A stretch of 31,391 bases of DNA from a virus. The notes beneath the pieces were generated by a model. It saw only the letters and a program-made list of their open reading frames with translations, searched no databases and was not told where the DNA came from. Shown piece after piece: positions 1 through 31,391 of the stretch. Location of the stretch: the IMG/VR virus record IMGVR_UViG_3300044620_000987, positions 1-31,391 of that record. One strand, written 5' to 3'. Position 1 is the stretch's first letter. Each line of letters begins with the position of its first letter. Both the position numbers and the translations under genes were made by a program.

Positions 1-1
1 A

Positions 2-247
2 GTGGTAGAGACTATCAGTCTCTCCGAAGTTATAGCCAACGGCTATAACATTGGCCTGCCTACTACCGACAAGTACGGTCGTATCGTCTACACGCTTACG
101 CGTACGTCTGACGGTAAAACCATCCGCATCCAACAAGATGGCGGTCAATCAAAGATTGAAATACGCCGTTGTCCAAACGGTTGGTCGAACAACGATGGTT
201 CGATTAAAATCGAACCAGATGCGCATAAAGCGTACCTCGTAGCTTAA
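2..247 (+). CDS. hypothetical protein, probably 5'-truncated by the window edge
   Basis: The frame is open from the first bases; a GTG at position 2 could be a start, but the reading frame may equally begin before the window. The 81 visible residues are beta-rich and polar, with no recognised motif and no membrane segment. Base composition is more GC-rich than the operons downstream. A compact hairpin with a run of seven T follows the stop, so this is the last gene of its transcript. No function can be assigned. Confidence 0.55.
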   Translation: MVETISLSEVIANGYNIGLPTTDKYGRIVYTLTRTSDGKTIRIQQDGGQSKIEIRRCPNGWSNNDGSIKIEPDAHKAYLVA

Positions 248-258
248 CGCTACGGGGT

Positions 259-277
259 ACCGCTTTGCGGTTTTTTT
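259..277 (+). terminator. Rho-independent terminator
   Basis: The stem ACCGC/GCGGT closes on a TTT loop and is followed by seven T. It lies 12 bases after the stop of the first gene and ends that transcript. Confidence 0.85.
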
Positions 278-302
278 CTAATCGTTTTAAACGTACACAA
301 AA

Positions 303-410
303 ATGGAATACATTATCGGTATTGTGCAGCTATTACCCCTTGTAATAACCGTCTCAGCAATTTTCTACGTCGGTCTTTTGACTCTCGTAGAAAAAGATAA
401 TAGCAAATAA
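303..410 (+). CDS. small single-pass membrane protein
   Basis: A 35-residue frame starts at an ATG preceded by A-rich sequence (ACAAAA), the usual start context here. Residues about 4-29 form one hydrophobic helix (IIGIVQLLPLVITVSAIFYV), followed by a short charged tail ending EKDNSK. It lies between a terminator and the gene at 428, with 17 bases to the next start. Tiny membrane proteins recur in this part of the window (1047, 2245, 6939). Function unknown; the evidence is the start context and the clear transmembrane pattern only. Confidence 0.5.
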   Translation: MEYIIGIVQLLPLVITVSAIFYVGLLTLVEKDNSK

Positions 411-427
411 CGACAAAAACAGGGAGA

Positions 428-664
428 ATGAAACAGTTTCAAATAACCATAACGTGGGATAGAATGCGCGAAGGCAAATTTCCCACTACAGAACTCAAAG
501 CCATAGATAATAGTGTTAACATCGAAATAAAAAGGATTGAACCTTTTGAAGACGAGGTTACTATATCTATGAGTATCGAAGACCATGAGAATGAATTAAA
601 TGTAGCCTATCAATTAGGCGCATTACTTCATTCAATATCTGTATCTCGATACGAAGTTCAATAA
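428..664 (+). CDS. hypothetical protein, 78 aa
   Basis: Small soluble acidic protein with no recognised domain. The start has one of the few purine-rich leaders here (AGGGAGA just before ATG). Predicted pattern: two beta-rich segments (residues 2-10 and 28-50) and a C-terminal helix (about 58-72). A long stem-loop that could act as a terminator begins four bases after the stop. No function is proposed. Confidence 0.65.
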   Translation: MKQFQITITWDRMREGKFPTTELKAIDNSVNIEIKRIEPFEDEVTISMSIEDHENELNVAYQLGALLHSISVSRYEVQ

Positions 665-667
665 TCT

Positions 668-745
668 TAAACAACAAGGGTGAGCTTAGACATCGTCAGT
701 ATCGTCGATTCAGCTGAGATTAACGTCGAAGCCCCTTGTTGTTTT
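668..745 (+). terminator. long-stem terminator enclosing a 52-nt structured insert
   Basis: The arms 668-680 and 733-745 are perfectly complementary over 13 bp and run into a T tract. Instead of a short loop they enclose 52 nt containing further self-complementary words (AGCT...AGCT, TCGA...TCGA). This is either a terminator with an elaborate apical domain or a small structured RNA ending in one. The tRNA-Met begins five bases later. Confidence 0.6.
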
Positions 746-750
746 TACAT

Positions 751-822
751 TGTGCGGTAGAGCAGTGGTAGCTTGCTTGGCTCATAACCAAGAGGTCGGT
801 GGTTCGAATCCATCCCGCGCAA
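751..822 (+). tRNA. tRNA-Met (CAT)
   Basis: A complete cloverleaf can be drawn. The acceptor is TGTGCGG with CCGCGCA (one G-T pair), the D stem GAGC/GCTT, the anticodon arm CTTGG-CTCATAA-CCAAG with anticodon CAT, the variable loop AGGTC, and the T arm GGTGG-TTCGAAT-CCATC. CCA is not encoded. Elongator, initiator and tRNA-Ile2 (modified CAT) were not distinguished. It is the most canonical tRNA in the window together with the Leu gene at 5062. Confidence 0.88.
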
Positions 823-837
823 CAAATCATTTCTAAC

Positions 838-1050
838 ATGTTAAAACTACTAAAATTTATCGGAATGTTCCTTGCCACAGTTATTGCTATTGCAGTAATG
901 GTTTCAGGAACTATTGCAGTTTTCGCTTTTTTAAGCGGTAACGGGTTCTCAATTTTCTGCAACTCAATGCAGCATCCAGCACTTGTAATAGTGTCTGTAA
1001 TTGGTGCATTAGTTTGTACAGGTATTTATGTAGAAATGCATAAGCCATGA
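838..1050 (+). CDS. small two-pass membrane protein, 70 aa
   Basis: The ATG at 838 is preferred over an upstream GTG in the same frame at 799, because that extension would lie inside the tRNA-Met gene. Two hydrophobic helices are visible, residues about 5-32 and 45-65, joined by a short polar loop containing a cysteine. The stop overlaps the next start in an ATGA arrangement, so the two small membrane proteins are probably translated together. Holin-like roles are possible for such proteins but nothing in the sequence shows it. Confidence 0.6.
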   Translation: MLKLLKFIGMFLATVIAIAVMVSGTIAVFAFLSGNGFSIFCNSMQHPALVIVSVIGALVCTGIYVEMHKP

Positions 1051-1130
1051 AAATAGACGCAGACTTCGAAGAACTTGTGTCAGCCGTTGTAGTAATACTC
1101 CTCGTTGTAGGAGTATTGCTATTAGCGTGA
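1047..1130 (+). CDS. very small membrane protein, 27 aa
   Basis: It starts in the ATGA overlap with the preceding gene. The first ten residues are acidic (KIDADFEELV), followed by a single hydrophobic helix ending LLLA. The overlap and the clean acidic-then-membrane layout support it; the length alone would not. It is followed directly by the 1.1-kb non-coding block. Function unknown. Confidence 0.45.
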   Translation: MKIDADFEELVSAVVVILLVVGVLLLA

Positions 1131-1134
1131 TGCA

Positions 1135-2240
1135 AAGTATCGGCACTCTTCCTTTAACCGAGTGTCTATCCAGTAAGCTACTGGCGTACTAATAGACTAC
1201 AGTAATGTCTATTATCCGTGGGCGTATATGAAAGTATACGTAGTGGATACGGATGGGGAAAACTCATCCATAAGCATACTTGTCTACCTACAGGATTGTA
1301 AAATATCCACGGTGTATGCGTTAAGGAGCTTGCTCTGAACTAACAGACACGGCTGTTTATGGTCGTTAGGATAAAACCAGTAATGGTGATAAAGTGAACC
1401 ACTTTAACAGGGTGAGTTTGCGTTAGGGTAACCTAATCCATGTAAACATGCAGACAATCAACACAGAGGACTATCGTCTGAGTGTTGAATCCCTGCCAAG
1501 GGATTTGAGTGTGAAAGCACAATAAGGGTATCTGTAGGAATTGACTCAAGAGTTTTACCAAAAACTCAAGGGTTGAAACCATTGCAAGTGGTGCGGTCAC
1601 AGTGTCACAAAGCAACGTAGACTGGTAATCTACACTGGGGTGTACTATCTAAACTTCTCAAAAGGAAGCATGATAGAGGCATGGTTGCACATCCTGGGTC
1701 TTGGTATTGTTTACTTAAACAATTAAAAAATTAAGCAAAAGCCAACCATCTTTCTAGCTGAAAATAGCGTTATCCCTCTGTAATATGAGGGCACAGTAAA
1801 TCCCGCAAGGATGACAATGTGATGTAGAATGAGTAAATCTAAGGTGAGGAGGCATCCTCTTTAGTCCGCAAGACACTTGGTTGAAAAGGAAGCATATATA
1901 AGCTGGAAAGTACATGGTAGTTAGTCTACTCGCTATCTGATATACTTTGGAGTAATTCAAAGTGTGTGTAAGTGACTGAAAGGTTACAAAATTATCAGAG
2001 TAAAGGTCAACACTCAGCCCTTGTATTAATGCACCATAACTCACTTCCCAAGGGTGAGCAGTTGTAATAATGTATCTTGCAGACCTTCTACTAAAGAGGT
2101 AAGACCTCGTTGAGAGCTGATATATTATTACAACTGAGTGCAGAGGGGTAACATAACAGGACTTTAGCGATTGGACTTCATACAATCGTAGCTTTTTGGT
2201 GAGGCAAAACCATCGCCTTCGGGCGCTTAAATTGAAAATA
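1135..2240 (+). ncRNA. candidate giant structured RNA, about 1.1 kb
   Basis: There is no convincing reading frame on the plus strand for about 1.1 kb, but complementary arms are very dense. Examples: a perfect 11-bp stem 2061-2071 with 2124-2134; AATAGAC/GTCTATT near 1189; GGATG/CATCC near 1251; TCAACAC/GTGTTGA near 1457-1490; AATCCCT-gcca-AGGGATT near 1490; GAGTTTT-acca-AAAACTC near 1551; GTAGA/TCTAC near 1617; CCCTC/GAGGG near 1774; GAGGA/TCCTC near 1845; ACTTTG/CAAAGT near 1943. Several loops are GNRA-like (GTAA, GAAA). Size, ornate structure and placement beside phage tRNAs recall GOLLD and ROOL RNAs, but I did not recognise either consensus. The boundaries and the strand are inferred from the plus-strand genes on both sides. 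Confidence 0.6.
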
Positions 2241-2244
2241 AACC

Positions 2245-2382
2245 ATGAAAAAAATACTTACCATCGTTGCAGCTATTATGCTGCTGTCTTCATGCACTGT
2301 AAGACGTGGATTACCATGTCCGTGCATGCATTGTTCAACAAATTCTGCTGTTAATACAGCAGAGAAAGGAGTTAGGCCATGA
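2245..2382 (+). CDS. small lipoprotein, 45 aa
   Basis: The N-terminus is a textbook lipoprotein signal: MKK, a hydrophobic core and the lipobox LLSSC, with Cys at residue 17 as the predicted lipidated residue. The mature peptide of about 29 residues contains three more cysteines (PCPCMHC) and no recognised domain. Its stop overlaps the start of the membrane protein at 2379 by ATGA. A tiny lipoprotein coupled to a membrane protein could be a lysis (spanin or holin) or superinfection-exclusion pair, but this is a guess from context. Confidence 0.7.
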   Translation: MKKILTIVAAIMLLSSCTVRRGLPCPCMHCSTNSAVNTAEKGVRP

Positions 2383-2567
2383 ATGTGTTTATATTCAGGT
2401 CGTCAATCGTACTTATGGCCTTTTCACTAATAGTAATATTAGTGATTATGGGTGTAGGAGCTTGTGGTTATAATATATCACAAGCAGTTTCATTATTTTC
2501 AACTATGGTAGTAACATTTTTGCTATCTGTAGTTGGGTTAACATATTCAGTAGACAAACTTAAATAA
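2379..2567 (+). CDS. two-pass inner-membrane protein, 62 aa
   Basis: Two hydrophobic helices at residues about 7-29 and 35-55 are separated by a short GYNISQ loop, with a lysine-containing C-terminus. It starts in the ATGA overlap with the lipoprotein gene, suggesting the two act together at the host envelope. No family recognised. Confidence 0.6.
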   Translation: MNVFIFRSSIVLMAFSLIVILVIMGVGACGYNISQAVSLFSTMVVTFLLSVVGLTYSVDKLK

Positions 2568-2575
2568 CCTATACC

Positions 2576-2974
2576 GTGAACACACAGAAAAAAATCACCG
2601 CAAAAGAAACAATTGCACAGCAATTGTTTGAAAACACCACGTCACAGTTTCCATCATCTCTGATTACAGAGATTTTGGAAAGGCTTGAAGACACTCGAGA
2701 ATACTCGAGTATCTCAGGTAACTACGACCACAGTGTGCAAAATTTGTCTGATGCTTGTTTTATAAGTACAGACGAGTTTAGCACTAAACTAGATAAGTTA
2801 CAAAAATATCACGAAAGTGATGAGTGTGACAAAGTGTCTAAATTAGTGGAGTTTGCTGAAAACACCCTTACACACAAAGAAGCGTGCTTTCTGGCAGTGA
2901 GCACCATGCATAGAATGAGTACAATGGAATCAGCATCCGGGCTCATTAAACTTCTGAAAGGGCTTGGAGGATGA
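2576..2974 (+). CDS. hypothetical helical protein upstream of the AAA+ ATPase
   Basis: The 132-residue protein starts at GTG (reading MNTQKK), eight bases after the previous stop. It is predicted mostly alpha-helical, acidic in the centre, and ends in glycine (KLLKGLGG). Its stop overlaps the AAA+ gene start by ATGA. That coupling suggests it is an accessory or substrate partner of the ATPase/VWA-like pair. No domain recognised. Confidence 0.7.
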   Translation: MNTQKKITAKETIAQQLFENTTSQFPSSLITEILERLEDTREYSSISGNYDHSVQNLSDACFISTDEFSTKLDKLQKYHESDECDKVSKLVEFAENTLTHKEACFLAVSTMHRMSTMESASGLIKLLKGLGG

Positions 2975-3810
2975 CTTACATCCTCTCTCCAGAGAAAGAA
3001 GCTGATATTATGGTACTGTTGTCTGAAAAAGGCAACAGTACTGTAAAATCTATGCTGATTTTCGGTGAACCCGGCGCTGGTAAAACTTCATTTGCAAAAT
3101 ACCTTGCAGATAGTATTGATGCGCATTTCATATTCGCACCATGCTATGATGGTATTAGCTCTGACCAGCTGTTATATAATTGGGACTTGGGTCTGCTTGT
3201 AGACGCAATGACCGATGAACAAACTAAAGGTCGTGAAGCTCTTAAAGACGGATTTCTCATTCAGGCTCTTAAAATGAGTCAGACGAGAAAAACCGTCTTA
3301 CTGCTTGATGAAATTGACAAAGCAAAACCCTCTGTCGATACATTCTTGCTGACTTATATGCAAGAGTGTATGTTTAATGACCCTATTCAAGGTGTCATTA
3401 AAGGTAATCCTGATAATCTCATCATTATAGCAACTTCCAATAAACGTCGTGATTTGGAAGATGCTCTTGATAGAAGGTTCACCCTGATTAGAGAGTTTTT
3501 CTTTCCCGCTAAAAACGAGTTGATGATGCAAATCAATACACACGGATACAATGAAGATAAAGTTAACTTTATTATTCGGGGTGTTCTTGAGTACAGAAAA
3601 TGTCCGGTTGAGCGTAAACCGTCTCAATCACAAATCTCTGATTTGTTTCGTGAACTGTCTGTCTTACACGAAAGTAAGTTAGGCAGGTCAACTGCTCGTA
3701 ACTTGAAAGTGAGAGCTTTGAAATATAAGCTGTCACAAATAGAGTCTGACCATATTATTGTACAAAAAGTCTTTCGTAATGTAGCAAAAAACTGGCAAAA
3801 TCTCTTATGA
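2971..3810 (+). CDS. MoxR-like AAA+ ATPase
   Basis: A 279-residue P-loop ATPase. Walker A GEPGAGKT is at residues 32-39, Walker B LLLDEID at 110-116, sensor-1 ATSN near 154-157, and the arginine-finger segment LDRRF at 166-170. The order, spacing and small size match single-module AAA+ proteins of the MoxR/RavA type, which remodel or load partner complexes and are usually encoded next to a VWA protein. Here the next gene overlaps the stop by four bases and could be such a partner. Known relatives act as chaperones in metal insertion or complex assembly; the phage role is unknown. Clamp-loader or helicase-loader functions cannot be excluded. Confidence 0.85.
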   Translation: MTYILSPEKEADIMVLLSEKGNSTVKSMLIFGEPGAGKTSFAKYLADSIDAHFIFAPCYDGISSDQLLYNWDLGLLVDAMTDEQTKGREALKDGFLIQALKMSQTRKTVLLLDEIDKAKPSVDTFLLTYMQECMFNDPIQGVIKGNPDNLIIIATSNKRRDLEDALDRRFTLIREFFFPAKNELMMQINTHGYNEDKVNFIIRGVLEYRKCPVERKPSQSQISDLFRELSVLHESKLGRSTARNLKVRALKYKLSQIESDHIIVQKVFRNVAKNWQNLL

Positions 3811-4589
3811 GAGACTATTATGCAATACAACGACACGTCTTAAGTAAAGGTAGTGTAGAATATACTTTTAAAAATGGCGTTACAAAAACCATTGATAAGA
3901 GTAACTACACTACCCTTACTAAGGGTGAACAACAGGCTGTTGCTAAATTTTTGGGTAAACAAAATCCTAAACCCCCAAACAGCAAAAAAAGCGAATCGGA
4001 TAAAGGTGGTCAAACTTTTAATCCGGCCGACTTAGAAATTCTTAAAAAAAAGAATGACCAAATGGTCATGAAATTCATTAAGAATTTTCAGCCTGTTACT
4101 GTAGGATATGAAGAAAAGTTGCACATACCAAAAGTATTTGCAGCCTTACTGTCACAACCACACACTGCATTTGAACAAGTACGCAAATACGAATACGAAA
4201 ACAAGGGTAAAATCTTGTTAATTGTAGACAAATATAGCGCATTTTGGCCACGTGAAAAAGCTAACCCTGAAATGTACGCTGCATTAGTAAATTTTACTAG
4301 CAAAGATAAAAATGTGCATCATGTAGTAGTCAGTGGAGAAGATTTAGAAAGCGGCCCTATGTATAAAAACCCAAAATTTTTAGGTAAATACGATAAACTG
4401 CTTTTTATATCACAAGGTTGTGGTACTTCTTACGCAATACCGAAAAACATCGCAAAAAAGATGACCTTTATTACAATCTTTGAAAAAGGTTGTAATTGTG
4501 GTTGTAGTCGAATTCGTCAACACGAACTTGACGGCTGCGATGTTCGGTATTCTATAAAAGATTGGGGTGACTTGCTTGCTTTAAAGTAA
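3807..4589 (+). CDS. possible VWA-like partner of the AAA+ ATPase, with cysteine-rich tail
   Basis: The 260-residue protein is coupled to the AAA+ gene by ATGA. The N-terminal third is basic and low-complexity around residues 50-70 (KPPNSKKSESDKGG). From about residue 134 it looks like a Rossmann/VWA-type fold: a hydrophobic strand ILLIVDKYSAF (136-146) at the position where a VWA MIDAS motif (DxSxS) would lie, then strands HHVVVSGEDL and KLLFISQG. The second MIDAS serine is not present, so metal binding may be lost. The C-terminus has clustered cysteines (205, 229, 231, 233, 244), which could bind zinc or iron. The VWA call rests on gene order and strand pattern. Confidence 0.5.
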   Translation: MRDYYAIQRHVLSKGSVEYTFKNGVTKTIDKSNYTTLTKGEQQAVAKFLGKQNPKPPNSKKSESDKGGQTFNPADLEILKKKNDQMVMKFIKNFQPVTVGYEEKLHIPKVFAALLSQPHTAFEQVRKYEYENKGKILLIVDKYSAFWPREKANPEMYAALVNFTSKDKNVHHVVVSGEDLESGPMYKNPKFLGKYDKLLFISQGCGTSYAIPKNIAKKMTFITIFEKGCNCGCSRIRQHELDGCDVRYSIKDWGDLLALK

Positions 4590-4605
4590 GTCACCCTATT
4601 ATTTT
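4565..4605 (+). terminator. hairpin overlapping the stop codon of the AAA+/VWA-like operon
   Basis: GGGTGACTT (4565-4573) pairs with AAGTCACCC (4588-4596). The hairpin includes the last codons and the stop of the preceding gene and is followed by a T-rich stretch, so it probably ends this operon. Confidence 0.6.
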
Positions 4606-5017
4606 CAAAGATGTAATTAATGTTTTATCAGTTCGTTTACTCGAGTTATTGGAAACTTTAATTGCTAATGTTATACAAGTAAATAAACACGATTACGTGT
4701 AATAAAAGAGACTTAATGTTAGTTGGCCTCTCTAGAGTAGAGCGTACAGTATATGTATTGTACAAACTGACAGTAAAGTTGAATTTATTTGAAAGTATAA
4801 TTAGCGTTTAAGCTACGCTGACGCAAGCAATTTCAAAAAGAGGCAGATTAGTTATGAACTAGCATCTGTCTTGTGGATAATAATAAGGTAACTACGAATG
4901 CTGCTCTAAAAGTTAATTATAAGGATACACTAGCGTGTAATAACACTGCACGGGGGGCTACGTTTTTAAATGTAGTTAAGCCTGTATTCTCTTGTCTTTG
5001 AATCTTATTAGAGTTGG
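4605..5017 (+). ncRNA. non-coding structured block upstream of tRNA-Leu
   Basis: About 410 bases without a credible gene but with many local stems: ACACG-atta-CGTGT near 4686; GTACA/TGTAC near 4745-4765; CAGAT...ATCTG enclosing TAGTT/AACTA near 4844-4871; ACAC-tagc-GTGT near 4926; and GGCTAC...GTAG-tta-AGCC near 4956-4983. It ends at a 15-bp terminator-like hairpin. The pattern fits a structured transcript running into the tRNA gene. Strand and ends are inferred. Confidence 0.45.
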
Positions 5018-5060
5018 GTAAAACTGTGTATTTATAAATAATACACAGTTTTACTTTTTA
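5018..5060 (+). terminator. strong 15-bp hairpin with T tract before tRNA-Leu
   Basis: Positions 5018-5032 and 5040-5054 form a perfect 15-bp stem with a 7-nt loop, followed by TTTTT. It is AT-rich but long. It lies one base before the tRNA-Leu gene, so it may end the upstream structured RNA or act as a processing hairpin. Confidence 0.7.
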
Positions 5061-5061
5061 T

Positions 5062-5146
5062 AGTGTTGTGGTGAAAAGGTAGACACGCAGGACTTAAAAT
5101 CCTGTGGTCCGAAAGGGCCGTGTGGGTTCGAGTCCCACCGACACTA
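5062..5146 (+). tRNA. tRNA-Leu (TAA)
   Basis: The 85-nt class II tRNA has acceptor AGTGTTG/CGACACT, anticodon arm CAGGA-CTTAAAA-TCCTG with anticodon TAA, a long variable arm (GGTCC-gaaa-GGGCC type), and T arm GTGGG-TTCGAGT-CCCAC. CCA is not encoded. It is structurally canonical, unlike the two other Leu-like elements at 6778 and 7387. Confidence 0.88.
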
Positions 5147-5149
5147 CTA

Positions 5150-5403
5150 TTGCGACACAGTTGTCACACGCTACCGAACACATGGGTAGTAAATTTTAGA
5201 GTAGTTACCAACGAATTTCATGGTTGGTTATCGTTTTCTAATTGTAGCGTGTATTTGGTGCGAATCAAATGCAATTCTAAACCCTGATTGAAACTGCATA
5301 GTAATATGCAGAACAGATGTAGCTGTATGGTGTATGCTACTATCAACTGTTGGGAGTCACCAGCGAGACCCCTATGGGGTGCTAAACCAATAGGTTATTT
5401 AGC
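5150..5403 (+). ncRNA. structured leader or RNA between tRNA-Leu and the OB-like gene
   Basis: No gene is visible. A perfect 9-bp stem, ACACGCTAC with GTAGCGTGT (about 5166-5252), encloses ACCAAC/GTTGGT. Then come ATTTG/CAAAT, CTGCATA-gtaa-TATGCAG (7 bp, GNRA loop, near 5296), TAGC/GCTA, ACCCC-tat-GGGGT near 5368, and a last hairpin GCTAAACC...TTTAGC (5381-5403) ending three bases before the ATG of the next gene. Either a free structured RNA or a long regulatory leader for the 5407 gene. Confidence 0.5.
5381..5403 (+). promoter_or_regulatory. hairpin abutting the start codon at 5407
   Basis: GCTAAA (5381-5386) pairs with TTTAGC (5398-5403), with an inner CC/GG pair closing an AATA loop. The stem ends three bases before the ATG at 5407, inside the region a 30S subunit would cover, so it could limit or control initiation. 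Confidence 0.4.
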
Positions 5404-5406
5404 TTT

Positions 5407-5772
5407 ATGCAAAACTACAACGAACAGGTAGGTCAGCTCACCGGAAAAGTGAGCGCTATCGCAGCACAAGAGCGTTTCAACGCCAATGGCAAAGGTTATT
5501 TTGTAAGCACTGTAGAGTGTGTTACAAAATCAGGTCAAACACAAGCAATCGTGGCGAACATGCCGCGTAAAGTGTTTGACACAGGTATCAAAGTTGGTAG
5601 CGACGTAACTGTCGCTATCAGCAAAGATTCTAACGGTGGTCTTTGGGCCAACGTTATTGGTAGCGCAGGTACAATCCTCTCTACTGACATCCTGGGTCAG
5701 TTTGAACTGACAGCCCCTCGTACCGCAAAAACAGAACTTGATGTTCTGTTCGGTAACGGTAACGGTAAGTAA
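5407..5772 (+). CDS. OB-fold-like protein, possible ssDNA-binding
   Basis: The 121-residue protein has a beta-rich core (about 6-88) resembling a small OB fold: a GKVSAIAAQERFNANGKG strand-turn, VSTVECVTKSG, QAIVANMP and GSDVTVAISKDSNGG. A flexible glycine-rich C-terminus ends FGNGNGK. It lacks the acidic -PF tip of typical SSB proteins. It follows a structured leader and ends at its own terminator, so it is a single-gene unit with higher GC than its neighbours, perhaps strongly expressed. A nucleic-acid-binding role is an inference from fold pattern only; a structural protein is possible. Confidence 0.6.
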   Translation: MQNYNEQVGQLTGKVSAIAAQERFNANGKGYFVSTVECVTKSGQTQAIVANMPRKVFDTGIKVGSDVTVAISKDSNGGLWANVIGSAGTILSTDILGQFELTAPRTAKTELDVLFGNGNGK

Positions 5773-5793
5773 TTACCAACCCTGAGTAATCTC

Positions 5794-5822
5794 ATAACAG
5801 GTGGGTTAAGCCTGTTATTTTT
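5794..5822 (+). terminator. Rho-independent terminator
   Basis: ATAACAGG (5794-5801) pairs perfectly with CCTGTTAT (5811-5818) and runs into TTTTT. It ends the 5407 gene and abuts the tRNA-like element beginning at 5822. Confidence 0.8.
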
Positions 5823-5916
5823 CGGCCTTATGGTAGTACAAGTTTTTTTGGTGGTGTGCAAATCTCCTAAATTTTTTTTCCTTGTGCGTAGAGTTCGAAT
5901 CTCTACAGGCCGACCA
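5822..5916 (+). tRNA. irregular tRNA-like element, encoded CCA
   Basis: TCGGCCT pairs with AGGCCGA, the T arm TAGAG-TTCGAAT-CTCTA is intact, and the 3' end reads ACCA (5913-5916), so CCA appears genome-encoded. The middle is abnormal. There is no normal D stem, only about nine bases between the acceptor and the next helix. That helix, ACAAG/CTTGT (5838-5842 with 5881-5885), closes a 38-nt loop flanked by runs of seven and eight T instead of a 7-nt anticodon loop. It could be a tRNA with an insertion, a decayed tRNA, or a tRNA-like processing signal. No anticodon can be assigned. Confidence 0.45.
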
Positions 5917-5931
5917 ACTAATAAAAAAAAT

Positions 5932-6331
5932 ATGCGACACTTAACAAGAGCATCTTACACAACAGATGAACTATCTGTCATACACAGTATGGCAATAGAT
6001 TTAGCTGAAGAAGGTAATAGTCTTAAAGACATTGCCGAAATCATCAGTACAAAATTGCACAGAACTACAAGTGCAATACGTCAACAAATGTACCTGCTTG
6101 GTGTAGGTAAAAGTTTTAAAGGGTACAAACCGAAATCAAAGCTTGTAAAATATGCGGAATACCAAACAAAGGAAGGCGAAACATTCGTCATATTCAAAAA
6201 AATCGGTAGCGATAACGCGCGAAGTACCGATAATCCGTACAGTAGCCGTAGAAAAAAGTCGGTTTCCAGAGGAAGACGAATATTTGTACGAGCGTGAGCT
6301 TTTTCAATTACGTAATGAGAATGTCATATGA
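5932..6331 (+). pseudogene. HTH-like gene with an apparent +1 frameshift at an A7 run
   Basis: The frame from the ATG at 5932 runs to a TGA at 6295-6297, but its last 31 residues are unnatural (SSRRKKSVSRGRRIFVRA). If one A is removed from the run at 6196-6202, reading moves to the next frame and continues with ordinary acidic-helical sequence (RFPEEDEYLYERELFQ) to a TGA at 6329-6331. That stop overlaps the next gene's ATG by ATGA, as elsewhere in this genome. The corrected product is 132 residues. Residues 9-58 resemble a helix-turn-helix/SANT-like module (GNSLKDIAEIISTKLHRTTS). It may be an assembly error, a true mutation, or slippage-dependent expression. Starts upstream of 5932 would lie in the tRNA-like element. 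Confidence 0.55.
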
Positions 6332-6723
6332 CTACACGTATTAAAAAAGCATTTGCGACATTAAAATCAGAGAGAACTCTGGCTTTATGCCGTACTGACA
6401 ATGGAAGTTTTACAATATTTGAGGATAAGTTATCAACTAATCCTGTTATTGTATTAGTTAATGAAAACAATGAAGCTTTAGAAGAGCCTATTGTATTTTA
6501 TGAACTAAAAGACCTTACTCCTATCGCACGTAGAGAAACTAAAAACAATATTGTTTTCTACGTCTACAGCACAGATTCATTAGTACCATACGGCGTTTCC
6601 ACGTTTAAGGAAGTCGATTGGCCTATAATGGATATGACTGTTAGAGATTTTGCAGCTATTATGATGCAAAAACCTGTATCGTTAAAGAAAGAGCTTAACG
6701 ATATTATAAAAAAATCCTTCTAA
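6328..6723 (+). CDS. hypothetical protein, 131 aa
   Basis: Starts at ATG in the overlap with the frame-corrected end of the upstream HTH-like gene, which supports both. The N-terminus is basic (TTRIKKAF), the middle beta-rich (residues 18-100), and the C-terminus helical and lysine-rich. No family recognised. A weak hairpin (ACGAG/CTCGT, near 6746-6773) follows before the next tRNA-like element. Confidence 0.7.
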   Translation: MTTRIKKAFATLKSERTLALCRTDNGSFTIFEDKLSTNPVIVLVNENNEALEEPIVFYELKDLTPIARRETKNNIVFYVYSTDSLVPYGVSTFKEVDWPIMDMTVRDFAAIMMQKPVSLKKELNDIIKKSF

Positions 6724-6777
6724 AACCCATAGAAGAAATAGGGATACGAGTTAGCCTATTAAAAAAATCTCGTGTAT

Positions 6778-6919
6778 AGTCAGGTGGCGAAATTGGTAGA
6801 CGCTACACATCTATTGGTTCAATAGGCATATTGAATACGATGATAGAGGTTAAGGATGGATAAGTAAAAAGTACACTGAAAATCCACGACTCATACAGGT
6901 TCGAGTCCTGTCCTGACTA
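6778..6919 (+). tRNA. Leu-like tRNA gene with about 55 extra nucleotides
   Basis: The acceptor AGTCAGG/CCTGACT is perfect, the D arm (TGGCGAAATTGGTAGACGC) is of leucine-tRNA type, and the T arm ACAGG-TTCGAGT-CCTGT is perfect. The gene spans 142 nt where a class II tRNA is about 85-90. The region 6804-6894 holds alternative hairpins, CTATTG-gtt-CAATAG and TTCAATA-ggca-TATTGAA (6818-6824 with 6829-6835), which are mutually exclusive. Possible outer anticodon stems are CATC/GATG or TCTAT/ATAGA. The anticodon is therefore ambiguous; TTCAA within the first hairpin would suit CAA. A small intron, an oversized variable arm or a tRNA-like element are all possible. Confidence 0.5.
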
Positions 6920-6938
6920 CTAAATAAATTAAAAACAA

Positions 6939-7043
6939 ATGAAAAATTATTACATTGACAACAAAGAGTATTATTTATGGTGTATCGCGTTTTGCAGCTA
7001 TGCGCTCGTTTTAATGGCGCATAGGTGCTGTTATAACCAGTAG
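6939..7043 (+). CDS. very small membrane-like protein, 34 aa
   Basis: ATG preceded by A-rich sequence (AAAAACAA). The peptide has a polar tyrosine-rich start, then a hydrophobic stretch from about residue 13 to 27 (LWCIAFCSYALVLMA) and a cysteine pair near the end. It lies between two Leu-like tRNA elements with the zinc-ribbon gene. Support is limited to start context and composition. Confidence 0.35.
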   Translation: MKNYYIDNKEYYLWCIAFCSYALVLMAHRCCYNQ

Positions 7044-7072
7044 CGGATTATTAACGATAAAACTTAAATAAG

Positions 7073-7342
7073 ATGCAAGTAATTAAAAAAGAAAAACAGA
7101 TGAAGGAAGTTGATGTAACAATTGAAAGTTACACACTTTGCGACAAGTGCAATGAGAAAATAAAAACAAAGCGTTACGATGCTTTTGAATGTGAGTTCAT
7201 TCATAAAACAGGCAATAGTTACCCCGAAGGTGGAAGTGGTGAAAAACAAGAAATGGAACTGTGCCAAAACTGTGCGGTTGAACTTGTCGATTTACTTCGT
7301 GCAAATGGTTACAGAGTTACTGATTCGGAGTGGGATTGGTAG
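7073..7342 (+). CDS. small zinc-ribbon protein
   Basis: The 89-residue product (or 80 residues from the ATG at 7100) has two CxxC pairs, CDKC near residues 23-26 and CQNC near 64-67, an arrangement typical of a small zinc ribbon. The linker includes a glycine-rich turn (PEGGSGE), and the C-terminus is acidic and aromatic (DSEWDW). Such phage proteins often bind nucleic acid or host polymerase, but no specific family is recognised. It lies between two Leu-like tRNA elements. Confidence 0.65.
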   Translation: MQVIKKEKQMKEVDVTIESYTLCDKCNEKIKTKRYDAFECEFIHKTGNSYPEGGSGEKQEMELCQNCAVELVDLLRANGYRVTDSEWDW

Positions 7343-7386
7343 CTATTGGCTATAAAAAATGATGTGATACCATATTATTAAAACAT

Positions 7387-7502
7387 AGTCAGGTGGGAAA
7401 TGGGAAACCCGCTACAGAAAATTGATTCCGTTTGGAGGCTGTGATTTATGCTGAGGATGATAAAAGTAGTAGAGGTTACAGGTTCGAATCCTGTCCTGAC
7501 TA
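7387..7502 (+). tRNA. second Leu-like tRNA gene with expanded middle
   Basis: Acceptor (AGTCAGG/CCTGACT) and T arm (ACAGG-TTCGAAT-CCTGT) are nearly identical to the element at 6778, and the D arm is related (GGG...CCC). Total length is 116 nt. The middle differs completely from its twin. One fold uses GCTAC (7411-7415) with GTAGT (7466-7470), closing a 50-nt loop; another uses TACAG with CTGTG, closing a 21-nt loop. Neither gives a 7-nt anticodon loop, so no anticodon is called. It is probably a duplicate of the 6778 gene whose central part has been replaced or expanded. Confidence 0.5.
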
Positions 7503-7516
7503 CAAATTAAATAACT

Positions 7517-7678
7517 ATGAAAACTTTAAAAACTTACTCAGTAGTAGTATTTGATTCCAACAATGATGGAGTTTACGAAATACAAGCTTACAACAAAAGA
7601 GATGCTATTAAAAAAGTAGCTTCTAAGTACAATACTAAAACACAATCAGGAACAACTTACTACGTAAAAGAAATTTAA
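7517..7678 (+). CDS. small hypothetical protein, 53 aa
   Basis: ATG at 7517 (AACTATG context) begins a 53-residue beta-alpha-beta pattern: strand TYSVVVFD, acidic turn SNNDGVYE, helix NKRDAIKKVASKY, and strand TYYVKEI. Codon use and composition match neighbouring genes. The layout resembles small ferredoxin-like domains. It stands between a tRNA-like element and a 0.7-kb structured non-coding block. Function unknown. Confidence 0.6.
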   Translation: MKTLKTYSVVVFDSNNDGVYEIQAYNKRDAIKKVASKYNTKTQSGTTYYVKEI

Positions 7679-7684
7679 AATCTT

Positions 7685-8375
7685 AGGCTGGATGTTTGCC
7701 TTTGTCAATTATTAGAGGCCCAAGGTTAACCCCTATGGTAAGCGGTAATATTCACATAAAAAGCTGTAGTAATAAATAATAGGATGTGTGTACGTTGTGC
7801 GTTTTTCTCATGTCACAGTCCGAAAACGCTCTATTTATTACTACAGATTGTGTTGTTTCTCCTTGAGAAAGAGAAATTAAGTTCAAAGTATTAAGAGAGT
7901 AAAAACATGAAACTTACTCTACAACACAAACATCAATCTCATTTATCTAATTGTTTTGTAAAGATGAAAGTCCGTAGCATAAGTGACACATAACTATTGG
8001 AATGTCATTAAGTAGTACCCAATAATGCGTTACAAAACATTAGATAATATTCTATACCAAATACTGCTTGTTAAAGCGATTTACGCTACATAAAAATGTA
8101 GTATTGTCTAAAAATTGGTAGAAGAGTATAAAGTCATTGTGAAAATACTCATATACTCGTTTTTAACGCTGGAATGAAATATAACTTAAGTAACAATGAT
8201 AGGGGCAGCAAGTAGAAGAAGTTAGCTTAATGATATAGACGTATATCGGCTAAACAGTATTCATTGCCTTCAACATAGTAATATGTTGTCGTAGTTGTTA
8301 TGGTTCGAAATGATTTAAAAGGTAGTGACCTAACATAACAACATTGTGCGAATCAGGTGGTTCCTGATTGATACA
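7685..8375 (+). ncRNA. candidate large structured RNA, about 0.7 kb
   Basis: No gene fits, but long stems are striking. A perfect 15-bp stem 7764-7778 with 7832-7846 encloses a 7-bp stem GCGTTTT/AAAACGC (7799-7805 with 7823-7829). A 16-bp stem with one bulged T joins 7945-7961 to 8030-8045 and encloses TATTGG/CCAATA. Then come CTACAT-aaaa-ATGTAG, GAGTAT/ATACTC, and CAATGA...TCATTG enclosing TTAGC/GCTAA and GATATA-gacg-TATATC. A perfect 9-bp stem (8294-8302 with 8334-8342) and a 7-bp hairpin (8351-8357 with 8363-8369) close the block. This is too much perfect pairing for spacer DNA. A promoter for the next gene begins just downstream. Confidence 0.6.
8351..8373 (+). terminator. possible terminator hairpin of the structured RNA
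   Basis: AATCAGG-tggtt-CCTGATT makes a 7-bp hairpin at the 3' end of the block. The following sequence (GATACAAATTATT) lacks a strong T run, so it may be a 3' stability hairpin. Confidence 0.35.
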
Positions 8376-8416
8376 AATTATTAGTAAAATCCTTTTTTAT
8401 TATAGGTTTATTTTAT

Positions 8417-8424
8417 TATATTTG
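8417..8424 (+). promoter_or_regulatory. Bacteroidota-type promoter -7 box
   Basis: TATATTTG matches the Bacteroides housekeeping -7 consensus TAnnTTTG, 20 bases before the ATG at 8445. The upstream region is T-rich, but a clear -33 TTG was not seen. It would drive the recombination module. Confidence 0.55.
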
Positions 8425-8444
8425 CTATAAGAAAATTACATTTT

Positions 8445-9224
8445 ATGGAATTACCAACAGAAATAACACCAGTTAAACAAGTAGACCCAATCACCCTAAT
8501 TATTTACGGTGAACCTAAACAAGGTAAATCGGCTATTTGTGCAGAGTTAACCAAGCAGTCTAACGTTTTAGTACTCTCATTGGAACCTAATGGTTATGAT
8601 TATTTATCAGCTAGAAAAATTGATATTGATGGGCCTAAAAAACTCAACGAATTTATAGTTACAATGAAGGAAAAAGGACCTATCTATGATATACTTATTA
8701 TAGATACGGTTACTAAGTTAGATGAATGGTCCGAAATTGTAGGTACGTATAACTATATGCGTACTTCTCAAGGTAAAAGATTTAATTTAGGTAAGGATGG
8801 TAAACAGATAACACACGACAATCCCGATTGGGAAAGTGTACATTCACTTGCTAACGGTGCAGGTTACAGATTTTCAAGAGAGTGGTTTTTAGAAACTATT
8901 GAAACTCTGTCTACATTAGCACCTAAAATTGTACTTGTTGCACACATTAAAGACAAGTATGTAGGACAAGTAGGTGATGATTACATTACAGCCACAGAAG
9001 TAGATTTAACAGGTAAATTGAAACGAATTTTGCCAAGTAGGGTGAGCGGCATAGCGAAATTCGTACGTGAGAAAAATTTAGGGTATTTGTCATTTGAATC
9101 TAACGATGGTAGTGTTGCAGGTAGCCGAGCTGCACATCTTACTGGTAAAGTACTAATCTCGGAATTGAAAGATGCATCCCTTGTTACACATTGGGATGAC
9201 ATTTATCTCTCATTAAAAAAGTAA
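8445..9224 (+). CDS. Sak4-like RecA-fold ATPase (single-strand annealing/recombination)
   Basis: The 259-residue P-loop ATPase has Walker A GEPKQGKS at residues 22-29 and Walker B ILIIDT at 83-88. Size and motif spacing match phage Sak4/AAA_24 proteins, RecA-core ATPases that assist single-strand annealing with a phage SSB. The probable SSB two genes downstream fits this pairing. A promoter-like TATATTTG lies upstream and the start context is TTTTATGG. It probably acts on phage ssDNA during recombination-dependent replication. Confidence 0.8.
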   Translation: MELPTEITPVKQVDPITLIIYGEPKQGKSAICAELTKQSNVLVLSLEPNGYDYLSARKIDIDGPKKLNEFIVTMKEKGPIYDILIIDTVTKLDEWSEIVGTYNYMRTSQGKRFNLGKDGKQITHDNPDWESVHSLANGAGYRFSREWFLETIETLSTLAPKIVLVAHIKDKYVGQVGDDYITATEVDLTGKLKRILPSRVSGIAKFVREKNLGYLSFESNDGSVAGSRAAHLTGKVLISELKDASLVTHWDDIYLSLKK

Positions 9225-9237
9225 ACTACAAAACAGT

Positions 9238-9555
9238 ATGCAATTAACACTAAGCGCCGTGTTCGCAGCTATCGAAGCTGGCAACACCAAAAAAGAAATC
9301 AGAGAAATGTTTGCTTTGAGTGCCAAACAGTACAAGACTCTCGTTAGTAACCCAGCAGTAGCTGAAAAGTTTGAGCAGGTTAAAACTGCTAAACAAGCTG
9401 CTATTGATGCCGAAAAAGCGTCTAAACGTGCGGAAAAAGATTTGATTCTTGTAGATGATTTATCAGAAGTTACTGATGTAGCTAAAACTGCTACAGAAGA
9501 AAGTCCTTCTGCTGCATCAACTTTTAACCCAAGTTTTGATAACGTACCTGCATAA
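9238..9555 (+). CDS. small helical protein of the recombination module
   Basis: 105 residues. The N-terminal half looks like a helix-turn-helix (AAIEAGNTKKEIREMFALS, about residues 10-28), followed by a charged, alanine- and lysine-rich helix and a disordered acidic tail. Its stop overlaps the SSB-like start by one base (TAATG). The context suggests an accessory factor of the Sak4/SSB pair. It could regulate or load DNA-binding partners; no specific family is recognised. Confidence 0.65.
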   Translation: MQLTLSAVFAAIEAGNTKKEIREMFALSAKQYKTLVSNPAVAEKFEQVKTAKQAAIDAEKASKRAEKDLILVDDLSEVTDVAKTATEESPSAASTFNPSFDNVPA

Positions 9556-10382
9556 TGGCTGGCTTAAACAACGCTAAACAAAATTCTTCTTACGTCCGCA
9601 AATTGTACACAGGTGTAACACCTTTACGCCCTGTACTTATTAATCCTACAGTAGCTGATTTAAAGTCTATTGGTATTGAAGCTGAGTCTACTCGTCAATA
9701 TACCAATCTTGAACTCGGCGAAAAGATGTGGACTAAGATTGTAATCTTCTTAGAAGGTATCGGTCTTGAAGGCGACAAAATTCTTACTAACGTAGAATTT
9801 TTAGTTTCTAATCGAGTTCGTAAATCTCAGACAGGTAAAACACAGTTTGCAAGTAAAGCAGGCGTGTTTTCATGGGCTGAAGAACCTTCTATGTTACAAG
9901 AATGGTTTAAAAACAAAGGTGCAAGTCGACCTGCATTCGAAGGTGAAGAAGATTTACTTAACTTCTTTATCGGTCTTGGTAATCTCGATACTTACTCAGA
10001 TGATGCTGAAGTAGGTTTTGCAGATTGGTCTAAGATTGCTTCAGGTGATGTATCAGAATTGAGGGAGTACATTACAAGTTCTCCTTCTTTTATGACAAAA
10101 GACACTTTTGGTAATCCTACTACTGTTACACGCGAAGTAAAATGTCTCTGCTATGTGCAGAAAGACAAATACATGCGTGTATTCAGCAAAGCTTTTGATT
10201 CTGTAGAAAGTATTAAACCTACACGAATTATTAAAGCTCTTGACGGTTTGTTGAAGCCTCTGGAATCTCTTGAAAGTAAAGACATTACTTTCAGGAATTT
10301 TACACCCTCTTTAGATTTAGCTAAAGAATCTAGTTCAGATGGTGTAGAAGCTACAGAAACTCCTTCAGATTTACCGTTCTAA
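9555..10382 (+). CDS. probable phage single-stranded DNA-binding protein
   Basis: The 275-residue protein contains a central beta-rich region (about 55-110: WTKIVIFLEG, ILTNVEFLVSNR) and a long acidic, serine-rich C-terminus ending SDLPF. An acidic tail with terminal -PF is the hallmark of SSB C-terminal tips that recruit replication partners. Gene order after a Sak4-like ATPase supports the assignment. The OB fold itself is not certain by eye, and the protein is longer than bacterial SSB (about 180). It would coat ssDNA during replication and recombination. Confidence 0.6.
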   Translation: MAGLNNAKQNSSYVRKLYTGVTPLRPVLINPTVADLKSIGIEAESTRQYTNLELGEKMWTKIVIFLEGIGLEGDKILTNVEFLVSNRVRKSQTGKTQFASKAGVFSWAEEPSMLQEWFKNKGASRPAFEGEEDLLNFFIGLGNLDTYSDDAEVGFADWSKIASGDVSELREYITSSPSFMTKDTFGNPTTVTREVKCLCYVQKDKYMRVFSKAFDSVESIKPTRIIKALDGLLKPLESLESKDITFRNFTPSLDLAKESSSDGVEATETPSDLPF

Positions 10383-10388
10383 CAATTT

Positions 10389-10451
10389 AACCGCTCTGCA
10401 ACCACCGAACGGTCTGTTTCCAACAGACACGCTGATGTAGGTGGAGCGGGG
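10389..10451 (+). ncRNA. compact structured element before tRNA-Cys
   Basis: CCGCTC and CCACC on the left pair with GGTGG and GAGCGG on the right (around 10389-10449), with a five-base bulge. Inside is a perfect 7-bp hairpin GTCTGTT-tcc-AACAGAC. GC content is high for the window. There is no T tract, so it is a structured RNA element or processing hairpin more than a terminator. Confidence 0.45.
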
Positions 10452-10459
10452 CGGCACTT

Positions 10460-10531
10460 GGTGAGGTGGCGGAAATGGAACGCACCGGCCCGCAAAGCCG
10501 GTACATGGGGGTTCGACTCCCCCGCTCACCA
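10460..10531 (+). tRNA. tRNA-Cys (GCA), provisional
   Basis: The 72-nt cloverleaf has acceptor GGTGAGG/GCTCACC (innermost pair G-G mismatched), D stem GCG/CGC, anticodon arm CCGGC-CCGCAAA-GCCGG giving GCA, variable TACAT, and T arm GGGGG-TTCGACT-CCCCC. Position 33 is C instead of the near-universal T, and CCA is not encoded. The anticodon assignment is clear; function with C33 is less so. Confidence 0.7.
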
Positions 10532-10773
10532 CAAAAAAAGAAACCTGATTATGACAGCAAAAGAAAAACAGGAACAATTTCTGAAAGAAATCAAAGATGT
10601 ATTGAAGAAGTATAACGCAGAAATAAGTCTTGAAGATTTCGGTTACGGCTATTCACAAGACTTTAAAATTGTTATTGATTTTGACTTTGACGATTCTTTA
10701 GAAGATACTGGAATTGTTCCGCAAATAAAAATCGGCAGTTTTTTAGATGGTTGTTAAATTGACGCTCACCACG
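10523..10773 (+). repeat. direct repeat of the tRNA-Cys 3' end flanking a small gene
   Basis: CGCTCACCAC followed by an A run occurs at 10523-10532, inside the tRNA-Cys 3' end, and again after GA at about 10763-10772, six bases after the stop of the 10551 gene. The unit is about 240 bp. A repeat of a tRNA 3' end on both sides of a gene is what tRNA-targeted insertion or a tandem-duplication remnant leaves. At about ten bases it could also be chance. Confidence 0.3.
10551..10757 (+). CDS. small acidic hypothetical protein, 68 aa
   Basis: The ATG at 10551 is chosen because earlier in-frame starts lie inside the tRNA-Cys gene. The product has a lysine-rich helix (TAKEKQEQFLKEIKDVLKKY) followed by a strongly acidic beta region (KIVIDFDFDDSLED). 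A second copy of the tRNA-Cys 3' end (CGCTCACCAC) occurs just after its stop, so this gene is flanked by short direct repeats. Function unknown. Confidence 0.6.
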   Translation: MTAKEKQEQFLKEIKDVLKKYNAEISLEDFGYGYSQDFKIVIDFDFDDSLEDTGIVPQIKIGSFLDGC

Positions 10774-10870
10774 AAAAAACACATGGTACTTTCACTGAGA
10801 AGGTTAGTCGCTGGATTTCAGCAAAAAGCAGCTAGCCACGGCTGTAAAAAACTCTCCCATATGTACTAAA

Positions 10871-10941
10871 GGGCAGTTAGCTATAATGGTAAAGCCTGTG
10901 GTTTATCCCAGAGATGTGCGGTTCGACTCCCACACTGCCCT
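10871..10941 (+). tRNA. tRNA-like gene with irregular anticodon and T arms
   Basis: The acceptor GGGCAGT/ACTGCCC is perfect and the D arm is short (GCT/AGC). The anticodon helix CTGTG/CAGAG contains a G-G mismatch and leaves an 8-nt loop (GTTTATCC), from which TTA or TAT could be read. The T stem needs a bulged C (GTG-c-GG with CCCAC). Total length is 71 nt. The combination suggests a decaying or unusual tRNA; the amino acid is not assigned. Confidence 0.5.
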
Positions 10942-10946
10942 CTTTA

Positions 10947-11041
10947 GGTTTGATAAGACAATGGTAGTCGCTGTTACCGATTAAAATAACTGTGGTGGGT
11001 ATTTAGGTAGGAGAGTATAGGTTCGAATCCTTTTCAAACCA
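10947..11041 (+). tRNA. tRNA-like gene with enlarged anticodon region
   Basis: The acceptor GGTTTGA/TCAAACC is perfect; the T arm is ATAGG-TTCGAAT-CCTTT with one mismatch; the D stem is GAC/GTC. One fold pairs TTACC (10974-10978) with GGTAG (11006-11010), leaving a 27-nt loop; another pairs GTTA with TAAC (10973-10976 with 10987-10990), leaving a 10-nt loop and a 26-nt variable region. Length is 95 nt. It starts six bases after the preceding tRNA-like gene. The anticodon is uncertain. Confidence 0.5.
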
Positions 11042-11147
11042 CGAAAACTGTCGTATGATGTGCAGAGAGATTCTGCAATCGCTTGATGTTAGGGTAAGTA
11101 GTTTGGGCGCATGAAACAAAGACAGGTTTTCGCATAAGTTTGCGTTA
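11042..11147 (+). ncRNA. structured RNA downstream of the tRNA pair
   Basis: CGAAAACTGTC near 11042 pairs with GACAGGTTTTCG near 11120-11132, with one bulged G, enclosing TGCAG/CTGCA. Then CGCA/TGCG leads into a GC-rich terminator. There is no reading frame. It reads as a small stable RNA or the 3' trailer of the tRNA transcript. Confidence 0.45.
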
Positions 11148-11174
11148 GGGGCGGCTAATAACCGCCCCTTTTTT
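11148..11174 (+). terminator. strong Rho-independent terminator
   Basis: GGGGCGG-ctaataa-CCGCCCC (11148-11168) is followed by six T. It closes the tRNA/structured RNA region and separates it from the exported-protein gene. Confidence 0.9.
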
Positions 11175-11206
11175 CAATTTTTAAACTAATCAATCAAAAC
11201 AATAAA

Positions 11207-11686
11207 ATGAAGAAATTATTCTTTCTAATCGCTATGTTGCTTACTATTAATGTAAGCGCACAATGGACGTACAAAACTATTGATAATGGTTTTGACCCTA
11301 AGTATCGTATAGCCTACTGTATTGACCCTACAAGTAAAGCTATTCTTAAGCTGCAAAATGTTGAAGGTAATTCAACAATGATTTATGTAGCTGTCTATGC
11401 ACTGTGCTCAGAGTCTGTACAGTTTGATGTAGTGTTCCTAGTAAATAATGAATGGGTTAAGTACGAGTTTTTCCAAATTGTAGAATCCAGTAGTACAGGA
11501 ACATTTAAGATTATCACTATAGGTGACAACGTTAATGACGCTATTGGTGACAACATATTCAAAACAGCTACAAAATGTAAAATTCGTATTTACGACACTA
11601 AATGTGAAGATGTCGACATTTATGAATTTAACATGGCTAACAGCGCAGCTGCTCTACAATTTATGAGAGCCGGATACACACAATAA
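11207..11686 (+). CDS. exported protein with Sec signal peptide
   Basis: 159 residues. It begins with a clear signal peptide: MKK, a hydrophobic core to about residue 16, and predicted cleavage after NVSA before QW. The mature part is about 140 residues, beta-rich, with at least four cysteines, and no family is recognised. The start context is AATAAAATGA. It is followed 10 bases later by the lysozyme-like gene, so a role at the host envelope (lysis, exclusion or surface modification) is likely but not shown. Confidence 0.7.
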   Translation: MKKLFFLIAMLLTINVSAQWTYKTIDNGFDPKYRIAYCIDPTSKAILKLQNVEGNSTMIYVAVYALCSESVQFDVVFLVNNEWVKYEFFQIVESSSTGTFKIITIGDNVNDAIGDNIFKTATKCKIRIYDTKCEDVDIYEFNMANSAAALQFMRAGYTQ

Positions 11687-11696
11687 TCTTTAAACT

Positions 11697-12224
11697 ATGT
11701 ACAGATTTAACAGCATAACATTAACGTACGAAAAACTAACCATTAAATTCTATTTCAAACTATTAGCTATTTTGCTTTTTGTTACTGTTGGTTTATCGTA
11801 CACAAGTGTAAGAGTTATTGAAACGGAAAAAATACCAGTCGTAATAGTTAGCGAATCGTCAGAAGACTTAACAAAAGACAAATTACTTGAGTATTTGAAG
11901 CAGTGTAACGTAAAATTTCCTAATATTGTACTCAAGCAAGCATTACTCGAATCAAATGGCTTTAAAAGTAACATATACAAGCAAAATAATAATCTTTTTG
12001 GCATGCGTATATCTACTAGTCGTCCTACAACTCATAAAGGTAGTCATTTGGGTTTTGCAGCGTACAATTCTTGGAAAGAGAGTGTATTAGATTACGCATT
12101 ATGGCAAGCTTCATATACAAGAACTATTACTACAGAAAGTCAGTATTACGCTTTCTTAGACGAAATTTACTGTACCGACGTAGTAAACCAGCAAAAGTAT
12201 TCAGAAACATTGAAGAAACTATGA
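11697..12224 (+). CDS. membrane-anchored glucosaminidase-like lysozyme (endolysin)
   Basis: 175 residues. A signal-anchor helix at about 19-36 (FYFKLLAILLFVTVGLSY) is followed by a mannosyl-glycoprotein endo-beta-N-acetylglucosaminidase (PF01832-like) domain from about 60 to the end. Recognisable parts are QALLESNGFKS with the probable catalytic Glu85, NNNLFGMR (97-104), and the FAAYNSW and WQASY blocks. The family cleaves peptidoglycan between GlcNAc and MurNAc. The N-terminal anchor without an obvious cleavage site suggests a signal-anchor-release endolysin. Its stop overlaps the next start by ATGA. Confidence 0.8.
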   Translation: MYRFNSITLTYEKLTIKFYFKLLAILLFVTVGLSYTSVRVIETEKIPVVIVSESSEDLTKDKLLEYLKQCNVKFPNIVLKQALLESNGFKSNIYKQNNNLFGMRISTSRPTTHKGSHLGFAAYNSWKESVLDYALWQASYTRTITTESQYYAFLDEIYCTDVVNQQKYSETLKKL

Positions 12225-12463
12225 TTCAAGAAGATTTTAAAAAAGTCATCAAAAGTTTACACTCTTGTGTAACAGAAGAGCAAGTAATAGTTACTGATAG
12301 ATTCTTTGGACACTTTTTAACCAAGTATTTTCATAGAACTAGTAGAATACCTGCGCTAATCGAAGGACCAGACATTGAATCCAATGTTTATATTCAAATT
12401 TACAATTACGAAAAAGATTTAATGTACGACAAAATTTACAAGCATCACTTAGTAGAAGCTTAA
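12221..12463 (+). CDS. small hypothetical protein coupled to the lysozyme
   Basis: The ATG at 12221 overlaps the lysozyme stop by ATGA and is preferred over earlier in-frame ATGs that lie inside the lysozyme gene. The 80-residue product is basic and aromatic, with helix-strand alternation and no membrane segment. It might assist or inhibit the lysozyme, by position only. A terminator follows the stop. Confidence 0.65.
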   Translation: MIQEDFKKVIKSLHSCVTEEQVIVTDRFFGHFLTKYFHRTSRIPALIEGPDIESNVYIQIYNYEKDLMYDKIYKHHLVEA

Positions 12464-12480
12464 ATTACGTTGTACTACAG

Positions 12481-12525
12481 AAACCCGTAGTATACTGAAA
12501 GGTGTGCTGCGGGTTTTTTATTTTT
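12481..12525 (+). terminator. Rho-independent terminator
   Basis: AAACCCG (12481-12487) pairs with CGGGTTT (12510-12516), enclosing about 22 nt, and is followed by T-rich sequence. It ends the lysozyme operon 11 bases before the helicase gene. Confidence 0.7.
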
Positions 12526-12535
12526 AACAATCTTT

Positions 12536-13441
12536 ATGATATTCAAACCAATAAAAATAGCAGCTGATGAAGCGTTAAAATTCATCATTGACAGACAAAG
12601 TGGTCAAGAACGACCACTTAAAACCAGATGGCCTAAACTTAACCGAACACTGTTAGGCGGTTTAAATTGGCATGAGGTAACTATGGTAGGCGGTATGTCA
12701 GGTTCGGGCAAAACTTTATTTGCGTCGCAATTAGAGTCTGACTTGTGCGAGCTTAATAAAGACCAAGATTTCGCTATATTGTCGTTTAATTTCGAGATGA
12801 TGGCACGTATGTTACTATTACGCAAACTATCATCGAAATCTAAACGGTCTATATCTGATTTGCTCTCTGTAGAAATACCACTATCTTCACAAGACATAGA
12901 CGAAGCTAAAAAGTACTTAGAAAGTCTCCACGATTATCCAATCTACTATTCAGAAACACCCGCTACTGTATCTGCAATGAAAAAGACTGTAGAGTTGTTT
13001 TACAAGCAGGTAAACAAACCATTTGTCTGTATAATTGACCACACTCTTTTAACTAGAAAAGGGTCAGGTCAAAATACTAATGACATGGTTGCTGATATAG
13101 CGGATTGGCTTATCGAAGACAAGAAAATCTACCCTGCACACTTTGTGCTGCTTAATCAACTTAATCGTAATATCGAGTCAGAAGAACGTATGCGTAAACC
13201 AAGTATCTTGAATTACCCAACGCGCTCTGATTTGTATTACGTAGAAGCCTTATATCACGCTTGTGATAATGTCATTATTAACCACAGACCTTACTTATTA
13301 AATCAAACTCAGTATGGACCAGATAAGATACCCGTAACTAAAGATACGCTTTTTAATCACTGCATTAAAGTTCGTAATGGTGAAACAGTAATTATTAAAT
13401 CAAGAATTGATGGTAAAACAATGACAATTTTCGAAGAATGA
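12536..13441 (+). CDS. DnaB-like replicative helicase (RecA-fold domain only)
   Basis: The 301-residue SF4 helicase has Walker A GGMSGSGKT at 52-60, a FNFEM block (84-88), Walker B FVCIIDH at 163-169, and motif H4-like LNQLNR at 206-211 followed by the charged YPTRSDLYYVEAL segment (227-239) typical of DnaB C-terminal domains. The DnaB N-terminal primase-interaction domain is absent; bacterial DnaB is about 450-470 residues. It unwinds DNA at the phage fork. The primase start overlaps its stop by four bases, so helicase and primase are made together. Confidence 0.85.
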   Translation: MIFKPIKIAADEALKFIIDRQSGQERPLKTRWPKLNRTLLGGLNWHEVTMVGGMSGSGKTLFASQLESDLCELNKDQDFAILSFNFEMMARMLLLRKLSSKSKRSISDLLSVEIPLSSQDIDEAKKYLESLHDYPIYYSETPATVSAMKKTVELFYKQVNKPFVCIIDHTLLTRKGSGQNTNDMVADIADWLIEDKKIYPAHFVLLNQLNRNIESEERMRKPSILNYPTRSDLYYVEALYHACDNVIINHRPYLLNQTQYGPDKIPVTKDTLFNHCIKVRNGETVIIKSRIDGKTMTIFEE

Positions 13442-14421
13442 TGGATAAATTCAGCGAGATACTTAGTAAAGTATCTCAAGAAGAGATAATGCAAAGGTAT
13501 TTTCCTGAACCTATTAAGTTAGGTAAGAAGTACTGTTCTCCTTACAGAGAAGATAAAACACCTACATGTACATTTTCGTATGTTAACGGCGTTCTACTTT
13601 TCAAAGATTTCGGTGTTAGCGACCGTCATAAAGACTGTTTTTCTATATGCGCATTAACAAATAAATGCAATTTGAATGCTACTTTAAGAATAATAGACCG
13701 TGATTTCAGGCTCGGTATATTTGGTCCTAATACTATGGGTGGGTATCAGACAAATATACAAGTAGTACAATACGATGTAGCACCCACAATAACTCATAAA
13801 AACTACGTGACTGAAATATTTGTAACGCTAAAACCATTTAGCACATTTGATTCAATGTTTTTCTTGCAGGGTGGTATAACAGAAGAAACTTTAAAACTTT
13901 TCAATGTATCCCCTGTGTCAAGATGTTGGATTAATCAAGCTTTGTGGCATACGTATTCAGAACAAGACCCTATATACAGATATAGAGAAGGTAAAGAAAT
14001 TAAAGTATACAGACCATTTGCTAAAGATAAAGCCAATAAATTCAGGAGTAATTACTCTGTAAGTGTCGAGGGTTTAAACGACTTGAAATACAGGTCGGAA
14101 ACATTGTTTATAACTAAGTCTAGAAAAGACATAATGACTTTATTTGAAATTGGTTATGACGCTGTATCTGTTAAATCTGAAACTGTTTTTGTACCGGAGA
14201 ATATTATGGAGCAGCTTAAAAGAGACTATAAAAACATTTACGTATTCTTTGACAATGATTCTGAAGGTGTAAAAAACAGTATAAAACTTACAGAGCACTA
14301 TGGTTTAAAGTACTTTAACATACCAAAAGGGCTACCTAAAGACCCATTCGATTTTGTAAAGACCTACTCTTTACAAGAACTTCATACGCTAATAACCTCA
14401 AAATGCTTCGATTCAAAATAA
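13438..14421 (+). CDS. DnaG-like primase with TOPRIM domain
   Basis: 327 residues. The N-terminal CHC2-like zinc module is seen as KYCSPYREDKTPTCTF (32-47, compare the CPFHxEKTPS motif of DnaG), with Cys67 and Cys71 as further possible ligands. A TOPRIM domain follows at about 222-290, with FITKSRKD (224-231) where DnaG has its EG motif and the metal-binding FFDNDSEG at 270-277. The usual first TOPRIM glutamate is replaced (K227 region), a common divergence in phage primases. It synthesises RNA primers with the upstream helicase. ATG ATG at the start makes 13438 or 13441 possible. Confidence 0.8.
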   Translation: MMDKFSEILSKVSQEEIMQRYFPEPIKLGKKYCSPYREDKTPTCTFSYVNGVLLFKDFGVSDRHKDCFSICALTNKCNLNATLRIIDRDFRLGIFGPNTMGGYQTNIQVVQYDVAPTITHKNYVTEIFVTLKPFSTFDSMFFLQGGITEETLKLFNVSPVSRCWINQALWHTYSEQDPIYRYREGKEIKVYRPFAKDKANKFRSNYSVSVEGLNDLKYRSETLFITKSRKDIMTLFEIGYDAVSVKSETVFVPENIMEQLKRDYKNIYVFFDNDSEGVKNSIKLTEHYGLKYFNIPKGLPKDPFDFVKTYSLQELHTLITSKCFDSK

Positions 14422-14609
14422 ACGGCATCGCATATCTTCCTATTATAACAGAAGATAAAACACGCACATTCATGTCTTTAGAAGTAACTGCATATAAAGT
14501 TACAGAGAAAGATGTTAGCTATCAAGTTAATGATTTGCTATCATCTTGGTATAAAGACGACCAATTAATGACTAAACCACAAATAATTCAATTTTTAAAA
14601 GAACGATAA
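14403..14609 (+). CDS. small hypothetical protein between primase and rIIA-like gene
   Basis: 68 residues. The start overlaps the primase end by 19 bases and the stop overlaps the rIIA-like start by one base (TAATG), so it is embedded in the operon. The protein is mixed beta/alpha with a lysine-rich C-terminus; no domain recognised. Confidence 0.65.
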   Translation: MLRFKINGIAYLPIITEDKTRTFMSLEVTAYKVTEKDVSYQVNDLLSSWYKDDQLMTKPQIIQFLKER

Positions 14610-16939
14610 TGATTATCCAAAAACAAGATGAACAAGCAGTTCTTCAGTCTGACTTCGATTCGTCAGGATTTGAAATAGACAAGTCAGATTTATCTATAGT
14701 ATTCTCGACTATTTCTGAAGGTCTGTATTCAGACCCTATATCATCAATGATACGAGAAATTGTCAGTAATGCTGTAGATGCTACTGTAGAAGCTGGTAAA
14801 GACGACCCTGTAATTGTTAAACTCGGCACTGACCTCGGTGGACCTTATTTATCAATTCAGGATTTTGGCGTTGGACTATCACCTGAACGTATTGAATCTG
14901 TCTATCGAAAACTGTTTAAGTCTACTAAAAGAGAAAGTAATGACCAAATAGGTGCATTCGGTTTAGGTAGATTTTCTATTTTTAGCTACACCAACACGTT
15001 TTATTTAACCACTATTTATGACGGTGTAGAAACTACTTATCAATTGTATCTTAACGATGGTGTACCTAACATGGTCGATTTAGCTACTAAACAAGTAAAT
15101 TTACCTAACGGTACAACCGTAAAAATCTACATTAAGAAAGATGACATAGATAAAGTAGCTAGTAAGATAAAGAATACGTTGATGTACTTTAAAAACATCT
15201 ACGTTATAAATGAACTTACGCACAGAGTCATTTTCGATAACGACTATAAGTTAGTATACGGTTCTACGTTTGTACATTGTACCAAAGCAGATTACGATGA
15301 ACTCCACATATGTCTAGGCGGTGTGTATTATCCAATTAACTGGAGTATATTAAAGCCACATTTTAATAGACCTATTGGTATGAATTGCGCGTTGCTATTT
15401 GATAATGGGGAGTTAACTGTTACTAGGTCTAGGGAGGAAATTAAGTACACTGATGAAACGATTGCCAAAATTCTAGATAAAATTCAAAGCTTTATATCAG
15501 AAGTGTCTGTAATCTACAATTGTATGGAGATTAATATATTTAATGATTTAACTATAACTAATCTATATCAACTCGGTTCAGCATTAACATACATTGAAAT
15601 TAACGGTGTACGAATTAAAGTAGATTTACAGTCATTACAGCTACGGAGAGATTTTTATTACGGAGATGGTAATATAATAATTAACACTCGTTACTCGCTA
15701 ACTGCACTGCTTGAATCTATAGGGGGCAATATTTACCCATTAGCATCTACAAAACTGGGTAAACATAAGTCGTACAACATGCCGTCAAGTCTGGGAGAAC
15801 TTAAACAACTTGCTTATAAATTTAGTAGCGAACCTTTGACAAAGAAAACAATCGACACACTCAGATTAAACGGTATAAACAAGGTTTTAGTGCTACATAA
15901 AAAATTCGACCGTGAATACTCTTCGTTAATTAAGGATATGTATGTAGGTCAACGTTCTTTAACTAACCCAGCAAAAATAAGAGTCGTATTACAGTCTTTT
16001 ATTGAACTGCAATTTAAACTAAAAAGTATTTATAATGTAAAACACATAAACGAGTACAAACAAAAAACTATACCAGCTATTAAACAGCTGTCTTTCAGAA
16101 GTTGCGAAGGAAAGTCTAGTTACTTTAAAAATGTAAGTACAATAGATGCAATTAAAACTAATCTGATTCTGCGCAATGTTGCTGTTAAAAACGAGGACTA
16201 CTTAAAGTTTGTAGCGCCTAACGTATTGACAGTTAAAGGTTCAAAGAGAGATGTTTTAGATGCAGGTATCAAATACACAACAATGGAAGAATTAACAAAA
16301 AAATCAAAAATGCACGACTTACTTAGACTCTATAAACTAAGTAAAGTCTATCCAGAACTTAGCCCTAAATTTATTAAAATGGGTCTAGTTAAAAGTGAAG
16401 TACTAACTAATCTTTTTAAGTACTATTCTGAAACTAATGGTTTAAAGATACCTGTAAACGATTTTACAGACGAGTTACTTGAAATTTACGAGCAAGACCA
16501 TGTAATAGATGTATCTGAAAATATAAAGCTCATAGATAGCTATATTAAGTTTTCTAATGTAGCTAAACCAATATTGTCAAGTAACTTAGACCTTTATCAT
16601 AAATTGATTGGTATAAGGGCCTTAGCTATACACTTTAAAATAGCTTATCCTTATTGGTTGGCTAATGAAAAAGTTGTACTTTCGCTGCAAAAACTAGTAA
16701 AAGACTATAATACGCTAGGTTGGTCAGAAAGAACCGAACTTGAAAAAATAGGTAAGGATTTATACAGTGTAATTGTAGAGTTTTCTAGCCCCGTAATAGG
16801 TCTAATAAGTGCTAATTATAATCTTAGCCCCGAAATAATAGACAAAGTAGTTGAACTAGCTAGTGTTGAAGGTAATTCAATCCTTAATTTTATACAATCA
16901 CAATCAGCAACAGAAGTTAAACAAGAAGTCCCTTTCTAA
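14609..16939 (+). CDS. rIIA-like GHKL (HSP90-type) ATPase
   Basis: 776 residues, close to the 725 of T4 rIIA. The N-terminal Bergerat fold is clear: the N-box includes E50, N54 and D57 (REIVSNAVDATV), the G1 box is DFGVGL (85-90), and the G2 box is GAFGLGRFS (115-123). The rest is long, helical and lysine-rich, and the protein ends EVKQEVPF, a tip resembling SSB C-termini. In T4, rIIA and rIIB act together at the membrane in lysis timing and exclusion of superinfecting or restricting functions. The adjacent rIIB-like gene overlaps by one base. Position inside the replication operon is typical of crAss-like phages. Confidence 0.8.
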   Translation: MIIQKQDEQAVLQSDFDSSGFEIDKSDLSIVFSTISEGLYSDPISSMIREIVSNAVDATVEAGKDDPVIVKLGTDLGGPYLSIQDFGVGLSPERIESVYRKLFKSTKRESNDQIGAFGLGRFSIFSYTNTFYLTTIYDGVETTYQLYLNDGVPNMVDLATKQVNLPNGTTVKIYIKKDDIDKVASKIKNTLMYFKNIYVINELTHRVIFDNDYKLVYGSTFVHCTKADYDELHICLGGVYYPINWSILKPHFNRPIGMNCALLFDNGELTVTRSREEIKYTDETIAKILDKIQSFISEVSVIYNCMEINIFNDLTITNLYQLGSALTYIEINGVRIKVDLQSLQLRRDFYYGDGNIIINTRYSLTALLESIGGNIYPLASTKLGKHKSYNMPSSLGELKQLAYKFSSEPLTKKTIDTLRLNGINKVLVLHKKFDREYSSLIKDMYVGQRSLTNPAKIRVVLQSFIELQFKLKSIYNVKHINEYKQKTIPAIKQLSFRSCEGKSSYFKNVSTIDAIKTNLILRNVAVKNEDYLKFVAPNVLTVKGSKRDVLDAGIKYTTMEELTKKSKMHDLLRLYKLSKVYPELSPKFIKMGLVKSEVLTNLFKYYSETNGLKIPVNDFTDELLEIYEQDHVIDVSENIKLIDSYIKFSNVAKPILSSNLDLYHKLIGIRALAIHFKIAYPYWLANEKVVLSLQKLVKDYNTLGWSERTELEKIGKDLYSVIVEFSSPVIGLISANYNLSPEIIDKVVELASVEGNSILNFIQSQSATEVKQEVPF

Positions 16940-18144
16940 TGAAAACAACCATAATCAAAAGCGGTTACGACTTTACACTCACATGTGTAGTCGACGGTGA
17001 AGTAATTTCAGGTCAAATTACAGCCGAAACTGCAAGCAGACAAGACCTAAAAACCCTTAATAAAGAGCAAATTAAAAATTTGTTCATTGGTAAATCCAAA
17101 GGTTCTGATTACGTAAACTACAATGAGTTTATTGCCAAGTTAGAAGAGTGGAACCACCCATTACTTGAGTATGTTAATTCACGTATTCAGTACAAAGGAA
17201 TACCATTAGCTATACCAGAATTTCTGTGTAGACATATGGCAGCAGCAGAAACTTTAGATGAGTTATCAGCACTTTGTAATTTCTGGCGCAATTTGGCTCT
17301 GTGTCCAGAACCACGCGTACGTGAAGGGCTATTTGAGTATCTTACTAATAATGGGTTCATTATTACTAAACAAGGTCTCATTGTTTCTTTACGTCGTGTA
17401 CACAAAGCATCTGTAGTAAACGCTTACAAAGACGAGTACGTAGAAGCTGTAACAAACTCCTACTTTACTGTAAAGCGCAGGAAGAAATCTGCTCGTCACT
17501 ACGTAGTAGTAGAAATCGAGGATGGTGACTATGTTATGCGCTCTGTAATTGAGAATGATGTAACTAATCTAGATGTTCAGTATGCTCAGTTGCATGACCG
17601 TAAAGAAGAAGAATCTACTCACTATTATGCTAATCACCAAGCTAACGAGTTCTTTACTATAGATGGTGTAGAAAAATACGGTCGTGTTGAGTATCATATA
17701 CTTAAAGAAACCAGACTTAGCAGACACGTTTGTGACCATGATTCAACTAGGCATTGTTCATCAGGTCTTCACTTAGGTACGCCTGAATATGTTAAAGAGA
17801 ACCAATGGTTAGGTAATACTATTTTAGTGTGTCTGTCTAATCCTATGGATGCTGTATCTGTACCAGAAGACGGCTACGTAAAATTCAGAACTGCTGCTTT
17901 GTACCCCATCGCAGTAATTTCTGAAAGTGACGTAGACAACTTTACGGCAGATGCTGAGAATACTGTAGAAGTATTTGATGAAGACTACTTAAATTACACT
18001 ACAGACTACATAGATGCCCTGATTCAGACTACTAGGTTTGAAAGTCTCAAGGAAGACTTTATTATTCCAAGAGAATTCAATGCCAATACTGTCTACAACA
18101 TTATTGATGAAATCAAAAAAGTAACATTAAAGCGGATTAACTAA
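16939..18144 (+). CDS. rIIB-like protein
   Basis: 401 residues, starting one base into the rIIA-like stop (TAATG). The recognisable part is the rIIB-type segment at about 262-330: HCSSGLHLGTPEYV, then an ILVCLSNPMDAVSVP strand and GYVKFRTAALYPIAVI. An N-terminal beta region and a central basic stretch (RRKKSARHYVVV) precede it. The pairing with a GHKL rIIA is the strongest support. T4 rIIB is about 310 residues, so this one is longer. A strong terminator follows. Confidence 0.75.
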   Translation: MKTTIIKSGYDFTLTCVVDGEVISGQITAETASRQDLKTLNKEQIKNLFIGKSKGSDYVNYNEFIAKLEEWNHPLLEYVNSRIQYKGIPLAIPEFLCRHMAAAETLDELSALCNFWRNLALCPEPRVREGLFEYLTNNGFIITKQGLIVSLRRVHKASVVNAYKDEYVEAVTNSYFTVKRRKKSARHYVVVEIEDGDYVMRSVIENDVTNLDVQYAQLHDRKEEESTHYYANHQANEFFTIDGVEKYGRVEYHILKETRLSRHVCDHDSTRHCSSGLHLGTPEYVKENQWLGNTILVCLSNPMDAVSVPEDGYVKFRTAALYPIAVISESDVDNFTADAENTVEVFDEDYLNYTTDYIDALIQTTRFESLKEDFIIPREFNANTVYNIIDEIKKVTLKRIN

Positions 18145-18146
18145 TT

Positions 18147-18175
18147 AAAGGGGGAGAAATCCCCCTTTATTTTAT
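18147..18175 (+). terminator. strong terminator with GAAA tetraloop
   Basis: AAAGGGGGA-gaaa-TCCCCCTTT (18147-18168) is a perfect 9-bp stem with a GNRA loop and T-rich 3' sequence. It closes the helicase-primase-rII operon. Confidence 0.9.
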
Positions 18176-18178
18176 TCT

Positions 18179-18478
18179 ATGAAAGCAGTTATTGAAAATG
18201 TCGGCGATTCCGACGAAAAAGTGTTCCTGTTACATACAGACTCTTATACTTACTCACATGTCGAATTATCTGTAGAACTAGATAACGGTATATTTAGTAT
18301 TGATGAACTGTCTAATAATGTAATTAATAGGCTACTACGAACTAGAGTCTGTGATATTAAATCTACCATTACATTTGACATTAAAAAACGTGACTGGGTA
18401 GAAGTACCAGCGCTAAAAAACAACAAAGTAGTAATACAATTCGGAAATGAAAAAAACACCTCTAGAGCAGATTTATAA
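18179..18478 (+). CDS. hypothetical protein, 99 aa, first gene of the second operon
   Basis: Starts four bases after the terminator region in an A/T-rich context (TTCTATGAAA). Beta-rich and acidic; the last strands (KVVIQFGNEK) lead into a short tail. No family recognised. It overlaps the next gene by 32 bases. Confidence 0.65.
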   Translation: MKAVIENVGDSDEKVFLLHTDSYTYSHVELSVELDNGIFSIDELSNNVINRLLRTRVCDIKSTITFDIKKRDWVEVPALKNNKVVIQFGNEKNTSRADL

Positions 18479-18611
18479 AGAGTTTGAAAAAGCTGTTAAA
18501 ACTGCTGAACATACAAAGTTTTTACTTTGGTTAGCTGCTGCTAAAGAACCTCTTATGCAGCAAGAACAAAAATTTTTAGAGTCAATTAAAAAAGATGAAA
18601 CACCCAAATAA
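18447..18611 (+). CDS. small helical protein, 54 aa
   Basis: ATG at 18447 after AATTCGGAA, within the 3' end of the previous gene. The peptide is a lysine-rich alpha helix throughout (LEQIYKEFEKAVKTAEHT) and ends in a polar tail. It bridges an otherwise empty stretch between two genes and overlaps the next by 17 bases, which supports it as real. Function unknown. Confidence 0.55.
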   Translation: MKKTPLEQIYKEFEKAVKTAEHTKFLLWLAAAKEPLMQQEQKFLESIKKDETPK

Positions 18612-18942
18612 AAAAGAGTTTAACAAACTCTGCCTCGAATTTTTAGGCTACAAACCTGTAGCAGGTATGGAAGGTATGTGGTACACACATGAGTCGCACA
18701 AACTAAGTATGTTTTCTATCAAAGACTTTGCCTTTGATACCGACTGGAATCAAATTATGTTGGTAATTGAAAAGATAGCTCAAGTTTATAAATACGAATC
18801 TACTGATGAGCGATTTGACATTATTGTCAACAACACACCTCCTATTCTATTTTGTACTATAACTACTTCTAAAGATATAGTAGTTAGGCATATCCACAAA
18901 TTTTTACTAAACTATAACAAGAAACACAATGACACTCTCTAA
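18595..18942 (+). CDS. hypothetical phage protein, 115 aa
   Basis: Contains the pattern FLGYKP...MWYTHE...FDTDWNQIMLVIEKI. This layout (a tyrosine/tryptophan-rich beta hairpin followed by W..IM.V.EKI) is, to my recollection, common in small proteins of Bacteroidota phages. No biochemical function is known to me. It overlaps both neighbours. Confidence 0.7.
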   Translation: MKHPNKKEFNKLCLEFLGYKPVAGMEGMWYTHESHKLSMFSIKDFAFDTDWNQIMLVIEKIAQVYKYESTDERFDIIVNNTPPILFCTITTSKDIVVRHIHKFLLNYNKKHNDTL

Positions 18943-19231
18943 ACAACGTCAAAAAGAACTTTATACACAAGCTAAATTTAATTTAGCGTCAAGAAGCTCT
19001 TACATAGGTACTTGCACAGCTTTAATGATGGCTACTGAAAAATACGATGAATTTCTAGAAATTAAAAAGTGTTTTTATAAAAATAAGCCTAGTTTATATA
19101 AACCTAGAACTTGGAGATTTTACTTTAGCAAATACTATAGGGATAATAGAGCGTACTGGTGGGAAGAAGATGCAAGAGGTCTTCAAGAGCGTATTAAATT
19201 TTTAGACTACTTAATTAAAACTGTTAGTTAA
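18929..19231 (+). CDS. hypothetical basic helical protein, 100 aa
   Basis: Starts inside the end of the previous gene (14-base overlap). Composition is strongly basic and aromatic (RTWRFYFSKYYRDNRAYWW), suggesting nucleic-acid or membrane-surface contact. No motif recognised. Confidence 0.6.
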   Translation: MTLSKQRQKELYTQAKFNLASRSSYIGTCTALMMATEKYDEFLEIKKCFYKNKPSLYKPRTWRFYFSKYYRDNRAYWWEEDARGLQERIKFLDYLIKTVS

Positions 19232-19232
19232 T

Positions 19233-19466
19233 ATGACGGCAACACAGATTATTTTTATAGCTGTTGTAGTTTTACTATTTATAGCAGGTTTATTTATAGC
19301 CTCATTTCAAGATAGCCCTAAATCTGAATCAGGTTTATTTTTAATGGTACTAGCTATGTGTATAATGTTAGGCTTAACAGTTAGCAGTCTTGCAAATTTT
19401 AATAAATGCATGCAGATACGCAACCTAAACAATAAAAACTATGAGCAAAAACAAAGTATGGCATAA
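19233..19466 (+). CDS. two-pass membrane protein, 77 aa
   Basis: Two hydrophobic helices, residues about 3-24 and 33-55, with a short polar loop (QDSPKSESG), then a basic asparagine-rich tail. It could be a holin or exclusion protein, but it is far from the lysozyme gene. The last 26 bases overlap the next gene. Confidence 0.6.
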   Translation: MTATQIIFIAVVVLLFIAGLFIASFQDSPKSESGLFLMVLAMCIMLGLTVSSLANFNKCMQIRNLNNKNYEQKQSMA

Positions 19467-19650
19467 AATAGAAATTGCCACAGAAGAACAAAACGTATCT
19501 ATTTACCCTACCGAAGAATTTAACGGTATTGTCGTAGAAACAAAAGAATTAGACGATAAGACCTTAAATGGTAAATTGTATCTTAATAAGGATGAAATGG
19601 AATTACTCATCTTAAAGATGCAAGAAATGATGAAGTACGTAAAACAATAA
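19441..19650 (+). CDS. small hypothetical protein, 69 aa
   Basis: Acidic beta-rich N-terminus followed by a C-terminal amphipathic helix LNKDEMELLILKMQEMMKYV. Start ACTATGAGC is the typical local context. No family recognised. Confidence 0.6.
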   Translation: MSKNKVWHKIEIATEEQNVSIYPTEEFNGIVVETKELDDKTLNGKLYLNKDEMELLILKMQEMMKYVKQ

Positions 19651-19655
19651 AAACT

Positions 19656-20066
19656 ATGAACATAAAAACAAAATTCTCATTAGGAGATAGAGTGTTTATC
19701 ATACAAAAGTATAACAAAGAAGAATGGGTTCCTTGTGAATCCTGTAAAGGAAAAGGTGGAGTTATCGTAGAAGATAATTATTTTCAATGCACAGATTGTA
19801 GGGGCAGCGGAGGTAAAACTCACTGGCTTCCCGATAAATGGAAAGTTTCCTATAAAAACACCAAAATAGGTAAAATAGCTGTCGAAAAATATTCCGAAGA
19901 ATATTATGAGCAAAATCCTCAATATAGAAAGCTGGAAGTTAGATACATGGTTACTGCTACAGGCATAGGCTCAGGTACTGTTTGGTATGAACTAGACGTA
20001 TTCAAAACACTACAAGAAGCTGAAACTGAGTGTAATAGAAGAAACGAAGAAGAGTCTAAAAAGTAA
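19656..20066 (+). CDS. small protein with a DnaJ-type CxxCxGxG zinc module
   Basis: 136 residues. CESCKGKGG (about residues 25-33) and CTDCRGSGG (about 46-54) are two CxxCxGxG repeats as in the zinc-binding domain of DnaJ, though only one pair of repeats is present rather than two. A basic beta region follows (KVSYKNTKIGKIAV), and the C-terminus is charged. Without a J domain it is not a full co-chaperone; it might bind unfolded protein or nucleic acid. Confidence 0.65.
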   Translation: MNIKTKFSLGDRVFIIQKYNKEEWVPCESCKGKGGVIVEDNYFQCTDCRGSGGKTHWLPDKWKVSYKNTKIGKIAVEKYSEEYYEQNPQYRKLEVRYMVTATGIGSGTVWYELDVFKTLQEAETECNRRNEEESKK

Positions 20067-20073
20067 CATTCTT

Positions 20074-20289
20074 ATGGAATTTCCTATACTCAAGCCTGTA
20101 AGGTACATCAACACACCTGAGTTTAAAAACACTATTGAATACGGACGATATTTAGTTGTTCGTAAAGATGGTAAAAAACACTTGGAAACTTTTAATGGCA
20201 CTGGTTGGGCGTATAATAACGATTCAATCATTGCTTTTTACTTACCTAAAATTGACGAACAACAACTAAAACAACTTGAAAATGAGTAA
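20074..20289 (+). CDS. small DUF551-like protein
   Basis: 71 residues. The pattern GRYLVVRKDGKKH...FNGTGWAYNNDSIIAFYLPKI resembles the DUF551 family of phage and prophage proteins (a YLV strand, a central W, and a terminal W/Y-x-P segment). No function is known for that family. The last 14 bases overlap the next gene. Confidence 0.55.
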   Translation: MEFPILKPVRYINTPEFKNTIEYGRYLVVRKDGKKHLETFNGTGWAYNNDSIIAFYLPKIDEQQLKQLENE

Positions 20290-20494
20290 ACAAACAGCAG
20301 TAGAATGGTTATCAGAGCAACTACAAAGTACAGTTTTTTATACAGATGAAGCTAAAGAAAATATAATTCAACAAGCCAAAGAAATGGAGAAGCAACAAAT
20401 TATTGATGCTTATCATACAAATCCTTTGGAAGCAAAGTGGAAAAATATAGGTATTAACTACTACAACGAAACCTACAGCAATGACAAACAATAA
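20282..20494 (+). CDS. small helical phage protein, first of a tandem paralogous pair
   Basis: The start is set at 20282 (MSKQTAVEW); an in-frame ATG at 20276 adds two residues. The protein has a QTAVEWLSEQL head, a central AKEMEKQQIIDAY helix and a terminal YYNETY. The next gene repeats the same three blocks. This looks like a common small-protein family of Bacteroidota phages; function unknown. Confidence 0.65.
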   Translation: MSKQTAVEWLSEQLQSTVFYTDEAKENIIQQAKEMEKQQIIDAYHTNPLEAKWKNIGINYYNETYSNDKQ

Positions 20495-20744
20495 ACAACA
20501 AACGGCAGTGGAGTGGTTTTGGAATCAACTCCCCGAAATTTTACCATTCACAGTAGACACTGAAACCGGAGTTAAATTGCAAGAAGCATATCAACAAGCC
20601 AAACAAATGGAGAAAGAACAGATAATGCAGTCTTATTCTGACGGTATTGGTAATGGTATTGCTGTAGGTCAAGAAGAATGTTCATTTGAATCAGTTGCAG
20701 ATGAGGTGAAATACTACGAACAAACTTACGGAGGTAACAAATGA
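20481..20744 (+). CDS. small helical phage protein, second paralogue
   Basis: 87 residues with the same blocks as its neighbour: QTAVEWFWNQL, AKQMEKEQIMQSYSDG and YYEQTYGG. The pair probably arose by tandem duplication. It overlaps both neighbouring genes by a few bases. Confidence 0.7.
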   Translation: MTNNKQQTAVEWFWNQLPEILPFTVDTETGVKLQEAYQQAKQMEKEQIMQSYSDGIGNGIAVGQEECSFESVADEVKYYEQTYGGNK

Positions 20745-21412
20745 AGCACAACATAACCCAAACGGAAAATTATCTACTTATTGTAGATGATTCAGAGATT
20801 AAAGCAGGTGATTGGTTTTACAATAACGTTTTGAAGGAATGTGTTAAAGTAATTGGAGTTTGGGGAGATAAAGTAGATTCCTTAAACTCTAATTTAGAAA
20901 CATTCAAAGTCGCCGCTCATTTACCACTTAACAACTCACCGATTCTTGAAGGTGTAGATTTATTGCCAAAAATTGAAGATGATATTGAACAATGGGCTTG
21001 GGATAATCCATGTTTAAGTAGAGAAGATGTTTATACTCTTTTTAAAAAAGTATTTAAAGAACAAAGGTTAGACGGGCAATTTTTTATTAGCGCTGCTAAA
21101 CAAGTTTATGAATTTAACAGTAAACTAAGAGATTTAGCTAAAGAAAAAGCTAAGGTTATAAAAGAGAAGTATAAGTGCACAGAGGATGATTTGATTAAGG
21201 CAATTGATATGGCAAGGCTACAAGGTAACGAGCCATTTCTTGTTAAGTATACAGAAGATGAAATCATCCAATCTTTCCAACAACCAAAGATGCCTATTGC
21301 TTTTGAGTGCGAAGTAAAAACAGAATTTGGGTTTATGGATTTATCTGGTAAAACTCCATATGAAAAAGTAGGTCAAACTGTATGGGTAGGCAAGTACATT
21401 TTTAACGATTAA
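20741..21412 (+). CDS. hypothetical phage protein, 223 aa
   Basis: Starts in an ATGA overlap with the previous gene. The N-terminal 70 residues are beta-rich with LLIVDDSEIKAGDWFYN and AAHLPLNNSPILEGVDLLP; the middle is helical and lysine-rich; the C-terminus is a beta region (ECEVKTEFGFMDLSGKTPYE). The N-terminal block seems familiar from proteins of Bacteroidota mobile elements and phages, but no function is known to me. Confidence 0.65.
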   Translation: MKHNITQTENYLLIVDDSEIKAGDWFYNNVLKECVKVIGVWGDKVDSLNSNLETFKVAAHLPLNNSPILEGVDLLPKIEDDIEQWAWDNPCLSREDVYTLFKKVFKEQRLDGQFFISAAKQVYEFNSKLRDLAKEKAKVIKEKYKCTEDDLIKAIDMARLQGNEPFLVKYTEDEIIQSFQQPKMPIAFECEVKTEFGFMDLSGKTPYEKVGQTVWVGKYIFND

Positions 21413-21417
21413 CAACT

Positions 21418-21837
21418 ATGAACGACCTCGAAAAAGAATTTATACCCTACCAAGAAGCATTCGAGTTAAAAGAACTTGGATTTGATGAACCTTGTATGTG
21501 TTTTTATAACCTTAGAAAAGAACTTAAAGTTTATCACAATGTAGATAAAGATTGGCACACTCTTAAACACCAAGTTTTAAAAAATTCTAGAATTACATTG
21601 CCTCATACGTATACAGCACCAACCTACTCACAAGCCTTTAAATGGTTTCGTAAAAAAGGTTACAGATTTAGTGTTATAATTGATTCTCCTCTCGCTGAAG
21701 AAGAGAGTCATTACATAGAAATTTGGTTTGAAAAACAATTTTTACACGAATCCCACTACATTTATAAAAAATACGAAGATGCGGAATTAGATTTGTTAAA
21801 AAAATTAATTGGGTACGAAAAAGAAAAGCAACAATGA
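21418..21837 (+). CDS. hypothetical phage protein, 139 aa
   Basis: Contains EAFELKELGFDEPC near the N-terminus and APTYSQAFKWFRKKGYRFS in the middle. This combination (KELGFDEPC ... AP..QAF.WFR) seems to recur in Bacteroidota phages and prophages. The C-terminus is a helix rich in E and K. Function unknown; it overlaps the next gene by four bases. Confidence 0.7.
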   Translation: MNDLEKEFIPYQEAFELKELGFDEPCMCFYNLRKELKVYHNVDKDWHTLKHQVLKNSRITLPHTYTAPTYSQAFKWFRKKGYRFSVIIDSPLAEEESHYIEIWFEKQFLHESHYIYKKYEDAELDLLKKLIGYEKEKQQ

Positions 21838-22241
21838 AAAACAATAATTCACAAGTAGTATCTTTCGGAGAAAATTGTTGTACTCCAGTAGGCCAAATTA
21901 AAAGATATGTAGATTGTATAGGCTGTGATAGAAAACCTAAATTAATACATCAACAAATAATTGACCTTGCAGGTGGTGAGGAGAGGTGTAAAGAGTTGTT
22001 AGGTATAAACCCTAAACAAGAAATTGATATGTCTAAATACATATCAGGTATTGACCCTTATGACACACAAGAAACACTTGAAGAAGCTGCTGAAACCTTA
22101 TACCCTATAAATAATACAGGGGGTATGTTTATGCCAAATAGAGAGGAAGTAAAAAACATATATAGACAAGAAGGTTTTATAGCAGGTGTTAAATCAGATG
22201 CGGCAAGGGATTATTGGTTTGAACAGTTTAAAAAGAAATAA
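21834..22241 (+). CDS. hypothetical protein, 135 aa, with N-terminal cysteine cluster
   Basis: Cysteines in GENCCTP and VDCIGCDRKP could form a small metal site. A middle segment (GGEERCKELLG) and the C-terminal EGFIAGVKSDAARDYWFEQF helix follow. No catalytic motif is recognised. Coupled on both sides by short overlaps. Confidence 0.65.
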   Translation: MKNNNSQVVSFGENCCTPVGQIKRYVDCIGCDRKPKLIHQQIIDLAGGEERCKELLGINPKQEIDMSKYISGIDPYDTQETLEEAAETLYPINNTGGMFMPNREEVKNIYRQEGFIAGVKSDAARDYWFEQFKKK

Positions 22242-22465
22242 TGAGTAAAAAAACAAAAAAAGGTAGAACACCTGTAACAGTAGAGTCGATAATGTTGACT
22301 AAAGGTAAGTCAGGAAGTGTTTTTTACACTAAAAAGCATGATGGTCATTTAACTGCGTTATCGAGTTACTACAAGCGTAAAATTACTACAGAGCGTGTGG
22401 TTGTAATTACAGGACCAAAAGAAAATCCACACGCAGAGTTATTAATTAAAGTAACAATATTATGA
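22241..22465 (+). CDS. small basic hypothetical protein, 74 aa
   Basis: Very lysine-rich N-terminus (SKKTKKGRTP) followed by beta strands; the basic charge suggests nucleic-acid binding. One-base overlap (AATG) with the previous gene and ATGA with the next. No family recognised. Confidence 0.6.
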   Translation: MSKKTKKGRTPVTVESIMLTKGKSGSVFYTKKHDGHLTALSSYYKRKITTERVVVITGPKENPHAELLIKVTIL

Positions 22466-22671
22466 ACATTTATTCAGATTCGGAACCTGTCGTATTAACA
22501 ATTAAGGCTCACGGTAAAGAAGTTAAAGTAACGTTACCTTACGTAGATTCGTCAATATCTGATATTGTCAATGTAATAGCCGTACAATTACAACTTTTAG
22601 ATTTTTCTAAAGGTACTGTTATTGACGGATTTAGAGGTTACATAGAAGAAAACGATAACAAACAACTGTAA
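22462..22671 (+). CDS. small hypothetical protein, 69 aa
   Basis: Beta-alpha-beta pattern: VVLTIKAHGKEVKVTLPY, helix DIVNVIAVQLQLLDF, strand TVIDGFRGYI. It could be a small ubiquitin- or ferredoxin-like fold. Operon position by ATGA overlap; function unknown. Confidence 0.6.
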   Translation: MNIYSDSEPVVLTIKAHGKEVKVTLPYVDSSISDIVNVIAVQLQLLDFSKGTVIDGFRGYIEENDNKQL

Positions 22672-22677
22672 TTAACA

Positions 22678-22935
22678 ATGGGCAAATACGGGTATAAAGA
22701 GCTAGAAAAGTCGTCTCTATATGAAGGTGTAACAAAAGTACGTACCGCGAGTTCAAGAGACACTATTAGTGACGCTAATAAAGCCCATGAAATACGGTGG
22801 AAAGGTCGTGTAATAGTCAATAAGATGTATTACGCGGCCTTTTTCGACACTGAAAAAGAAGCGGCTTTATGGGTAGACAAGAAATTAATTTCACTAGGTA
22901 AAAGTCCTAAAAACATCTTAAAGAAAAATGAATAA
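22678..22935 (+). CDS. AP2-like DNA-binding domain protein, 85 aa
   Basis: The block SLYEGVTKV (12-20), then IRWKGRVIVNKMYYAAFFDT (about 39-58) and EKEAALWVDKKLISLGKSPKN, follows the AP2/ERF pattern: YxGV, W.a.i, a three-stranded sheet, then T.EEAA.a.D helix. Phage AP2 domains are usually attached to HNH homing endonucleases; here the domain stands alone, with no HNH motif. It may bind DNA or be an endonuclease remnant. Overlaps ThyX by eight bases. Confidence 0.55.
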   Translation: MGKYGYKELEKSSLYEGVTKVRTASSRDTISDANKAHEIRWKGRVIVNKMYYAAFFDTEKEAALWVDKKLISLGKSPKNILKKNE

Positions 22936-23593
22936 CAACACAGTAGAACTATTAGGTTGGTATGGTGGTGATGAAGCTATTGCCTGTAGTGCATGGACGA
23001 GTACATCGAGAGACCTTACAGACGAAAAAAGAGCGCGTATTCCGGCGCTTTTAAAACAATTATGGAGTGCAGAACCTGTACCACACGGTTCACCATTTGA
23101 AAAAGGGGTAGTACACTTTCTTGTAAACTGTGATATAGCCTCGCATATTCACTTACTCAAACATCGAATCGCGTCTATTAACGCTGAATCCGCTAGATAC
23201 AAAGAGTTGAAAGAAGATAAGTTTTACTTACCTGAAGATTGGATTTTAGGTCATGAAACTATGGGGTGTGATAGAATTATGACAAAATGGGGAGATAAAC
23301 TCAAAGAAACATCAGAACTTACTAATATTTTGTACCACGAGTGTTTAGCTGATTTGACACCGATTTTGGGTAGAAAACGTGCTAAAGAGTCTGCTAGGTT
23401 CTTTAAGATGTACAACTCTCAGATTCAGGCAGATGTAATGTTTAACATGAGGTCATTTCACAACTTTATTACTCAGCGTATGGATGACCATGCTCAATTA
23501 GAGATACAAGACATAGCAAAACAAATGTTAGAACTTGTAAAGAATATTGAAGGTAATCCATTTAAACACACTATAGAAGCATTTGGATGGTAA
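22928..23593 (+). CDS. thyX: flavin-dependent thymidylate synthase
   Basis: The 221-residue protein carries the ThyX signature as KHRIASINAESARY (79-92 region; canonical RHRxxSxNxxSxR), and size matches the family (210-250). It methylates dUMP to dTMP using methylene-tetrahydrofolate, FAD and NADPH. It functions with the dCMP deaminase two genes downstream, which supplies dUMP. Only the first residue of the RHR triplet differs (K). Acts in the cytoplasm to support AT-rich phage DNA synthesis. Confidence 0.92.
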   Translation: MNNNTVELLGWYGGDEAIACSAWTSTSRDLTDEKRARIPALLKQLWSAEPVPHGSPFEKGVVHFLVNCDIASHIHLLKHRIASINAESARYKELKEDKFYLPEDWILGHETMGCDRIMTKWGDKLKETSELTNILYHECLADLTPILGRKRAKESARFFKMYNSQIQADVMFNMRSFHNFITQRMDDHAQLEIQDIAKQMLELVKNIEGNPFKHTIEAFGW

Positions 23594-23790
23594 TACACGA
23601 AGTAACTCAAGTAATGTGGGTAGAAACTCCGCATGGAGATGGCGTAGTATTGTTTTTAATAGACTATGGCCCACATGAAAATACGATTTGGTGTGTCGCA
23701 CTTGAGTCAGACGGTCGTATACTTCATTACAATTCAAGTCAATTACGATTCACTAAAAATTCTACATTTGCAATAAGAAAAAATGGTTGA
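23587..23790 (+). CDS. small hypothetical protein between thyX and dCMP deaminase
   Basis: 67 residues, beta-rich: VETPHGDGVVLFLIDYGPHENTIW... and HYNSSQLRF. The compact beta pattern suggests a small SH3-like barrel; this is a guess from strand spacing. Overlaps both neighbours by seven to eight bases, so it is co-translated with nucleotide enzymes. Confidence 0.65.
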   Translation: MVIHEVTQVMWVETPHGDGVVLFLIDYGPHENTIWCVALESDGRILHYNSSQLRFTKNSTFAIRKNG

Positions 23791-24193
23791 TAGAATACGA
23801 CAGTTTAACGAAGTCTATCTTAATATTGCCAAAGAAGTAGGTACATTATCTAGATGTGTACGTGCTAAAGTAGGCGCTGTTATTGTTAAAGACGGTAACA
23901 TTGTAGCGTATGGTTATAATGGTACGCCATCAGGGTTTTGTAATACTTGTGAAGAAGATAACGTTACATTACCTGAAGTAATACACGCTGAATGCAATGC
24001 TATTTTAAAAGCTGGTAGAGATGCACAGGGAGCTGACTTATATTTAACGTTATCTCCCTGTGTTGAATGCTGCAAGTTGATTAAACAGGCTGGTATTAAA
24101 ACAGTATACTTTAGAGAAATGTACCGTAATACTGAGGGCTTAGAAAAACTAAAAATAAACTATGTACACATACCTAGTAGTAGCACTGATTGA
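23783..24193 (+). CDS. deoxycytidylate (dCMP) deaminase
   Basis: 136 residues with the zinc-deaminase motifs: HAECNAIL (H68, E70) and SPCVECCK (C93, C96). An upstream cysteine pair, GFCNTCEE, matches the second zinc site of phage dCMP deaminases. It converts dCMP to dUMP, the ThyX substrate. Phage T4 Cd is about 190 residues, so this is compact. Overlaps the next gene by 32 bases. Confidence 0.9.
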   Translation: MVDRIRQFNEVYLNIAKEVGTLSRCVRAKVGAVIVKDGNIVAYGYNGTPSGFCNTCEEDNVTLPEVIHAECNAILKAGRDAQGADLYLTLSPCVECCKLIKQAGIKTVYFREMYRNTEGLEKLKINYVHIPSSSTD

Positions 24194-24392
24194 AGACACT
24201 TTACACAAAAAGTCATTTCAGTGCGCAAAACACGACTTAATCGAGCAGACTTATGAACTTGCTTTAGATTATTTCACAGATTTAGTAGACAAACTCACAC
24301 CTAATATTAGTGAAGATACGTTAAGTTTAGCTATGGCTAACGCTTACTACCATACAAGAGATGGGTTTGTTCTACTTACAGAAGCAAAATAA
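24162..24392 (+). CDS. small hypothetical protein, 76 aa
   Basis: Start at 24162 (AACTATGTAC), inside the end of the deaminase gene, gives MYTYLVVALIED followed by an acidic helical body. Stop at 24392 is four bases before the next start. No domain recognised. Confidence 0.6.
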   Translation: MYTYLVVALIEDTLHKKSFQCAKHDLIEQTYELALDYFTDLVDKLTPNISEDTLSLAMANAYYHTRDGFVLLTEAK

Positions 24393-24396
24393 CCTT

Positions 24397-24855
24397 ATGG
24401 AAAAAGAAATATTTCAACTCTTAAAAAAGACTAAACTTATTAAAAGTTTAGAAATGCGTGGGTACTTACAAAACGTAAATGGTGAGTACATTGTGTCAGA
24501 GAAGTTGCAAGAAACTATTGATGAAGTTAGCGACACAGATTGGATTTTAGAGGAATATAGAGAGAAATTTTCTTACGGCGTTACTGGCGAAGCTGGTAAA
24601 ATGGGTGACTCTACCGCAGTAGTTGCTAAAATGCAGCGGTTTATGTTGACCCATCCCGAATTAACAAAAGAGATTATTCTTGAAGCTACAGATATGTATA
24701 TACAGTCTGTGACGAACACGAAATATCTCAAACAAGCAGATTATTTCATCTTTAAAAAAGAGAGTCATAGTGATGTAGAAACATCGACTCTTTATGGATG
24801 GGTTGAAGAACTGCAACGACAAATACCAAAATCAGACGGAGACAAAATAATCTGA
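24397..24855 (+). CDS. hypothetical protein, 152 aa
   Basis: The ATG at 24397 (CCTTATGGAA) is preferred; an in-frame ATG at 24361 lies inside the previous gene. Predicted mostly helical. A conserved-looking segment YGVTGEAGKMGDSTAVVAKM is followed by a long helix. It superficially resembles small phage replication accessory proteins; no specific function assigned. Confidence 0.65.
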   Translation: MEKEIFQLLKKTKLIKSLEMRGYLQNVNGEYIVSEKLQETIDEVSDTDWILEEYREKFSYGVTGEAGKMGDSTAVVAKMQRFMLTHPELTKEIILEATDMYIQSVTNTKYLKQADYFIFKKESHSDVETSTLYGWVEELQRQIPKSDGDKII

Positions 24856-24856
24856 C

Positions 24857-25342
24857 ATGAAAAAAATTAAAGGTGATTTAGTAGAACTTCTTGGTAAGCA
24901 GTTCTTTGATATTGTTGCACATGGGTGTAACTGTATGAATCTTATGGGTGCAGGTATTGCAAAACAATTAGCAGATAAATATCCTGAAGTTCTTGAAGCT
25001 GATAAACTTCAATATGAACTTACAGAATCTGCTGCTGAGCAATTAGGTACGGTATCTTCAGCTACATTACCATCAGGTCAGGTAGTTTACAATTTGTATA
25101 CCCAAATATTTCCGGGTAAATATTTTGATTTAGACGCTTTTGTAACAGCGCTTAAAACAATGGCTAAATTGTTACCTGAATGGCATGAAGAACTTAGACC
25201 TAAAATTGGGTTACCCTACATTGGTTGTGGTATAGGTGGTTATAGACACCCAGATACCATCGAACTTGTAGTGGCTTCAGTATTAAAGGATTATGACGTT
25301 TACATGGTAGAATATGAGCCGAAACAGAACAGCGGGACATAA
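24857..25342 (+). CDS. macro-domain protein (ADP-ribose-binding/hydrolase type)
   Basis: 161 residues forming one macro domain: GDL at residues 6-8, the HGCNCMNLMGAGIAKQL ligand loop (22-38), and the second phosphate loop GCGIGGYRHP (122-131). The N-terminal GD...HGCNC..GAGIA pattern is that of ADP-ribose-1''-phosphate phosphatases and related deacetylases. Substrates could be ADP-ribose, its 1''-phosphate, or ADP-ribosylated macromolecules. In phages such proteins may counter NAD-based defences or process by-products of tRNA repair; neither is shown. The next gene overlaps by 29 bases. Confidence 0.85.
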   Translation: MKKIKGDLVELLGKQFFDIVAHGCNCMNLMGAGIAKQLADKYPEVLEADKLQYELTESAAEQLGTVSSATLPSGQVVYNLYTQIFPGKYFDLDAFVTALKTMAKLLPEWHEELRPKIGLPYIGCGIGGYRHPDTIELVVASVLKDYDVYMVEYEPKQNSGT

Positions 25343-25673
25343 TTACGAGCGGCAAATAGTTAAAGAACTTAAAGAGAGAGGTTACAGTGCTGTAACGTCT
25401 CGAGCCGAATCTCGTAACATGGACAATAGAGGTGTAGATATATTTACCGACTTGAATAATATTGACGGTAAAGAACTACCAGTCCATATTCAATGTAAAA
25501 ACAAAACAACACAATTTAATGTCGGTGATATTTTGGGGAGTGATAGTCTTCCTACTAATAAGGCAACGGTTATATTCCACAAAAAGACGAAGAAGGCTAC
25601 GTCAAAATTTATAACTGAAGGTGAATACGTCTATATGACTAAAGAAACGTTTTACGAATTAGTATTAAAATGA
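25314..25673 (+). CDS. PD-(D/E)XK nuclease, Holliday-junction-resolvase-like
   Basis: 119 residues. E12 (GHNYERQIVKELKERG helix), D42 (RGVDIF) and QCK at 60-62 make the PD-(D/E)XK active site with the resolvase spacing E-x~30-VD-x~18-QxK. Archaeal Hjc and phage resolvases have the same layout and size. It could resolve branched DNA during replication and packaging. Its start is inside the macro-domain gene and its stop overlaps the polymerase start by ATGA. Confidence 0.75.
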   Translation: MSRNRTAGHNYERQIVKELKERGYSAVTSRAESRNMDNRGVDIFTDLNNIDGKELPVHIQCKNKTTQFNVGDILGSDSLPTNKATVIFHKKTKKATSKFITEGEYVYMTKETFYELVLK

Positions 25674-27514
25674 TTTATTTAATCACTACAAATCCAAGAT
25701 TTTACACCTGTGCGGATTACACGATAGAGTCCATAGATTTTTGTCTTGATACTTTATCAAAATACAACGAAATCGAAGTAGACACAGAGACTAATGGTTA
25801 TGACGTACACACTTGCAAGACACTTACTGTACAGTTTGGTGTAAAAGATATTCAATTTGTAGTTGATTGTGAATCACACGATTTAACAACATTCAAGGAT
25901 TTACTTGAATCGGATAAACTATTTCTATTTCAAAATGCAAAGTTTGACTTAAGATTCTTTCTAAAGAAAGGTATCAGGATACAAAATATCTATGATACCT
26001 TTCTTGCAGAAAGTATTTTGACTACAGGGTTGGATAATAGAGAATTAGGTTTAGGTTATTTGGCTCATAAATATTGTGGAGTCTACTTAAACAAGAATAT
26101 TCGCAGTCAGATACACATTGAAGGTCTAACTACGAGAGTTATTAAGTATGCTGCTGATGACGTTTCAGTATTAGCTGAAATCAAACGGCAACAACTTATA
26201 GAACTCGAAAAACTAAACTTACTTGAAGTACTTAAACTAGAGAACGAAGTAGTTAAAGTATTTGCAAGAATGGAATTTACAGGTGTACTTATTGACCCTG
26301 TTAAATGGTCAGAAGTAGCCGCTCTTACAGAAGCTGAGACACATAGATTAGAAAAAGAGCTAGATGAAGTAGTTATTAGTGAACCTAAATTACACAGGTT
26401 TATACCAAGAACCAATCAATTAGATTTGTTTGGTTATCAAAAACGTCAACTTGAAATAAATTGGGGTTCGCCTAAACAAAAACTAGACTTAATTCATGCG
26501 CTTGGCTTTAAAACTGATACAACTGGTGATAGATTTTTACAAGTAAATAAACGTAAACATATTCTAATAGCTAAACTTATTGAGTATAATAAATTTAGTA
26601 AGTTGGCGAGTGCATTTGGCTATAACTTCTTAAAGTTTATAAATAAGGAGACAGGTCGAATACACTTTAACGTTAAACAGATTTTATCTACAGGTCGTAT
26701 ATCTGTTAGTGAACCTAACTTAAATCAGATACCTAGTAAGGGTGATTTAGGTAAAAAAATTAGAAGCTGTTTTATTGCTAAACCGGGTTACAAAATAGTT
26801 GGCGGTGACTATTCTGGTGCAGAGTTACGCATTATTGCAGCTTTTAGTAAAGACCCTATATGGGTTAATGCTTTTATCGACGGAGAAGATTTACATAGTG
26901 TGCTGTGTGCAGCAACATTTAACATACCGATTACAGAAGTTAAAACAGAGACACCGTTTAAAGCAGGTGTTACATATAGAGACGTCCAAAAAACTATAAA
27001 CTTCGGTTTAGCTTATGGAATGTCTAAATTTAAACTGTCTGATACTCTACAGATTACAGTAGATGCAGCAGGTGAAATCATTGAGAAGTTTTTTAAAGCG
27101 GTACCTAAAGTTAAAACATTTTTACATGGATTAGCTAGATTAGGTGTATCGCGAGGTTTTATACGTACTGCTCCACCATTCGGTCGTATAAGATTTTTTG
27201 AAGGTTATGATTCAGATAACCCAGTCAGACACGGAGAAATTGAACGTGCGTCTATGAACACGCCTATTCAAGGTACTAACGGCGATTTGATTAAAGTCGC
27301 TCTTATTAAAATACAAAATTTCATAGATGAGAATAAACTCGACATAAGTATTTTACTGTCTGTATATGACGAAATACAAACTGAGTGCCCTGAATCAATT
27401 GCCGAGTGGTGGCGAGAACAATTAAACAGGCTAATGTTAGAAGCTGCTGAAGTTATTATAAAAGACGTTCCTTTTGTAGTAGACTGTAAAGTTTCTGATT
27501 GTTGGCAAAAATAG
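25670..27514 (+). CDS. family A DNA polymerase with 3'-5' exonuclease
   Basis: 614 residues. Exonuclease motifs: D38 and E40 (EVDTETNG), NAKFD (89-93), YAADD (160-164). Polymerase motif A is GGDYSGAELR (378-387, D380), where Pol I has DYSQIELR; motif B is RDVQKTINFGLAYG (437-450); motif C is VYDE (565-568), where HDE is usual. Neither the 5'-3' nuclease domain nor a T7-like thioredoxin loop is evident. This is the replicative polymerase of the phage, in an operon with helicase-primase upstream on the same strand. Confidence 0.95.
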   Translation: MIYLITTNPRFYTCADYTIESIDFCLDTLSKYNEIEVDTETNGYDVHTCKTLTVQFGVKDIQFVVDCESHDLTTFKDLLESDKLFLFQNAKFDLRFFLKKGIRIQNIYDTFLAESILTTGLDNRELGLGYLAHKYCGVYLNKNIRSQIHIEGLTTRVIKYAADDVSVLAEIKRQQLIELEKLNLLEVLKLENEVVKVFARMEFTGVLIDPVKWSEVAALTEAETHRLEKELDEVVISEPKLHRFIPRTNQLDLFGYQKRQLEINWGSPKQKLDLIHALGFKTDTTGDRFLQVNKRKHILIAKLIEYNKFSKLASAFGYNFLKFINKETGRIHFNVKQILSTGRISVSEPNLNQIPSKGDLGKKIRSCFIAKPGYKIVGGDYSGAELRIIAAFSKDPIWVNAFIDGEDLHSVLCAATFNIPITEVKTETPFKAGVTYRDVQKTINFGLAYGMSKFKLSDTLQITVDAAGEIIEKFFKAVPKVKTFLHGLARLGVSRGFIRTAPPFGRIRFFEGYDSDNPVRHGEIERASMNTPIQGTNGDLIKVALIKIQNFIDENKLDISILLSVYDEIQTECPESIAEWWREQLNRLMLEAAEVIIKDVPFVVDCKVSDCWQK

Positions 27515-27521
27515 TATTATC

Positions 27522-28523
27522 ATGCAAGACCAATATTTTACATCCAAAAAAGTTAACCAGAGCTCGTTGAAGCTCATATTAGTACATCCAATGATGTACA
27601 AAAATAGTATGGAGTATTCTGAAGACAGAAAAGATACTCCAGCGCTTTCTTTAGGTTCATTAGTAGACTGCCTTATTACAGAACCTGAAAAATTCAGTAC
27701 TACGTATCACGTACAAAACGAAGCTGTGACGACTAGTTCAGCTATACAGAAAATTGTCATGTCTGTGTATTTAGATACCCGTGGTAATACAATCGAAGCA
27801 GACAGACTTATAGATTACAAAGATTTATTATTAGAGACTGTAAGAAAATCAGGCTATCAACCTAAATGGAAAGACGAAACAGTTATAACTAATGTCTGTA
27901 ACGAAGGTGAAAAGTATTTTGAAGAGCTTAAAATCCAAGGCGATAAAATAGCTGTTACTCAAGACCAGTATTTATTAGCCAAAGAAATTGTAGATTCAAT
28001 CCTTTCTCACGATTACACAAAAGACCACTTATTTCCTAACGGTAACATTGAAATTGTAAAGCAACTTGTAATTGATTGGGAACACCGTGGATTTGAGTGT
28101 AAGTCTAAACTTGATTGGCTTGTTGTTAACCATGACGACAAGACAATTCAACCTATCGACATTAAAACCACAGAATCTTTATTGTCTAAGTGGTTTGACA
28201 GCTCTTACCATAAATACAGATATGATATGCAGGCAGGTTATTATACAATGGCTGTTAAATACAAACAGCAAAACGAGAATTGGTATAGCGATTATACTGT
28301 TTTACCATTCAAGTTCATTGTAGAAAACACAAAGTACCCGGGAACACCTGTATGTTTTGTAATTAACACCGAAGAATTATATGCTTATAAAGCATACGAA
28401 GTAAACGGAGTTACGTACGAAGGTATTAAAGAAGCGTTCGATAGGTTAGAATGGCATACAGACAACGACTTGTGGGGTTATACCAAGGAACATTTCGAGC
28501 AAAATGGTCTAGTTGGCTTATGA
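27522..28523 (+). CDS. RecB-like PD-(D/E)XK exonuclease (DUF3799/RecE-type)
   Basis: 333 residues. The N-terminus has NQSSLKLILVHP and ALSLGSLVDCLITEPE (41-56), typical of RecE/DUF3799 and Cas4/RecB-family phage nucleases. The active site is SKLDWLV (195-201) with PIDIKTT (211-217), followed by the helix KYRYDMQAGYYTMAV. It would resect DNA ends to make ssDNA for the Sak4/SSB recombination pair. The start is eight bases after the polymerase stop. Its stop overlaps the next gene by ATGA. Confidence 0.8.
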   Translation: MQDQYFTSKKVNQSSLKLILVHPMMYKNSMEYSEDRKDTPALSLGSLVDCLITEPEKFSTTYHVQNEAVTTSSAIQKIVMSVYLDTRGNTIEADRLIDYKDLLLETVRKSGYQPKWKDETVITNVCNEGEKYFEELKIQGDKIAVTQDQYLLAKEIVDSILSHDYTKDHLFPNGNIEIVKQLVIDWEHRGFECKSKLDWLVVNHDDKTIQPIDIKTTESLLSKWFDSSYHKYRYDMQAGYYTMAVKYKQQNENWYSDYTVLPFKFIVENTKYPGTPVCFVINTEELYAYKAYEVNGVTYEGIKEAFDRLEWHTDNDLWGYTKEHFEQNGLVGL

Positions 28524-29098
28524 ATAGACAAGAAGTATTAAAACTAATAGGTGAGCAAGATGGTCCAAATACAACTACTAACTTTATGTTACGTAGTGTA
28601 TTTGAACCTGTAATTAGTAAACATCTTGATAAGGCCGGATGGACAAATAAAACATTATATGTTTGGCTGTCTAATATCTATGGGTTTATCAATGCTTACA
28701 AAGGCCAAGAACTAGTAGATACTTCTAAATTTACATGGGCACAGATACCTGAAATTAAGGACAATGTTATTTATCTTCTATTTAATCATAGACATACTGC
28801 TGATTATACTCGATTTGAGCATGAGTATCTGCTTAGTAATCATCAGTTTGTTGATTGTTTTGATACAGACTTTGGTACAATGTACGCGTTTTATATTGAC
28901 TCAGATTTCTACGCTATTTACAAAGAAGGTGCGTATTCAAAACTGACTGATATAAAACAATGGCTTGATAGAAGTTATCAGCTTGTAGTAGACAAAGACC
29001 CTATAGTTAAAAAAGAGTGCGAGCGTACATACGGTATAGAGTTACCAGACGGCGCAGAAGTTTTTCCAATTAAAGAAGACATAATAAGAATACTATGA
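28520..29098 (+). CDS. hypothetical protein, 192 aa
   Basis: The ATG at 28520 overlaps the previous stop by ATGA and is preferred over an earlier in-frame ATG at 28451 that lies inside the nuclease gene. The protein is aromatic and acidic, mixed alpha/beta, with no motif recognised. It is coupled by ATGA to the MazZ-like gene as well. Confidence 0.7.
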   Translation: MNRQEVLKLIGEQDGPNTTTNFMLRSVFEPVISKHLDKAGWTNKTLYVWLSNIYGFINAYKGQELVDTSKFTWAQIPEIKDNVIYLLFNHRHTADYTRFEHEYLLSNHQFVDCFDTDFGTMYAFYIDSDFYAIYKEGAYSKLTDIKQWLDRSYQLVVDKDPIVKKECERTYGIELPDGAEVFPIKEDIIRIL

Positions 29099-29643
29099 CA
29101 AACAAAGCATTAAGATACAACGAAGGTAAGCCTCGATGGTCGTTAGTAGATTTTAAAGCGTTAGAACCTCTAGTACAAGTACTAGAGTATGGCGCTAAAA
29201 AATACACTGAAGACAACTGGAAATTAGACATGGAAATTCGTACGGCAATAGATTCGTTGTTACGCCATGCAATTAAATTATCAGAAGGTGAATTAGTAGA
29301 CCAAGAATCAGGTTTACCACATACAGGGCATATACAAGCTAATGCTTTATTTATTCAGCATCACCTTAATAAAGGTAAGACTTGGCCTGTAAATAACCCA
29401 CCTACTGTTAGCCCTATAGAGGTTAAAGAAGTTGAGTACAAAGATTGCGTAGTCTTTAAAGAAGATTATGCAGAACGTAGAGCTAGTGATAATAAATTAA
29501 TTGTAAGTTTTGTAGCTGGTGTTAGTTACCCTATATACACCAATGAAAGAGGTAAAGAGTATATTCTTTGTCCACTTAACAGTAAATCAGTATTCCTACC
29601 TATAATTTTTGCTCAGTATGACGTCAAACGATGCTTCGGATGA
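29095..29643 (+). CDS. MazZ-like dATP/dGTP diphosphohydrolase (DUF5664-like)
   Basis: 182 residues. The N-terminal 90 match the DUF5664 pattern: NEGKPRWSLVDFKALEPL (9-26), EYGAKKYTEDNWK (32-44), then a helix with LRHAIKL and a metal-ligand region ELVDQESGLPH. The C-terminal part (about 110-182) is a separate beta-rich domain I do not recognise. Relatives hydrolyse dATP/dGTP to the monophosphate; MazZ serves 2-aminoadenine genomes, but no PurZ or DatZ is seen here, so a general dNTP-pool role is more likely. Confidence 0.75.
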   Translation: MTNKALRYNEGKPRWSLVDFKALEPLVQVLEYGAKKYTEDNWKLDMEIRTAIDSLLRHAIKLSEGELVDQESGLPHTGHIQANALFIQHHLNKGKTWPVNNPPTVSPIEVKEVEYKDCVVFKEDYAERRASDNKLIVSFVAGVSYPIYTNERGKEYILCPLNSKSVFLPIIFAQYDVKRCFG

Positions 29644-30253
29644 TTTATCGCCAATACAGTGGTTGTTTGAAAAGTACGTTGAGAAATTAACTATCGACCC
29701 TGAAGATTTACAAATTGCTTTAGATAGAGAAAAGAAACAATTTAAAGATGCTAAAGCTGCACGTAAACTAAGGTACGCTCTGTCAAAAGAGCGTGCTTTA
29801 GTTAACGAGCTACAGTCTCAAGTATTTACACTGAAGAGTAAAGTAAATAATCGAAAGTCAAGAGAAAATACTCGAGTTATAGAAGACTTTTTTGTCAAGT
29901 GTAAGGTTGACAAAGTCAATCCAAAATTCAAGATAGAGCTTGACGAAATTTTAGCGGATGAATGTGCTGTACCAATACAGGCTATAAGACTTGCATCTCG
30001 TAAAAGAGACATAGTTTTCGCCAGACAAATTGGTTGTTACATATTGTGGAAATACTATCCTATGAGATATAGTATATTGTCTCTTAACAATATTGCTGCT
30101 CATTTTGGTTACGTAGACCATACAACTGCTTTACACGCTATTAGAGTTGTAGAAGATAAGTTGAGTTTACATCGCTCTTCTGAAGCTGCAACAATACGTA
30201 GAATTATTGACAAAGTTAAACTACTTGTAGAAGAAACACCCGTTATTGCTTAG
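29618..30253 (+). CDS. DnaA domain IV-like replication/initiation protein
   Basis: 211 residues from ATG 29618, chosen over a TTG three codons earlier. A helical, probably coiled-coil segment spans 33-85. The C-terminal 80 residues follow the DnaA domain IV pattern: an ARQIGCYILWKYYPM helix, a SLNNIAAHFGYVDHTT helix-turn-helix, and ALHAIRVVEDKL, with DHTTALHA at 167-174 as the DnaA-box-recognition signature. No AAA+ domain is present. It probably binds DNA at an origin or promoters, perhaps using DnaA-box-like sites. It is the last gene before the strand switch; its stop codon lies in the loop of the terminator. Confidence 0.7.
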   Translation: MTSNDASDDLSPIQWLFEKYVEKLTIDPEDLQIALDREKKQFKDAKAARKLRYALSKERALVNELQSQVFTLKSKVNNRKSRENTRVIEDFFVKCKVDKVNPKFKIELDEILADECAVPIQAIRLASRKRDIVFARQIGCYILWKYYPMRYSILSLNNIAAHFGYVDHTTALHAIRVVEDKLSLHRSSEAATIRRIIDKVKLLVEETPVIA

Positions 30254-30278
30254 GCGATAGCGGGTGTTTTTATTTTAT
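30234..30278 (+). terminator. convergent terminator containing the upstream stop codon
   Basis: AAACACC (30234-30240) and CGTTATTGC (30241-30249) pair continuously with GCGATAGCG and GGTGTTT (30254-30269), about 16 bp with some G-T pairs, closed by TTAG, in which TAG is the stop of the DnaA-like gene. A T tract follows on the plus strand; the minus-strand tail (TTTCTTCT) is weaker. It separates convergent operons. Confidence 0.85.
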
Positions 30279-31391
30279 CGTTTGTATCCAGATATAGCTT
30301 TATCTTGGTCAAATACTTCAAACACTTTACGTAATTGAGTCATTCCTTGTAAGAACCCCGATGAATAGTACAAGAAAGGTGTTTTATCTCTAGGACTATC
30401 CTCACCAAAAATTAAGTCCCTGGTCTCATCTATACCATTTTCAAACACATTTTTAGCTTTACGTATCATACCTAATACTGGTATAGGGTTCTGAAATAAA
30501 TAACCACCTTCTGTAGGGTCTACAGAGAACATCATTTCCTGTTGTAACTTAGCTATAGTTTTTAAAGCAATGCGAACAGCTTTATTCTCTTTATAAGAAA
30601 ACTCATCGTCATCATCCGCATGTGCGCCTGCAAACATGATTATAGCCATAAGACCTAACAACATACGCAATTCAACCATAGCAGCTCTGTATTGAGCTAC
30701 TTTGATTTCTTTAAACTCCTCAAATGATATTTTATCTAGATGAGGATTTTTTTCCATGATTCTATCGTACTGTTTTTTAAGAAACTCATCATTATACCTG
30801 CTAAAGAAATTTAAACTACCTTTCTTAGTAGTTCCTTTAACGTCTGTACTTAACAGCCCCATTGACGCTACATCTAAAGCAACTTTACCTATTCGTGGTA
30901 GTAACACGTCTTTAGCATAAAAAAGTACGCCTAACTCTTTAACAGCTTCGAGATTAGTATCAGCCAATAAACTACGCCACCTACCCCATTGAACTGAATC
31001 TGTAGCTGACTTGTACTTAAGTTTACCAAAACGCTCTTTAAGAATGCCGGGCATCCACGTACGGTACTGAGAAATAAGTTTACCTAATAAACGTTGTTGA
31101 TACCATGCAATATCGTCAGCAGACATTTCACCTTTAATACCTCGGCTAATCTCTTTAATAGCTGAACGTATATCTACCTGTAACTTATTTAGTTGCTCTT
31201 CGGGAATATCTTTAAATTTAATGTCTTCACCATCAAATGTAATTAAATCTAGTAAAGGTGTATAATGTTTTTGAAGTCCCGGTTTATTTAAACGTACAAT
31301 ACGTTTAGTGTCAGTATCCCAACCATAATTTTGTAAAACATTACCTGTTAATACATCATCAATTATATCAGAACCTTTTCTATAACCGTAG
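30275..31391 (-). CDS. C-terminal part of a large, probably virion, protein (partial)
   Basis: The frame stays open through the window edge, so at least 371 residues are visible and the N-terminus is missing; the ATG at 31126 is internal. Visible features: long amphipathic helices, one hydrophobic segment MLLGLMAIIMFAGAHA, an acidic DDDDE run just after it, and proline/glycine turns (PIPVLGMIRKAKNVF). In crAss-like phages the genes convergent to the replication block encode giant virion proteins and the virion RNA polymerase; this tail fits such a protein, but no catalytic motif is visible, so the specific identity is open. Confidence 0.65.
   Translation of the reverse strand, partial: YGYRKGSDIIDDVLTGNVLQNYGWDTDTKRIVRLNKPGLQKHYTPLLDLITFDGEDIKFKDIPEEQLNKLQVDIRSAIKEISRGIKGEMSADDIAWYQQRLLGKLISQYRTWMPGILKERFGKLKYKSATDSVQWGRWRSLLADTNLEAVKELGVLFYAKDVLLPRIGKVALDVASMGLLSTDVKGTTKKGSLNFFSRYNDEFLKKQYDRIMEKNPHLDKISFEEFKEIKVAQYRAAMVELRMLLGLMAIIMFAGAHADDDDEFSYKENKAVRIALKTIAKLQQEMMFSVDPTEGGYLFQNPIPVLGMIRKAKNVFENGIDETRDLIFGEDSPRDKTPFLYYSSGFLQGMTQLRKVFEVFDQDKAISGYKR

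What the first reader, a model, noticed from the sequence alone, without database searches (positions are those of the whole stretch)
1135..2240. 1.1-kb ornate non-coding block, candidate giant phage RNA
Seen: no plausible plus-strand gene, but many perfect local and nested stems, including an 11-bp stem at 2061-2071/2124-2134 and several GNRA-like loops. Known: GOLLD and ROOL RNAs are very large structured RNAs of phages, often near tRNA genes. Inference: this is a member of such a class or a new one. Its placement between a tRNA/membrane-peptide cluster and a lipoprotein/AAA+ module is notable.
Basis: partly seen in the sequence, partly recalled or inferred. Interest (0 to 1): 0.8.

Follow-up and report, generated by a model that had tools for sequence, protein, structure and literature searches.

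The report
Mobile GOLLD RNA with new companion
The non-coding block is a real giant structured RNA of the GOLLD family (whose studied member builds a hollow 14-part RNA cage), carried by a crAss-like virus as a cassette that has jumped between distantly related viruses and that sits beside a second structured RNA element not found in the RNA family database.

Summary
Window 1271-2021 is a GOLLD RNA. Its 3' domain (1635-2020) matches the whole Rfam model RF02032 at E = 8.5e-37, but scores 133.7 bits against a curated cut-off of 150, so a standard scan misses it. Fifteen relatives show compensatory changes in 45 of 57 base pairs, and the 5' domain covaries too. The carrier is a crAss-like phage fragment (Crassvirales). 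The block is composite, however. A two-hairpin 5' element (1137-1186) precedes GOLLD, and a three-way junction with a pseudoknot (2027-2148) follows it. Neither neighbour has a significant Rfam 15 match. The junction occurs in more than 100 IMG/VR stretches, its helices and pseudoknot covary, and it was not found in 50,697 phage records. GOLLD moves as a unit: a 113-kb crAss-like record carries it at 96.3% identity over 753 nt with no other detectable DNA match to the window, while the two phages' helicases are 35% identical. A near relative (94-96% identical) has the same junction but no GOLLD. Cage formation is inferred from the published GOLLD structure and was not tested here. The functions of the cage and of the junction remain inferred.

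The parts
751..823 (+). tRNA-Met (CAT), upstream of the RNA block
   Evidence: ARAGORN and Rfam tRNA
1137..1166 (+). 5' element, hairpin A: 7-bp covarying stem with conserved loop UUYCUUUAACC
   Evidence: 35 distinct copies, stem positions 3-7 covary
1167..1186 (+). 5' element, hairpin B: UAUCCAGUAAGCUACUGGCG, nearly invariant
   Evidence: 68 viral stretches hold the pattern; contexts; stem
1271..1634 (+). GOLLD 5' domain (cap domain in the solved relative); GAAA hairpin at 1509-1520
   Evidence: 96.3% identical block in L220 starts at 1271; 45 of 61 consensus pairs with compensatory changes in 21 sequences
1635..2020 (+). GOLLD 3' domain, full Rfam RF02032 match; variable linker at about 1690-1737; terminal hairpin at about 2003-2022
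   Evidence: cmscan 133.7 bits, E = 8.5e-37, model 1-416 of 416; 45 of 57 pairs with compensatory changes
2027..2148 (+). Three-way-junction pseudoknot element: P1 2030-2034/2138-2142, P2 2040-2044/2054-2058, P3 2059-2071/2124-2136, pseudoknot 2046-2049/2145-2148
   Evidence: 120 distinct copies; covariation incl. pseudoknot; no Rfam family
2150..2245 (+). Leader between the junction and the small lipoprotein-like ORF at 2246; conserved in L002, role not tested
   Evidence: 90 of 90 nt identical to L002 5138-5227

Best explanation
The block is a composite RNA locus of a crAss-like phage with a GOLLD RNA at its centre. Shown: 1271-2021 is a GOLLD homologue with covarying 5' and 3' domains; it is flanked by a two-hairpin 5' element and a three-way-junction pseudoknot element; the GOLLD segment has been transferred between deeply diverged crAss-like phages as a unit of about 750 nt. 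Inferred from the solved relative: the transcript folds without protein, the 5' domains form the caps and the 3' domains the rings of a 14-mer cage, with the linker at about 1690-1737 inside. Inferred here, with lower confidence (about 0.35): the junction element is an independently folding leader or boundary structure that insulates or protects transcript ends and the message downstream, and exchange happens at the borders of RNA modules.
For: Full-length GOLLD match, E = 8.5e-37. Compensatory changes in 45 of 57 pairs of the 3' domain and in 45 of 61 consensus pairs of the 5' domain. L220, a 113-kb record, shares 1271-2022 at 96.3% identity and has no other DNA match to the window at E <= 1e-5, with helicases 35% identical. 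L002, 94-96% identical to the window downstream, lacks GOLLD but keeps the junction. Junction: 120 copies, 18 of 25 pairs changed on both sides against 7.0 in shuffles, pseudoknot covaries without selection for it. Crassvirales carrier.
Against: The score lies under the Rfam gathering cut-off (133.7 against 150). No expression data, no oligomerisation test, no RNA ends mapped. The 5' end of the GOLLD transcript is set only by homology to L220. Most GOLLD records here were found through the 5' element, so their association is partly ascertained; GOLLDs without that element exist. The function of the junction rests on position only.
Confidence: 0.9

Rival explanations
1. The whole block 1137-2240 is one RNA: a long GOLLD variant in which the 5' element and the junction are obligate GOLLD domains.
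For: Eighteen of 19 GOLLD records have the 5' element 445-735 nt upstream of the 3' domain, and about eight have the junction directly after the terminal hairpin.
Against: The junction and the 5' element mostly occur without GOLLD: in 32 of 38 linked copies they lie 65-284 nt apart. GOLLDs without either flank exist. L220 GOLLD is 96.3% identical with unrelated sequence outside 1271-2022.
Confidence: 0.1
2. The near identity of the window and L220 GOLLDs reflects strong conservation, not transfer.
For: GOLLD is under structural constraint.
Against: Other GOLLDs in these phages are much more diverged: mean column identity 58%, 85% for L145. 96.3% over 753 nt between phages with 35% identical helicases and no other DNA match is not explained by constraint.
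Confidence: 0.04
3. The junction element is a DNA-level site (recombination or packaging site) and not an RNA.
For: It is exchanged precisely between sibling phages and is present in several copies in some contigs.
Against: G-U pairs are used as standard pairs, copies within a contig lie on one strand, loop-to-tail pseudoknot pairs covary, and the element lies between same-strand genes, often just before an ORF.
Confidence: 0.15
4. The block encodes an antisense protein.
For: A 143-aa minus-strand ORF spans 1754-2185.
Against: L220, 96% identical over GOLLD, has no such ORF; the ORF runs across the GOLLD/junction border that differs between phages.
Confidence: 0.01

Closest known systems
GOLLD RNA (Rfam RF02032; env-38 cryo-EM structure, PMC12286853)
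   Same: Full-length 3' domain match; separate 5' domain; about 750 nt against 833 nt for env-38; downstream of a tRNA-Met as reported for env-38; phage-borne; GAAA hairpin in the 5' domain
   Different: Below the Rfam gathering score; no tRNA in the linker; fused at its 3' end to a junction element; lies in a crAss-like phage and shows recent transfer as a cassette
ROOL RNA (rumen-originating, ornate, large)
   Same: Large phage-borne ornate RNA that forms a cage
   Different: No ROOL match in the block at E <= 10
Flavivirus-type exonuclease-resistant RNAs (from general knowledge; analogy for the junction element only)
   Same: Compact three-way junction whose hairpin loop pairs with sequence just 3' of the junction
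   Different: No Rfam match; bacterial virus; conserved loop sequences differ; resistance untested

Membership tests
GOLLD RNA (RF02032) | Match to the Rfam covariance model | tested here: met
   Full model 1-416, E = 8.5e-37, 133.7 bits; note that the gathering score of 150 is not reached
GOLLD RNA (RF02032) | Rfam gathering score of 150 bits | tested here: not met
   133.7 bits. Relatives in the same alignment class reach 206-212 bits. This is a curation threshold, not a structural feature
GOLLD RNA (RF02032) | Conserved 3' domain secondary structure supported by covariation | tested here: met
   45 of 57 pairs with compensatory changes; 96.2% of cells paired against 73.5% in shuffles
GOLLD RNA (RF02032) | Less conserved structured 5' domain upstream of the 3' domain | tested here: met
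   1271-1634 conserved in 21 sequences, 45 of 61 pairs with compensatory changes
GOLLD RNA (RF02032) | Carried by phages or prophages, often near tRNA genes | tested here: met
   crAss-like phage; tRNA-Met at 751-823
GOLLD RNA (RF02032) | Symmetric kissing loops between chains (L21a, L21b) | tested here: inconclusive
   By position the hairpin GAGGA-GGCA-UCCUC matches L21a, and 13 of 15 sequences keep GC in that loop; the mapping to env-38 numbering is inferred
GOLLD RNA (RF02032) | Protein-free 14-mer cage | not testable with these tools
   Needs mass photometry or cryo-EM
ROOL RNA | Match to the Rfam model | tested here: not met
   No match at E <= 10 in window 1000-2400
Any Rfam 15 family, for the junction and the 5' element | Match to a model | tested here: not met
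   Window, L062 and L049 scanned permissively; only chance-level matches far below gathering scores

The most novel reading that the evidence does not exclude
Environmental crAss-like phages carry a modular structured-RNA system in which the GOLLD cage gene is one interchangeable cassette and the three-way-junction pseudoknot is a new RNA class with its own biochemical activity (nuclease resistance, self-cleavage or ligand sensing), so that some phages make cages tagged at the 3' end with this element.
Probability: 0.25. Interest if true: 0.85.

Novelty: new variant of a known kind. Interest (0 to 1): 0.62.

Why it matters
GOLLD forms one of the largest known RNA-only assemblies, and its function is unknown. 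Near-identical phages with and without the cassette, plus the same cassette in an unrelated phage, give natural comparisons for finding out what it does. The junction element is a widespread, strongly covarying RNA in no Rfam 15 family, which makes it a direct target for structure and function work.

Tried and rejected
Rfam at gathering thresholds missed GOLLD. BLAST of the block, and of the junction core, against 50,697 phage records gave nothing. The GOLLD search across a host phylum failed twice for technical reasons, so the host range was not examined. The alternative RNA-like block of L002 (4396-5009) has no homologue in held loci beyond its tRNA and one short stretch in L133. Protein coding on either strand was rejected. 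Folding energy was not used as proof, because coding controls score similarly. No held paper was found that links GOLLD with crAss-like phages.

Full report
Observation. Window 1135-2240 has no + strand ORF of 60 aa or more and folds better than shuffles (z = -4.5). The 11-bp stem at 2061-2071/2124-2134 is exact. Energy alone is weak evidence, because three coding controls in the same window score -0.8 to -5.9.

Identity. A permissive Rfam scan finds GOLLD over its full model at 1635-2020 with E = 8.5e-37 and 133.7 bits. The gathering cut-off of 150 bits hides it from a standard scan. GOLLD was then found in 18 further IMG/VR records, two of them over the cut-off. An alignment of 15 sequences of the 3' domain gives 57 pairs, 45 with compensatory changes; 96.2% of cells are paired against 73.5% in shuffles, and sliding the partners destroys the signal. 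The 5' domain, outside the Rfam model, is conserved in 21 sequences, with compensatory changes in 45 of 61 pairs. It includes a GAAA hairpin at 1509-1520; a conserved GAAA loop (L11a) is described in the 5' cap of the env-38 structure, and equating the two is inference.

Carrier. The DnaB-type helicase (12536-13441) has 33 matching records among annotated phages; the listed ones are crAss-like or unnamed faecal phages at about 37% identity, and the taxonomy lines read for two are Crassvirales. PolA also finds crAss-like phages among its best hits. The window is therefore most likely a fragment of an environmental crAss-like phage.

The block is composite. Segment 2027-2148 is a three-way junction. 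P1 is UGCAC/GUGCA, P2 is CUCAC/GUGAG, P3 is a stem whose tip varies in length, and the P2 loop UUCC[C/A] pairs with the tail [G/U]GG just 3' of P1. The exact core occurs in at least 119 viral stretches (capped). A structural scan found 120 distinct copies in 1.9 Mb of loci and none in a shuffle (the loci were collected by the motif). In a 32-sequence alignment 18 of 25 pairs change on both sides, against 7.0 in shuffles. In a scan that placed no demand on the pseudoknot, UCCC pairs with GGG, UCAC with GUG and UCCA with UGG. No Rfam family matches. It was not found in the annotated phage collection and hardly in bacterial and archaeal genomes (two MAG contigs). Thirteen loci hold two or three copies, always on one strand.

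The 5' element 1137-1186 consists of hairpin A, a covarying 7-bp stem with a conserved loop, and hairpin B, nearly invariant. In 38 of 69 copies a junction lies within about 1.1 kb downstream, in 32 of them only 65-284 nt away, too close for a GOLLD. In 18 of 19 GOLLD records the 5' element lies 445-735 nt upstream of the GOLLD 3' domain. That set was found mostly through the 5' element. A search by the GOLLD terminal hairpin also gave GOLLDs without it, such as L210, L211, L218, L219 and L222.

Mobility. L220, a locus of a 113-kb record with a crAss-like helicase, shares 1271-2022 with the window at 96.3% identity over 753 nt. No other DNA match at E <= 1e-5 exists between the window and that record, and the helicases are 35% identical. 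In the opposite comparison, L002 matches the window at 94-96% downstream of GOLLD and at 100% over 670-745 upstream, but lacks the window's tRNA-Met, 5' element and GOLLD; it has a different block of about 0.6 kb with an embedded tRNA-Arg. Homology resumes at 2021, the end of GOLLD. L002 also carries a compensated change in the junction's P2 (CUCAC/GUGAG to CUCUA/UAGAG). Sibling phages L157 and L179 (98.5% identical) differ at precisely the junction element, which in L157 is replaced by a shorter sequence that can form the same loop-to-tail pairing. The recombination mechanism is not known; use of shared RNA modules as joints is an inference.

Function. For GOLLD the best model is the published protein-free 14-mer cage. 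A Lactobacillus brevis prophage GOLLD was reported to accumulate during lytic infection and to be dispensable for phage production (PMC7567579). Nothing here tests cage formation. The junction often follows a hairpin and precedes an ORF (median 138 nt to the next ORF of 60 aa or more), so a leader or boundary role that protects or insulates transcripts is the working idea, held at about 0.35.

Novelty. The GOLLD is a new, sub-threshold member of a known family. The junction element appears undescribed, within the limits of Rfam 15 and an open-access literature search. The cassette behaviour is the new point about GOLLD; a horizontal origin had been suggested in the held literature for a mycobacterial tRNA cluster that includes GOLLD (PMC6582537).

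Noticed in passing
window 670-745: Strong terminator-like structured hairpin, 100% identical to L002 4320-4395, upstream of tRNA-Met; left border of the segment that differs between the window and L002.
   Followed up: partly
window 7387-7504: tRNA-like ends (tagtcagg ... ggttcgaatcc ... cctgacta) around an interior longer than usual; not called by ARAGORN, while L002 has a tRNA match at the corresponding place.
   Followed up: no
window 7690-8444: Second ORF-poor block of about 750 nt that folds better than shuffles (z about -3) and is about 86% identical in L002; no Rfam match at gathering scores.
   Followed up: no
window 10390-10941: Rfam DUF3800-VIII RNA match at 10390-10455 directly before tRNA-Cys (10460) and a weaker tRNA match at 10871-10941.
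   Followed up: no
L002 4396-5009: Alternative RNA-like block of about 0.6 kb with an embedded tRNA-Arg in the place of tRNA-Met plus GOLLD; no homologue found beyond its tRNA and a short stretch.
   Followed up: partly
L006 1850-2065 and the GOLLD 3' flank of L195: The P2 loop of the junction element appears to carry an insert beginning CTCACGTRGATATAAAGACTT.
   Followed up: no
L157 and L179, 3' flank of GOLLD: Sibling phages differ by exact replacement of the junction element with a minimal version that can still form the pseudoknot, about 30 nt before a start codon.
   Followed up: yes
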